51,311 nt of DNA from Loigolactobacillus bifermentans DSM 20003. GTDB lineage: Bacteria; Bacillota; Bacilli; Lactobacillales; Lactobacillaceae. The stretch lies in the NCBI RefSeq assembly GCF_001434575.1, contig NZ_AZDA01000039.1, positions 1-51,311 on the forward strand, in the 5' to 3' direction. Below, piece after piece: positions 1 to 51,311 of the stretch. Made by a program: the position numbers and the translations under genes. How positions within the stretch are numbered: the first letter of the stretch is position 1; each line of letters starts with the position of its first letter. The notes beneath the pieces were generated by a model. It searched no databases. It was not told the origin of the DNA and saw only the letters and a list, made by a program, of their open reading frames with translations.

Positions 1-104
1 GGTCCAAAATTGTGCGGTATGCCGATATTAAACCTCGTATGAATAATTCGGGATTACGTATTTTATCGGGAGTTTGTTCGCGCACTAGAAGGAAGGACAT
101 TAAT

Positions 105-812
105 GTGTTAATGAAAGCAATTATGCCGCGTAAAGCGAAAAAAGAAAAAATGACAATGGCAGAACGGTCCAATACCTTACGTGCAGGTGTTTTAGGCTCA
201 AATGATGGTATTTTAACGGTTGTTGGGGTGCTGTTCTCAGTTGCCGTTGCCACCACCAACCAATTTACGATTTTTATTGCAGGCCTGTCAGACCTACTTG
301 CCTGCGCCTTTTCCATGGCATCTGGTGAGTACGCTTCTGTCAGTTCACAGAAAGATACTGAAAAGGCTGTTGTGGCTGAAGAAGAACGTTTATTGGCAAC
401 CAATTACGAACTTGAGCTAGACCGAGTGGTTGCTTATTATGAGGCCCGTGGGGTCACGTCAGAAACAGCCCATGAAATTGCCACTGAATTAATGGCACAA
501 GATGCATTGGGTACTGTCGTTCGGGTCAAGTATGATTTGGAATTAGGTCATTATATGAGCCCTTGGCAGGCCGCTTTTTCTTCGATGTTTTCGGCTGCCG
601 CTGGTGGGTTGTTTCCATTGATGGCTATGACCTTATTGCCAGTTGGTACGCAGTGGCCTGGCACAATTATTGCAGTGACCTTGTCGGTTGCGTTAACTGG
701 GTATTTAAGTGCAAAACTAGGGGACGGCTTGGTCAAAACGGCCGTCATTCGGAATGTGTTGGTAGGGTTAGTCACCATGTTCATTCACTTTTATGTCGGG
801 CAATTATTATAA
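105..812 (+). CDS. VIT1/CCC1-family transporter
   Basis: Membrane transporter of the VIT1/CCC1 family, whose members move Fe2+ or Mn2+ out of the cytosol. The N-terminal part has the family signature NTLRAGVLGSNDGILTVVGV followed by a helix with SMASGEYASVSSQ. A charged cytosolic segment with many Glu and Lys follows (about residues 75-130), then three C-terminal hydrophobic helices. I prefer the GTG at 105 because GGAAGG lies 8 nt upstream; ATG at 111 or 150 are alternatives. The frame is open to the window edge, but the extra N-terminal residues do not look like this family. Length about 235 aa is usual. Lactobacilli often carry two such genes in tandem, so the gene cut off at the left could be a paralogue (inference). 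The metal is not determined. Confidence 0.85.
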   Translation: MLMKAIMPRKAKKEKMTMAERSNTLRAGVLGSNDGILTVVGVLFSVAVATTNQFTIFIAGLSDLLACAFSMASGEYASVSSQKDTEKAVVAEEERLLATNYELELDRVVAYYEARGVTSETAHEIATELMAQDALGTVVRVKYDLELGHYMSPWQAAFSSMFSAAAGGLFPLMAMTLLPVGTQWPGTIIAVTLSVALTGYLSAKLGDGLVKTAVIRNVLVGLVTMFIHFYVGQLL

Positions 813-822
813 TGCAGCCAAC

Positions 823-871
823 AAAAAATCGTTTCAATCGCACTGAAAAGTGTGACTGAAACGATTTTTTT
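823..871. terminator. Bidirectional intrinsic terminator
   Basis: Inverted repeat with A-tract and T-tract on both sides: AAAAAATCGTTTCA (823-836) pairs with TGAAACGATTTTTT (857-870), with an inner CACT-GAAA-AGTG hairpin. It lies between two convergent genes and can serve both. Confidence 0.85.
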
Positions 872-873
872 GT

Positions 874-1815
874 TTAATCAGCGATCATTTGGACCACAAG
901 TTTGCCTTGGGTATGACCCGCTTCACTTAAACGATGGGCAATGTTTAAGCCTAGTTCTGAAAATGGCAACGTACGGCTTACCGTTACGGTTAAGTTGCCG
1001 TTAGCGACTAAGTCTGTGACCGTTGCGAGGTCCGTGGCGTTGGGCTTACTCCAGATTTGGCGCCCAGTTAATTGGTTTTGTTGTAGCCAAGCTTCAGGTA
1101 GTGGTTTGGTCAATGACATGATCCGACCACCCGACTTTAGGCAAGCTGCTAGTTCGTCTAAATCAGCGCTAGCAGCTAGGTCTAGGGCAGCATCATAATC
1201 ATGGATCACATCGGCTAAACGAGTATCATGATAATCAATCACCGTGGTGGCGCCTAACTGTTTGAGAAAATCAGTACGATCAGGACTGCCGGTAACTGCA
1301 ATGATTGCGCCGGTTTGGGCGGCTAACTGGACCGCCAAATGGCCAACACCGCCAGCGGCTGCGTTGATCAAAATGTGTTCGCCAGCTTGTAGTTTAAGGT
1401 GATCACGCAACGCTTGTAAGGCCGTGATGCCAGCCAATGGTAAGGCGGCTGCAGTGGTAAAGGACAATTGTGCCGGTTTATGAATAATGGTTTTACCGTG
1501 GGTCGTCAGCACTTCCGCATAAGTGCCTTCGCGAGTCGGTGGCAAAGTCCCCATCACAGCATCGCCAACTTTAAAAGCGGTCACATCGGTGCCAACCGCT
1601 TGTACCACACCTGCAAAATCACTGCCTAATGTGATTGGAAAGTGAAATGGATAGGACTCTTGGTGCCGGCCTTGACGTAACTGGCAGTCAAAGGGATTGA
1701 TTGCTGTGGCATGTATGGCGATCTGCAGCTCATGAGCACCAACTTCAGGTACGGGTAGCGTGGCCGTTTCAAATTGTTTGGCATCCCCATAATGGTTGAT
1801 AACGATTGCTTCCAA
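874..1815 (-). CDS. NADP-dependent MDR oxidoreductase (quinone-oxidoreductase-like)
   Basis: Medium-chain dehydrogenase/reductase, zinc-free quinone oxidoreductase type. The protein starts LEAIVINHYGDAKQFE, then has the GroES-like fold with GSDFAGVVQAVG, and a Rossmann motif AAAGGVGHLAVQLA around residue 145-160. About 313 aa, the normal size. Start chosen at TTG 1815 because AGAGGGGG lies about 9 nt upstream; a GTG 45 nt further upstream has no comparable site. An extended -10 element (TGCTATAAT, minus strand, about 1872-1880) fits as promoter. Monocistronic, ending at the shared terminator. The substrate cannot be told from sequence. Confidence 0.85.
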   Translation of the reverse strand: MEAIVINHYGDAKQFETATLPVPEVGAHELQIAIHATAINPFDCQLRQGRHQESYPFHFPITLGSDFAGVVQAVGTDVTAFKVGDAVMGTLPPTREGTYAEVLTTHGKTIIHKPAQLSFTTAAALPLAGITALQALRDHLKLQAGEHILINAAAGGVGHLAVQLAAQTGAIIAVTGSPDRTDFLKQLGATTVIDYHDTRLADVIHDYDAALDLAASADLDELAACLKSGGRIMSLTKPLPEAWLQQNQLTGRQIWSKPNATDLATVTDLVANGNLTVTVSRTLPFSELGLNIAHRLSEAGHTQGKLVVQMIAD

Positions 1816-1871
1816 AAATAAAACCCCCTCTATCGCGCGTACAAGCAAGCGGTTGTACACAGTTCTCGTTT

Positions 1872-1880
1872 ATTATAGCA
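1872..1880 (-). promoter_or_regulatory. Extended -10 promoter of the MDR oxidoreductase
   Basis: On the minus strand the sequence reads TGCTATAAT, an extended -10 box about 60 nt upstream of the chosen start. No good -35 box is visible. Confidence 0.5.
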
Positions 1881-2040
1881 TTTTTGGCAAAATAGATAAC
1901 TGAATTTTAGATTTGTGAAGAATTTGTGAAGGGAAAGTGAAAATGACACGAAATTGTATGCTTTTTCACAATTAAATTTACTGTTCTATTACATTAAGCG
2001 TTTTCTTATTGCCAACATTAGAAAATTATACTAAATTTAA

Positions 2041-2057
2041 CTTATGGAATTCATAAG
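2041..2057. promoter_or_regulatory. Palindrome CTTATG-N5-CATAAG in the leader
   Basis: A 6-bp perfect inverted repeat with a 5-nt centre (GAATT) sits directly upstream of the ribosome binding site of the 133-aa gene. A repressor site or a small leader hairpin is possible. The partial string GAATTCATAA recurs ahead of the next gene (about 2556-2565). Confidence 0.35.
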
Positions 2058-2072
2058 AAAGAGGGTATAAAC

Positions 2073-2474
2073 ATGACAACCGTAAGTTTAAACAAACAGT
2101 ATTTACAATGTGTGGCATTTGTAATGGCAAGATTACAAACTTTCGATCAAAGTTTTCGAGATTATGAATTAAAGCATTATCAAATGGTTCAACAGCAAAC
2201 TGATTCGCAAGCAAACTGGGAACGCAGTCGGCAAAACTACTTACAGCTGGTGACCCGCTTTGAAACCTTAGATTGTCCAGCCTGTTATGCCACCGTTCAT
2301 GCGGCGTTAACGACTGCGTTAACCGAGTATGCGACGGTTACAGCGGAACTCATGCAAGTGGTCACAACGCCACAACAGACAACCTATCAGGCCATTGGGC
2401 AACGGCGTCAGGAAATTTTACAATCGATCTTAGCCTTAGTTTCGCAAAATCCAGCTGTCGCATCGGCTTCGTAA
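2073..2474 (+). CDS. Hypothetical helical protein, 133 aa
   Basis: I do not recognise this protein. It is 133 aa, soluble, rich in Gln, Thr and Ala, and should be almost entirely alpha-helical. It has a CPAC-like pair (DCPACYAT, around residues 68-75) that could bind metal or form a disulfide, although a single pair is weak evidence. Start ATG 2073 has AAGAAAGAGGG upstream. A near-palindrome CTTATG-GAATT-CATAAG (2041-2057) lies just ahead of the ribosome binding site and may be an operator. Codon use is like that of neighbours, so it is a real gene, but no function is assigned. Confidence 0.7.
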   Translation: MTTVSLNKQYLQCVAFVMARLQTFDQSFRDYELKHYQMVQQQTDSQANWERSRQNYLQLVTRFETLDCPACYATVHAALTTALTEYATVTAELMQVVTTPQQTTYQAIGQRRQEILQSILALVSQNPAVASAS

Positions 2475-2576
2475 AAACTTAAGCTTTGAACCAGATGAAA
2501 TAGGGGAATTCTTCACCGTTGGTTGTGATTTTCGCTTATAATAGATGCAATAAAGAATTCATAAAGGGTGAAAAAC

Positions 2577-3419
2577 ATGACGAACGAGCAAGATACAATT
2601 GAGCGGCGCATCGCCAGCTACTTACAATGGAACCTACCAGTAACAGTAGCCGTTGATGGCCAACGTTTGACCACAGACGGGTTGATGGTGAACGCACAAA
2701 TTTATATTCCATTAAAGGCCTATTTCCGAGCACTGGATCAAAAACTAAACGCTGGTGGTTTCAATGTTTCAGGCACTTATTTAGGGGATCAATTTGAATT
2801 TACGTTAGGCACAAAAACCTTACGGATCAATGGCCAAGGCTTTCCCTTGGACCAAGCACCATTTGGAAGTAATCAAGAAATTTATGTGACAGCGGCTTTT
2901 GTTGCGGTATTGACTCGGCATACGTATGAATGGGCAGCCAGCGAGCGTGTCATTATGTTTTTGCCACTAGATGACGCTGAATTTGAAGTGTCGATTGCGG
3001 AGTTTTCACCATTTTCGGTGTTACCGCGTAAGTTTCTCAGTCAGGATCTGGGGGGCGATGGCGAAATTCCAAGTTTATTTTGGGCCAACGCACCTGAAGG
3101 AACGAAAAGCTTTGCCGTCTTCTTAGGCGACGAACATCCCATCAATGCGGGTTATAGTTATTGGAATGTGATTGGGATCCCTGAAGACTGGACGAGTGTC
3201 ACCGCACAGGATGATCTAACGGCTTATACGCAACGGAAATACCGTGGTGTTGCGCCGATGCAAAGTTCTGGTTATCATGAATATTTATTTTATGTCTTTG
3301 CGTTAGATGCTGAAAAGGTGCCATTTACAGGCGCCATTAATTCAATTGATGATGCGAAAACAGCTTTAGGGCAGCATACATTGGATATTGGTTTGTATCC
3401 TGTTTTTGCGCAACTATAG
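2577..3419 (+). CDS. Copper-amine-oxidase-N-like domain fused to PEBP (YbhB/YbcL-type) domain
   Basis: Two domains can be read. Residues about 18-135 resemble the copper amine oxidase N-terminal (stalk) domain: VAVDGQRL, then NAQIYIPLKAYFRALDQKL, then a second half LRINGQGFPLD and NQEIYVTAAFVAVL. Residues about 138-280 resemble the phosphatidylethanolamine-binding protein family: FSPFSVLPRKF, PSLFWANAPEGTKSFAVFLGDEHP, SYWNVIGIPEDW, YRGVAPMQSSGYHEYLFYVFALD. The ligand-pocket motif DPDAP of the family is changed to DEHP. No signal peptide is seen, although the stalk domain is normally extracellular. Start ATG 2577 was chosen over GTG 2568 because AAAGGG lies 8 nt upstream. About 280 aa. The function is unknown; the fusion itself is unusual. 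Confidence 0.75.
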   Translation: MTNEQDTIERRIASYLQWNLPVTVAVDGQRLTTDGLMVNAQIYIPLKAYFRALDQKLNAGGFNVSGTYLGDQFEFTLGTKTLRINGQGFPLDQAPFGSNQEIYVTAAFVAVLTRHTYEWAASERVIMFLPLDDAEFEVSIAEFSPFSVLPRKFLSQDLGGDGEIPSLFWANAPEGTKSFAVFLGDEHPINAGYSYWNVIGIPEDWTSVTAQDDLTAYTQRKYRGVAPMQSSGYHEYLFYVFALDAEKVPFTGAINSIDDAKTALGQHTLDIGLYPVFAQL

Positions 3420-3428
3420 CGGCCACTT

Positions 3429-3457
3429 TTGAATCCAAGTGGTAAAACCGTTATAAT
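3429..3457 (+). promoter_or_regulatory. Sigma-A-type promoter of the TerC-family gene
   Basis: TTGAAT (3429-3434), 17-nt spacer, TATAAT (3452-3457), followed 31 nt later by the start codon. Confidence 0.75.
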
Positions 3458-3487
3458 AGCCTTACTTTATTTGAAAGGTGCGGCAGT

Positions 3488-4219
3488 ATGCAAATTATCC
3501 AGCAACTTTATGGTCCCTTCTTTAATTTAGACGCCTGGCGTGACGTGTTAACGTCAGGCGCTGACTGGGCAATTATCTTTTCGCTGATTCTCATGGAGTG
3601 TTTACTTTCCGTAGACAATGCCGTGGTATTAGCGGCCCAAACGCAAAGCTTACCAACCCTGCGACAACGTGAAAAAGCGCTGATTTATGGCCTATGGGGG
3701 TCGTATTTATTGCGCTTTTTGATGATTGGTTTAGGCACATTTTTGATTCATATTTGGGAAGTCAAAGTCATTGGTGCACTGTATTTAGCGTACCTTGTGT
3801 TTCACTTTTTCTATCAACGGTATCATAAATCACGTCAGCAAACGGATGAAAAGCCGAAAGGAACGGCGAAGTTCGGGCAAGTGGTTTGGCAGATCGTGTT
3901 TATGGATGCTATTTTTTCAGTGGATTCTGTACTTGCAGCGCTGGCGGTGTCCACAAAACCAATCATTGTTTTGATTGGTGGCTTGATTGGGATCCTCATG
4001 ATGCGTGGGGTTGCAGAAGTCATTATGGCGCTGATGCAAAAAATTCCTGAACTGGAACCCATGGCCTACTATTTGATTGCCATCATTGCGGTGAAACTAT
4101 TCTTAACGATTCCACAGATCGATATTGAAATTCCAGCCAGTTTGTTTGTGCTGATTTTGATTGCCGCCATCGGGATCACACTGGCGATCCATTTTTATCG
4201 TGCGAAGAAAAACGATTAG
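3488..4219 (+). CDS. TerC-family membrane protein (YkoY-like)
   Basis: Integral membrane protein of the TerC family; several members export Mn2+ or help load secreted metalloproteins. It has about seven hydrophobic helices and the two acidic motifs typical of the family: LLSVDNAVVLAA near residue 40 and AIFSVDSVLAALAV near residue 145. The length (243 aa) is typical. Start ATG 3488 with GAAAGGTG 7 nt upstream. The next gene, a CDF-like protein, starts 9 nt after the stop, so both probably share one transcript. No yybP-ykoY riboswitch is visible in the short leader. Confidence 0.85.
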   Translation: MQIIQQLYGPFFNLDAWRDVLTSGADWAIIFSLILMECLLSVDNAVVLAAQTQSLPTLRQREKALIYGLWGSYLLRFLMIGLGTFLIHIWEVKVIGALYLAYLVFHFFYQRYHKSRQQTDEKPKGTAKFGQVVWQIVFMDAIFSVDSVLAALAVSTKPIIVLIGGLIGILMMRGVAEVIMALMQKIPELEPMAYYLIAIIAVKLFLTIPQIDIEIPASLFVLILIAAIGITLAIHFYRAKKND

Positions 4220-4228
4220 GTGAAATTT

Positions 4229-4834
4229 ATGCAAGTAGCAGGTTTAAAACAAGCACTAAAATTAGAATATGTGTCACTACTGTGGATGGTCATTGAATTT
4301 AGTGTCGGCCTACAGGCTGGTTTAAAAGCCCATTCTATTTTGTTAGTGGCGTTTGGACTGGATAGCCTTTTGGAGATTTTTTCCGGTGGTGTGCTGATCT
4401 GGCGGTTGCACAAGCAACAACGGACGGTTGATGCGCAAGAAATTCAACGCGTTGAACAATTCGCGACCCGCTTAGTCGGTGGGGTACTATTGTTGCTAGC
4501 TGTTTACGTGGTGTTCACAGCAGGCTGGAATTTATGGCAGCACCAAGCAGCTGATTTAAGTTGGTCAGGCTTGACGTTATCCGTTTTGTCACTGATTTTA
4601 ATGCCTCTTTTAGCCGTTGCCAAACGCCGCTTAGGCCGGCAGTTACATTCAGCGGCCTTAGTAGAAGATGGTATGTGTAATATTACCTGTGCGTATATGG
4701 CCGGCACGGTTCTGATCGGGGCACTGCTAACCGCCTTGTTTGGTTGGTGGTGGGCCGACTCAGTAGCAGCCTTGGTTTTGGTTTATTTTATTGTTCGTGA
4801 AGGCTTAGAAGGTTTACGGGGAGATGCTGATTAA
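4229..4834 (+). CDS. Cation diffusion facilitator-like membrane protein
   Basis: Six-helix membrane protein with features of the CDF family: LEYVSLLWMVIEFSVGL as first helix, a second helix with the acidic pattern FGLDSLLEIFSGGVL (about residues 42-56), and a later helix with ALVEDGMCNITCAYMAG. These acidic/His/Asn positions match those that bind metal in CDF exporters, but the cytosolic C-terminal domain is missing (201 aa instead of about 290). It probably moves a divalent metal together with the upstream TerC-like protein. Start ATG 4229 has AGGTG 6 nt upstream; GTG 4220 is adjacent to the previous stop. Confidence 0.7.
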   Translation: MQVAGLKQALKLEYVSLLWMVIEFSVGLQAGLKAHSILLVAFGLDSLLEIFSGGVLIWRLHKQQRTVDAQEIQRVEQFATRLVGGVLLLLAVYVVFTAGWNLWQHQAADLSWSGLTLSVLSLILMPLLAVAKRRLGRQLHSAALVEDGMCNITCAYMAGTVLIGALLTALFGWWWADSVAALVLVYFIVREGLEGLRGDAD

Positions 4835-4849
4835 ATCAGTATCTTTTTT
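4823..4849 (+). terminator. Intrinsic terminator overlapping a stop codon
   Basis: GATGCTGAT (4823-4831), loop TAA that is also the stop codon of the CDF-like gene, ATCAGTATC (4835-4843), then six T. Confidence 0.75.
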
Positions 4850-4913
4850 ATTAGAAATTTCGTATACTATGCTTAACATAATAGTTTCATTTTGAAAGGA
4901 TTTGATAATTTAA

Positions 4914-7625
4914 ATGACAGCAACAGAAAATAACCCTGGTCAGCAGCCCAAGCCACAGCGAGTGTGGCAAGCAAGTTCAGCCGAATTGACCCAACAGTAT
5001 CAAACAGATCTTGAACAAGGGCTTACCGAAAAGCAGGCTGCCGCCCGACTGAAACGCGATGGCTTTAATGAGTTAAAGGCTAAGCGCCAGTCAAATTTGA
5101 TACGGTTTTTAAAACAGTTTAATAACAGTATCATTTATATTTTGGCGGCTGCTGCGTTGTTAACCTTAAGTTTACAACATTATTCGGACTCGGTCGTGAT
5201 TGGGGCCGTTATTATCGCCAATGCGTTGATTGGTTTTTTTCAGGAGCGCCAGGCGGATAATGCGTTGGCTCAGATCTCACGGTTATTGGTCACTGAGAAC
5301 TTTGTGATTCGTGACGGTGTGAAGCAGCATTTACCTGCACGACAGTTAGTGGTTGGCGATCTGGTCTTACTAGAAGCCGGCGATGCAGTGCCGGCAGATC
5401 TACGCTTGATTTCGGCTGACAGCTTAAAAATTCAAGAATCGATTTTAACTGGAGAAGCTGATTCAGTTGAAAAAATCGAAACAGCGTTGACAGCTGACGA
5501 GATTCCGTTGGCAGAACGGGCGAACTTAGCGTTTGCTTCGACGGCTGTGACCCAAGGTTCTGGTATCGGCGTGGTGATCGCCACGGCCACTGAAACAGAA
5601 ATTGGCCAGATCCAGCAAAATGTCAGTCAGGTGAAGGAAAAACCGACGCCGTTGATGCAAAACTTGAATCAATTAGGGTTTGGGTTATCCGTAGCAATTG
5701 TGATTGCTGCTGTGTTGTTATTTGTTTTAGGGTTGATCACCCGAGTTTATAGTTTACCCACGTTGTTGATCGCAGTGATCACCATGGTGGTTGGCTCCAT
5801 GCCAGAAGGGTTACCCGCTAGTACATCCATGGTCTTGGCCTTAGGCGTTCGTAAGATGACGGCTGAAAAGGCCATTGTTAAAACGCTGCCAGCAGTTGAA
5901 ACCTTAGGGGCCGTGGACATTGTTAACACGGATAAAACTGGTACGTTGACAAAAAATGAAATGACTGTAACAGAGATCATGACGCCACAACAGGCTTATC
6001 AAGTCACCGGGGTTGGGTTTACCAAGGCCGGTGCACTTGATTTAAGTGGTGAATTGCAGGTCCAAGGGCAACCCGTAACCGGCACCGATGATGTAGATCT
6101 ACAATGGTTACTGGAAATTGCCGGGCAAACCACCGATGCGATGTTGGTTGAAAATGACGGCCAATGGGAATTGAATGGTGAACCGACAGATGGTGCTTTA
6201 ACGGGGTTGTATTACAAACTAAAAGGCCATCAGCCTGAAGTGCAGGAAATTGATTCTCTGCCATTTGATTCCGCGTGGCGTTACAGTGCCCGTTTAGTAG
6301 ACCATGACAGTCAACGGTATTTATTTGCCAAAGGGGCACCCGCTACGTTGTTGAAACAAGCGACATTACCGGCTGATACTTGGGCCAAGCAAGAACAACA
6401 GTTGACGGAACAAGGCTTACGTGTGGTGGCATTTGGGTATCAGGCGGTTGCCAATGATGTGACCGATATTCAAACCGTGCCGATTGACGCCACCTTTAAG
6501 TTAGTCGGGTTAGTCGGGATGATCGACCCGCCGCGTGAAGAAGTGAAGCAGGCGATTGGTGACTTACGTCAGGCCGGGGTGCAAGTCAAAATGATTACCG
6601 GGGATCACCCTGTAACGGCCAGTGCCATTGCACGCCAACTGGATTTATCGACGGATATTCAGGCCATTACAGGGCCAGAGTTGGCAGCGTTAGATGATGC
6701 TGAATTGGCCAAAAAGATTGATCACTATAATGTGTTTGCCCGCACCACACCAACGGATAAGCTCCGAATCGTGCGCGCCCAACAAGCGCGCCGACACGTG
6801 GTGGCGATGACCGGTGATGGTGTTAACGATGCGGCAGCTTTAAAGCAGGCGGATATTGGTGTGGCCATGGGGATCAAAGGTACCGAAGTCGCTAAAGCCG
6901 CGGCCAATATGGTTTTAGCAGATGATGATTTCACCACCATTGTTAAAGCCGTTAAAGCCGGGCGCCATATTTTTGATAATATTCGGAAAACCATTCGGTT
7001 CTTGCTACCAACGAGTTTTGCGGAAGGCTTGATCGTGGTCCTAAGTATTTTATTGGGTCAAGAATTACCACTGTTCCCAACGCAGTTGCTCTGGATCAAC
7101 ATGGTATCGGCGTTAACGATTCAGTTTGCGTTTATTTTTGAGCCACCTGAACACGGTCTGATGCGCCGTGGACCACGGGATGTTCGGACCGGGTTGTTGC
7201 ATAAACCTGATGTGATCGAAATTGGCTTGGTTTCTTTCCTAATTGCAGGGTTAGGTTTAATTGCTTTCCATTTCGGTGTAACCAATGGCCTCAGTGCAAC
7301 GTTAGGCAGTACCATGACTTTAAACATTGTGATTTTTGGTAAGATTTTCTATTTGTTCAATTTACGAAATCAACAACCGTTGTTCTCAAAAGAGTTCTTC
7401 CAAAATAAAATGGCGTTTCTCATGATTGCCTTGTTGATCGTTTTACAATTGATCATTATCTATGTGCCGATTTTCCAAACGGTATTCCATACCACAACGA
7501 TTGGCTTACTAGAAGGTTGGTTGATCCCAGTCGGTGCCGGTATCATTGTGGTGACGGTGGTGGCACTGTTTAAACGTTATTTGTATCACTTGTTGCATAA
7601 GAACCAAACCTTAATGTCTAAATAA
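4914..7625 (+). CDS. P2-type cation-transporting ATPase
   Basis: P-type ATPase of 903 aa with the P2-type (Ca2+/Na+/K+ pump-like) layout: N-terminal cation ATPase domain, actuator loop with TGEA (T179), M4 motif PEGLP (297-301), phosphorylation motif DKTGTLT (D340), KGAP in the nucleotide domain, and the hinge TGDGVNDAAALKQADIG (from 633). M5 and M6 follow with LLPTSFAEGL and QLLWINMVSALTIQF. The actuator motif is TGEA rather than TGES. M6 lacks the Asp that SERCA and Na,K-ATPase use (family pattern T-D-G/M-P-A), so Ca2+ should not be assumed as substrate. An in-frame TAA immediately precedes ATG 4914, which fixes the start. A poor -35 with TATACT (4863-4868) may be its promoter. Confidence 0.9.
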   Translation: MTATENNPGQQPKPQRVWQASSAELTQQYQTDLEQGLTEKQAAARLKRDGFNELKAKRQSNLIRFLKQFNNSIIYILAAAALLTLSLQHYSDSVVIGAVIIANALIGFFQERQADNALAQISRLLVTENFVIRDGVKQHLPARQLVVGDLVLLEAGDAVPADLRLISADSLKIQESILTGEADSVEKIETALTADEIPLAERANLAFASTAVTQGSGIGVVIATATETEIGQIQQNVSQVKEKPTPLMQNLNQLGFGLSVAIVIAAVLLFVLGLITRVYSLPTLLIAVITMVVGSMPEGLPASTSMVLALGVRKMTAEKAIVKTLPAVETLGAVDIVNTDKTGTLTKNEMTVTEIMTPQQAYQVTGVGFTKAGALDLSGELQVQGQPVTGTDDVDLQWLLEIAGQTTDAMLVENDGQWELNGEPTDGALTGLYYKLKGHQPEVQEIDSLPFDSAWRYSARLVDHDSQRYLFAKGAPATLLKQATLPADTWAKQEQQLTEQGLRVVAFGYQAVANDVTDIQTVPIDATFKLVGLVGMIDPPREEVKQAIGDLRQAGVQVKMITGDHPVTASAIARQLDLSTDIQAITGPELAALDDAELAKKIDHYNVFARTTPTDKLRIVRAQQARRHVVAMTGDGVNDAAALKQADIGVAMGIKGTEVAKAAANMVLADDDFTTIVKAVKAGRHIFDNIRKTIRFLLPTSFAEGLIVVLSILLGQELPLFPTQLLWINMVSALTIQFAFIFEPPEHGLMRRGPRDVRTGLLHKPDVIEIGLVSFLIAGLGLIAFHFGVTNGLSATLGSTMTLNIVIFGKIFYLFNLRNQQPLFSKEFFQNKMAFLMIALLIVLQLIIIYVPIFQTVFHTTTIGLLEGWLIPVGAGIIVVTVVALFKRYLYHLLHKNQTLMSK

Positions 7626-7634
7626 TGACGTTCA

Positions 7635-7665
7635 AAAGAAATCGGCAAGCCGGTTTCTTTTTTTT
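7635..7665 (+). terminator. Intrinsic terminator after the P-type ATPase
   Basis: AGAAATCGGC - AA - GCCGGTTTCT followed by a long T-run. Confidence 0.9.
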
Positions 7666-7704
7666 AAAAAACCAAAATAAGGGATACCTAAAAATATATT
7701 AAAA

Positions 7705-7713
7705 TGATATAAT
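7705..7713 (+). promoter_or_regulatory. Extended -10 promoter of the 83-aa gene
   Basis: TGATATAAT, an extended -10 element about 70 nt upstream of the start codon in an AT-rich stretch. A -35 box is not obvious. Confidence 0.5.
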
Positions 7714-7781
7714 AAAACCGACGCAGACGCCCCTACTTCTCTGGCAGAGGTAACAATAAATCTGAAAAGCGAGGCGGTACA

Positions 7782-8033
7782 ATGCTTGCACCAAGTCAAT
7801 TAGAACAGATTTTGCGGAAAACGTTAGATGAGCAAAAACGTAAAATCCTCCGGATCCACCAATTAACCCGTTTAACGTTTGAAGTACGCGAAACAACTGG
7901 CAGGTTTGTTTATCGGTTCGATTGCGACCGACAACTGATTAAACGCTATCGTGTTTTGCCGATTACCGAAATCTCAGGGATATCACGTTATCAAGCAAGC
8001 TTTCCTTATCATCAAGTCATAAAAAGTCGCTAA
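7782..8033 (+). CDS. Small basic hypothetical protein, 83 aa
   Basis: Unrecognised protein of 83 aa, rich in Arg and Lys. It has an N-terminal amphipathic helix (QLEQILRKTLDEQKRKILRI) followed by strand-like segments (LTFEVRETTGRFVYRFDC). It has no membrane helix or signal peptide. Start ATG 7782 with GAGGCGG about 7 nt upstream. It is monocistronic between two strong terminators, with its own extended -10 promoter, which supports a real gene. No function is assigned. Confidence 0.65.
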   Translation: MLAPSQLEQILRKTLDEQKRKILRIHQLTRLTFEVRETTGRFVYRFDCDRQLIKRYRVLPITEISGISRYQASFPYHQVIKSR

Positions 8034-8054
8034 AAGCATCAATGCGTCTACGTC

Positions 8055-8103
8055 AAAAAAACGCTGTTCTCAGGAAGTGGGTGTCCTGAAAACAGCGTTT
8101 TTT
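8055..8103. terminator. Strong bidirectional terminator
   Basis: AAAAAACGCTGTTCTCAGGA pairs with TCCTGAAAACAGCGTTTTTT around an 8-nt loop (one mismatch). It serves the 83-aa gene and the convergent mntR-like gene. Confidence 0.9.
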
Positions 8104-8130
8104 GTGTGGAATCGCAATTGAAAAACGGGC

Positions 8131-8769
8131 TTAAAAAACAAAAATGTATTTTGCGACGGCTTCATTGACCAAAAAATCGCGTTTGTTTGCGTCAGTAAGA
8201 CACATGGTTTCGGTGGTAGGATCGATACTTTGCAAGGTCAGTTGTTGCCCGAGATAAAGGCCCATGTGTTGAATATAAGTAACGGACTGCCGGGTTTCTA
8301 GATAGCTCTTTAGGGTATAAGTTTGGCCAATTTTGATTGTGGCTAAGGCGCGACTGCCATCGTCCAATAAAGCAGGTCCTGTTAACGCACCACCAAAGGG
8401 ACTGACAGTTGGTTGTGATAAGTAAGCCATTAATTTATCAGTTAAAACGGGGCTTTCAAAATCAGATAATTGCCAGGCTTGCTCGGGAATCTCAGCTAAG
8501 TCAAACTTGAAGTCTTTTAAAAGCCACAGTTCACAAAGACGATAACGCTGCATAATCGCCTGAACTCGGCGCTGCCCTAGCGCGCTTAAAACGATACCGC
8601 CATAAGGTTTCTGGCAAACGAAACCAGCATCACGGTAGCTGGCAATGGCGGCACTAACAGAACCAGGCGCCACATTTAAAAATGTGGCAATTTGCTTATT
8701 GGTCGCGATTTTTCGGGTAAAACTACATTCATAAATGGTTTTAAGATATGTTTCAATTGTTTTGCGCAA
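8131..8769 (-). CDS. mntR: DtxR/MntR-family metalloregulator
   Basis: Iron/manganese-dependent repressor family. An N-terminal winged helix (ATNKQIATFLNVAPGSVSAAIASYRDAGFV, residues about 20-52) is followed by the dimerisation/metal domain and a C-terminal FeoA/SH3-like domain (IKIGQTYTLKSY to about 212). The family metal ligands are altered: the usual E-H-x-x-S segment reads LSDFESPVLTDKL and the usual P-H-G reads SPFGG. Start TTG 8769 has GAGGTGGG 6 nt upstream. It is divergent from mntH with about 124 bp between, the classical arrangement in which MntR represses mntH when Mn is plentiful. The name is by family and context, not proven. Confidence 0.8.
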   Translation of the reverse strand: MRKTIETYLKTIYECSFTRKIATNKQIATFLNVAPGSVSAAIASYRDAGFVCQKPYGGIVLSALGQRRVQAIMQRYRLCELWLLKDFKFDLAEIPEQAWQLSDFESPVLTDKLMAYLSQPTVSPFGGALTGPALLDDGSRALATIKIGQTYTLKSYLETRQSVTYIQHMGLYLGQQLTLQSIDPTTETMCLTDANKRDFLVNEAVAKYIFVF

Positions 8770-8893
8770 AATGTTCCCACCTCAATTTTAAAAGTTATAT
8801 CTGCCTAAAAACTATTTTAATATTTTAAATTATATTGTACAATGGTGTCGGTTCAAAAATATTGGACCACAAAATTACGAGGAGGCGTTTTGT
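8770..8893. promoter_or_regulatory. Divergent mntR-mntH promoter region
   Basis: AT-rich 124-bp region with back-to-back promoters. A CCTAAAA half-site (about 8804-8810) resembles one arm of DtxR-type boxes, but no clear full palindrome is seen. TACAAT near 8838 is a possible mntH -10. Confidence 0.4.
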
Positions 8894-10471
8894 TTGTCAG
8901 AAGATAAGAACAACTCACGCAAGCATCATTTGATCGAGTATGCCAATGGTCCTTCACTAGAAGAAATCAATGGCACAGTAGAGGTTCCAAAAGGAAAAGG
9001 GTTTTGGCGCACCTTATTTGCCTACTCAGGGCCCGGTGCATTGGTTGCCGTAGGGTACATGGATCCCGGCAATTGGTCGACATCAATTACCGGTGGGCAA
9101 AATTTCCAATACTTACTGATGTCCGTGATTTTAATGTCAAGTTTAATTGCAATGTTATTGCAGTACATGGCAGCTAAACTTGGCATTGTAAGTCAAATGG
9201 ATCTGGCGCAAGCCATTCGTGCTCGGACCAGTAAATCATTGGGAATTGTCCTTTGGATTTTAACGGAATTAGCCATTATGGCGACAGATATTGCCGAAGT
9301 TATCGGTGCTGCCATTGCCTTATACTTGTTATTCCATATTCCATTAGTGATTGCCGTCTTCATTACTGTATTTGACGTTTTGTTATTGCTATTATTAACG
9401 AAGATTGGTTTTCGGAAGATCGAAGCAATTGTAGTCTGCTTGATTTTAGTGATTTTATTGGTATTCGTGTATCAAGTAGCGTTATCAAGCCCTAACTGGG
9501 GCAACATTGTTGGCAACTTGATCCCTGGTGCTAAAACTTTTGCTAGCTCACCAAAAATTGGTGGCGACACACCATTATCTGGTGCCTTAGGGATTATTGG
9601 GGCTACAGTGATGCCACATAATTTGTATTTACATTCTGCGGTTTCGCAAACACGTAAGTTAGATCATAGCAATGAGGAAGATGTGGCCACAGCCGTTCGG
9701 TTCTCAGCTTGGGATTCTAACATTCAGTTGAGTTTGGCCTTTGTTGTCAACTCCCTGTTATTGATCATGGGGGTTGCCGTTTTCAAAAGTGGTGCGGTAA
9801 AAGATCCTTCATTCTTCGGTTTATTCCAAGCATTATCTGATACATCGATGTTAAGCAACGGGATTTTGATCAGTGTGGCAAAATCTGGTATTTTATCCAT
9901 CTTGTTTGCCGTTGCATTGTTGGCTTCTGGTCAAAACTCAACGATTACTGGAACTTTAACCGGACAAGTCATCATGGAAGGCTTCGTTCATATGCGGATG
10001 CCATTGTGGTTACGGCGGTTAGTCACCCGTTTGATCTCCGTTATTCCAGTGTTGATCTGTGTGTTAATGACCAGTGGTAAAAGTGCGATTCAAGAGCATG
10101 AGGCGTTGAATACGCTGATGAATAATTCGCAGGTCTTCTTAGCTTTTGCTTTGCCATTTTCGATGTTGCCATTGTTAATGATGACCGATAGTACCTTAGA
10201 AATGGGGAAACGCTTTAAGAATGCACTTTGGGTGAAAGTTTTAGGTTGGATTTCTGTGATCGGGTTAACTTACTTGAACATGATTGGGTTGCCAGCACAA
10301 GTTGAAAGTTTCTTCCCAGCGAGTATGAAGGGCACAGCCGATGTGATCGCGTATATCTTAGTCTTTGCCGTTTTGGCCTTATTGGCGTGGACGATCTATG
10401 ATTTGTTTAAAGGGGATCAACGTTTAGCTGCCAAAGTACAAGCACATCAGGAGGCGGAAATAAATGAATAA
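8894..10471 (+). CDS. mntH: Nramp-family divalent metal transporter MntH
   Basis: Proton-coupled Mn2+ (and Fe2+) importer in the cytoplasmic membrane. The family motif DPGNW is at residues 57-61 in the first unwound helix, and MPHNLYLHS is at 240-248 in helix 6; both supply metal ligands. About 11-12 hydrophobic segments; 525 aa is typical. The start is TTG 8894 with GAGGAGGCG 6-7 nt upstream. It overlaps the downstream UspA gene by 8 nt, so the two are translationally coupled. The divergent MntR-like gene is the likely repressor. Confidence 0.93.
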   Translation: MSEDKNNSRKHHLIEYANGPSLEEINGTVEVPKGKGFWRTLFAYSGPGALVAVGYMDPGNWSTSITGGQNFQYLLMSVILMSSLIAMLLQYMAAKLGIVSQMDLAQAIRARTSKSLGIVLWILTELAIMATDIAEVIGAAIALYLLFHIPLVIAVFITVFDVLLLLLLTKIGFRKIEAIVVCLILVILLVFVYQVALSSPNWGNIVGNLIPGAKTFASSPKIGGDTPLSGALGIIGATVMPHNLYLHSAVSQTRKLDHSNEEDVATAVRFSAWDSNIQLSLAFVVNSLLLIMGVAVFKSGAVKDPSFFGLFQALSDTSMLSNGILISVAKSGILSILFAVALLASGQNSTITGTLTGQVIMEGFVHMRMPLWLRRLVTRLISVIPVLICVLMTSGKSAIQEHEALNTLMNNSQVFLAFALPFSMLPLLMMTDSTLEMGKRFKNALWVKVLGWISVIGLTYLNMIGLPAQVESFFPASMKGTADVIAYILVFAVLALLAWTIYDLFKGDQRLAAKVQAHQEAEINE

Positions 10472-10904
10472 AGATGATATGGATTTTAAACGGATCTTAG
10501 TTGGGGTCGATGATTCGGCCGATGCGCTGTTGGCCTTTAAATATGCGATTCATCGTGCTAAAACGGATCAGGCTGAGCTGGTGATCGTTTCAATTTTGGA
10601 AAACGATGAGATCAATGTTTATCAGGCTTTGAATAAAGATTTCGTGCATGGGAAGCGGGATGATCTTGAAAAGCATATTCTTGAATATCAACATGAGGCA
10701 CAAGCGGCTGGGGTGCCGAAAGTGCGGACGCTGATCTCAGAAGGTGAACCAGGTGAAGTGATTGTTAAAGATGTGATTCCACATATTGAACCAGATTTAT
10801 TGATCGTCGGTTCTGAAGCTAAAAAAGGCATTGCCAAGCGCTTTGGGAGCCAGGCCGCCTATATGGCAAAATATGCACCGATTCCAGTGCTAGTGATTCG
10901 GTAA
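10464..10904 (+). CDS. Universal stress protein (UspA family)
   Basis: Single-domain UspA protein, 146 aa. It has the N-terminal strand FKRILVGVDDSADA and the C-terminal ATP-binding signature around GSEAKKGIAKRFGSQ (G-x2-G-like, then GS). Its ATG lies inside the end of mntH (overlap 8 nt) with GGAGG upstream, so it is co-expressed with the Mn importer. It is clearly paralogous to the UspA at 35.5 kb: both share NVYQ/NIYD and the DLLIVGSE segment. The exact role is unknown; a link between Mn supply and stress response is an inference from the overlap. Confidence 0.88.
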   Translation: MNKDDMDFKRILVGVDDSADALLAFKYAIHRAKTDQAELVIVSILENDEINVYQALNKDFVHGKRDDLEKHILEYQHEAQAAGVPKVRTLISEGEPGEVIVKDVIPHIEPDLLIVGSEAKKGIAKRFGSQAAYMAKYAPIPVLVIR

Positions 10905-10935
10905 CATAAATGATGTGTGGGTGTCACATCAGCAT

Positions 10936-10963
10936 AAAAGTGTGCACATGTTGCACACTTTTT
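10936..10963 (+). terminator. Intrinsic terminator after mntH-usp
   Basis: AAAAGTGTGCA - CATGT - TGCACACTTTTT. A smaller stem GATGTG/CACATC (10912-10930) precedes it. Confidence 0.85.
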
Positions 10964-10996
10964 GTTTTTCGATACATCTCGAAAGAAGTGATTTTA

Positions 10997-11563
10997 ATGA
11001 ATTATGGGATGCTAACGCTGACTTTTTTTAGTGTCAATTTAGACTTCTTTTTCATGCTGATTTTTCTACTTAAAAAATATCGACTGCATCAAGTGATGTT
11101 AGGGTATTTATTGGGTAATTTGATCTTATTAGTCGCCAGCTATTTGATTGGCCGCACCCTGACGCTATTTTTACCGGAGTGGTTACTAGGAGTTTTAGGC
11201 TTTTTGCCAATTTATTTAGCTTTTCACGATGACGACGATGACGATGCGCAGCAAGCCCATCATCGAACGCCAATTTTGGCGGTGATGGTCACTTATCTGT
11301 CGGTTTGTGCAGGGTGTAATCTCGCTATCTTTTTACCTGTTTTGGTAGGTGAAACAGGGTTACATTTCTTAATGACGTTAGGGTTTATCGGGGGATTAAC
11401 CTTACTGGTCGTTATTTTAATCAATTTTATTGCTGAAATATCAGCTGTTACAAAGCTGATGACGCGTTATGGTGAAAGCTTAATGAAGATTTGCTATGTT
11501 TTGATTGGGCTGTACGTCTTTTGGGACAGTGGCCTGATCCGCCATTTGATTGCTTTAGTCTAA
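10997..11563 (+). CDS. CadD-like (cadmium resistance family) membrane transporter
   Basis: Small integral membrane protein (188 aa) similar in layout to the CadD cadmium-resistance family of the LysE superfamily: N-terminal helix with SVNLDFFFMLIFLL, then GYLLGNLILLVASYLIG, WLLGVLGFLPIYLAF, an acidic His-containing loop (six Asp in a row, then QQAHHR), and a second half with VCAGCNLAIFLPVL where the family has a DN motif. Start ATG 10997 has GAAAGAAGTG upstream; an earlier ATG at 10910 lies within the terminator and is unlikely. The acidic loop may bind metal (inference). It stands next to the Mn transport genes. Confidence 0.7.
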   Translation: MNYGMLTLTFFSVNLDFFFMLIFLLKKYRLHQVMLGYLLGNLILLVASYLIGRTLTLFLPEWLLGVLGFLPIYLAFHDDDDDDAQQAHHRTPILAVMVTYLSVCAGCNLAIFLPVLVGETGLHFLMTLGFIGGLTLLVVILINFIAEISAVTKLMTRYGESLMKICYVLIGLYVFWDSGLIRHLIALV

Positions 11564-11648
11564 GCTCAGGCAGGTTGACAATAGTGGGTGATACAGCAAG
11601 TTTAGCAGAACGCTATAGCGGGTAGGCAATATGAAATGCCGATCAATG

Positions 11649-11701
11649 CTTTATTTCATAACATATCGCGCAGCTGATGGCTTGGGTGTCATGAAATAAA
11701 G
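11649..11701. repeat. 11-bp perfect inverted repeat in intergenic DNA
   Basis: CTTTATTTCAT (11649-11659) and ATGAAATAAAG (11691-11701) are perfect inverted repeats separated by 31 nt. A further ATGAAATG lies at about 11630. The rest of 11564-11730 shows no coding potential. Confidence 0.5.
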
Positions 11702-11730
11702 GGTAACCAGATGTCAAGAAAATAAAAAAG

Positions 11731-11774
11731 CGACAAACCAGCATTTCTAAATTTGGAAATGCTGGTTTGTCGCC
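11731..11774 (-). terminator. Intrinsic terminator of the diguanylate cyclase gene
   Basis: An 18-bp stem GCGACAAACCAGCATTTC / GGAAATGCTGGTTTGTCGC around TAAATTT. On the minus strand it is followed by a T-run (plus-strand AAAAAA just upstream). Confidence 0.8.
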
Positions 11775-11780
11775 ATGCTG

Positions 11781-11805
11781 AGCCTGGCGATTAGCCAGGC
11801 TTTTT
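11781..11805 (+). terminator. Intrinsic terminator (plus strand)
   Basis: AGCCTGGC - GATTA - GCCAGGCT followed by TTTT. It serves the CadD-like gene. Confidence 0.75.
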
Positions 11806-11817
11806 CAGTGTTGTCCA

Positions 11818-12939
11818 TTAACTGGTTTCCGTATCTGTGACCACTCGATTACGGCCGGCGCGCTTGGCCTGATAAAGATTGGCATCAGCCCGGGCAATCA
11901 CGGCTTTGTTTTCCGCATCTTTGGCCGTGATTTTGGTAATGCCAGCTGAAACTGTGATTTGAATATTTTGGGTCGGTGTTTTTACGAAAAATTGTTTCAA
12001 TTGCATGCGATAACCAGCAATGATTTGTTGGGCCTCGCGTTCGGTAGCGCCGCCAGCAATAATAATGCTAAATTCTTCCCCACCGGTGCGGTAAAGGGTG
12101 CAGGGAAAGGGAATCGTATCCAAATAACCCTCGCAATTTTGCACAAAGGCTTGCAACACATCATTCCCAATTAAATGGCCATAAGTATCATTGATCTGTT
12201 TAAAATGATCAATGTCGATCATGACTAAATGAACGGCCGGCACCTGACCTTTTAAAGAAAGATGATGGTAACGAGAAAAGTCGCTGGTAAATTTTTTGAG
12301 ACTGCGGCTACCAGTTAACGCATCATGCTGGGTATCATAAACCAGTTCGTGGGTTTGCTGTTTGCGATAGCGCAAGAGATGATCATATGAATGTGCTAAT
12401 AGCATGACGACGATAAAACAGCTCGTAACGCCGATTGTTTCATCCAGGGCATAGCCGTATGATAGCATATCAAACGACCAGAATATCACACTGGTGACGA
12501 CTAAAGTGAGACAAAGGTGCCAGTTTTTCTGGTGGATCCAGTGCCGCCAGTATTGTAATAGGAGTAACAGACCTAACGTTCCCGCAAAGCCTAAGGCAGA
12601 CCAGATGTTGAAATGCCAGTAAGGCCAAAACGAAAGAAAGGTCGCGCCTAGTAATACTTGTAAGCCTTTTGGATGATCCAATTTGGTGCTGATATAGATC
12701 AAAGCCCCATTTCGCAACGCATTTGCCGTCCAAGTATAGGTGGTCCCGAATAAACGCAACAGTCGAATAAATAAAATAATCAGGATCACATAACCCACAA
12801 TTAACCAAATCGCGTCAATCTTATGTTTAAAAATCCGTTCCGCAAATTGTGGCCCCACATCCTCGAGAATCTCAAGGGAGGCAATAAAGCCGATCATGAA
12901 GAAAAAGGTCCAAAAAAAGGTATTTCCCAATAATGTCAT
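11818..12939 (-). CDS. Membrane-anchored diguanylate cyclase (GGDEF)
   Basis: Predicted c-di-GMP synthase, 373 aa. The N-terminal ~185 residues contain five to six membrane helices. A GGDEF domain follows: ALTGSRSLKKF, the metal-binding MIDIDHFKQINDTYGH, and the catalytic signature RTGGEEF (GGEEF at 286-290), so the active site is intact. The inhibitory RxxD site normally five residues before the signature is absent (sequence there is PCTLYRTGGEEF), so product inhibition is probably missing. Start ATG 12939 with AGAGGC upstream. No c-di-GMP phosphodiesterase or receptor is seen in this window. GGDEF proteins are uncommon in lactobacilli. Confidence 0.9.
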   Translation of the reverse strand: MTLLGNTFFWTFFFMIGFIASLEILEDVGPQFAERIFKHKIDAIWLIVGYVILIILFIRLLRLFGTTYTWTANALRNGALIYISTKLDHPKGLQVLLGATFLSFWPYWHFNIWSALGFAGTLGLLLLLQYWRHWIHQKNWHLCLTLVVTSVIFWSFDMLSYGYALDETIGVTSCFIVVMLLAHSYDHLLRYRKQQTHELVYDTQHDALTGSRSLKKFTSDFSRYHHLSLKGQVPAVHLVMIDIDHFKQINDTYGHLIGNDVLQAFVQNCEGYLDTIPFPCTLYRTGGEEFSIIIAGGATEREAQQIIAGYRMQLKQFFVKTPTQNIQITVSAGITKITAKDAENKAVIARADANLYQAKRAGRNRVVTDTETS

Positions 12940-13035
12940 ATTGAAGTGCCTCTGTTAAAAGTTTATGAAACTCTCTTTAGCGTACCTTATTTTGAACGAA
13001 TAAACGAGGAAAAATTGAGATTTTTTTGAAATCAT

Positions 13036-13377
13036 TTAGGTGTTTTCTGGAAAATTATTTTCGGTTAAAACGCGGTTGGTTAAAACCTTAAAATGCTGTT
13101 GTTGTTCAGGCTTCGTCGGGTCATCATGCAGGGCCATTTCGGCTAATGCCCAATAGACCAAAGTTTCTGTAACCGCTAAGGGTTGTTTGGCAATGGTTAA
13201 CGTGTACTGTTGACCTAAAAGTTGTTGTAAGTGTTCAAAACGCTGTTGATTGGCGACTTGGTAAAATTGTTGCTGCGTTTTGGGTTGGACCGCACGGTAG
13301 ATCAGCAAGGGATTTGTGGCAGCAGCCTGCTGCATTTGCTGTTTTAATGATTGCATTTGTTGGGGTTCAAGGGGCAT
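13036..13377 (-). CDS. Gln-rich hypothetical protein, 113 aa
   Basis: Unrecognised soluble protein of 113 aa, very rich in Gln (about one fifth of residues), mainly helical. It has no signal peptide or membrane helix. Start ATG 13377 with AGGAAGTG upstream is clear. It is transcribed away from the amidase gene; 96 bp separate it from the start of the diguanylate cyclase gene, which is read in the same direction, so an operon is possible. No function is assigned. Confidence 0.65.
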   Translation of the reverse strand: MPLEPQQMQSLKQQMQQAAATNPLLIYRAVQPKTQQQFYQVANQQRFEHLQQLLGQQYTLTIAKQPLAVTETLVYWALAEMALHDDPTKPEQQQHFKVLTNRVLTENNFPENT

Positions 13378-13486
13378 AAGACCACTTCCTTATATTTTTG
13401 TTAAGGCGAATCAGCACCGGTCAGGTTTAAGCTTATTTTATGGCACGCTATGCTAAAATAGCTCAATGAGAAAAGTAGGTGATCGT

Positions 13487-14353
13487 GTGCGTTTTCAACG
13501 TAAAGGCTATTTAAGTGAGCCAAATTTATTAATTTTATTACGCGTGGTGATCCTGATCGCAGGACTGGGGATTTTGATCGTAGGCCTGCACCAGTTTACC
13601 AATCGTCAAAAAATCACGATTACAGCGCCTGCCATTATACTACGGCAACAAGCAACGCCGAGTAGTAGCGCGGTGACCACGATCAATGGCACCAAAACTG
13701 TGACGAAAGTCGGCGAAAAGAATGGTTGGTACCATGTGATCGTCAGTGGTCATCGTGGATGGGTGCCGTCATGGCTGATCCACAGCAATTATAACGCAAC
13801 CAGCACCAGCAATCATCTGGCTGAAGAAACCATCGTCATCGATGCGGGCCATGGCGGCAGTGATTCAGGCGCACTATCAACCAGCAATGCTATGGAAAAA
13901 ACGTATACGTTAAAAATGGCATTGGCTCTCCAACAACAATTAAAAAATCAATATACTCGGGTGATCATGACGCGTAGTAGTGATCAAACCGTGGCCTTAG
14001 CCAGCCGGCCGGCACTTGCGAACAAAGATGGTGCCAATTTATTTATTAGTTTCCATTTTGATTCCACGGACACTGCCAATACGGCCTCAGGCTTTACCGC
14101 TTATTACTACCATTCGTTTAGTAAAAGTCTGGCAGCTACGTTGTCGAAAAGTTTAAACGCCTTAGCCCTAACGAACCGTGGGACTGCTTATGGCAACTTC
14201 CAAGTGATTCGGGACAGTACCATGCCAGCTGTGTTACTCGAAATGGGTTACATTAACAGTGATACCGATTTTACTTACATTCAATCGGCTAATTATCAAA
14301 AAGTGGTGGCCGAATTAGTCACGGATGGGCTAAAGACTTACACGAAATCATGA
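13487..14353 (+). CDS. N-acetylmuramoyl-L-alanine amidase (Amidase_3) with SH3b domain
   Basis: Peptidoglycan hydrolase that cuts between MurNAc and the stem peptide. One N-terminal membrane helix (about residues 15-38) is uncleaved and serves as an anchor. An SH3b-like domain follows (ITAPAIILRQQATP to GWVPSWLIHS), then the Amidase_3 domain: zinc ligands in IDAGHGGSDSGA, a Glu in AMEKTY and His in ISFHFDS, with the catalytic Glu in VLLEMGYINSDTD. Start GTG 13487 was chosen because TAGGTGA precedes it and the likely -10 (TAAAAT near 13453) would place the transcript start very near the upstream ATG 13466, which has no ribosome binding site. About 288 aa. Confidence 0.9.
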   Translation: MRFQRKGYLSEPNLLILLRVVILIAGLGILIVGLHQFTNRQKITITAPAIILRQQATPSSSAVTTINGTKTVTKVGEKNGWYHVIVSGHRGWVPSWLIHSNYNATSTSNHLAEETIVIDAGHGGSDSGALSTSNAMEKTYTLKMALALQQQLKNQYTRVIMTRSSDQTVALASRPALANKDGANLFISFHFDSTDTANTASGFTAYYYHSFSKSLAATLSKSLNALALTNRGTAYGNFQVIRDSTMPAVLLEMGYINSDTDFTYIQSANYQKVVAELVTDGLKTYTKS

Positions 14354-14424
14354 GATAACATGCAATTTTAAGCCAAACCCTTTATAATTAAAGTAGCAAC
14401 AAGTTGTGAAAGGGGCTGACAACC

Positions 14425-14904
14425 ATGTTACAAGAATATCATAATATTTTAGTACCAGTTGACGGGTCTAAGGAAGCTGAACTTGCCTTACACAAGGCCG
14501 TCGATGTCGCAAAGCGGAACGGGGCACATTTGGATGTGCTGGATGTTTTAGCCACGCAACAGTTTGAGGTCAGTTATTCAAGCTTTGTCGATGGGGACGT
14601 CATCTATAAAATGTCGGAAGATGTTAAGACTTATTTGGATCGGTTGGTCAAAGAGATTCGCGAAAAGCAAAACTTTACTGATGTTGCGATCCACATTCGT
14701 TTTGGAAATCCGAAAACCGTTATTGCCAGAGATTTCCCAGCAGAGCACAAGAACGATTTGATCATGATCGGGGCGACTGGCTTAAATGCCGTTGAACGGG
14801 TATTAGTGGGTTCAGTAGCATCCTATGTCAATCGGAATGCAATCACAGATGTGTTGGTGGTTAAAACCAACCTTCAAAATGAACAACTTCAGAAAAAAGC
14901 TTAA
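14425..14904 (+). CDS. Universal stress protein (UspA family)
   Basis: UspA-family protein of 159 aa. N-terminal HNILVPVDGSKEAELALHKA and the ATP-binding signature GATGLNAVERVLVGSVASYV (G-x2-G-x9-G-S) are intact, so it should bind ATP. Start ATG 14425 with GAAAGGGG about 8 nt upstream; a TATAAT near 14384 is a likely -10. A hairpin follows the stop. It belongs to a different subgroup from the UspA proteins at 10.5 and 35.5 kb. Confidence 0.88.
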   Translation: MLQEYHNILVPVDGSKEAELALHKAVDVAKRNGAHLDVLDVLATQQFEVSYSSFVDGDVIYKMSEDVKTYLDRLVKEIREKQNFTDVAIHIRFGNPKTVIARDFPAEHKNDLIMIGATGLNAVERVLVGSVASYVNRNAITDVLVVKTNLQNEQLQKKA

Positions 14905-14905
14905 C

Positions 14906-14940
14906 ATAAACCGCAGGTAGGTTGACTACTTGCGGTTTAT
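14906..14940 (+). terminator. Hairpin after uspA, weak terminator
   Basis: ATAAACCGCAGGTAG - GTTGA - CTACTTGCGGTTTAT, a long stem with only a weak T-tract. It sits just before the SpoIIM-like gene. Confidence 0.55.
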
Positions 14941-14956
14941 TGTTGTGGAGGCATGT

Positions 14957-15568
14957 ATGGAAAAATTTAAGCGTTGGCGTCGGGGTTATTTGTGGCGCGC
15001 ACTGGTCGGTGGTTGGTTGGCGGTATTGCTGATTGCTGCCGGCGTTTACGGGTTATTCAGTTGGACCCATCCTGAGATCAAAGGGCTGGATCACTTGTTA
15101 CAACAAGCCTTTCGCAATATCACCCCAACAACGGGTTGGCCCTTGGTTTGGCAAATCTTACGCCATAATGAGCTTGCGGCATTGGTTGTGATTTTGGTGG
15201 GTTTGATCCCGTTGCCATTTTTATATTGGTATAATTTAACGTTAACAGCTGGGAGTATTGGGCTGGTGCTGTACTTAGCACAAATGCAACATCAAGCGCT
15301 GGGCCATTTGATTTTAACGGGTTTATTACCCCATGGCCTGATTGAGATTTCCTGTTTGGCCCTAGCAGGGGGCATTGCCAGTGAATTAAATTATTATATC
15401 CGCAGTCGCAGTGAAAATTGGCGACGTCACCAGAATGATTGGGTAGGACAGTTGCCATTACGGCCATTTTTAACGGCCCTAGGGCGCCAATATTTATTGA
15501 TCGTCGTGCCAGGTTTAGTGATCGCGGCAGTGATTGAAGGCTTAATTACACCGGCATTGTTGAAATAG
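14957..15568 (+). CDS. Stage II sporulation protein M (SpoIIM/DUF95)-family membrane protein
   Basis: Membrane protein of 203 aa with about five helices. The family motif LLPHGLIEISCLALAGGIASEL (FxPHGxxE-like) is at about residues 120-140. In Bacillus SpoIIM takes part in peptidoglycan remodelling during engulfment; in non-sporulating lactobacilli its role is not known. Start ATG 14957 has GTGGAGGC upstream. First gene of an apparent operon with the TatD-like hydrolase (17-nt gap) and the Gfo/Idh/MocA oxidoreductase. Confidence 0.8.
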   Translation: MEKFKRWRRGYLWRALVGGWLAVLLIAAGVYGLFSWTHPEIKGLDHLLQQAFRNITPTTGWPLVWQILRHNELAALVVILVGLIPLPFLYWYNLTLTAGSIGLVLYLAQMQHQALGHLILTGLLPHGLIEISCLALAGGIASELNYYIRSRSENWRRHQNDWVGQLPLRPFLTALGRQYLLIVVPGLVIAAVIEGLITPALLK

Positions 15569-15585
15569 AAAGAGGATGAGGCGAC

Positions 15586-16326
15586 ATGCCATTGATCGAT
15601 GCGCATTGTCACAGCGAAACAGCGCAGTTTGTACAGTATTTAAAACGACAGCGAGTCTACGCCACATTAAATTGTGGCACACCAGCTGAATTTGAACAAA
15701 ATCAACATTGGGTTGAAAAGGCGCCCCACATTCAGTTATCAGCCGGCATTCATCCCTGGCAAGCTGATCAGCTGACGTTTGCCGAGATGCAACCGATTTT
15801 GGATCAAGTGGATATCATCGGTGAGATCGGTTTGGATAATGTTTGGACGAAAGTGCCTTTGACACAGCAACAACCGATTTTTACACAACAATTGGCTTAT
15901 GCTGAAAAGCAACATAAACCGGTGATCATCCATACCAAAGGGCCTAATGAGCTCACGCTGCAAACCATGCGGGCTTATTTTAATACCTATTTGATTCATT
16001 GGTATGATGATCTAACGGGTTTAAAGCAATTGATTGATTTAGGCTGTTATTTCAGCATTGGACCGTCATTTAGCCAAGAGGCTGCGATTCAAACGTTGAT
16101 TCAAAAGGTACCGTTAACGCAGGTGCTCATTGAATCAGATGGTCTTGGCGGGATGAGTTGGGCGCTAAATCAAGAATTAACGTTAAAGGCTTATACAGAA
16201 CGGTTGCAAGCCGTCACCCAAGTCTTAGCGCAGCGCCATCATTTATCAGTGCCAGTGATGCAAAAGCAATTGATTCAAAATTTAACACGGTTTTGGCAAG
16301 GCCAACCAGGAAATGAAGGGGATTAA
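15586..16326 (+). CDS. TatD-family metal-dependent hydrolase
   Basis: Amidohydrolase-superfamily TatD protein of 246 aa. Metal-site motifs can be read in order: DAHCH (residues 5-9), GIHPW, GEIGLD, a HTKG strand-end His, a later HWYDD, and ESDG near the C-terminus. TatD proteins are divalent-metal phosphodiesterases with DNase activity. Start ATG 15586 with AGAGGATGAGG upstream. The stop is directly followed by the ATG of the next gene, so the two are coupled. Confidence 0.85.
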   Translation: MPLIDAHCHSETAQFVQYLKRQRVYATLNCGTPAEFEQNQHWVEKAPHIQLSAGIHPWQADQLTFAEMQPILDQVDIIGEIGLDNVWTKVPLTQQQPIFTQQLAYAEKQHKPVIIHTKGPNELTLQTMRAYFNTYLIHWYDDLTGLKQLIDLGCYFSIGPSFSQEAAIQTLIQKVPLTQVLIESDGLGGMSWALNQELTLKAYTERLQAVTQVLAQRHHLSVPVMQKQLIQNLTRFWQGQPGNEGD

Positions 16327-17253
16327 ATGTTAAAAGTTGGTGTCCTTGGGTTAGGTGGTATCGCACAAAAGGCCTACTTACCCGTTTTTGCAGGGCTACA
16401 GGATCAAGTCGACTGGTATTTATGCACGCGCAATCAAGCTAAATTAGACCAGCTGCAACAACGTTACCACTTTCCGCACAGCACCACCAATGTGGCGCAA
16501 CTGGTAGCAGAACCGTTGGATGCCGTGTTTATTCATACGCCAACTGCAACGCACGGTGCGTATGTGCGTCAATTTTTGGAAGCTGGTGTGCATGTTTACG
16601 TGGACAAACCTGTCAGTGAAGATTTTGCGGAAGTACAGGCCCTTTACGCATTGGCAGACCGAAAGCAGTTGTTGTTAACGGCAGGTTTTAATCGGCGGTT
16701 TGCACCATTAAACCAGCAATTACAGCAACAGGCATTTCAAAGTAATCAAATCATGGTTCAGAAAAATCGTCAAAACGATGTCGGGCCTGTCAAATACATG
16801 TTGTTTGATCTCATGACGCATGTGGTCGATACAGCGGTTTATTTGGCCGATCTCACCAGAACAGACCTGACACACGCCACCTATCAATGCAATGTCACCG
16901 CTGGTCAGTTACAACGGGCGCGAGTATTGCTTGACACGCCGCAACGAACCGTTTTGGCCAGTATGAATTTGCAAGCAGGCAGTAATACTGAAACGGCTAC
17001 GTTACAAGGTCCTAGTGGTATTTGGCAAGTGCAGGATCTCGCTCGGTTAACACAGCAACAAGGGCCACAACAGCAGCAAACAGTCTTATCGGACTGGACG
17101 CCAACGTTGGAGCAGCGTGGCTTCGCGCCATTGATCAACGCCTTTTTAAAGGCGGTGGCTCACGGGACTGCTAATCCAGTGTCGCCAACCAGCAGTCTAT
17201 TAACCCATCAAATTTGTACGCAGCTTTGGCAAAGCGCTGGTTCAGTCGATTAG
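16327..17253 (+). CDS. Gfo/Idh/MocA-family oxidoreductase
   Basis: NAD(P)-dependent oxidoreductase of 308 aa with an N-terminal Rossmann fold (KVGVLGLGGIAQKAYLPV) and the family motif VYVDKPVSED around residues 95-104. It is of the MviM/virulence-factor type acting on an unknown sugar or polyol-like substrate. Start ATG 16327 immediately follows the TatD-like stop codon. The C-terminal half is Gln-rich. A terminator-like structure overlaps its stop codon. Confidence 0.85.
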   Translation: MLKVGVLGLGGIAQKAYLPVFAGLQDQVDWYLCTRNQAKLDQLQQRYHFPHSTTNVAQLVAEPLDAVFIHTPTATHGAYVRQFLEAGVHVYVDKPVSEDFAEVQALYALADRKQLLLTAGFNRRFAPLNQQLQQQAFQSNQIMVQKNRQNDVGPVKYMLFDLMTHVVDTAVYLADLTRTDLTHATYQCNVTAGQLQRARVLLDTPQRTVLASMNLQAGSNTETATLQGPSGIWQVQDLARLTQQQGPQQQQTVLSDWTPTLEQRGFAPLINAFLKAVAHGTANPVSPTSSLLTHQICTQLWQSAGSVD

Positions 17254-17269
17254 GCGACCGACGCTTTTT
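17233..17269 (+). terminator. Terminator overlapping the Gfo/Idh/MocA stop
   Basis: Two nested stems, AGCG/CGCT outside and GTCG/CGAC inside, followed by five T. The stop codon lies in the loop. Confidence 0.5.
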
Positions 17270-17300
17270 GCTAGAAAAATAATGGCTTTTTGAAAAAAAT

Positions 17301-17330
17301 TTGCATTATGGCCTACACAATCAGTATACT
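17301..17330 (+). promoter_or_regulatory. Promoter of the aquaglyceroporin transcript
   Basis: TTGCAT (17301-17306), 18-nt spacer, TATACT (17325-17330). The expected start near 17337 gives a leader of about 190 nt that contains the structured RNA element. Confidence 0.7.
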
Positions 17331-17386
17331 TTGTAAGGGCTTACTTATATTGGCATTATTTGATGATTATTGAAGCCCAAGAATAC

Positions 17387-17515
17387 GAATTGCGCTGTAA
17401 CGCGTAATTCTAGGAGGTGCCATGTGTCTTGCGGTGCGAATTAACGCCACAAGACTGGACATCCTCCGGAAATAAGATCTTTGCGTAGCAAAGGTACATT
17501 AGCGTATTTAGGAGG
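17387..17515 (+). promoter_or_regulatory. Structured leader RNA, copy A (riboswitch-like)
   Basis: The leader before the aquaglyceroporin folds into a hairpin GAATTGCGC/GCGTAATTC (17387-17410), then GGAGG (17413-17417) that can pair with CCTCC (17463-17467). Inside this lie CCA/TGG and a stem GTCTTG/CAAGAC (17426-17431/17450-17455). A conserved string GGACATCCTCCGGAAATAAG (17457-17476) and a second hairpin CTTTGC-GTA-GCAAAG (17479-17493) follow. The ribosome binding site GGAGG (17511-17515) can compete for the same CCTCC. Two tandem copies occur before the TMEM175 gene at 31.3 kb. I do not recognise a known riboswitch class in it. Confidence 0.75.
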
Positions 17516-17528
17516 TAGCAGTAAGGAA

Positions 17529-18248
17529 ATGGATACAAGTGTGATGACACAGGCATTAGGCGAATTGATTGGGACCTTTATTTTAGTGGTGTTAGGGGAT
17601 GGCGTTGTCGCCGGGGTTTCCCTAAAGCGTTCGAAGGCAGAAGGCGCAGGTTGGATCGCCATTACGTTAGGTTGGGGCTTAGCGGTGACCTTAGGGGTTT
17701 ATGCTTCAGCGTTTCTCGGCCCAGCACATTTAAACCCAGCGGTGACCATTGGCTTTGCAGTGATTGGCAAGTTCCCGTGGTCTAGCGTATTACCATTTGT
17801 GATTGCCCAATTGATCGGTGGCTTTTTAGGTGGGGTCTTTGTTTGGTTACAATATTATCCGCATTGGGCAGCAACCAAAGACGCGCCAGCAATTTTAGGT
17901 GTTTTCGCCACAGGACCTGCGATTCGCAAACCTTGGGCTAACTTTTTCAGTGAAGCTTTTGGCACGCTGATTTTAGTTTTTGGACTGTTAACATTTACTC
18001 GCGGTCAATGGACCGACGGGTTGAATCCCATTGGCGTTGGCATCTTGATCACCGCCATTGGGTTATCTTTAGGGGGCACCACCGGTTATGCCATTAACCC
18101 AGCCCGGGACTTAGGCCCACGGTTGGCCCACGCCTGGTTACCGATTGCGAATAAAGGCACTTCTGATTGGTCATACAGTTGGATCCCGGTTTTGGGACCA
18201 ATTGTTGGTGGGATTATCGGTGCAGCATTGTTTACCTTGTTACCATAA
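17529..18248 (+). CDS. Aquaglyceroporin (MIP family, GlpF-like)
   Basis: Membrane channel for water and small neutral solutes such as glycerol; some lactobacillar paralogues pass lactic acid. Six helices with the two half-helix NPA motifs HLNPAVT and AINPARDLGPR; the Asp after the second NPA is typical of glycerol facilitators. About 239 aa. Start ATG 17529 lies 13 nt after GGAGG; upstream in-frame codons are in the leader RNA. The product is not next to glycerol kinase, so its solute is open. It lies behind a riboswitch-like leader. Confidence 0.85.
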   Translation: MDTSVMTQALGELIGTFILVVLGDGVVAGVSLKRSKAEGAGWIAITLGWGLAVTLGVYASAFLGPAHLNPAVTIGFAVIGKFPWSSVLPFVIAQLIGGFLGGVFVWLQYYPHWAATKDAPAILGVFATGPAIRKPWANFFSEAFGTLILVFGLLTFTRGQWTDGLNPIGVGILITAIGLSLGGTTGYAINPARDLGPRLAHAWLPIANKGTSDWSYSWIPVLGPIVGGIIGAALFTLLP

Positions 18249-18253
18249 GCATT

Positions 18254-18286
18254 AAAAAAAGAGCTTCGCATTGAAGCTCTTTTTTA
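18254..18286. terminator. Bidirectional terminator
   Basis: AAAAAAAGAGCTTC - GCATT - GAAGCTCTTTTTT between convergent genes. Confidence 0.9.
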
Positions 18287-19216
18287 ATGGACATATTTGG
18301 CTAAAAACTGTTGCACCCGTAACGGGTAAACTTGTGGTTGTTTGCTGAAAGCCATAACATGCTTGGCCTTAGGCACGAACCAAATCGCTTTAGGTGCCTT
18401 AGTGGCATGGTAAAGTTGCTCACTCATTTTGTAAGGGACAAAGGTATCTTTTAACCCAGCAATGAAGAAAATCGGCGTTTTATTGCGTCGAACGGCTTTC
18501 AGGCCATCTGCTTCTTTAAAGGAATAGCCTGCTCGCAATTTTGTCACCAGGCTGGTAACTGGGACCAAAGGCCAACGCGGCAATCCATAAAGGGCTTTCG
18601 CCTGATGACTGATCTCAGCATCGGCTGTGGTAAAAGGTGAGTCTACCACCATGGCTTTAACTTGTGCAGGCACATTTTCACCACTGGCCATGACCACGCT
18701 GCTGGCCCCCATACTAATACCGAACATTACAATTTGGCTATGTGAGCCATTTTCGGCAATAATCTTGTTGACCCATTTTAAATCATCTAGTCGGTCCAAC
18801 CAGCCAAAGCCCACGACGTTGCCTTGACTGTCGCCTTGGCCTCGTAAATCAGGGACCAACACGTTGTAACCCATTTGATGAAACATGGCGGCATAAGCGC
18901 CCATTTCGCTTTTATTACCGTTAAAGCCGTGAATCACCAGCGCCGTTTTTTGGGTGGTATGGGCTGCTGGAATGTAATTTGCCACGAGCTTTAATTTGCT
19001 ATGGGCGGCAGTGATGTGCCAAGTTTCTTTGGCGACGTTTTGATACCAAAGTTTACCCGCATAAAGTGGATCGCTTTTTCGCAAAGGTTTTGTTTTTTTA
19101 ATAAATGATTTTTGACCTGGCACAATGGCAACGTTATAAAAATAATTGCCAGTGAGGCCTAAAGCAATCGCAACGATCCCAACGATCAGCCAGAACCAGC
19201 GCCACAGTTTACGCAT
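18284..19216 (-). CDS. Alpha/beta hydrolase, membrane-anchored
   Basis: Serine hydrolase of 310 aa. One N-terminal hydrophobic helix (WFWLIVGIVAIALGLTGNYF) is an anchor or signal. The alpha/beta fold follows: VIHGFNGNKSEMG, DLRGQGDSQG, nucleophile elbow GISMGAS, acid in AGLKDTFVP and His in KAKHVMAF. It acts outside the membrane if the helix is an N-in anchor. Start ATG 19216 with AAAGAGGTG upstream. The family (YqkD/bem46-like) includes esterases; the substrate is unknown. Confidence 0.85.
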   Translation of the reverse strand: MRKLWRWFWLIVGIVAIALGLTGNYFYNVAIVPGQKSFIKKTKPLRKSDPLYAGKLWYQNVAKETWHITAAHSKLKLVANYIPAAHTTQKTALVIHGFNGNKSEMGAYAAMFHQMGYNVLVPDLRGQGDSQGNVVGFGWLDRLDDLKWVNKIIAENGSHSQIVMFGISMGASSVVMASGENVPAQVKAMVVDSPFTTADAEISHQAKALYGLPRWPLVPVTSLVTKLRAGYSFKEADGLKAVRRNKTPIFFIAGLKDTFVPYKMSEQLYHATKAPKAIWFVPKAKHVMAFSKQPQVYPLRVQQFLAKYVH

Positions 19217-19263
19217 AAGCGCACCTCTTTCTGTTGAGACTATTTTGTGACTAAGCTTAGCAT

Positions 19264-19294
19264 AAAAAAGAAGCGGACAACAATAGCCGCTTCG
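19264..19294 (-). terminator. Intrinsic terminator of the MFS gene
   Basis: Minus strand: GAAGCGG - CTATTGTTGT - CCGCTTC followed by six T. Confidence 0.85.
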
Positions 19295-19296
19295 AA

Positions 19297-20511
19297 TTAT
19301 TTTGACACAGCTGCTTTGCGGCGCAGTGGCCGTGTGGCAGGTAATAGCAACACTAAGTTAAACACTTCCAAACAAGCAGTCATCATAAACACGCCGCGGT
19401 AGTCAAATAGGCTGGCAATGACAGAGCCGAGCATGGGCCCGCTGACACTGCCCAAGGCCTGAAAGGATTGGTTATAACTAAAAATACGACCGAATGCGTT
19501 TTGAGGGACGTAAAAGGCCATTAAGGCTTGGATCGCTGGTAATAACGCCGCATCGGAAATGCCTAATAACAACCGTAAGATCCCTAACTGCCACACGTTT
19601 TGAACAAAACTCATGGGAATGAAAATAATCACAGCACCGATCAGGCCGCCGATCAAAACACGCTCAGGCCCAACCCGGTCACTTAAACTGCCGAGTAGTG
19701 GTGATGCGATTAAGGTGACTAAGCCTGGCAAGGCCGCAATAATCCCACTAACCAGTGCCACGTTGCCTTGGTGATGGACCAACTCGCCAATTAACAAACT
19801 GATGATGGGGGTAACCGACATACTAGCGGCTTGAATCACCAAGGTGGTGATAAACAGGCCCCAGATCAAATGAGGGTAGCGCAATTGTTTGAAAACTTGT
19901 TTGGTGGGGACCAGTTCGTCTTTTTTAACAGGGGTAAAGGTTTCGTGAACACAAAATAAGGTCATTAAAAACGTTGCGAACATCATGACCCCAGTGACGA
20001 GAAAAGCAGAACGATAGCCGGCAGCCCCGGCTAAAACGCCGCCTAACAGTGGGCCCAGTAAGGTACCGACCACGTTACCGGTGGCCAATGTGCCTAAGGC
20101 TTTCCCACTTTTTTCATGCGGGACACTAGCGGCAACAATGGCGTTTGCATTGTTAATGTAGCCTGAAAAGACCCCTTGGATCACGCGAAAAACAATCAGC
20201 CAAGTGACGTTAGGCACTAACCCACAGGCGGTGATCGTCACCGTCATTCCCAGTGACGCACGGAGACACATGGGCTTCCGACCGTATTGATCGGCTAATT
20301 TTCCCCAATAAGGGGAGACGATGGCCTTGGCCAAGAAGGTAACGGCAAAAGCGGTGCCGCTTAATAAATTGAGCTGCCACTTGCCAAAATGACCTAAGGT
20401 TTGAATAAATAAAGGCAGAAAGGGCATGGTCATCGAAAAACCCATGCCTGTCATGAAATTTCCGAACCATAAATACCTTAAATTATGCTGCCAAGTGCTA
20501 GTTTGCTGCAA
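19297..20511 (-). CDS. MFS multidrug-type exporter
   Basis: Major facilitator superfamily transporter of about 404 aa with twelve predicted helices in two halves. Motif A is seen after helix 2 (WGKLADQYGRKP) and repeated in the second half (LGSLSDRVGPER), and helix 5 has the antiporter-like GTLLGPLLGGVLAG, typical of drug:H+ antiporters. I prefer TTG 20511 over GTG 20520, because AAAAGG lies only 2 nt from the GTG. The gene begins right after the terminator of the ilvD operon. The substrate is unknown. Confidence 0.85.
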   Translation of the reverse strand: MQQTSTWQHNLRYLWFGNFMTGMGFSMTMPFLPLFIQTLGHFGKWQLNLLSGTAFAVTFLAKAIVSPYWGKLADQYGRKPMCLRASLGMTVTITACGLVPNVTWLIVFRVIQGVFSGYINNANAIVAASVPHEKSGKALGTLATGNVVGTLLGPLLGGVLAGAAGYRSAFLVTGVMMFATFLMTLFCVHETFTPVKKDELVPTKQVFKQLRYPHLIWGLFITTLVIQAASMSVTPIISLLIGELVHHQGNVALVSGIIAALPGLVTLIASPLLGSLSDRVGPERVLIGGLIGAVIIFIPMSFVQNVWQLGILRLLLGISDAALLPAIQALMAFYVPQNAFGRIFSYNQSFQALGSVSGPMLGSVIASLFDYRGVFMMTACLEVFNLVLLLPATRPLRRKAAVSK

Positions 20512-20533
20512 TGTGATCACAACCTTTTCTAAA

Positions 20534-20580
20534 ATAAAAAAGCATGGTTCTTAGGTCAAAATAGACTCAAGAACCACGCT
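20534..20580 (-). terminator. Intrinsic terminator of the ilvD operon
   Basis: Minus strand: AGCGTGGTTCTT ... AAGAACCATGCT followed by TTTTTTATTTT, with one G-T pair in the 12-bp stem. Confidence 0.85.
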
Positions 20581-20602
20581 TTCAGTCACTTTAAGTGAAC
20601 GT

Positions 20603-20941
20603 TTATGAACCGTAATAGCCAAGTGCTAAACGGGCATACCGACTCATTTTTTCAGGTGTCCAAGCAGGCTCCCAAACGAGCTTGACTTGAACATCATCAA
20701 TTTCCGGTAACTTACTGAGTGCTGTTTCAATCATATTTTGTAAGACCTGTGTAATGGGACAGCCCATTGTGGTTAAGGTCATGGTAACAGTTGCCACGCC
20801 ATCTGTTAAGCTCAAACCGTAAATGAGGCCTAAATTGACCAGATCACAACCGAGTTCAGGATCAATGACACTTTCCAGTGCGGTGAGCATGCGGTCTTTT
20901 AAATCAGTGACCGGTTGGGCTGCTGTTTCAGTTTCTGTCAT
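20603..20941 (-). CDS. MIP18/SufT-like (DUF59) Fe-S assembly factor
   Basis: Small protein of 112 aa of the MIP18/DUF59 family, which includes SufT and PaaD. Family motifs: VIDPELGCDLVNLGLIYGL, TLTTMGCPITQVLQ with the reactive Cys, and LVWEPAWTPEKMS. SufT-like proteins help mature Fe-S proteins. It lies 39 bp downstream of ilvD on the same strand with no terminator between, and IlvD is an Fe-S enzyme, so a role in loading that cluster is a reasonable inference. Start ATG 20941 with AAAGGAGG 9 nt upstream. Confidence 0.88.
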   Translation of the reverse strand: MTETETAAQPVTDLKDRMLTALESVIDPELGCDLVNLGLIYGLSLTDGVATVTMTLTTMGCPITQVLQNMIETALSKLPEIDDVQVKLVWEPAWTPEKMSRYARLALGYYGS

Positions 20942-20980
20942 GGGATGGGCCTCCTTTACATGTCCAAATTTAAAATAGCG

Positions 20981-22735
20981 TTACTTGTTTTGGTCAGCTT
21001 GACCAAATAATTCGTCGGCACCTAACATGATACCGCCAGTGCTGGCTGAAGTGACCAAGTATTGGTAACGGGCTAAGTAGCCGAAGCGAACCTTTGGTTG
21101 GAAAGGTTTCAAATGTTTCCGGCGTTCAGCAAATTCTGCTTCTGTCACATTAACGTCTAACTTACGGTTGGTTAAGTCGATGGTAATTTCATCGCCATCT
21201 TCAATCAAGGCAATTTCACCACCAGCAGCGGCTTCAGGTGAGATGTGCCCCGCACAAATACCGTGGGTTGCACCTGAAAAGCGCCCATCTGTGATCAAGG
21301 CGACTGTGCGACCTAAGCCCCGGCCGATAATGTTGGAAGTTGGATTTAACATTTCTGGCATACCAGGGCCACCTTTAGGACCTTCATAGCGAATGACAAC
21401 CACGTCACCAGCCTTAACAGTCCCATCATCGATACCAGCAACAGCCGCGTCATGTGAATCGAAGCAAATGGCTTTCCCGACAAACTTGTGAATGTCAGGG
21501 TCAACGCCGGCGACTTTGATCACAGAGCCTTCTTTAGCGATATTCCCGTAAAGAACAGACAAGCCACCTTCTGGTGAATAAGGATTGTCCAATGGCCGAA
21601 TAACTTCAGGGTTCAACGTATGGGCACCAGCCACGTTTTCGCGAATGGTTTTCCCAGTGACGGTTGGCCGATCAGGATGCAAAATGCCACCTTTTTCGAT
21701 CAATTCATTCATGATGGCAGGAATCCCACCGGCTTCGTGAACTTCTTCCATGGTGTATGAAGAAGAAGGCGCGATTTTAGCCAAATGTGGGGTCTTTTTA
21801 GCAATGGCGTTAATGTCTTCTTCCTTGTAAGGAATACCAGCTTCATGGGCAATGGCTAAGCCATGTAAAACGGTATTGGTTGAACCGCCCATGGCCATAT
21901 CTAAGGCAAACGCATCGTCAAAGGCCTCTTTGGTCATAATATCCCGTGGTTTCAAGTTGTTCTTAACATTTTCCATGACCCGACGCGCAGCGGCACGAAC
22001 TAAGTCGCGGCGTTCTTGAGAGATAGCCAAAGCAGTCCCGTTGTAAGGCAATGCCATCCCAATGGCTTCCATCAGGGAGTTCATAGAGTTTGCTGTGTAC
22101 ATCCCAGCACAAGAGCCACAACCAGGGCAAGCATGACGTTCTAATTCCAAGAAGTCTTCCTTGCTCATTTTGCCATCTTTAAACGCACCAACGGCTTCAA
22201 AGACGGTGGATAAGGTAGCGGCTTTCCCATTTGGATCTAAGCCGGCTTTCATTGGGCCGCCAGAAACGAAGGCAGCTGGGACATTGGTGCGAGCAGCAGC
22301 CATTAACATCCCAGGGGTGATCTTGTCACAGCTAGGCATGAATAAGACGCCGTCAAACCAATGGGCGTTGATCACAGTTTCAGCAGCGTCAGCGATGATT
22401 TCCCGGCTAGGTAAGGAATAGCGCATGCCAATGTGGCCCATGGCAATCCCATCATCAACGCCAATTGTATTGAATTCAAATGGGATCCCGCCTGCTTTAC
22501 GGATTTCTTCTTTCGCGATTTCAGCGAGTTCCCGTAAATGGACGTGGCCTGGAATGATTTCAATATAGGAATTACAAATTGCGATAAACGGTTTTTTCAT
22601 ATCTTCAGGATCTTTTACACGGCCTGTGGCATACAGCAAACTACGGCCTGGCGCACGATCAGTACCGACGGTAATTTCGTCACTACGTTTTTGCATATCG
22701 TCGCCGCTGATTTCAAAATTCAACGTGTCACTCAT
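20981..22735 (-). CDS. ilvD: Dihydroxy-acid dehydratase
   Basis: Dehydrates 2,3-dihydroxy-isovalerate and -methylvalerate to the 2-keto acids of valine and isoleucine. It uses an Fe-S cluster; the cysteine motifs [10 protein letters not shown] (near residue 125) and [16 protein letters not shown] (near 195) are present. Also visible are [13 protein letters not shown] and ITDGRFSG near the C-terminus. 584 aa, normal. Start ATG 22735 (protein [10 protein letters not shown]) has GGGAG upstream; an earlier ATG at 22768 lacks one. Promoter TTGACA-16-TAATCT lies on the minus strand at 22799-22826, with no T-box on this transcript. Confidence 0.95.
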
Positions 22736-22798
22736 TATACTCAACTCCCGTATTAAAAATATCTTCAAAAAAAGTAACTCAAGCTTTGATTAATTAGA

Positions 22799-22826
22799 AG
22801 ATTATCACTTAACACTCATTTGTCAA
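22799..22826 (-). promoter_or_regulatory. ilvD promoter
   Basis: Minus strand: TTGACA (22826-22821), 16-nt spacer, TAATCT (22804-22799). Divergent from the T-box promoter 34 bp away. Confidence 0.7.
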
Positions 22827-22859
22827 ATCGATTTTCTCATAAATAATCTCATTTTAGTG

Positions 22860-22888
22860 TTGACGAGGTGTTTTGTGCGTGGTACATT
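22860..22888 (+). promoter_or_regulatory. Promoter of the first T-box transcript
   Basis: TTGACG (22860-22865), 17-nt spacer, TACATT (22883-22888). Confidence 0.65.
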
Positions 22889-22895
22889 AGTCTCA

Positions 22896-23283
22896 ACAAT
22901 TCAATTCGAAACAAATGCTTTGACAAGGAGAAGTAGTTGTTATCAGTAGTTACACAGAGAGTCCTGTTAGCTGAGAGGGGCAGTACTGATGATGGCGAAA
23001 GTAGCCTTTGAGCTATCCGCTAAAATGTGATTTTTCTCAGAAACATCACAAGAGTAGGTAGGATTGGGAGCGCCCATTATCGCGCCAACGTATCAGCACT
23101 TTCTGGGATGAGCGGCGTCCTGCGCGACAGCTCGTTTGATCTTTTGTTTTTTGAAAGACCCTTCTGCCAGTTAGTGTCTTGTGCGCGGCAGAGGTAATCC
23201 TGGCAACAGCATTGCAAACTAAAGGTGGTAACACGCAACAGCGTCCTTAAGATCTTTCATTAGATCTTAGTGGGCGCTTTTTT
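22896..23283 (+). promoter_or_regulatory. T-box leader 1 (tRNA-sensing), no aminoacid gene directly behind
   Basis: T-box leader with an apparently complete antiterminator: AAGG (23222-23225), bulge TGGTAAC, ACGC-AACA-GCGT, CCTT (23245-23248). The competing terminator is GCGTCC.../GGGCGC (23241-23277) with a T-run. Stem I is visible: GTTGTTATCAGTA pairs with TACTGATGATGGC, with AGAGAG and a GCTGAGA variant of the GGTGNRA box at its tip. The bulge TGGT fits a tRNA with A before CCA. I could not place the specifier codon safely; candidates lie in 22995-23020. The only gene before the next promoter is the 70-aa zinc ribbon at 23465. Confidence 0.8.
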
Positions 23284-23330
23284 GTTGTTTGCGTACCTAT
23301 CTCTCAGCATGACTTTCGAATTTATAATTG

Positions 23331-23356
23331 CTTTTCTCTCTATAGAGGGAGAAAAG
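23331..23356. repeat. 11-bp hairpin without T-run
   Basis: CTTTTCTCTCT - ATAG - AGGGAGAAAAG, one G-T pair, between T-box 1 and the zinc-ribbon gene. No T-run follows on either strand, so it is not a standard terminator. Confidence 0.55.
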
Positions 23357-23464
23357 AAACGCTCTTTGATAATTGAATAAAGTCATCATGACAATGCAGA
23401 TAACCTGAATTTTACTTGATCAATCATAGTGGAACAGTACCAGTGGTAGAAAGGATGATGAACC

Positions 23465-23677
23465 ATGGAAATGACGTTTGAACGTTTAGTTTGTGCACAT
23501 TGTGGCGCTGAAGTACCTTTTGGCAGTTTTTGTAGCGAGTGTGGCGAAAAGCTCTTTGAAGATAATGGGGCAGAACATTATCAAACTAGTTTCTGCGTCA
23601 ATTGTGGCGCCATGACCCCGGATGCCAAATATTGTACCCGCTGCGGTTATGAAAAGAATTATCAACATTATTTTTAA
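23465..23677 (+). CDS. Double zinc-ribbon small protein, 70 aa
   Basis: 70-aa protein made of two zinc ribbons: CAHC ... CSEC (residues about 10-27) and CVNC ... CTRC (about 44-61). No other domain. Such ribbons occur at the ends of regulators and membrane proteins and as free-standing small proteins of unknown role. Start ATG 23465 with AAAGGATG about 9 nt upstream. It lies 180 nt after T-box 1 and just before the T-box 2 promoter, so it may be the target of T-box 1. It could act as an adaptor or RNA/DNA-binding factor, but nothing in the sequence proves this. Confidence 0.75.
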   Translation: MEMTFERLVCAHCGAEVPFGSFCSECGEKLFEDNGAEHYQTSFCVNCGAMTPDAKYCTRCGYEKNYQHYF

Positions 23678-23684
23678 AAAGTAC

Positions 23685-23713
23685 TTGACAGTAAAATGTG
23701 AATTTTGTACTAT
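23685..23713 (+). promoter_or_regulatory. Promoter of the ilvB T-box transcript
   Basis: TTGACA (23685-23690), 17-nt spacer, TACTAT (23708-23713). AGTAC and GTACT flank it as an inverted repeat, a possible operator. Confidence 0.8.
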
Positions 23714-23739
23714 TAGGGCATAGATTTATTAGAGAAATA

Positions 23740-24034
23740 TTAAATTAAAGTGAAACGCGTTGATCGGAAAAGTATTGACCGCCTTCATTTATCCAGCGAC
23801 TTCCGTTTGGTGAGAGAGAAGAAAATGAAACGGCCGAGAAAATCATCCGGGAGCGGTGAATCGAACTTAAAGTAGAATTCATTGGTTGCAACCATTATCT
23901 TGCTAGCGTATCGCGATTTTGAATCGCCGCACGTGAAGAGCTTTTAGCAGTGATGCTAAAACAAAGTAAGGTGGTACCACGTTTATTCAAACGTCCTTTG
24001 ACATGATGACTTTCATGTTGAAGGACGTTTTTTT
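23740..24034 (+). promoter_or_regulatory. T-box leader 2 before ilvB-ilvN
   Basis: T-box leader controlling the ilv operon by uncharged tRNA. The antiterminator is AAGG-TGGTACC-ACGT...ACGT-CCTT, with T-box string near 23968-23981. The competing terminator starts AACGTCCTTTGACATGA, ends GAAGGACGTTTTTTT and finishes at 24034. A GGTGAGA box (stem I tip) is present. The specifier could be ATC (Ile) at 23860-23862, which suits the pathway, but other readings (for example Leu) cannot be excluded by eye. Confidence 0.85.
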
Positions 24035-24096
24035 GTCGGTCATTGCCGACAAAATCAGGCTTTCAACAAAAAATTCAATTTTTTTCAAAAACAGGG

Positions 24097-24124
24097 TTGA
24101 CAAATTCGAAAAACAAAGTAATAT
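24097..24124 (+). promoter_or_regulatory. Second ilvB promoter downstream of the T-box
   Basis: TTGACA (24097-24102), 16-nt spacer, TAATAT (24119-24124). It starts after the T-box terminator, so it would make an ilvB transcript that escapes tRNA control. A T/A-rich dyad just upstream (24075-24092) loosely resembles a CodY-type box. Confidence 0.65.
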
Positions 24125-24183
24125 GAATTACATAAAATCTAATCAAATTTTAATCATTACAAACAAGTTAAGGAGATGAGACA

Positions 24184-25890
24184 ATGCTAGCGAAACAGCC
24201 AAGTGAAATGCCCCAGAATGGTGCGGATCTTCTCGTTCAATCATTAGCAGATCAAGGTGTTGAGTTACTTTTTGGATATCCGGGTGGCGCTGTGCTCCCA
24301 GAATTCGATGCCCTTTACAAAGCGAAGTTTAATAACATATTAGTCCGTCACGAACAAGGCGCAGTTCATGCAGCTGAAGGCTACGCAAAGTCAACTGGTA
24401 AAACCGGGGTTGTTATTGTCACCAGTGGCCCAGGGGCAACCAATGCCATTACTGGGATCGCCGATGCCATGAGCGACTCAGTGCCAATGGTGGTCTTCAC
24501 AGGTCAGGTTGGTATGAGTGTGATCGGGACCAACGCTTTCCAAGAAGCTGATGTCCTCAGCATGACTGCACCAGTAACGAAGAACAATTACCAAGTTCGT
24601 TCCGCTGCGGATGTACCGAAGATCGTTGCGGCAGCCTTCCAAGTTGCTCAATCTGGTCGTAAAGGCCCAGTTGTTGTCGATCTCCCTAAGAATGTGATGA
24701 ATGAAACAGCAACGACTGAGATCATTGCCCAACGACCTGAACCACTTTCCATGATCAAGGCGAAGGAAAAGCGCGAGGCCATGGGGAAGTTAACCGACAT
24801 GCTCATGGCCCTCGACAAGGCTAAAAAGCCATTGCTACTGGCGGGTGGCGGTGTAATCGCTGCTAAAGCAGGCGATGAGTTTAAAGCATTCGCCCGGAAA
24901 CACCAAATTCCAGTGATCAGTACTTTACTTGGGATTGGCGCAATTCCGAGTCAAGATCCACTTTTCATGGGCATGGCCGGCATGCATGGCACCTACACCG
25001 CAAACATGGCGATTCACGAATGCGATTTACTGATTAATATCGGTTGTCGCTTTGAAGATCGACTTGCAACGAATCCCAAGCGCTTTGCACCAAATGCCCA
25101 GATCGCACATATTGATATTGATGCATCAGAAATTGGTAAGATCATTAAAACTGATTTCGGGATCATCGGCGATGCCAAAGCTGCTTTAAAGGAAATGTTA
25201 CTGGCAGAACCAACGGCTACGAAGCATGCTGACTGGTTGACCCTTAATCAAGAACGACGGGCCAAACATCCTTATCATTATCGGACACAACCTGGTGCTT
25301 TAAAACCACAACAGATCATTGAAGAAGTTGGACGTTTAACAGCAGGTAAGGCGATTGTGACAACGGATGTCGGTCAGCATCAAATGTGGGCGGCGCAGTT
25401 CTATCCATTTACTTTCCCAGGCCAGTTGATCACCAGTGGCGGTCTTGGCACCATGGGATTTGGTTTACCGGCTTCGGTAGGGGCACGATTTGCAAATCCG
25501 GATCTTCCGGTTGTGTTATTCACCGGTGATGGTAGTTTACAAATGACCAGTGAGGAAATGGATGTGATTCACGGTTACGATCTCAATATTAAAATCATCC
25601 TATTAAATAACCATACGTTAGGGATGGTTCGTCAGTGGCAGGACTTGTTCTACGACAAGCGGCGTTCACAAACGATTTTCCATGAACAGCCTAATTTCCA
25701 AAAATTAGCTGATGCATATGGCATTCAATATTGTGCGCTTGATCCGGAACAGAATTGGCAGGCAGCTTTGAAGCAGGCCATGACCAGTGAGCATGCCGCC
25801 TTTATCGAAGTGCCAATTCCACAATTGGAAGCTGTGTCGCCAATGATCGCACCAGGTCAACCAAATGAGAATATGTTAGGGGTGGATTAA
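24184..25890 (+). CDS. ilvB: Acetolactate synthase, large (catalytic) subunit
   Basis: ThDP-dependent enzyme that condenses pyruvate with pyruvate or 2-ketobutyrate, first common step of Val/Leu/Ile synthesis. The catalytic Glu is in RHEQGAVHAAEGYA (E57). The middle FAD/Rossmann-like domain is present, and the ThDP motif GDGSLQMTSEEMDVI...LLNNHTLGMVRQWQ lies near the C-terminus. 568 aa. The adjacent regulatory subunit shows it is the anabolic AHAS rather than catabolic AlsS. Start ATG 24184 with AAGGAGATGAG upstream. Confidence 0.95.
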   Translation: MLAKQPSEMPQNGADLLVQSLADQGVELLFGYPGGAVLPEFDALYKAKFNNILVRHEQGAVHAAEGYAKSTGKTGVVIVTSGPGATNAITGIADAMSDSVPMVVFTGQVGMSVIGTNAFQEADVLSMTAPVTKNNYQVRSAADVPKIVAAAFQVAQSGRKGPVVVDLPKNVMNETATTEIIAQRPEPLSMIKAKEKREAMGKLTDMLMALDKAKKPLLLAGGGVIAAKAGDEFKAFARKHQIPVISTLLGIGAIPSQDPLFMGMAGMHGTYTANMAIHECDLLINIGCRFEDRLATNPKRFAPNAQIAHIDIDASEIGKIIKTDFGIIGDAKAALKEMLLAEPTATKHADWLTLNQERRAKHPYHYRTQPGALKPQQIIEEVGRLTAGKAIVTTDVGQHQMWAAQFYPFTFPGQLITSGGLGTMGFGLPASVGARFANPDLPVVLFTGDGSLQMTSEEMDVIHGYDLNIKIILLNNHTLGMVRQWQDLFYDKRRSQTIFHEQPNFQKLADAYGIQYCALDPEQNWQAALKQAMTSEHAAFIEVPIPQLEAVSPMIAPGQPNENMLGVD

Positions 25891-26376
25891 ATGCGACGCG
25901 TGATTACCTGTATGATGAACAACAATCCGGGGGTGCTTAACCGGTTTACCAGTAGTTTAACGGCTCGCCAGGTCAACATTGATAGTATTTCGATTAGTCC
26001 GATTACAGATCGGCGGACTTCCCGCGTAACACTGGTTGTTTTGTTAAAGGGCCAGCAGGAAAGCCAACAATTGTTAGCACAGCTGGATAAACAGCTCGAT
26101 GTTTTCGATTTGAAGGACATTACCGATACACACCATGTTGAACGTGAATTGGCCCTGATCAAAGTGAATGCGCCGGCGAATAAACGCGCCGAGTTGCTTG
26201 CGATGATCGCCCCATTCCGAGCTAGCATTATTGATGTTGGGTCATCGGATGTTGTGATTCAAATCACTGGGACACGTGAAAAAGTCAATGCATTATTAAG
26301 AATTACAGCCGATTATGGCGTCTTGCAACTGGTTAGAACTGGGGTTGCAGGCTTTACCCGGGCAGAGGATCAATAA
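25891..26376 (+). CDS. ilvN: Acetolactate synthase, small regulatory subunit
   Basis: Regulatory subunit of AHAS, 161 aa. The N-terminal ACT domain (MRRVITCMMNNNPGVLNRFTSSLTARQVNIDSISI) binds valine for feedback inhibition. The C-terminal ALS_ss_C domain starts near VERELALIKV. Its ATG follows the ilvB stop codon directly, ensuring coupled expression. The length is typical of the short bacterial form. Confidence 0.93.
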   Translation: MRRVITCMMNNNPGVLNRFTSSLTARQVNIDSISISPITDRRTSRVTLVVLLKGQQESQQLLAQLDKQLDVFDLKDITDTHHVERELALIKVNAPANKRAELLAMIAPFRASIIDVGSSDVVIQITGTREKVNALLRITADYGVLQLVRTGVAGFTRAEDQ

Positions 26377-26482
26377 ACTTTCCCAAAAAAGTCTGAATTT
26401 CGTTACGGTACCATATTTCAAGTTCCGCCTATATAATAGGAAGAAACGTGAAATTTGATATAAATTGGTTTGGTTACATTAA

Positions 26483-27529
<1,047 letters not shown>

Positions 27530-27543
27530 TTGTTCAGGGATGG

Positions 27544-27587
27544 AACAAGGTTGTCAGCCTCATTTCGGGCTTCAACCTTGTTTTTTT
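27544..27587 (+). terminator. Intrinsic terminator of ilvC
   Basis: AACAAGGTTG ... CAACCTTGTT followed by TTTTTT, with an inner AGCC/GGCT pair. Confidence 0.85.
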
Positions 27588-27657
27588 ATTACAATATCAG
27601 TGTAGGAAGTAATCAAATTTTAATGCAAATAGGACAATCTGAAAGGATGGTGGCGAA

Positions 27658-28932
27658 ATGGTAGTCACAGAAAATCAAAACTTATTGACTGAAACTGATG
27701 TACAAAAAGCAAACGAGGTGTTGGCCCCCATTATTCGCCACACGCCTTTGCAGTATGACGTTTATTTATCACAAAAATACAATTGTCAGGTTTATTTGAA
27801 ACGTGAAGATCTACAAGCCGTTCGTTCCTTTAAAATTCGTGGGGCGTATTATGCCATTACCCAAACCACACCAGAACAACGTCAGCGCGGTGTCGTTTGT
27901 GCTTCTGCCGGCAACCATGCCCAAGGCGTTGCTTGGACGTGTCACAATCTAGGTGTTCATGCCACGATCTTTATGCCGGTGACCACACCGCAACAAAAAG
28001 TGGGGCAAGTGGCCTTCTTTGGTGGTGACGATGTGACCATTAAATTAACAGGGGACACGTTTGATGCCTCTGCTCAGGCTGCAACTGAATTTTGTGAAAA
28101 AGAAAATCAAACCTTTATTGCACCCTTCGATAATCTGAATACCATGGCCGGTCAAGGCACATTGGCCGTTGAAGTTTTTGACGACGCTAAAAAGCAAGCT
28201 TTAAAAGTGGACTACCTGTTAGCTGCAATCGGTGGCGGTGGTTTGATCAGCGGCATCTCGGCTTATAGCAAAGGCACCCATCCTGAAACAAAAGTGGTTG
28301 GGGTTGAACCGCAACATGCTGCATCGATGGCAGCAGCTTTTGCCAAAGGAGGCCCGGTGACCTTAGATGAAATGGACACGTTTGTCGATGGTGCGGCTGT
28401 TCGGACAGTTGGCGGCCTGACATATGCCAATGCGAAGGCCTATGTTGATGAACTAGCCGCCGTTCCAGAAGGCCAGGTTTGTCGGACGATCCTTGACTTG
28501 TATAGCAAGGAAGCCATTGTAGCAGAACCTGCTGGTGCTTTAAGCGTGGCCGCTTTGGAACAAATGCAAGCCGAATTGACTGGTAAAACGGTGGTCTGTG
28601 TCATCAGTGGCGGGAATAATGACATCAACCGAATGCAAGAAATCGAAGAACGCGCCTCGATTTTTGAAGGCGTGCAACATTACTTTGTGGTTGATTTCCC
28701 GCAACGGCCAGGGGCTTTGCGTGAATTTACCAATGAGGTGTTAGGCCCGAATGATGATATTACCAAGTTTGAATACACGAAGAAAGTCAATCGTGGTAGC
28801 GGCCCAGTTTTAATTGGGGTTCGTTTAAATGATAAAACAACGTTACCTGCATTGTTGGAACGTTTAACGAAATTTGATCCACACTATATCAACCTGGTTG
28901 AAAACCAAATGTTGTACACGATGTTAGTTTAG
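27658..28932 (+). CDS. ilvA: Threonine ammonia-lyase (biosynthetic)
   Basis: PLP enzyme converting threonine to 2-ketobutyrate and ammonia, entry point to isoleucine. The PLP lysine is in VRSFKIRGAYYAI (about residue 59), the glycine loop AAIGGGGLISGISAY binds phosphate. The C-terminal ACT-like regulatory domain begins at about YFVVDFPQRPGALREF, as in the one-domain-regulated short form (424 aa). Start ATG 27658 with GGATGGTGG 6 nt upstream. It is separated from ilvC by a terminator, so it has its own promoter or read-through. Confidence 0.93.
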   Translation: MVVTENQNLLTETDVQKANEVLAPIIRHTPLQYDVYLSQKYNCQVYLKREDLQAVRSFKIRGAYYAITQTTPEQRQRGVVCASAGNHAQGVAWTCHNLGVHATIFMPVTTPQQKVGQVAFFGGDDVTIKLTGDTFDASAQAATEFCEKENQTFIAPFDNLNTMAGQGTLAVEVFDDAKKQALKVDYLLAAIGGGGLISGISAYSKGTHPETKVVGVEPQHAASMAAAFAKGGPVTLDEMDTFVDGAAVRTVGGLTYANAKAYVDELAAVPEGQVCRTILDLYSKEAIVAEPAGALSVAALEQMQAELTGKTVVCVISGGNNDINRMQEIEERASIFEGVQHYFVVDFPQRPGALREFTNEVLGPNDDITKFEYTKKVNRGSGPVLIGVRLNDKTTLPALLERLTKFDPHYINLVENQMLYTMLV

Positions 28933-28946
28933 AAGAGGTGAATTTC

Positions 28947-29735
28947 ATGACACAAACGATCCTATCGTTTCAGGATGTTTCTTTGGAACGTGGTCCAAAA
29001 CGGAAAATTCTACACCACATTGATTGGACCATTCATACTGGTGAAAATTGGGCTATTTTAGGCCTAAATGGTGCTGGCAAAACCACAATGTTAAAACTGA
29101 TCCATGGTGATTTATGGCCAACAACAGGTCGGTTAGAAGTTTTAGGTGGTGTTTTTGGTCACACCTCGATTCCAGAACTACAACGCAAAATTGGTTGGGT
29201 CAGCACGGCTTTGCAAGATTGGTTGCACCCTGGTGATCTTGTTGAAAAAATTGTTTTATCTGGAAAATTTGCCAGTATTGGTATTTACGAAGCTTATACC
29301 AAACAGGATCTTGATCAGGCCAAGGAATTGCTGACGGAACTAGGTGGTGCAAGCTTGATTGGCAAACCTTATTTGGTACTTTCTCAAGGCGAGCGCCAAT
29401 TGGCCATGATTGCCCGTGCTTTAATGGCACAGCCAGCATTATTAGTGTTAGATGAACCGTGTAACGGACTGGATCTGTTTGCGCGTGAAGCGCTGTTGGA
29501 ACGTGTGGGGAAAATCTCACAATTGCCCAATAGCCCGGCACTTTTGTTTGTATCGCATTATACAGAGGAACTCTTGCCGTGTTTCCAAAATATTCTGTTA
29601 TTAAAAGCTGGGCGTATTTTCAAACAAGGTCAGCGTGAGCTTCTAAACGAGCAAACCTTGACTGATTTTTATGGGGCTCCGATTCAAACGGTCCATATTT
29701 CAGATCAACGCATCGCAGTCTATCCAAAACATTAG
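28947..29735 (+). CDS. ABC transporter ATP-binding protein (stand-alone, YlmA-like)
   Basis: ABC ATPase of 262 aa. Walker A GLNGAGKTT (about residues 38-46), signature YLVLSQGERQ, Walker B LLVLDEPCNGLDL, and switch His in FVSHYTEE. No permease gene is near, and the protein ends with a C-terminal extension, as in YlmA-type orphan ATPases. Start ATG 28947 with AGAGGTG upstream. It begins 14 nt after the ilvA stop and is probably co-transcribed with it. The role is unknown. Confidence 0.85.
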   Translation: MTQTILSFQDVSLERGPKRKILHHIDWTIHTGENWAILGLNGAGKTTMLKLIHGDLWPTTGRLEVLGGVFGHTSIPELQRKIGWVSTALQDWLHPGDLVEKIVLSGKFASIGIYEAYTKQDLDQAKELLTELGGASLIGKPYLVLSQGERQLAMIARALMAQPALLVLDEPCNGLDLFAREALLERVGKISQLPNSPALLFVSHYTEELLPCFQNILLLKAGRIFKQGQRELLNEQTLTDFYGAPIQTVHISDQRIAVYPKH

Positions 29736-29747
29736 CAGGTAAAGCAG

Positions 29748-29793
29748 CGCCAAAAAATAGGCCCGACAGCAATGATGTCGAGCCTATTTGGCG
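29748..29793. terminator. Long hairpin between ABC ATPase gene and SDR pseudogene
   Basis: CGCCAAAaaATAGGCcCGACA pairs with TGTCGaGCCTATTTGGCG around 7 nt. The T-tract is weak on both strands. Confidence 0.6.
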
Positions 29794-29801
29794 TGTCATG
29801 A

Positions 29802-30644
29802 TTATTTGTGATGCCGACTAAGGGCGAAACAGGTGCTTAAGGCGACACCAAGCATGGCGTCGAACTGGCGATCACTGAAAAGGCGGCGACTGGTTAAGGT
29901 TAAATGACTGCCAAACCCTGCTGCATAGCGGGTGCGGGGATGGCGACTGGTGACTGCTTTAACCCATCACTTGTGCAATGACATGCGGGTCAGAGGCCCA
30001 ACGATAGGCAAGCTTGAGCAAAGCGTCTGTTTTAGCTGTTAGTGGGGCGTAGGCCTTAGCAGTGGTGTTGGTTTGCAAATTTTGATCGGCGATTTTGGCC
30101 CATTCAGTTTGAATTAAACCAGGCTCAACGATCACCACTTGAATGCCAAAGCTTTTAACTTCACTACGCAAGGTGTCACTAAGGCCTTCCAACGCATGTT
30201 TGGTGGCCACATACCAGCCACCAAGGGGTTGATAGATTTTACCAGCAATCGAGGTAACATTAATGATGCGACCACTGTGTTGTGCGCGCATGAGCGGTAA
30301 TACGGCTTGAATCAACCGTGCGGTGCCAAATAAATTCACTTCAAACTGACGTTTTGCTGTGCTGATCGGCACGGTTTCAATGGCACCATAAGCGCCGTAG
30401 CCGGCATTATTGATCAGCACATCCAGACCCCCTGCTGGCGTTGAATGGTGGCCACAGCCTGCGCTAAGGTCTCTGGTTGCGTTAAATCCAGTACCAGCGG
30501 CCGAATGCCATATTTGGTCAGTGGTTGCAACCGCTCAAGCCGTCGTGCTGCAGCATAAACTAAATTGCCAGCTTGTTGTAACCGAATGGCAGTGGCACGA
30601 CCAATACCAGATGAAGCGCCGGTAATGAGAATCACTTTTTTCAT
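29802..30644 (-). pseudogene. Short-chain dehydrogenase/reductase, two frameshifts
   Basis: Classical SDR of about 280 codons broken in two places. The first part (from ATG 30644) has the cofactor motif ITGASSGIGRATA but runs into a stop after QRQQGVWMC. The next part, in another frame, begins LDVLINNAGYGAYGA and has the catalytic YVATK. The switch point is a run of five C at 30430-30434; six would restore QQGGLDVLINNAG. The second shift is at CCC 29963-29965: without one C the frame continues as KAVTSRHPRTRYAAGFG to a natural C-terminus ending at TAA 29802-29804. Either a decayed gene or two homopolymer errors in the sequence. Confidence 0.85.
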
Positions 30645-30667
30645 ATTGAACAGCCTTCTTTCACTAA

Positions 30668-31291
30668 TTAATCGATCACGATCTTTGTAGAACGGCTTAG
30701 CCGAAAATAAGCAACCGTATGGAAAATAATGCCGGCGAGCAAGAGCAACGCGCCAAGCCAGGTTGAAAATGGTGTCACTACTAAAGCAATGGCGTAAATG
30801 GCCACACTACGTAGCGGATCATCCTTGGTTTTTTGATGTAGCTTGGTATGCTTTGCCTGCTTAACGCGCAACGTTGCATGGCGGTTGACGTACGTATATA
30901 GGAGCTTAAAGGAAGCAGAAATCAATAAGGCTACCACATCATAAATGATAAAAGCCGTCTTCATGTCACTTTGATTGCCAGAAGCTAATGCCGACGCAAT
31001 CAGATTCGTGGGATAATCCACCAGTGTAATGGGGAACAAAACCACTAAATTGACAAAGTTTAAGCCGCGGTCGATTTGCGCAATGGTATTGAAATAGTCA
31101 TGGTGAAATAACCAAAGTGTGCCAACATAGAGAAATGAAATAATATAAGCAAATAAAATCGGCCATTGATGCAACACTGCGGTCCATAAATGACCAGTCC
31201 GATAAGCCGGTACGTGGAACTCTAAAACTAAAATTGTAATCAAAATGGCGAATACGCCATCACTAAAGGCTTGCAACCGACCTGGTTTCAT
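30668..31291 (-). CDS. TMEM175-family (DUF1211) channel
   Basis: Integral membrane protein of 207 aa related to TMEM175, a potassium channel family. The diagnostic N-terminal motif RLQAFSDGVFAILITI (FSDGVFAI) is present, followed by about five more helices. Start ATG 31291 has GGAGG 7 nt upstream (31299-31303). The transcript carries two tandem copies of the structured leader RNA also found before the aquaglyceroporin, which suggests that both channels answer to the same signal. It lies just upstream of the SDR pseudogene on the same strand. Confidence 0.88.
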   Translation of the reverse strand: MKPGRLQAFSDGVFAILITILVLEFHVPAYRTGHLWTAVLHQWPILFAYIISFLYVGTLWLFHHDYFNTIAQIDRGLNFVNLVVLFPITLVDYPTNLIASALASGNQSDMKTAFIIYDVVALLISASFKLLYTYVNRHATLRVKQAKHTKLHQKTKDDPLRSVAIYAIALVVTPFSTWLGALLLLAGIIFHTVAYFRLSRSTKIVID

Positions 31292-31303
31292 AGCGAGACC
31301 TCC

Positions 31304-31403
31304 TAAGTTCTTTGATGTCTATTTTGCTCCGCAAAATCTTATTTCCGGAGGATGTCCATTCCTACGGGCGCAATCACCCTCGTAGGAAGCATGGCACCTC
31401 TAA
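31304..31403 (-). promoter_or_regulatory. Structured leader RNA, copy B (proximal to TMEM175 gene)
   Basis: Minus strand: GAGG (31400-31397) pairs with CCTC(C) (31351-31347). Between them lie CCA/TGG and an 8-bp stem TTCCTACG/CGTAGGAA (31388-31381/31366-31359) with inner GGTG/CGCC. The conserved string GGACATCCTCCGGAAATAAG follows, then hairpin TTTTGC-GGA-GCAAAA (31336-31322). The ribosome binding site GGAGG (31303-31299) lies directly behind and can pair with the same CCTCC. Confidence 0.75.
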
Positions 31404-31515
31404 GTACACTTCATATCTATTTTGCTAACGTAAACTCTTATTTCCGGAGGATGTCCATTCTGTCGGACGAAAACCGTCACGACAGAAGCATGGCGCCTCC
31501 TCCAGAAATAATCAT
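31404..31515 (-). promoter_or_regulatory. Structured leader RNA, copy C (distal)
   Basis: Minus strand: GGAGG (about 31500-31496), CCA/TGG, 8-bp stem TTCTGTCG/CGACAGAA (31487-31480/31465-31458) with inner GACG/CGTC, the same 20-nt conserved string, CCTCC at 31450-31446, and a less perfect second hairpin ending in GCAAAA (31425-31420). The CCTCC positions of copies B and C are 99 nt apart, so this is a tandem repeat of about 100 nt. Confidence 0.72.
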
Positions 31516-31521
31516 TAACTT

Positions 31522-31551
31522 ATTATCGCTTTTAAGCAGGCTTGTGCGCAA
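31522..31551 (-). promoter_or_regulatory. Promoter of the TMEM175 transcript
   Basis: Minus strand: TTGCGC (31551-31546), 18-nt spacer, GATAAT (31527-31522). It places copy C right at the 5' end of the RNA. Confidence 0.5.
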
Positions 31552-31564
31552 CTATTTGGACAAA

Positions 31565-31590
31565 GAAAAAAACCATACGCTTGGCATGGC
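31565..31590 (-). terminator. Intrinsic terminator of ridA
   Basis: Minus strand: CCATGC-CAA-GCGTATGG followed by seven T. Confidence 0.65.
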
Positions 31591-31606
31591 TTTTCGAAAT
31601 AACGAT

Positions 31607-31990
31607 TTACTGAACCGCTGTGTATTCAATTTCAATTAAAGCGCCGGCTGGTAACTTGGCGACTTCAACGCAAGAGCGTGCTGGCAAAATTGCATTGTCA
31701 GCAAAAAAGTCAGCGTACAATTGATTAACCAGCTGAAAGTCATTAACATCTTGTAAGAAAATCAGTGTTTTTACTACGTTAGCTGGGGTGAGATCGGCAG
31801 CTGCTAAAACAGCCTTGATATTTTTGAAAACTTGTTTTGCTTGGGCATCAATGGTTGTGCCAGCAAGTTTACCAGTGGTTGGATCGAGGCCAACTTGACC
31901 AGAACCATAAAGCGTATTGCCAGCTAAAACGGCCTGTGAATAAGGACCGAGTGCGGCAGGTGCTTGATCCGTTACAATTTTTTGAGACAT
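31607..31990 (-). CDS. ridA: RidA-family 2-iminobutanoate/2-iminopropanoate deaminase
   Basis: RidA (YjgF/YER057c/UK114) protein, 127 aa. It hydrolyses the reactive enamine/imine products released by IlvA-type dehydratases, protecting PLP enzymes. Family motifs: APAALGPYSQAV, YGSGQVGLDP, and the substrate-binding Arg in LPARSCVEVAKLP. Start ATG 31990 with GGAAGTG 7 nt upstream; ATGs further upstream have no ribosome binding site. It lies about 3 kb from ilvA, which fits its role. Confidence 0.92.
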   Translation of the reverse strand: MSQKIVTDQAPAALGPYSQAVLAGNTLYGSGQVGLDPTTGKLAGTTIDAQAKQVFKNIKAVLAAADLTPANVVKTLIFLQDVNDFQLVNQLYADFFADNAILPARSCVEVAKLPAGALIEIEYTAVQ

Positions 31991-32143
31991 ATTGTCACTT
32001 CCAATAATGAGATTAGTCTTTATTTTAAGCGTCTTTTTAATGAAAGTAAATGCCATTAGATAACCTTTTTCGACGATTAGCAGGATTGACCCGTTAGGCA
32101 TGGTTTAGTGGTAAAATAGAACCTAGAAGAGAGGTATTCCAAA

Positions 32144-32407
32144 ATGAATAAAGACACCAAAAAAGTTGTCGCAGCTGCTGAAGCAAATGATAACCCAAAA
32201 AGTAGTAAATTTGCTGCCGGCGATCGCGTTGCAATTTCTAAATTAACTGGCTTACCTGATTGCGAAGGGGTCGTCATGAAGAAATACACGAATAGTGCAT
32301 TGATCGAATTACATGAAGGCGATGCCATTACGGCGCAGATCATGGAGGAAATGAATGGTCGTTACGTTGTGAATTACGATCATTTAAAGAAGCTAAAGGC
32401 GGTTTGA
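32144..32407 (+). CDS. DUF2187 (KOW-like) small protein, 87 aa
   Basis: Small protein of 87 aa resembling DUF2187 (Bacillus YkvS-like): a Lys-rich N-terminus, then FAAGDRVAISKLTGLPDCEGVVMKKYTNSALIEL, a KOW/SH3-like barrel pattern, and a closing YVVNYDHLKKL. Function unknown; similar small barrels bind nucleic acid. Start ATG 32144 with AGAGAGG upstream. A strong terminator follows the stop. Confidence 0.75.
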   Translation: MNKDTKKVVAAAEANDNPKSSKFAAGDRVAISKLTGLPDCEGVVMKKYTNSALIELHEGDAITAQIMEEMNGRYVVNYDHLKKLKAV

Positions 32408-32414
32408 TCCGCTT

Positions 32415-32447
32415 CAAAAAATACGGCAAAAAATGTCGTATTTTTTT
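32415..32447 (+). terminator. Intrinsic terminator of the DUF2187 gene
   Basis: AAAAAATACG ... CGTATTTTTTT. Confidence 0.8.
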
Positions 32448-32458
32448 AGTCTTATCTC

Positions 32459-32487
32459 TTGTAACCGCTTACCAAATTTGCTATACT
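32459..32487 (+). promoter_or_regulatory. Promoter of the large non-coding RNA
   Basis: TTGTAA (32459-32464), 17-nt spacer, TATACT (32482-32487) with an upstream TG (extended -10 TGCTATACT). The predicted start lies at about 32491-32495, exactly where the closing helix begins. Confidence 0.7.
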
Positions 32488-32490
32488 ATG

Positions 32491-33043
32491 GTTGTGGTAA
32501 AGAAGAACTCAACCGTTACAAGGTAACAAGTCGTTCCACCGGAGTGTTGCTTGACGAAGGAGCATTCTGAAGTGTAAATATTTACAAGGACCACCGATTT
32601 AGAATTTAGGATATAGCGTGAAGCACTTGGATCTATGAATTGAAATGAATGGAAAGTGGTGCCAATGCAACAAGCGTGAAGCACAAACTTTTTAGATCAG
32701 CTGATCAAGTATTCACCATAGACGATTCTAACCAGAAAATTTTAGTGGAGGTGCAGGTCGTAATAGACGTGACACGAATTCCTCTAAGACAACCAATTAC
32801 CAGCAAGTAAGCGTCATTTCGGATTCTCACTTTGATCTTGCATCAAACAGAATCACAGTAGATTTTAAATAACAAGCGTACGCTCAAGCTCAGGTAGCGT
32901 TGTCGTACAATTGAATAAGCAGTAAAGATTGAGGCGAAAAAGTATTACAAGTTTAAATCAACAGACCAAACGATTGGGTCTTCTACCACAACTAAAGTAG
33001 GTCACGAGTATCGATGAATAATCAAAACTCGTGGCCTATTTGT
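32491..33043 (+). ncRNA. Large structured non-coding RNA (about 500 nt plus terminator)
   Basis: No plausible gene is found on either strand. The first nine bases GTTGTGGTA (32491-32499) pair perfectly with TACCACAAC (32984-32992), closing a domain of 502 nt. Inside are hairpins such as GTTAC-AAG-GTAAC, GAGTGTT/AGCATTC, TGTAAAT/ATTTACA, GATCAGCTGATC, ACGCT/AGCGT and GACC/GGGTC. A 12-bp terminator stem follows (32998-33009/33027-33038). RNase P type B, tmRNA and 6S hallmarks were looked for and not found. Size and ornate folding recall the large ROOL/GOLLD-type RNAs of Lactobacillales, but I cannot verify membership. Confidence 0.75.
32998..33043 (+). terminator. Terminator of the large ncRNA
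   Basis: TAGGTCACGAGT / ACTCGTGGCCTA (one G-T pair), loop 17 nt, short T-tract. Confidence 0.65.
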
Positions 33044-33138
33044 ATGCTTGCATCAGTGGCGTTGTGTGGGGCTGGCCGTCAGCACGTAACTTGCGTATAA
33101 TAGGCCTCAGATAGAGCCGTTAAAGTGGGGTTGGTTTT

Positions 33139-33798
33139 TTGAGACAGCAAACAATACATCGCCGGACAGGCTGGCGACTGACCGTGATCTTGCTGATTTT
33201 ACTAGGGGTTATTTTAGTAACGTTGGCAGGCCTAGGCCGTCGTAATGCGCCGGCACTGAACAATATCGCAGCCATTCAAAATGGGGCACTTAAATTAACG
33301 GGCCGGCAGCCAAGTAGTTTAGAATTAAATGTGAAGCCCATGTCACAGTTGCCTGAGCTACCAACGGGTTGTGAAATCACGGATGTCGTGATGTTGATGC
33401 ATTATCGTGGTGTAAAAATCGGCTTGGCGGAGTTGGCGAAGACGATTCCTTATGATGATGATCCAGAAGCTGGTTTCTGGGGGGATCCGTTTACAAATAC
33501 CGGTTATACCATGTACCCACCTGGTTGGCGTAAAACATTTGAACAAAAATTAGGTGGTTTTCAGGATCTTTCCGGCAAATCAATTTCAGTTTTGAAAGCA
33601 ACTTTGGTTGACAAGAAACCAGTTGTTGCTTGGGTCAATATGCATGGTTTTGCAGCACATGCGATTTTATTAATTGGTTATCAAGGTGATGATTTCATTT
33701 ATAATGACCCGTATACGGGCAAAGGACAGCAAAAAATGACCACCGCTGAATTTTGGCGATTGGCCACTTCCCAAAATCACCGTGCTATGACGGATTAA
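33139..33798 (+). CDS. C39-like cysteine peptidase family protein, membrane-anchored
   Basis: 219-aa protein with one N-terminal helix (LTVILLILLGVILVTLAGLG) and a papain-like C39_2 domain: catalytic Cys in ELPTGCEITDVVML (about residue 78), His in HGFAAHAILLIGY, and Asn/Asp in FIYNDPYTGKGQ. It is therefore a surface or secreted cysteine peptidase-like protein, as often found in lactobacilli. Start TTG 33139; a GGGG lies upstream, and TATAAT near 33098 is a likely -10. A terminator hairpin follows. Confidence 0.8.
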   Translation: MRQQTIHRRTGWRLTVILLILLGVILVTLAGLGRRNAPALNNIAAIQNGALKLTGRQPSSLELNVKPMSQLPELPTGCEITDVVMLMHYRGVKIGLAELAKTIPYDDDPEAGFWGDPFTNTGYTMYPPGWRKTFEQKLGGFQDLSGKSISVLKATLVDKKPVVAWVNMHGFAAHAILLIGYQGDDFIYNDPYTGKGQQKMTTAEFWRLATSQNHRAMTD

Positions 33799-33833
33799 AA
33801 AAGAGACTTCAGCCAAGACGTTGAGGTCTTTTT
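33797..33833 (+). terminator. Intrinsic terminator
   Basis: AAAAAGAGACTTCA ... TGAGGTCTTTTT with minor mismatches. Confidence 0.7.
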
Positions 33834-33917
33834 GTCTGTCAATAAATGCGAAGTTTAAATTGCACAACGCTGGTTTGACCGCTATACTTAATAACACTTG
33901 TGTGAAAGAAGGTGACT

Positions 33918-34661
33918 GTGATCGTCAAGGATGATCGGATTTTAGCTGTGTGTTTGTTGGCTGGTAAAATGATGATTGAAAGTGGTTCGGAAATGTATCG
34001 GGTGGAGGACACTATGCAGCGGATCGCTTACAACGCAGGTGCTGCTCATTGTGAGACATTTACGACGCCAACTGGTTTGCTCATGTCACTAGGGGAAAGT
34101 CGGGTTCAAATTTTACAAGTGACACATCGCACGATTAATTTAGAACAAGTGGAACGGATCAATGCGTTATCGCGCCGCTTTGCAGTGCATGAGATCAGTC
34201 TCGGGGCTTTTCACCAAGCGTTGCTGCAGCTAAATCGTGAGGCAGTGGTGTTTCCAGCTTGGTTACAATTGATCGCAGCTGCCGTGATCAGTAGCACCTT
34301 GATGATTTTGTATAACGGGGTTTGGTTTGATTTTCCCAGTACCGCCATCATTGGAACCGTGGGTTATGCTATTTTTTATTTCGGTAAACAACGTTGGCAA
34401 GTGAACTTTTTAAACGAATTTTTTGCATCCTTAGCAATCGGATTATTGGCCTGGGCGGCAGTGCGCTTGCATTTGGGCCAACGACTGGATTTGATTATTA
34501 TTGGGGCAGTGATGCCCTTAGTACCAGGGGTACCGATCACCAATGCAGTACGCGATATTTTAGCAGGTCATTTGTTGTCGGGGTTAGCCCGCGGGTTGGA
34601 AGCGTTGCTCAGTGTCAGTGCTATTGGTATTGGGATCGCGTTAACATTTCGGCTGTTTTGA
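33918..34661 (+). CDS. Threonine/serine exporter ThrE, N-terminal half (YjjP-like)
   Basis: First half of a split ThrE-type exporter (YjjP/DUF1212), 247 aa. The cytosolic N-terminal part has AGKMMIESGSEMYRVEDTM, followed by five membrane helices and the family motif MPLVPGVPITNAVRD. In Corynebacterium the two halves are fused in one protein; here they are two genes 18 nt apart. Exports Thr/Ser in characterised members; substrate here inferred. GTG 33918 is preferred because GAAAGAAGG lies 5 nt upstream; GTG 33912 overlaps that site. Confidence 0.85.
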   Translation: MIVKDDRILAVCLLAGKMMIESGSEMYRVEDTMQRIAYNAGAAHCETFTTPTGLLMSLGESRVQILQVTHRTINLEQVERINALSRRFAVHEISLGAFHQALLQLNREAVVFPAWLQLIAAAVISSTLMILYNGVWFDFPSTAIIGTVGYAIFYFGKQRWQVNFLNEFFASLAIGLLAWAAVRLHLGQRLDLIIIGAVMPLVPGVPITNAVRDILAGHLLSGLARGLEALLSVSAIGIGIALTFRLF

Positions 34662-34679
34662 GCAGATAGGAAGTGAAGC

Positions 34680-35126
34680 ATGCAGGAAGTTGGAACATTT
34701 TGTTTACAGATCGGATTTAGCTATTTAGCAACCGTTGCCTTTGGTATTTGTACAAATGTGCCGCGTCGTGCGTTGAATGCCTGCGGGTTGACTGGTGCGG
34801 CCGGTTGGATTGTTTATTGGGTGCTGTTTCAGTTTCACTTAGGCCGTATGTTACCCAATTTATTAGGTGCCTTTGTCATTGCCTTAGTAAGCCTCTTTTT
34901 TGCCAGACGTAATAAGATTCCCGTGATTATTTTTAATATTCCAGGGTTAGTTCCTTTAGTGCCCGGCGGCTTGGCCTATCAAGCGGTTCGGGCGTTTGTA
35001 TTGGGGCAATACTTAAACGGTATTCAATATGCGATTCAAGTCGCCATGATTGCAGGGGCCCTAGCAATCGGGTTTATGTTGGCGCAATTTGTCGGCAATA
35101 GTCGGTTGTTACACTGGCACCGCTAA
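34680..35126 (+). CDS. Threonine/serine exporter, C-terminal half (YjjB-like)
   Basis: Second half of the split ThrE exporter (YjjB/DUF3815), 148 aa with four to five helices and the motif IPGLVPLVPGGLAYQAVRAF, mirrored in the N-terminal partner's VPGVP motif. Start ATG 34680 with AGGAAGTG upstream. The two half proteins must assemble to work. Confidence 0.87.
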   Translation: MQEVGTFCLQIGFSYLATVAFGICTNVPRRALNACGLTGAAGWIVYWVLFQFHLGRMLPNLLGAFVIALVSLFFARRNKIPVIIFNIPGLVPLVPGGLAYQAVRAFVLGQYLNGIQYAIQVAMIAGALAIGFMLAQFVGNSRLLHWHR

Positions 35127-35142
35127 GCATTGAAAATAGTAA

Positions 35143-35171
35143 TTGAAACGCTTACATAAAGATGGTATAAC
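35143..35171 (+). promoter_or_regulatory. Promoter with cre-like site before the 67-aa gene
   Basis: TTGAAA (35143-35148), 17-nt spacer, TATAAC (35166-35171). TTGAAACGCTTACA (35143-35156) matches most positions of the catabolite-response element consensus TGWNANCGNTNWCA and covers the -35, so CcpA repression is possible. Confidence 0.6.
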
Positions 35172-35206
35172 TGATTTGGAAGTAATTAAAAAGGTGGGCA
35201 GAAGCC

Positions 35207-35410
35207 ATGTTATTTAATCGGACAATGGATTATTTAGTGGTCGGCGTTTATCAGTTAGCCGGCACACAACATACAGAACAGTGCGTGATGCACAATACCA
35301 CAAAACGTGAGGCCAAACAACAAATGATACATTATTTGAACAATAAATTAACGGCGGCTTCGGGCTCGTTTCAAGATATTGTCTCCATTCAAGTTCAGAA
35401 GCAACGCTAA
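35207..35410 (+). CDS. Small hypothetical protein, 67 aa
   Basis: Unrecognised 67-aa soluble protein with a central Lys/Gln-rich helix (TKREAKQQMIHYLNNKL). Start ATG 35207 with AAGGTGGG 8 nt upstream, a good promoter, and possible CcpA control through an overlapping cre-like site. The size and promoter support a real gene. No function is assigned. Confidence 0.6.
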   Translation: MLFNRTMDYLVVGVYQLAGTQHTEQCVMHNTTKREAKQQMIHYLNNKLTAASGSFQDIVSIQVQKQR

Positions 35411-35498
35411 GGCCGTGATTCGCTTTTTCCTGTGAGAGTCGGTATAATGAAAGCGTACAGAACTTTATCTAAGAGACATCTAAAAGGTGGCGAATAAA

Positions 35499-35993
35499 AT
35501 GGGAAAACAAGACAATAATACGCTTGATTTTGAAGTGCAAACCATGAATTTTCATCGTTTGTTGGTAGCGGTTGATGAAGATGATTCTACTTCTTCAATT
35601 CGGGCGTTTAACTATGCCGTTACAACGGCCAAAGCTTTCCATCTTCCATTGGCAATCGTAACAATCTTAGAAACTGCTGATTTAAATATTTATGATTCAC
35701 TTTCACCTGAGTTTTTAGCGGATCGACGCCAGGAAGTATTGGCAAAAGTGAACCAATACGCACAAAAGGCCGTTGACTTTGGTGTTACAGAAGTGACACC
35801 ATTGATCGGTGAAGGCAAGCCTGGGAATATAATTGTTAAAGAAATCATTCCGGATTGGCGCCCAGACTTGTTGATCGTCGGGTCTGAAACCAAAGAAAAA
35901 AGCCGACTTTTTATCGGATCACAGGCCAGTTATATGGCACAAAATGCGGCTTGTTCCGTGATCGTTGTGCGGGCGAATGATCAATTTTATTAA
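35499..35993 (+). CDS. Universal stress protein (UspA family)
   Basis: UspA-family protein of 164 aa, closely similar in layout to the mntH-linked UspA: FHRLLVAVDEDDSTSS, LNIYDSLSPEF and DLLIVGSETKEKSRLFIGSQASYM, the last carrying the ATP-binding G...GS signature. Start ATG 35499 (protein MGKQDNN) is 11 nt from AAAAGG; GTG 35487 is in frame but overlaps that site. TATAAT near 35443 is a likely -10. A strong terminator follows. Confidence 0.87.
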   Translation: MGKQDNNTLDFEVQTMNFHRLLVAVDEDDSTSSIRAFNYAVTTAKAFHLPLAIVTILETADLNIYDSLSPEFLADRRQEVLAKVNQYAQKAVDFGVTEVTPLIGEGKPGNIIVKEIIPDWRPDLLIVGSETKEKSRLFIGSQASYMAQNAACSVIVVRANDQFY

Positions 35994-36000
35994 TGAGATC

Positions 36001-36028
36001 AAAGTAGATCGCAAGGTCTACTTTTTTT
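36001..36028 (+). terminator. Intrinsic terminator of uspA
   Basis: AAAGTAGATC - GCAA - GGTCTACTTTTTTT. Confidence 0.85.
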
Positions 36029-36062
36029 ATTGGCAAAGAAATCATTAAGGGATGGTAACGAC

Positions 36063-36788
36063 ATGCAATATCCAAATTATCACCTTGCAACTTTTGTAAG
36101 CCGGCCTAATCGGTTTATCGCATGGTGCGACCTAGCAGGCGAACAAGTGCAAGTTCACGTTAAGAATACCGGACGCAACCGTGAAATTTTACGGCCAGGG
36201 GTGCCCGTATCGTTAGTTCAGAGTGCCAACCCAAAGCGTAAAACCAAGTATGATCTGGTTGCGGCGAAGGTTGGTGAGCGGTGGATCAATATTGACAGTC
36301 AAGCACCGAATCATGTGGCCTTAGCCGGTTTAGAGCAGGGGATTATTCAGCTACCTGGCCTTCAAGACACCATTCAAATATTGCGCCCAGAAGTGGTTTT
36401 TAAGGATTCACGGTTTGATATTTATGGCGAAACAGCGGTCGAGAAGTTTTTTGTCGAGATCAAAGGGGTCACACTGGCCAATGGGGCGTTAGCCGCCTTT
36501 CCAGATGCACCAACTAGCCGTGCCTCAAAACATGTGACAACGTTAATGCAAGCTGCTCAGGCCGGCTACCGTAGTTATTTATGCTTTATTGTGCAATTGA
36601 CAGGTATTGAAACCATGACCGTTTTTAAACAGCGTGATCCAGTGTTGTATCAAACGATTTTAACGGCGCAACAAAACAATGTTGGCGTGTTGGCCTACGG
36701 TTGCCATGTGACGCCAGGTGAACTAACGGTGCAATACCCGGTAGCCCTTGATTTAAAACAGTCGTTTATAGAACCGAAACTTGTTTGA
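36063..36788 (+). CDS. sfsA: SfsA family DNA-binding/nuclease-like protein
   Basis: SfsA (sugar fermentation stimulation protein), 241 aa. Typical motifs: RFIAWCDLAGEQVQVHVKNTGR near the N-terminus, FKDSRFDIYGE, FVEIKGVTLANGALAAFPDAPTSRASKH, and a conserved terminal region. The fold has an OB-like N-terminal part and a restriction-nuclease-like core with the D/E-x-K motif (EIKG). Start ATG 36063 with AAGGGATGG upstream. The biological role is poorly known even in E. coli. Confidence 0.9.
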   Translation: MQYPNYHLATFVSRPNRFIAWCDLAGEQVQVHVKNTGRNREILRPGVPVSLVQSANPKRKTKYDLVAAKVGERWINIDSQAPNHVALAGLEQGIIQLPGLQDTIQILRPEVVFKDSRFDIYGETAVEKFFVEIKGVTLANGALAAFPDAPTSRASKHVTTLMQAAQAGYRSYLCFIVQLTGIETMTVFKQRDPVLYQTILTAQQNNVGVLAYGCHVTPGELTVQYPVALDLKQSFIEPKLV

Positions 36789-36906
36789 TGAATTTAATCA
36801 AGCCCTCATCTGTTTTTAAGTTAGTGGGAGAAAAAACTATAAAAAAATAAAGCCGATATTACCGGTGCTAGTGGCCTGAAAGGTAGTTGAGTCACCCTAA
36901 ATTGAT

Positions 36907-36935
36907 TTGACAAATCTCTGTGAGATTACTAAACT
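36907..36935 (+). promoter_or_regulatory. Promoter of the branched-chain aminotransferase gene
   Basis: TTGACA (36907-36912), 17-nt spacer, TAAACT (36930-36935). The leader is about 60 nt and AT-rich; no T-box is present. The preceding 36789-36900 shows no gene. Confidence 0.75.
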
Positions 36936-37002
36936 AATGATTAAAATTAGCTTACAAAATGAGTTGTTTTTAATTAAAACAAATAATCAAGGGGCGAGTA
37001 AT

Positions 37003-38034
37003 ATGTCAATCAATGCAAAGGATATTGATTTTAATAATTTAGGGTTTAACTACATGGATCTGCCTTATCGATTCCGTGCGTATTATCGCGATGGTCAGTG
37101 GCAAGACGAAGGTTTAACAGATGATCCTAACATCCATATTAGTGAAGGTTCAACCATCTTACATTATGGCCAAGGGGCTTTTGAAGGCTTAAAAGCTTAT
37201 CGGACACAATCTGGTGAAATCAACTTATTCCGGCCAGACCAAAATGCGATCCGGATGACCCATTCATGCGATCGCCTGTTGATGCCTGAATACCCAGTTG
37301 ACAAGTTTGTTGATGCTGTTAAACAAACAGTTGCTGCTAACAAAGATTTTGTGCCACCTTATGGGACAGGTGCGACGTTATACTTACGGCCATACATCGT
37401 GGGTGTTGGGGGCAATATTGGCGTCCATCCCGCTCAAGAATACATTTTCTCAATTTTTGCAATGCCAGTGGGGAACTACTTTAAGGGTGGTTTAACACCA
37501 ACTGCATTTATTACTTCTGAATACGACCGTGCAGCCCATAAAGGGACTGGTGCGAATAAAGTCGGCGGGAACTACGCTGCCAGCTTATTCCCTGGTGATT
37601 ACGCGCATCAAAATGGCTACAGTGACTGTATCTACCTTGACCCAATCTCACATCGTAAAGTTGAAGAAGTTGGTTCTGCTAACTTCTTTGGCATTACCAA
37701 GGATAACGTGTTCTTAACACCGAAATCACCTTCAATTTTACCTTCTGTTACCAAGTATTCCTTATTGTACTTAGCCAAAGAAAAGCTGGGCTTAGGGACT
37801 AAAGAAGGCGACGTCTTTATCGATCAATTCGATGAATTTACAGAAGCCGGCGCTTGTGGGACAGCTGCTGTTATCTCACCAATTGGGAGTATTACCCACG
37901 GTGATGACAAACATGTCTTCTATTCTGAAACAGAAGTTGGCCCTGTCACACGTAAATTGTATGACACCTTAACTGGAATTCAATTCGGTGAATTAGATGC
38001 CCCAGAAGGCTGGATCCAAAAAGTCGAAGCTTAA
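37003..38034 (+). CDS. ilvE: Branched-chain amino acid aminotransferase
   Basis: PLP aminotransferase of fold type IV, last step of Val/Ile/Leu synthesis and first step of their breakdown. 343 aa, group of the longer Gram-positive BcaT. Motifs: LHYGQGAFEGLKAYR, GVGGNIGVHP, the PLP lysine in GTGANKVGGNYAASL, and FTEAGACGTAAVISPIG. Start ATG 37003 with AAGGGGCG upstream; the upstream in-frame extension to 36907 covers the promoter and is not coding. Together with the ilv genes at 21-29 kb it completes the pathway. Confidence 0.94.
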   Translation: MSINAKDIDFNNLGFNYMDLPYRFRAYYRDGQWQDEGLTDDPNIHISEGSTILHYGQGAFEGLKAYRTQSGEINLFRPDQNAIRMTHSCDRLLMPEYPVDKFVDAVKQTVAANKDFVPPYGTGATLYLRPYIVGVGGNIGVHPAQEYIFSIFAMPVGNYFKGGLTPTAFITSEYDRAAHKGTGANKVGGNYAASLFPGDYAHQNGYSDCIYLDPISHRKVEEVGSANFFGITKDNVFLTPKSPSILPSVTKYSLLYLAKEKLGLGTKEGDVFIDQFDEFTEAGACGTAAVISPIGSITHGDDKHVFYSETEVGPVTRKLYDTLTGIQFGELDAPEGWIQKVEA

Positions 38035-38045
38035 TCAATCATTGT

Positions 38046-38090
38046 TTAAAAGCATTAAAGTACTGCAATCAGTGCTTTAATGCTTTTTTG
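38046..38090 (+). terminator. Intrinsic terminator of ilvE
   Basis: AAAAGCATTAAAGTACTG - CAAT - CAGTGCTTTAATGCTTTTTT. Confidence 0.9.
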
Positions 38091-38152
38091 GTATTTTCCG
38101 GTAATGAATACTATAATGGAGGTGAGACCAAAAAGAAAAGAGGAGGATCATC

Positions 38153-38497
38153 GTGGCAGAAGCAACGATTGCCTACGCCGATTTAAGTGAGCAGGCACAA
38201 CAAGCGGCGATTGCAAACTTTATTCCGGCTTACATCGATCAGTTTCGGCGCGATAATTTGGAAGTTCTTGATGAAGATTATGCTTCAGGAGATATTCCAA
38301 TGATTAATCACGTATTATATTCAGGGGCACGTTTTGACAAACAGGATTTAGTGACGTACTTAACAGAGCGGGTATTACCGCATTTTGATCACTTACTTGC
38401 GGTATTACCACAAACTTATTTGGCCAACGGCACACCACAGCAGCCTTGGCCGCAATGGTTTGAAGCCCAACGGTTACAATTAAATAATGGTCAATAA
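38153..38497 (+). CDS. Hypothetical protein, 114 aa
   Basis: Unrecognised acidic soluble protein of 114 aa, largely helical, with a Pro/Trp-rich C-terminal segment (TPQQPWPQWFEAQRL). Start GTG 38153 has a perfect AGGAGG upstream, and TTGGTA-18-TATAAT (ending near 38117) is a good promoter. A terminator follows. Probably a lactobacillar conserved protein; no function can be inferred. Confidence 0.65.
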   Translation: MAEATIAYADLSEQAQQAAIANFIPAYIDQFRRDNLEVLDEDYASGDIPMINHVLYSGARFDKQDLVTYLTERVLPHFDHLLAVLPQTYLANGTPQQPWPQWFEAQRLQLNNGQ

Positions 38498-38509
38498 GGC
38501 CGATTACGG

Positions 38510-38541
38510 AAAAATCTGAGCTTAAGTTTCAGATTTTTTTT
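38510..38541 (+). terminator. Intrinsic terminator
   Basis: AAAAATCTGA - GCTTAAGTT - TCAGATTTTTTTT. Confidence 0.85.
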
Positions 38542-38631
38542 AGTTTCGGATTGCATTTTTAATTGTAATAGTTATAATGACAGTTAGGAGCTTCGATTTT
38601 ATATCTAATATTTTGAGGAAGGATGATTTGT

Positions 38632-39045
38632 ATGTTGCATCTCTACACGTCACCAAGCTGCGCTTCTTGCCGCAAGGCACGGGCTTGGCTAGTCGCGCAT
38701 CAAATTGATTTTACCGAACGGAATATTTTAGCCCAACCGTTAACCACGGCAGAATTAAAACAAATTTTGCGTTTGACTGAAAATGGCACCGATGATATTA
38801 TTGCCACACGTTCAAAGGCCTATCAGGCGTTAACGGTTGATTTAAATCAACTCCCATTAAAAGCAGTCATGACCTTATTACAACAAGATCCAACGCTGAT
38901 CAAACGGCCATTGCTTGTGGATGAGACCCGATTAGAAGTTGGTTATAATGCAGAAGATATTCGCCAGTTTATGCCGCGTAAGCTCCGGCAACAAGAGCTC
39001 CGACGCGCTCAATACTTAACAGGCTTTGCGGATCTAGCGGAGTAA
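38632..39045 (+). CDS. spx: Spx-type transcriptional regulator (ArsC/Spx family)
   Basis: Spx-like regulator of 137 aa. The N-terminal thioredoxin-fold redox switch CxxC is present in YTSPSCASCRKARAWL (the two Cys at about positions 10 and 13). Later motifs LLVDETRLEVGYNAEDIRQF match Spx. Spx binds the RNA polymerase alpha C-terminal domain and reprogrammes transcription under thiol/oxidative stress. Start ATG 38632 has GAGGAAGG 9 nt upstream; ATG 38623 directly abuts this site. Lactobacilli usually have several Spx paralogues, so the symbol is by family. Confidence 0.88.
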   Translation: MLHLYTSPSCASCRKARAWLVAHQIDFTERNILAQPLTTAELKQILRLTENGTDDIIATRSKAYQALTVDLNQLPLKAVMTLLQQDPTLIKRPLLVDETRLEVGYNAEDIRQFMPRKLRQQELRRAQYLTGFADLAE

Positions 39046-39046
39046 T

Positions 39047-39080
39047 AAAAAAACAATCTGATTTCAGATTGTTTTTTTAT
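39047..39080. terminator. Bidirectional terminator spx / PAP2
   Basis: AAAAAAACAATCTGA - TT - TCAGATTGTTTTTTT between convergent genes. Confidence 0.9.
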
Positions 39081-39793
39081 AGGTCTTCATTTGGATGTTG
39101 CTCGTGATGAGCATGTCGCGGTTGTGGTTTTGAACGGTGATAAAATCGGTTCACAATGTGTAAACCCATCTCACAAAGTTTAAACCACAATAAGGCGAAT
39201 AGGAAACCGCCTAAGGTGTCACTGGGGTAATGGTCACCGAGATAAACCCGTGCAGTTGCCATGCCAATGATCAATAGGGCACTCACTACGATTGCCAAAA
39301 TATGCCAAATACGCTGCGGCAGCGGTCGAATTAAAACGAAATAAAGTAACAAAAGGCATAATGTGATGCCAAACGTGTGGCCGCTGGGAAAACTAAAGCC
39401 GGCTTCAGGAATGATCACCCGAATTTGTGGCCGCGGTCGCGCAATGAAACTTTTTAAAAAGTGATTGGCAATGGTGCCACTTGCCATCATGATCAAAACA
39501 GCGATTCCCATTCGCGTGCGACGATGCCACCACAACCAAATGGCGAGTAGCACGATATAAAAGCAGTCGAGGGTTGGCTGAAAGGCGACACTGAGTAAAT
39601 GCCAGCCAAAGGTCGGCACCGGCTGAATCTGTTTTTGAACCACCGCGATAATTGGTCGGTCGATTTGTAATAATAGATTTTCCTGCCATTTGGCAAGTGC
39701 TGCTAAAATAGCCAGGAGCACCAGTGCAGCTAACGGCCAGCGTGGTAGCGGCTGCTTTTCTGGTAGTGCAGCTTGAAATCGTTGACGAAACAT
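39077..39793 (-). CDS. PAP2-family membrane phosphatase
   Basis: Membrane phosphatase of 238 aa of the type-2 phosphatidic acid phosphatase family, with six helices. All three catalytic motifs are present: KSFIARPRP, FPSGHTF and ARVYLGDHYPSDTLGG. Members act on undecaprenyl pyrophosphate or phosphatidylglycerol phosphate. The C-terminal tail is His-rich (HRSKPQPRHAHHEQH), possibly metal-binding. Start ATG 39793 with TAGGTG upstream. Confidence 0.88.
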   Translation of the reverse strand: MFRQRFQAALPEKQPLPRWPLAALVLLAILAALAKWQENLLLQIDRPIIAVVQKQIQPVPTFGWHLLSVAFQPTLDCFYIVLLAIWLWWHRRTRMGIAVLIMMASGTIANHFLKSFIARPRPQIRVIIPEAGFSFPSGHTFGITLCLLLLYFVLIRPLPQRIWHILAIVVSALLIIGMATARVYLGDHYPSDTLGGFLFALLWFKLCEMGLHIVNRFYHRSKPQPRHAHHEQHPNEDL

Positions 39794-39861
39794 GTGAACA
39801 CCTACTTTATAATTGCTAGCTTTTAGTATACTGAAACAAGATTAAAATTCTGTTAATTCCC

Positions 39862-39912
39862 AACAAAATAGGACCAACGCCGTAAGTGAAGTGCGGCGTT
39901 GATCCTATTTTG
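39862..39912. terminator. Terminator hairpin after pepF
   Basis: CAAAATAGGACCAACGCCG pairs with CGGCGTTGATCCTATTTTG (one mismatch) around 11 nt. It lies between the pepF stop and the PAP2 start. Confidence 0.75.
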
Positions 39913-39915
39913 AGA

Positions 39916-41724
39916 TTAGTCAGTTAGCAATTTTTCGAGTTCGTTGAGACGTGTTTCGAAAACTTGGAACGCTTTTTCCAAGTAAGCGGGTTGGGTCATA
40001 TCGACACCAGCACCTTGCATAATGGTAATCGGATCTTTTGAACTACCGGATTTCAAATAGTTCAAATAAGCTTGCCGGTCGGTTGCGTTGCCGTTAACGA
40101 TCTTGTCAGATAAGGTTGTTGCGGCAGCAAAACCAGTGGCATATTGATAAACGTAGTAATTATAGTAGAAATGCGGGATCCGTGACCATTCCAATGCAAT
40201 TTCAGGATCATTGACCACAGCTGGTCCATAATAGCGCTGATTGAGCTCGGCGTAATAATCGGATAAGGATTGCGCGGTTAATGGCTGACCTTTTGCAGCT
40301 TCAGTGTGTAAGAAATGCTCAAACTCAGCAAACTGTGTTTGACGGAAAATGGTGCCTTTAAAGCCATCTAAATAATAATTTAAAATATAAGCACGTGTTT
40401 TCGGATCGGTTTGTTGCTTTAACAAATAGTCCGTTAATAGGTTTTCATTGGTCGTTGAAGCAATTTCAGCGACAAAAATCGCGTAATCGCCGTAAACGTA
40501 AGGTTGGTTGTGATGTGAGTAGTAGCTGTGAACAGAATGCCCCATTTCATGGACTAAGGTATATAAGTTGTTCAAATTATCTTGCCAGTTTAACAAAATA
40601 AAGGGGTTCGTATCGTACATGCCACCAGAATAGGCGCCACTGGTTTTGCCTTGGTTCTCCACCACGTCGATCCACCGGTTAGCGTAAGCTTCTTCGACGA
40701 TGCTAGTGTATTCATGACCTAACACTGCAGTTGCGTTTAAAACTTCAGCCTTCGCTTCAGGATAAGTGTAGGTCAGGCTCGGTTTTCCGGTTAGCGGGGT
40801 ATACATGTCATACATGTGTAATTCATCAACACCTAAAATCTTTTTCCGCAAAGCCACATAACGATGCAGTAGCGGCAGATTTTTGTTGACCAATTTGACC
40901 AAAGTTTCATAAACCGTTTCAGGAATCTGGTTGGCACCTAAAGCCGCTGCACGGGCGCTGTCGTAGTGATGGACTTGTGCTTGATAATTGTGCATTTTGA
41001 CGTAATTTGATAAGGTAGCGGCCAGCGTATTACGGAATTGACCGTAAACTTTATATAACTGCTTAAAGGCGTTTTGGCGAACAGCCCGATCAGTGGATTC
41101 GATTAAACGACCGTAAACGCCTTGTGAAAGCTGGGTATCTTGGTCGCGTTCGTCTTTAATGACAGGGAAGGGCAGATCAACGTCATTGAGAATATTAAAT
41201 GTGTCCGCCGAACCTTCAAAAATATCACTGGCGCCTGCCAGTAACTTTTCAGAAGCTTCGTCTAAAATATGGGCGCGAGTAGCCGTAAGGGTTTCTAAAT
41301 AATGACGATAAACTTTTAAATTACTGTTTTCGTTTATAAATTGGTTCAGCTGTGCTTCAGGAATTGCTAAAATCGCTGGTTCAAAGAAGGCCAACTTCGC
41401 ACCAACTTGTGCAAGTAGTGCGCTGGCCCGTTGGTTCAGGGCCTGGTAAGTCGTATTGTTGTTATCTTGATTGTGCTTCAAACTAGAATAAACGTAGACC
41501 TTTTCCAGCTTGCGATAAAGATCAAAGTATTGATCTAAGCCGTTGCTTAAATCGCGGGCTGAAGCACCTAAATCTTTTTGAATCGCTGGTAATTGGTCTG
41601 CTAAAGTCACAACCGCCTGATAATCTTGTTCCCAAGCGTCATCTGTTGGGTAGATTGTGGTGAGATCCCAAGTGAGTTCAGTTGGGACGTCCTCACGTTT
41701 TGGAAGTGTTTTAATTGCGCTCAT
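39916..41724 (-). CDS. pepF: Oligoendopeptidase F
   Basis: Cytosolic zinc metallopeptidase of family M3B, 602 aa, which cleaves oligopeptides of about 7-17 residues during peptide use. The zinc site HEMGHSVHSYYSHHNQ (HExxH) is near residue 390 with the third ligand Glu downstream in the region AEIASTTNENLL. Start ATG 41724 (MSAIKTLPKRE) with AAGGAGA upstream; the in-frame extension to 41793 has no ribosome binding site. Length and motifs are typical of lactobacillar PepF. Confidence 0.94.
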   Translation of the reverse strand: MSAIKTLPKREDVPTELTWDLTTIYPTDDAWEQDYQAVVTLADQLPAIQKDLGASARDLSNGLDQYFDLYRKLEKVYVYSSLKHNQDNNNTTYQALNQRASALLAQVGAKLAFFEPAILAIPEAQLNQFINENSNLKVYRHYLETLTATRAHILDEASEKLLAGASDIFEGSADTFNILNDVDLPFPVIKDERDQDTQLSQGVYGRLIESTDRAVRQNAFKQLYKVYGQFRNTLAATLSNYVKMHNYQAQVHHYDSARAAALGANQIPETVYETLVKLVNKNLPLLHRYVALRKKILGVDELHMYDMYTPLTGKPSLTYTYPEAKAEVLNATAVLGHEYTSIVEEAYANRWIDVVENQGKTSGAYSGGMYDTNPFILLNWQDNLNNLYTLVHEMGHSVHSYYSHHNQPYVYGDYAIFVAEIASTTNENLLTDYLLKQQTDPKTRAYILNYYLDGFKGTIFRQTQFAEFEHFLHTEAAKGQPLTAQSLSDYYAELNQRYYGPAVVNDPEIALEWSRIPHFYYNYYVYQYATGFAAATTLSDKIVNGNATDRQAYLNYLKSGSSKDPITIMQGAGVDMTQPAYLEKAFQVFETRLNELEKLLTD

Positions 41725-41868
41725 CGTTAAAGTCTCCTTGTTGATCAGAGTGGGGCGATAATTGTCGTTTGCCCTAGCAACAGGATAGCACAAAAGTCAG
41801 GCAGTTGTATTGCGAATCGGCAACAAAAAAAGACACTCACCGAAGTGAGTGTCTTAAAAAGTGGTTGC

Positions 41869-42570
41869 TTACCACCAGTTGTTTGCTGCACGGAATGCAA
41901 CGGCTGCGCTGATGCTACCGTAACGAGAAACGGCGTAATTAACCATCCCTTGTGTTTGGCTAGCAACTGAACCGTAGCCCCATGATTCTTTTGTTTGGCC
42001 TAAGCCATGGTAACCGTTTGGTGAAACGGCGTTTGCGTTACCACCAGATTCTGGCATAACGATTGTGTTCCACATAGCAGCTGTACCACCAGCAGCGATA
42101 AATTGAGAATAAGTAGAACCGCTAGCTGAAGCAGTTGAAGTTGTGCTTGCTGTTTGTGTTGATGCAGTACTTGAAGTAGCTGCAGTATTTGAAGTTGTGC
42201 TTGTTTGTGTTGTTTGAGTTGTAGCAGCTTGTTGTGCTTGTGCTTGGTTAGCTGTTGCTTGTGCTTGGCTAGCTTGTTGTGTAGCTGCTTGTGTACTTGT
42301 TGAAGTTGTTGTAGCGGCTTCAGCATCGTCACCAGTTGGGACGTTGTACTTTTGACCTGCAAAGATCAAATGAGTTGTTGTGTTAATGTGGTTTGCTTTT
42401 TCAATTGCATTAATTGATGAATGATATTTAGAAGCTAAACCAGATACCGTATCACCTGATTGGGCGGTAACGGTGGCGGCATGAGCTGCTTGAGCGCCAC
42501 CAACTAAAATCCCGGCAGCCCCAGCTGTTGTCAATAATACCATTTTTGCACGCTTTGATAATACGATAAT
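41869..42570 (-). CDS. LysM-domain wall protein with Apf/transglycosylase-like C-terminus; probable AUU start
   Basis: Secreted wall protein of about 233 aa: signal peptide ending near GGAQAAHAATV, LysM domain (TAQSGDTVSGLASKYHSSINAIEKANHI), a Gln/Thr/Ala/Ser-rich linker, and a C-terminal domain with WNTIVMPESGGNANAVSPNGYHGLGQ and SRYGSISAAVAFRAANNWW, as in aggregation-promoting factor/lysozyme-like proteins (catalytic Glu in PESGG). The first ATG (42543) lacks a ribosome binding site and would remove the positively charged n-region. AGGAG (42581-42577) is 6 nt from ATT 42570, giving (M)IVLSKRAKMVLLTTAGAAG, a proper signal peptide. No ATG, GTG or TTG lies between. Confidence 0.8.
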   Translation of the reverse strand: MIVLSKRAKMVLLTTAGAAGILVGGAQAAHAATVTAQSGDTVSGLASKYHSSINAIEKANHINTTTHLIFAGQKYNVPTGDDAEAATTTSTSTQAATQQASQAQATANQAQAQQAATTQTTQTSTTSNTAATSSTASTQTASTTSTASASGSTYSQFIAAGGTAAMWNTIVMPESGGNANAVSPNGYHGLGQTKESWGYGSVASQTQGMVNYAVSRYGSISAAVAFRAANNWW

Positions 42571-43175
42571 AAATCACTCCTATGTGAATTTTCCTTTTTA
42601 TTTCTATCTAAACAATCTTTCGTTTAATCAACAGTGCCTATTATAGTAACTCACTGTAACAAACCAATACCAACAAGATTACAAAAGCCGAATAAATTGA
42701 AATCTTGTCATATAAATGTAACATTAAGTTATAAAAGATGAGAGAACCCCGTTAATATAGGCTTTAAAACTGAATAATGTTACGAAAAATCCAGCTATTT
42801 TTTGAATTTTTTTCGAAAAACATGCAAATTTCTTGATTTTTAACATTAAATAACAGCCTTTTTGTGATAATTTGTCGTTTTTTAACAGCAAAATGACAAA
42901 CTACTTTGTTTGTAACAGGATGGTCCCTGCAGGTCGAATTTAGCTAGGCCACTTTTGTTTTTATTTTTCAAGTAAGCCTTGAATTGACAGGCTTTCATTC
43001 CGGTGTTACGGTTTGATAATATATACAGATTCGTGCTTGGCGCGTTACAAACGTCACCAGTACAGATCACACATGCTGGCTGGTCACGAAACGGACCGTA
43101 AAAGTACCTTCTTCGGAACTAGAACTTTACAATTGGCCAATCACAGGATAATAACTTAGAAAGTAGGTGTCGGTA
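42571..43175. other. 605-bp intergenic region between wall-protein and ABC-F genes
   Basis: AT-rich region without a credible gene. On the minus strand TATAAT (42645-42640) is a likely -10 for the wall-protein gene, giving a leader of about 60 nt. On the plus strand TTTACA-17-TAATAA (43126-43154) can serve the ABC-F gene. A TTGACA at about 42985 has no well-spaced -10. Several TGTAAC/GTTACA-like strings could be regulator sites (for example WalR-type), but none forms a clear direct repeat. Nothing else recognised. Confidence 0.5.
43126..43154 (+). promoter_or_regulatory. Candidate ABC-F promoter
   Basis: TTTACA (43126-43131), 17-nt spacer, TAATAA (43149-43154). The start codon lies 22 nt downstream. 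Confidence 0.45.
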
Positions 43176-44726
43176 TTGAGTGTTTTAACGGTTGAGCATT
43201 TGCAACAGCAGTTTGTCGACAAGGTTTTATATGAAGATACTGGTTTTGCGCTTAATCAAGACGATCATATGGGAATTACTGGCCAAAATGGTGCGGGGAA
43301 GAGTACGTTGATCAAGATTATTACCGGGCAGATCCAGCCAGACGATGGCAAGATCACTTGGAAAAAGCATTTGAAAATTGGTTACTTGGATCAATACGCC
43401 CAGTTAACAGAACAGTTAACGATTTTTGATTTTCTTAAAACGGCTTTTCAAGAACTTTATGATTTAAACGCTGAAAATGAGCAGATTTACGCAGATTATG
43501 CTGAAAATCCAGATGATGATTTGTTGGCAAAAGCGGGTCATAATCAGGAGATTTTAGAGGCCCATGATTTTTATGGTGTGGAAACCTTGATTGAACAGGT
43601 GGCCACAGGGCTAGGGATTGACGCCATTGGGCTGGATCGGGATAGTGGTACGCTTTCTGGCGGGCAACGGTCAAAAGTGATTTTGGCAAAGCTATTGTTA
43701 GAAAAACCAGATGTTCTCCTATTAGATGAACCAACTAACTATTTGGACACCAATCATATTGAATGGTTAGAAGGCTACTTAAACGAATTTGAAGGGGCCT
43801 TTATCGTTATTTCTCATGATTATGAATTTTTAGGGCAGATCACCAACTGTATTTGTGACCTTGAATTTGGGAAGTTTACGAAGTATCGTGGTAGCCTGAA
43901 ACAGGCTTTACGCCAAAAAGAGGCCAATAAAGAAACCTATTTAAAAGCGTATGCCACGCAACAAAAGAAAATCGAAAAAACCAAGGCTTATATTCGCAAA
44001 TATAAGGCAGGTAGTCGTTCAACCATGGCCAAAAGTCGGGAAAAGCAGTTGGCACACATGGACGTGTTGACGCCACCAGGCAATTTGGCACAGGCCAACT
44101 TTATTTTTCCATATCAGCCCAGCGCAACCAAGATGCTGTTGGATGTTTCTGACTTAGTGGTCGGTTATGAAAAACCGTTGTTAGCGCCCTTCAACTTTTC
44201 GATTATGCAACCAGAAAAGGTCGTGGTCACCGGGTTCAATGGCATCGGAAAGTCAACTTTGATCAAGACCTTGTTAGGCTTGATCCCCAAAATCAGTGGG
44301 GCGTTTGAATTTTCTAACACGGTCAAAGTTGGTTACTTTAAGCAGGAACTGCTTTGGGAAAATGATCATCAAACCCCGTTAGAAATTGTTCAAGCAGCGG
44401 CACCTAAATTAACGCAAAAGATGGTTCGCCGTCAATTAGCCCGCGCTGGTATTGAGAAAGATAATGTCGATAAACCGGTGAAATTGCTAAGTGGGGGCGA
44501 GCAAACTAAAGTTAAACTTTGCTTGTTGATGCTATTCCCAGCCAATTTCTTGATTTTAGATGAGCCGACGAATCATTTAGACGATGATACCAAGAATATC
44601 TTGGCCCAGGCCTTGCAAGATTTTGAAGGCAGTGTTTTGTTAGTGACCCATGAACCAGGTTTTTATCGTGACTGGATCGATCGAGTTATTGATGTTGAAA
44701 AACTGAAGACAGATACGGGTCGCTGA
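43176..44726 (+). CDS. ABC-F family ATPase (translation factor type)
   Basis: Soluble protein of about 516 aa with two ABC ATPase domains and no membrane part, as in ABC-F ribosome-associated factors. Domain 1: GQNGAGKST, LSGGQRSK, LLLDEPTN. Linker with basic helix (KKIEKTKAYIRKYKAGSRSTMAKSRE; positions about 255-285). Domain 2: GFNGIGKST, LLSGGEQTK, LILDEPTN. It acts at the ribosomal E site; this layout is closest to YkpA/YbiT types rather than antibiotic-protection proteins, though that is not certain. TTG 43176 chosen with AGGTG 6 nt upstream; GTG 43167 overlaps this site. Confidence 0.88.
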   Translation: MSVLTVEHLQQQFVDKVLYEDTGFALNQDDHMGITGQNGAGKSTLIKIITGQIQPDDGKITWKKHLKIGYLDQYAQLTEQLTIFDFLKTAFQELYDLNAENEQIYADYAENPDDDLLAKAGHNQEILEAHDFYGVETLIEQVATGLGIDAIGLDRDSGTLSGGQRSKVILAKLLLEKPDVLLLDEPTNYLDTNHIEWLEGYLNEFEGAFIVISHDYEFLGQITNCICDLEFGKFTKYRGSLKQALRQKEANKETYLKAYATQQKKIEKTKAYIRKYKAGSRSTMAKSREKQLAHMDVLTPPGNLAQANFIFPYQPSATKMLLDVSDLVVGYEKPLLAPFNFSIMQPEKVVVTGFNGIGKSTLIKTLLGLIPKISGAFEFSNTVKVGYFKQELLWENDHQTPLEIVQAAAPKLTQKMVRRQLARAGIEKDNVDKPVKLLSGGEQTKVKLCLLMLFPANFLILDEPTNHLDDDTKNILAQALQDFEGSVLLVTHEPGFYRDWIDRVIDVEKLKTDTGR

Positions 44727-44743
44727 TTTTTAGCGACAGCGCG

Positions 44744-44772
44744 TTGACTTTAATGAACAGACTTGTTATATT
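44744..44772 (+). promoter_or_regulatory. Promoter of the serS T-box transcript
   Basis: TTGACT (44744-44749), 17-nt spacer, TATATT (44767-44772). Confidence 0.8.
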
Positions 44773-44779
44773 GGAGCCA

Positions 44780-45005
44780 AGAAGCTTAGAAGCAACTAGT
44801 AACCGCAAACTGGTGTTTAGCGAATCAATGGTTGGTGTAAATTGATGATCAGTGGCGGTGAATCCATTGCAGAGCTTGATGGCGATGAGTCATCTCGGTG
44901 AGGCGATATACTCATTTAAGGTGGAGTCTTTCAAAGACTCAAAAATGGGTGGTACCGCGTTAAAACGTCCCGTAGCTTGTTATAGCAGGCTATGGGGCGT
45001 TTTTT
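44780..45005 (+). promoter_or_regulatory. T-box leader of serS, serine specifier TCC
   Basis: T-box riboswitch sensing uncharged tRNA-Ser. The specifier loop can be drawn: GCAA-CTAGTAA-CCGC (44792-44106 side, 44792-44806) pairs with GCGG-TGAATCCA-TTGC (44855-44870), exposing TCC (44863-44865). GGTTGGTGTAAA marks the stem I tip. The antiterminator has GGG-TGGTACC-GCGT...ACGTCCC, with the terminator ACGTCCCGTAGC/GCTATGGGGCGT plus six T ending at 45005. A TGGT bulge pairs less well with the usual G discriminator of tRNA-Ser. Confidence 0.88.
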
Positions 45006-45046
45006 GTGTCACCGAATATCATTCAAAAAATAAGGGAGTGTTGGCA

Positions 45047-46321
45047 TTGATCAATCCAAAAACGATTCGTAAAGATCCAGAAGGCGTTAAAGCAAAATTA
45101 AAGACACGTGGGGTGGACCCTGCAGAAGTTGAAGAATATTTAAAGTTGGATGAAGCCAACCGTAATGCCATTGGCCAAGTTGAAGGCTATCGGAAACAAA
45201 AAAATGAATTAACAGAAGTCATTAGCAAGTCGAAGGATAAGCGGGACCCTGAAATTCAAGCCAAAATCAAACAGGTCAAGCAACTCAATGCTGATATTAA
45301 AACAGCTGATGAAGCACAAAAGGAATTGGCTGCTAAATGGCGTTATATTGCCATTCGCTTACCTAATTTACCAGATGATAGCTTACCAGTTGGGCCTGAT
45401 GAGGATGCGGATGTTGAAGAACGACTTTGGGGCGACAAACCTGAATTTGACTTTAAGCCAAAAGCCCACTGGGAAATTGGTGAAGCATTAGGGATTCTCG
45501 ACTTTGACCGAGCAGCTAAAGTTTCTGGTGCGCGGTTTGTCTACTATAAAGATGCAGGTGCACGGTTGGAACGGGCCTTGTATAATTTTATGTTAGACTT
45601 GCATACCCAAGAACAAGGCTATCATGAAATTATTCCGCCATACTTGGTAACGGCTAAAACCATGTTCGGGACAGGCCAATTTCCTAAGTTCACGGAAGAT
45701 GTTTATACGGTTGAAGCCACAGGCATGACCTTAATTCCAACGGCAGAAGTGCCATTAACCAACTATTATAGTGGTGAAATTTTGGATGAAAAGGATCTGC
45801 CAACTTATTTCACAGCGTTGACCCCATCATTCCGTTCTGAAGCGGGGAGTGCAGGGCGTGATACCCGTGGTTTGATTCGGATGCACCAGTTTAACAAGGT
45901 TGAAATGGTGAAATTCAGTAAGCCAGAAGATTCTTATAAAGAATTGGAAAAAATGACGTTGGATGCGCAAGAAGTTTTGAAGCGCTTAGGCTTAGCCCAT
46001 CACGTCATTGTGTTGTCAACCGGTGATACTGGTTTTTCTTCTGCTAAAACTTACGACTTGGAAGTTTGGATGCCAGAACAAAACCGTTACCGTGAAATCA
46101 GTTCTTGCTCGAACTGCTTGGACTTCCAGGCACGTCGCGCAATGATCCGTTACCGTAAGGCAGATGGCAGTGTTGATTATGTGCACACCTTGAATGGTTC
46201 AGGGGTTGCCGTTGGCCGGACGGTTGCTGCAATTTTGGAAAACTATCAACAAGCAGATGGCACAATCAAAGTACCAGACGCCTTGATTCCTTACATGGGT
46301 GGTCAAACCGTGATCAAATAA
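45047..46321 (+). CDS. serS: Serine--tRNA ligase
   Basis: Class II aminoacyl-tRNA synthetase of 424 aa. The N-terminal tRNA-binding coiled coil (about residues 30-105, [21 protein letters not shown] onward) precedes the catalytic domain with motif 2 [25 protein letters not shown] and motif 3 [20 protein letters not shown]. Start TTG 45047 (MINPKTIRK) has GGGAG 8 nt upstream; the open frame continues upward through the T-box but is not coding there. Controlled by the serine T-box. Confidence 0.95.
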
Positions 46322-46330
46322 ATCATCAAT

Positions 46331-46422
46331 AAAGCACGTCACAATCGCTTGAGAAGCAATTTAACCGTTATTTGATTGTTAAAATGGTATGCTCAAGGTA
46401 CTGGTTGTGGCGTGCTTTTTTT
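46331..46422 (+). terminator. Large terminator after serS
   Basis: Long stem AAAGCACGTCACAATC / GGTTGTGGCGTGCTTT with G-T pairs, then seven T. A second stem CTTGAG/CTCAAG is nested inside, and the enclosed loop of about 40 nt is itself structured. Confidence 0.8.
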
Positions 46423-46526
46423 ATGCGCTGACAATGAATTCTAATCAGACTTTAAGCAGACAGGCTGCAAGGGATGCGTTAGAATGAGGGCATCATCAAA
46501 TTTGTTCAGAGTAGGGGTTAGTTACT

Positions 46527-47180
46527 TTGAGTGCAAACTATAAAAGTGTTTTCGATATTATCGGTCCAGTTATGATTGGACCGTCAAGTTCACATACAGC
46601 TGGTGCAGTGGCTATTGGTCAAGCTGCCCGGCAAGTTTTTCACGAACCTGTTTTAGGGATTGAGGTGCATTATTATGAGTCATTTGCGCAAACGCATCTC
46701 GGCCATGGTACGGACTACGCCATTATTAGTGGGGTACTCGGATTTGACCCAGCAGATGCACGTGTACCGGAAGCGGTCACCATTGCGCGCCAGCAAGGAA
46801 TTCAGGTGCATTTTATTGAAGAGACCGGCGTTAGTCCGGTGGGCCATCCTAATACGGCCATCGTGCAATTGAAAAATGCCAAACGTCAGATTCGTCTCAC
46901 TGGTTGCTCAATTGGTGGCGGTACGATTGAAGTGCGACAAGTTCAGTTTGACGGTTTTAACATTAAGCCACCTGGCAGTTTGCCGCTAGTCCTTGCACGG
47001 ATGACACCGTCGCTTGCCACGCAATTTGTACAACGGCTCGGACAATTTACAGGGATCAATCATCGCCACCAATATACGGCTGGTACGCAAACATTATTTG
47101 AATATTCGTTGAATCAGCGGTTGCGCGTTACGGAACAACGACAATTGCAGCAACTGGTACCAGATTTGATTTATTTATAG
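46527..47180 (+). CDS. sdaAB: L-serine dehydratase, beta subunit
   Basis: Beta subunit of the Fe-S dependent L-serine dehydratase, which turns serine into pyruvate and ammonia. 217 aa: N-terminal domain SVFDIIGPVMIGPSSSHTAGA with the substrate-binding SSSHTAG motif, then GHGTDYAIISGVLGF. The C-terminal ACT-like part is short. Start TTG 46527 with AGGGG 8 nt upstream. It lies 11 nt before sdaAA. Confidence 0.92.
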   Translation: MSANYKSVFDIIGPVMIGPSSSHTAGAVAIGQAARQVFHEPVLGIEVHYYESFAQTHLGHGTDYAIISGVLGFDPADARVPEAVTIARQQGIQVHFIEETGVSPVGHPNTAIVQLKNAKRQIRLTGCSIGGGTIEVRQVQFDGFNIKPPGSLPLVLARMTPSLATQFVQRLGQFTGINHRHQYTAGTQTLFEYSLNQRLRVTEQRQLQQLVPDLIYL

Positions 47181-47191
47181 GGGATGACAAA

Positions 47192-48085
47192 ATGTACCAA
47201 ACGATTGCGGAACTGGTAACGGCGGCGACAACACAGCAACGACGTTTATCAGACGTGATGATTGCTCAAGAAATGGCTGCAACGAACCAAACCTACGATG
47301 AGGTGTGGTCGACGATGGAACGCCAGCTGGCCGTCATGGCCGATGCCGTTAAACGTGGTAGTGAAGGGGAAGGGGTTTATTCCCAAACAGGCTTAACCGG
47401 TGGCGAGGCAGTTAAGCTAAAACATTATCGCGAGCAGCATCAAAGTTTGGCTGGCGACACGATTTTAGCAGCCGTGCAAAATGCCATCGCGACTAATGAA
47501 GTGAACGCTGCGATGGGTGTGATTTGTGCCACCCCAACAGCAGGCTCATCCGGTACATTGCCAGGCGTGCTTTTTATGTTAAAAGAACGACTGGATCTTG
47601 ATCACAATGCAATGGTGCGCTTTTTATTCACCGCCGGCGCTTTTGGGATGATCATTGCCAACAATGCCATGATTGCAGGTGCAACAGGTGGCTGTCAGGC
47701 CGAAGTCGGCAGCGCATCAGGGATGGCCGCAGCCGCGGCTGTTGAAGCCGCGGGTGGGACGCCGGAACAATCTGCTGAGGCCTTGGCAATGGCGTTAAGT
47801 AACCTATTAGGCTTGGTGTGTGATCCAATCGCTGGCTTGGTGGAGCTGCCTTGTGTGAAACGAAATGCCGTGGGTGCAGGCAACGCGCTAATTGCTGCCG
47901 ACATGGCCTTGGCGGGCTGTACGAATAAGATCCCCGCTGATGAAGTCGTCGGTGCCATGAAAGCGATTGGTGAGAATTTACCAAGCACATTGCGTGAAAC
48001 TGGTCTTGGCGGGCTAGCCGCAACCCCGACTGGGATTAAAATGAAAATGAAGATTTTTGGGAAACAAATGGATCTAGATTCTTAA
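47192..48085 (+). CDS. sdaAA: L-serine dehydratase, alpha subunit
   Basis: Alpha (catalytic, Fe-S) subunit, 297 aa. Motifs: GVICATPTAGSSGTLPGVL, ATGGCQAEVGSASGMAAAA and LGLVCDPIAGLVELPCVKRNA, whose cysteines hold the [4Fe-4S] cluster. Start ATG 47192 with AGGGGATG upstream. The pair, next to serS, provides serine catabolism to pyruvate. Confidence 0.94.
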   Translation: MYQTIAELVTAATTQQRRLSDVMIAQEMAATNQTYDEVWSTMERQLAVMADAVKRGSEGEGVYSQTGLTGGEAVKLKHYREQHQSLAGDTILAAVQNAIATNEVNAAMGVICATPTAGSSGTLPGVLFMLKERLDLDHNAMVRFLFTAGAFGMIIANNAMIAGATGGCQAEVGSASGMAAAAAVEAAGGTPEQSAEALAMALSNLLGLVCDPIAGLVELPCVKRNAVGAGNALIAADMALAGCTNKIPADEVVGAMKAIGENLPSTLRETGLGGLAATPTGIKMKMKIFGKQMDLDS

Positions 48086-48112
48086 ACATTCCTTGATTTC
48101 CTAAAAGTTAAG

Positions 48113-48141
48113 TTGATGTTACGGCGTTCATGCATTAAAAT
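48113..48141 (+). promoter_or_regulatory. Promoter of the coiled-coil protein gene
   Basis: TTGATG (48113-48118), 17-nt spacer, TAAAAT (48136-48141). A hairpin CTAGC-AATTT-GCTAG lies in the short leader. Confidence 0.6.
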
Positions 48142-48199
48142 TGGGTCAAATGGTAAAAAAGAGTAGCTAGCAATTTGCTAGTAACTAGCAGAAACGGAG

Positions 48200-49990
48200 A
48201 TGGAGATCACGAGTCAAGCAGATGACCAACAACAAAAGGACGGTGCCATCAACTTGGATGATATCGTGGCATCACGTTCAGAATCAGAAAAACAATTAGC
48301 TGACTTGGAAGCCCAAATTAAGTCCACCCGGACACAATTGCGGCAACAATTAACGGCTGAACGTGGCGCGCTACTGGATCGGATCAATACGGTTTCACCG
48401 CGCATTGATCGATTGAAGGAGCAAGAGGTTCAAGAAACAAAGCGACTTGAAGAGTTAAAAAAAGAAGTCGTTGATCAAACAACAATCCAATATCAAAATG
48501 TGCAAAAACAATTTGATACCGCGCAGACCCAACTCGTTGCTGTTCAAAAGCAACAAGCAGATGTCAAGCACTCTTTAGAAGAGTATGAAAAACAAACTGA
48601 TGAAGCCAACAAAACCATGGCGGGTTATCAAGAAGAAGAAGCTGGCATGGTGAACCGCATTAAACAAGAAACTGATATTAGTGCGATCTTAAAATTGGCT
48701 GAGGAACAAAAGAGCCATGTGCAAGTCTTAAATAGTAAAAAGGCTGATTTAAAACGGCAACTCGATGTGATTGATGTTAAAATCAGCAATGCTAAGGACC
48801 GGTTGACCACTTTACCAAAAGATGAAGATGGTATTAAGCAAAAGCAAGCCGTTTTGGCAGAACAAATTAAGAACTTACAAGCGCAAATCAAAGCGAAACA
48901 AGAAGCACGCGAACGTGAACGCACGAATTCTGCTGCAAAATTAACGCAGATCAAGCAGGACTTAGCGGATAATCAAACACGTTATGCGACTTTGGCTGAC
49001 CAGTTGAAAACCGCTAAGGCAAAATTGAAAGATTATTTTGATGTGACACAAAGTGTGGCACCAGTCACTTTTAACGCCGATCAGCGTTACGTCACGATGT
49101 ACCCTGATTTAACACCACAATACTTACAACAACACGCCGCTGAATTAAAAGCAGTGAAGGCTGCTTTTGAAAAGCAAAAGCTGATCCCAACGGTGGTGAC
49201 AACGGACTACGACGACTACTTAAGCATGACTTGGCAACGGGCTAAGAAAGACGGCTTAGTGGTGGAAGGGGCACGTTTATTAAACTTGTACCAATCTTTA
49301 CAAGAAACTGAAAAGCCTGGCGTTGTTAAGGAAGACTTTATTCCACAAAATGACGATTGGGAATACAGTAAAGATGAGGCCACCCATTCTGAAACGGTTC
49401 GTGATCAGGACAAGCAACCTGTTATGCAGGTAAAGTGGCGGCCAAATGAAACACTATGGTACATTTTGTACTTTAGCCAAGGCAATGTGATCAAACGGGA
49501 TGTCTTTGATTTGAAAGGCCGTTTGTCTGCAACACAATACCTTGATCCAAACAATGCTAAAAAAGTAGTCAGCGAAAACTTCTACCGCACAAATGGTAGC
49601 TTAGTATTGGTTAAGGAATATAATGACGATAACAAAGAAACCATTCAATTATTAAATGAATCAGGTGTCTTATTAGAAGTCTTCTCTGCTGAAAATGAAT
49701 TGTTAGCTTGGTGGTTACGCAACATGGTCATTGGTAACGAACCATTGACCATCTTGACACCAATTTCAGCACCTTACTTCACCTACTTAAGCCAAAACCA
49801 CGCTGATCAAGTGCAATTAATGGCCTTATTAGCGGATGGTGACGAAGAACAAGCTGCTTTTAGAGATGTTTTGACAGGCCGGACAGCACTTGTCGGTGTG
49901 TTAGCTGCAAATAAGAAGCAGGAAAATGAATTAACCACACAAAGCCAAGTGTCATTACAAGTATCCCGGTATGAAACATTATTAAGCTAA
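48200..49990 (+). CDS. Large coiled-coil protein of unknown function, 596 aa
   Basis: 596 aa. Residues about 25-280 form a long coiled coil, rich in Glu, Lys, Gln (SMC-like heptads). The C-terminal half (300-596) is globular and includes DVFDLKGRLSATQYLD and FYRTNGSLVLVKEYND, phrases that resemble the accessory region of GtfA/GtfB-type glycosyltransferases of Gram-positive glycosylation systems. That link is tentative. No signal peptide or membrane helix. The start is unsure: ATG 48200 directly follows GGAG (no spacing); TTG at about 48256 (MDDIVASR) with AAGGACGG upstream is an alternative. Confidence 0.7.
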   Translation: MEITSQADDQQQKDGAINLDDIVASRSESEKQLADLEAQIKSTRTQLRQQLTAERGALLDRINTVSPRIDRLKEQEVQETKRLEELKKEVVDQTTIQYQNVQKQFDTAQTQLVAVQKQQADVKHSLEEYEKQTDEANKTMAGYQEEEAGMVNRIKQETDISAILKLAEEQKSHVQVLNSKKADLKRQLDVIDVKISNAKDRLTTLPKDEDGIKQKQAVLAEQIKNLQAQIKAKQEARERERTNSAAKLTQIKQDLADNQTRYATLADQLKTAKAKLKDYFDVTQSVAPVTFNADQRYVTMYPDLTPQYLQQHAAELKAVKAAFEKQKLIPTVVTTDYDDYLSMTWQRAKKDGLVVEGARLLNLYQSLQETEKPGVVKEDFIPQNDDWEYSKDEATHSETVRDQDKQPVMQVKWRPNETLWYILYFSQGNVIKRDVFDLKGRLSATQYLDPNNAKKVVSENFYRTNGSLVLVKEYNDDNKETIQLLNESGVLLEVFSAENELLAWWLRNMVIGNEPLTILTPISAPYFTYLSQNHADQVQLMALLADGDEEQAAFRDVLTGRTALVGVLAANKKQENELTTQSQVSLQVSRYETLLS

Positions 49991-50001
49991 GCTGAATTTA
50001 A

Positions 50002-50044
50002 AAATAATCAACTTATAACGCGAGGTTTGAGTTGGTTATTTTTT
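50002..50044 (+). terminator. Intrinsic terminator of the coiled-coil gene
   Basis: AAATAATCAACT ... AGTTGGTTATTT followed by four more T. Confidence 0.8.
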
Positions 50045-50082
50045 TAGATCGAACAGGTACAGGCGCTAACTATTTTTCAACC

Positions 50083-50105
50083 ATAAAAAGTTTCCAGAAA
50101 ATAGT
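50083..50105. repeat. 23-bp direct repeat, left copy
   Basis: Identical to 51035-51057 in the same orientation (starts ATAAAAAGTTTCC, ends AAATAGT); probably an IS end sequence. Confidence 0.85.
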
Positions 50106-50169
50106 GTCAACTGTTTTTCGAATTTGTCATAAAATAGCAGCGTTATTGATGCTTGATTTTATTTTGAGA

Positions 50170-51034
50170 TTATCGTGCAAGTAACTGTGCGGTGATCTTT
50201 TTTGATTTGGGATAACGTTTATTGGCCGCATCACGAGCTGCTCTCTCAGATACGCCTAGCGTCACAAGATAATCTCGGTAGTTCATACGCCGCCACGGAT
50301 GTGTGATAGCGGGAACGCTAGACCCGCGTCGTGTTTCAGGGACGACCTGTTCATCAAATAAAGTGGATCGGAATTCATATTTAGGCACGCGAAAAAGCTG
50401 ATAAACGTGATCGTCATCTGTCGTCAAATAAAGTTTGCCGCTGAAACTTTTAATGACAAGTACCTTAGTATGTGGTTGAAGAAAAATAAATTCGGTGCCA
50501 CTGATCGGTAAGTAACGCTTGTTTTCAAACTTAATACAATGCCCGTGATCAACACTTCTTTCGTTAGCGATGATTAAAACTTTATCGATTTCACGTAAAG
50601 TTAATTGCTTATCAAAAACTGACATGTTATTTTTGATGTTAGAGGCAAATCGTTTATTGAAACGTTCGAGAAAGCTTTTAAGAAATTGATTCGCCTCGGA
50701 AATTGTTTTGATCTGGTTCAAGCGTAATTCACTTTGGAGACGGATCCTGAAGCGTTTCTATAAGTCGCTCCACGCGGCCTTTAGCTTGAGGGACGCTCGT
50801 AACTGATAGTTGTGTACCCAGTGTTTTACAAGTGTAACCAAATCGTGTAAGAGGGTTCTCAGTAGAGGGGGAACTCTCTTTTCTATTGCTTTCAAATACA
50901 GTTCGTCTGTCTGTTAGAATTTCGGCTGGTGCGCCGTAGTTACGGAGAATCTGTGCAAGAACGTGGTAGTAGCCCTTAAGCGTTTCTTCCATCGCAAACC
51001 TCGCACCAACAATAATCCCTGAATAATCATAACT
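50170..51034 (-). pseudogene. Truncated, frameshifted IS transposase (ISNCY/IS1202-like)
   Basis: Remnant of a DDE transposase. On the minus strand the preserved part begins within YDYSGIIVGARFAMEETLKGYYHVL, a typical integrase-core phrase, then ILTDRRTVFESNRK, and VTSVPQAKGRVERLIETLQD. An extra C in GATCCG (about 50742-50746) shifts the frame; afterwards RLQSELRLNQIKTISEANQFL continues to a C-terminus ending at 50170. The N-terminal half is missing; it stops at the right 23-bp repeat. Family assignment is by phrase similarity only. Not expected to be active. Confidence 0.8.
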
Positions 51035-51057
51035 ATAAAAAGTTTCCAGAAAATAGT
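51035..51057. repeat. 23-bp direct repeat, right copy
   Basis: Second copy of the repeat at 50083-50105, fused to the inner part of the transposase gene. Its last bases supply the -35 box of an rRNA-direction promoter. Confidence 0.85.
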
Positions 51058-51085
51058 TGACACTTTTCCGAAAAGCGCGTATATT
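51057..51085 (+). promoter_or_regulatory. rRNA-direction promoter P1 (overlaps the repeat)
   Basis: TTGACA (51057-51062), 17-nt spacer, TATATT (51080-51085). Confidence 0.6.
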
Positions 51086-51130
51086 ATTGGAGTTGTCTTA
51101 TTTCAGAGATAACAAAAATGATAAAAGTTC

Positions 51131-51159
51131 TTGACACGAAAACGTCTGATTGATATACT
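51131..51159 (+). promoter_or_regulatory. rRNA operon promoter P2
   Basis: TTGACA (51131-51136), 17-nt spacer, TATACT (51154-51159); near-consensus. Confidence 0.8.
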
Positions 51160-51226
51160 AATAAAGTTGTCAATTAAACGAAATGAATTGAAAAACAAAT
51201 ACTTTGTTGATTAGTTCAAAAAGTTC

Positions 51227-51256
51227 TTGACAAGGATATAACTTATCTGATACAAT
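51227..51256 (+). promoter_or_regulatory. rRNA operon promoter P3 and leader
   Basis: TTGACA (51227-51232), 18-nt spacer, TACAAT (51251-51256). The following sequence CTTTGAAAACTGAACAAAG is the typical leader just ahead of 16S rRNA in lactobacilli, so an rRNA operon should start immediately to the right of the window. Confidence 0.8.
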
Positions 51257-51311
51257 TAAAAAGCTGTTTATCAGCTTTGGTAGACCTTTGAAAACTGAAC
51301 AAAGTTTCGAC

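Follow-up and report, generated by a model that had tools for sequence, protein, structure and literature searches.

A dispersed, structured repeat of Loigolactobacillus found at ribosome-binding sites: a probable portable translational leader

Tandem riboswitches with platforms that sequester the Shine-Dalgarno (SD) sequence present a covarying structure over the SD in tandem copies, and miniature elements derived from IS200/IS605 carry two imperfect hairpins and a guide which pairs with the end of the element. BOX repeats of pneumococcus, in which boxA and boxC modules stand around boxB, are described as varying in tandem number, as having few relations to the function of neighbouring genes and as over-represented between convergent genes (PMC3049150). 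REPs are described as sequences of 20–40 bp which lie predominantly downstream of coding regions (PMC3733652).

The repeat analysed here shares features with each of these systems. Like BOX, RUP and SPRITE of pneumococcus as outlined in the same account (PMC3049150), its units are small structured interspersed repeats with a tandem module, copy-number variation and little evident relation to the function of neighbouring genes. In contrast to BOX as presented there (PMC3049150), the units of an array are alike, mostly end at the sense-strand SD of the next gene and carry a guide complementary to their tail; in the arrays read by eye, one unit type is repeated and no constant end modules of the boxA/boxC type were seen. 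As high-copy extragenic palindromes with an unpaired tag, the units also recall the GTAG/CGTC superfamilies of REPs sketched in the corresponding paper (PMC3733652). In the congener genome G005, many units have tails with GTAG and a guide region with CGTC. They differ from REPs so described (PMC3733652) in their length of ~97 bp, in the combination of two hairpins with guide/tail pairing and in their location, which is mostly at gene starts (61 of 79 arrays), and no linked transposase was found. Hairpins and guide pairing are held in common with IS200/IS605-derived miniature elements, whereas no Y1 transposase was found in 6 of the 8 carrier genomes of the genus. Structure, overlap with the SD and tandem arrangement are shared with tandem SD-sequestering riboswitches, but here the genes concerned have no common theme (30 of 61 typed), arrays comprise up to seven units (genome G006) and sites turn over. 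As the element is unlike BOX in gene position and unlike REPs in length and position, and as Y1 genes occur in 2 of 8 genomes and the model gave only a match of 7.3 bits near them, we filed it as a kind of small structured interspersed repeat. No published description of these repeats in Loigolactobacillus or Pediococcus appeared among the titles and abstract openings listed, and the folded family of ~97 bases is apparently undescribed so far.

We propose, with a probability of about 0.6, that the three copies with which this analysis began are members of a dispersed, structured non-coding repeat of ~97 nt which amplifies in tandem, head to tail, and which sits at SD sites, where it restores the SD, in effect a portable translational leader. 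If this is true, the ribosome-binding site is the special niche of a high-copy structured repeat, which has ~150 units in a genome of 3.1 Mb and has rewritten the leaders of ~60 genes, including those of both gyrase subunits and of fatty-acid operon genes. Its guide/tail code would offer a direct test of site choice by such repeats, and the arrays would be a natural experiment in the rewiring of translation initiation among close species. The case is also a warning that covarying leader RNAs known in few copies can be repeats and not riboswitches.

The three copies lie in a window of 51,311 nt from Loigolactobacillus bifermentans DSM 20003 (contig NZ_AZDA01000039.1), the whole stretch of DNA that was analysed. 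The original prediction reported a 20-nt core identical in three copies, and GGACATCCTCCGGAAATAAG has exactly three exact occurrences in the window, at 17457–17476 on the forward strand and at 31338–31357 and 31437–31456 on the reverse strand, with zero matches in 100 shuffles of the window. The enclosed stems, said to differ in sequence and yet to pair, are present in the copies as quoted and are confirmed by covariation, and the covariation claimed for the second hairpin was recovered as well, its outer pair being U-A in 34, C-G in 11 and other in 6 units (n = 51). Pfam likewise agreed with the neighbours named, placing a MIP channel after the first copy and a TMEM175 protein after the tandem pair. 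The range given for the first copy, 17387–17515, has its end at the unit end, while its start lies 33 bases ahead of the conserved unit. Units extend from CCATG to the next AGGAGG or AGAGG (the latter in copy B), that is, up to the next unit or gene. The first hairpin is longer than had been given, being extended by CCA/TGG, and a third helix had been overlooked in which CCTCC of the core pairs with AGGAGG at the unit end, the apparent SD of the downstream gene.

Unit A, the single copy before the aquaglyceroporin gene, is a covariance-model match of 87.3 bits at 17420–17515 on the forward strand. It comprises the P1 hairpin (CCAT...TGG, 17420–17458), supported by covariation and RNAalifold; the guide CCTCC (17463–17467), complementary to the unit's own right tail by the alignment and the guide/tail count; the P3 hairpin (17479–17493), supported by pair counts in the alignments but not predicted by RNAalifold; and the right tail AGGAGG (17510–17515), an SD candidate for the aquaglyceroporin gene, whose ATG follows 13 nt on. 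This gene of the MIP family (17529–18248, forward strand; PF00230, 3.5e-41) was taken to start at the ATG after the unit. A left tail AGGAGG precedes unit A at 17412–17417 and is an alternative partner of the guide, with which it is paired in the predicted fold of 17412–17536. On the reverse strand, unit B, the first of the tandem pair, is found at 31397–31493 (87.6 bits) with the tail AGAGG, its guide CCTCC at 31446–31450 and a left tail AGGAGG 5′ of it at 31496–31501. It is followed by unit C at 31299–31394 (104.2 bits) with its guide CCTCC at 31347–31351 and the right tail AGGAGG at 31299–31304, an SD candidate for the gene of the TMEM175-family channel (30668–31291, reverse strand; PF06736, 1.4e-26). 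The guides of units B and C were assigned by sequence and by the guide/tail count.

The view that the riboswitch consensuses considered do not fit was borne out by Rfam, in which no family reached the gathering score at the three window copies. At E values up to 10 three hits were obtained (E 1.2 to 3.3; the best covering one was engA, E 3.3), which were taken as chance level. In 24 source slots of other loci Rfam matched a tRNA (L034) and an FMN riboswitch (L098) and nothing else, and both lie apart from the units. Elsewhere in the window, two T-box leaders (RF00230) are present on the forward strand, one at 23751–24001 before the gene of a thiamine-pyrophosphate enzyme, presumably of the acetolactate-synthase type, and one at 44778–44975 before a seryl-tRNA synthetase gene.

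The host genome (3.13 Mb, 147 contigs) has 149 matches, three of which are the window's copies. There, the core with up to three mismatches gave 42 matches, and the covariance model gave 149 matches at E ≤ 0.001 among 150 scored candidates, a few of them partial. Homologous copies were found by this model, built from 51 units, in all eight Loigolactobacillus genomes searched, the host included (149, 72 in G005, 43, 41, 26, 23, 18 and 14 matches), and in other Lactobacillaceae; under the stricter filters of a search across the Lactobacillaceae, 18 of 251 genomes from 5 of 40 genera were positive, including the eight of Loigolactobacillus. A pattern scan yielded 26 stretches, of which 22 belong to five Loigolactobacillus species, three to Pediococcus (P. 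damnosus and P. ethanolidurans) and one to Streptococcus varani. Carriage on plasmids or phages was rejected, as blastn with a two-unit query matched none of 72,556 plasmid records and none of 50,697 phage records. The host carries 151 units in 79 arrays (31 single, 30 double, 13 triple, four of four units and one of five), as counted from 154 model matches after removal of two duplicates in overlapping loci (L122, L033) and one weak opposite-strand match (L119, E 0.0034). Arrays of seven and five near-alike units with a 101-nt period occur at loci L228 and L233 of G006, and at L097 of another Lactobacillaceae genome (G102) there is an alternation of units on one strand with weaker opposite-strand matches, each recurring about every 197 bases.

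All units follow the same order of a P1 hairpin (CCAT...ATGG), a 5-nt guide, a P3 hairpin and a tail of ~25 nt ending in a motif of 5–6 nt complementary to the guide, with a length of ~97 nt and an array period of mostly 95–100 bp. The P1 hairpin spans 39 nt, with CCA/TGG as its closing pairs, and its stem sequences fall into few families (TTCCTACG, GTCTTGCG, TTCTGTCG, TTCCATCG and others), with pairing mostly kept. Between P1 and the guide stands NCA(T/A); 3′ of the five-base guide follow GGAAATAAG or a variant and then P3 (TTTTGC/GCAAAA), and the tail of the main type ends in TTAGGAGG.

The covariance model was derived from a free MAFFT alignment of 51 units, in which 90.7% of cells pair compared with 82.5% in shuffles, 114 cells are changed on both sides compared with 41, and the covariation score is 0.228 compared with 0.094. 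Two of the five measures were no better than shuffles in this alignment, namely double-change pairs (9 versus 8.6) and further pair types (20 versus 23.7). In six of six slid controls fewer than 50% of cells pair. RNAalifold predicted P1 and P2 unaided from the alignment, and P3 was absent from its prediction. The 150 model-aligned rows are biased towards the model; in these rows each of the five measures was above all 500 shuffles, with double changes in 21 of 25 pairs compared with 11.6 in shuffles. A strand test on wobble pairs was mixed, with G-U versus A-C counts of 19/4 for P2, 39/90 for P1 and 2/3 for P3. A covarying, aptamer-like structure as in riboswitches is present, and what can be read from the letters as an expression platform over the SD is found too, P2 holding AGGAGG at SD distance in 51 of the 60 arrays with this ending.

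Placement relative to genes is strongly biased. In the host, 61 of 79 arrays end 3–16 nt before a same-strand ORF of at least 70 aa (strict window), of which a few may be spurious as the ORFs are mechanical. At the opposite end and strand, and with a wider search window, this was the case for 5 of 79 arrays, and 444 of 4000 random draws in the same loci fell before an ORF. Sorted by ending, ORF-adjacent arrays make up 51 of 60 with AGGAGG, 3 of 3 with AGAAGG, 0 of 4 with AGCTGG, 0 of 1 with AGCCGG and 7 of 11 with other tails; none of the five AGCTGG- or AGCCGG-tailed arrays immediately precedes a gene. Nine AGGAGG arrays have no ORF, five of them in a composite repeat and one reaching a contig end. 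Outside arrays, AGGAGG in the same loci is followed by an ORF in 23 of 31 cases, so that most of the adjacency to genes would be accounted for if units were simply placed at AGGAGG. In G005, 38 of 41 determinable arrays (43 of 45 arrays examined) are in sense direction to the downstream gene, and array orientation tracks the replichores in 42 of 45 with a split point fitted to the data, a bias that may be explained by co-orientation with genes.

Pfam typing of 30 of the 61 array-led proteins assigned 29 to a family, and their functions are unrelated. They include gyrase subunits of the A and B types, beta-ketoacyl synthase, biotin carboxylase, DHBP synthase/GTP cyclohydrolase II and RadC, further an FA_synthesis family protein (which we take to be PlsX), CamS, an amino-acid permease, ABC transporter parts, DJ-1 and ferritin-like proteins, and finally Asp23, a penicillinase repressor, a sulphite reductase and an FGGY sugar kinase. 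The gene names gyrA, fabF, accC and ribBA are our reading of Pfam families and gene order. No shared functional theme, metabolic or transport-related as for a riboswitch, was apparent among these 30 of 61 proteins.

The dominant type in the host ends in AGGAGG at the place of the SD and, judged by sequence, the gene keeps an SD-like motif with the unit present. The element may insert at SD sites or be tolerated only there; as types with AGGAGG restore the SD, selection would tolerate them at gene starts. In a closed state the guide would pair with the SD of the gene (P2), and in an open state with the left tail, where one exists, in an extended P1. Units would then be portable translational attenuators whose strength is set by the flanking tails and the copy number. 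Folding of unit A is compatible with both states, since the centroid of 17412–17536, with the left tail included, is predicted to pair the guide with this left tail and to leave the gene's AGGAGG unpaired, and the fold predicted without the left tail pairs the guide with the right tail. Predictions for the tandem pair were ambiguous: the guide of unit C pairs with its tail only in the centroid and that of unit B in part, and the stability of unit B was barely above shuffles (z −1.43). As only 44 of 79 first units are preceded by a left tail that matches AGGAGG in at least 5 of 6 positions, the putative open state is not available everywhere.

Occupied sites turn over between species. The N-termini of 18 array-led proteins were searched in the genus, and the leaders in genomes G005–G007 were checked against model hits. 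Of 35 homologous leaders (15 of the 18 genes, proteins of 49–90% identity, some of them possibly paralogues), just one was occupied among the matches listed, where a model trained on the host genome may miss divergent units. The single occupied leader, that of gyrB in G005, carries its unit in opposite orientation. Paralogous rows had been set aside in the first count; the result was also one with all 52 listed rows for G005–G007, and 1 of 20 among the matches listed at an identity of at least 65%, a subset of the 35 best rows per gene and genome. Upstream of gyrA, no intact unit was seen by eye within 260 nt in seven of seven congeners. An antisense unit before gyrB was noted at loci L182 and L288 of G005, among the few exceptions to sense placement.

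The sister species G006 and G007 have shared sites with 5 versus 3, 1 versus 2 and 1 versus 3 units. At two further sites G006 has one unit with tail-like sequence on both flanks and G007 a solo tail only before the gene, although at the second site the alignment of the left flank is poor. By analogy, such a tail resembles a solo long terminal repeat and would be compatible with loss or gain; as both pairs keep the solo tail, loss fits as well as gain, and no transposition event with a clean target was seen. With regard to MITE features, direct-repeat tails flank the two G006 units, and no terminal inverted repeats were noticed by eye. Recombination between direct-repeat tails would most simply change array size.

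These findings bear on the regulatory function first proposed. The claim of a cis-regulatory RNA class stands in so far as there is a structured, covarying leader which in most cases immediately precedes a gene on its sense strand, but a riboswitch class defined by two channels is not supported. The osmotic, ionic or small-solute signal suggested for the channels likewise finds no support, with units before 61 ORFs, no theme among 30 typed and one of 35 homologous leaders occupied among the matches listed. A metabolite or ion riboswitch for the channels was rejected on gene diversity and site turnover; with 1 of 35 leaders in G005–G007 occupied among the matches listed, the association with orthologous genes of relatives that marks riboswitches was not observed.

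The alternative that survives best, though we consider it doubtful, is a genome-wide cis-regulatory class in which one trans signal (an RNA-binding protein, a small RNA, temperature or a metabolite) toggles the guide between the left tail and the gene's SD in ~60 leaders, forming a large and fast-evolving post-transcriptional regulon. Arguments for such a regulon are that most arrays (61 of 79) lie in sense orientation over the SD, that covariation is strong, that bistable pairing is predicted for unit A and that G005 arrays run in sense direction (38 of 41; 43 of 45 examined); sense-strand placement at gene starts, unlike that of BOX and REP repeats, would be compatible with selection for a regulatory function as well. 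Yet a regulon of this kind is difficult to reconcile with the lack of a common theme in 30 of 61 proteins, with targets not common to three congeners (1 of 35 among the matches listed), with the four AGCTGG arrays and one AGCCGG array not directly before genes, and with internal units whose non-SD tails keep guide/tail pairing.

In 107 of 139 units the guide and the five terminal bases of the unit are Watson-Crick complementary throughout, compared with a mean of 58 and a maximum of 70 in 2000 shuffles; 139 of the 150 rows were used after exclusion of two duplicates and of rows in which guide or tail was gapped. Eight fully complementary types were observed: CCTCC/GGAGG in 79 units, CCAGC/GCTGG in 17, CCTTC/GAAGG in 6, and five seen once each. 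Of the internal units, 22 have a left tail unlike the right one, and in all 22 the guide matches the right tail better, including tails that are no SD sequences. Guide and tail types are linked in G005 (52 units) as well, with tails GTGRAGTAG, GTGAGATAG or GTGGAATAG and close variants, and no simple Watson-Crick helix accounts for all guide/tail types in this genome. The preservation of guide/tail pairing in non-SD types away from gene starts indicates that it serves the element itself and not only the host gene. One may go further and speculate, in our opinion rather at long odds, that the element is a mobile nucleic acid with a rewritable address: the guide of each unit would pair with its own 3′ motif, joint changes of both (AGGAGG, AGCTGG, AGAAGG, AGCCGG and others) would shift its niche, and the AGGAGG address would denote ribosome-binding sites, making each insertion a self-contained translational switch.

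A guide that encodes the tail, together with two hairpins, would likewise suit a non-autonomous derivative of an IS200/IS605-type or REP/RAYT single-strand transposon, with P1 and P3 as the end hairpins and guide and tail as the guide/cleavage-site pair. The linkage of guide and tail types in G005 and the replichore-biased orientation there (42 of 45, split fitted) are in line with such an origin, although this bias may only reflect gene co-orientation. We nevertheless regard it as improbable, as a Y1 transposase is present in 2 of 8 genomes of the genus and none was found in G005 with its 72 matches, and as near the Y1 genes only one partial model match was found (7.3 bits, E 1.7). Mobilisation by IS200/IS605 or RAYT enzymes was rejected, no linked transposase, that is, no Y1 with matching ends, having been found.

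An attenuator based on a leader peptide, in which AGGAGGnGCCATG opens a small ORF ending at GGAAATAA whose translation frees the gene's SD, might be suspected because most units start with an SD-like tail and an ATG and because the core end reads TAA, TAG or TGA in most copies, but it is highly improbable, given that 5 of 52 units have no ATG start and that G005 units as read mostly carry GTAGAG or similar and not AGGAGG before CCATG. As a main function it was rejected on in-frame stops within the 12 codons of P1 in 24 of 52 units and on tails such as AGCTGG, which are no SD.

A few copies in the host have a different context. Five of them (L045:2916, L112, L117, L124 and L144) belong to a longer composite repeat in which one unit is placed between arms like GCGCACGTTAGAGGCCGATTTTG and CAAAATCGGCCGGGTGCGGTGCGC; these copies sit after terminator-like hairpins and not directly before genes. 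A further subfamily with TTAGTAG tails occurs at L107 and L132 of the host, and at L132 a larger inverted repeat, GGCACAAGTGGG ... CCCACTTGTGCC, encloses the array.
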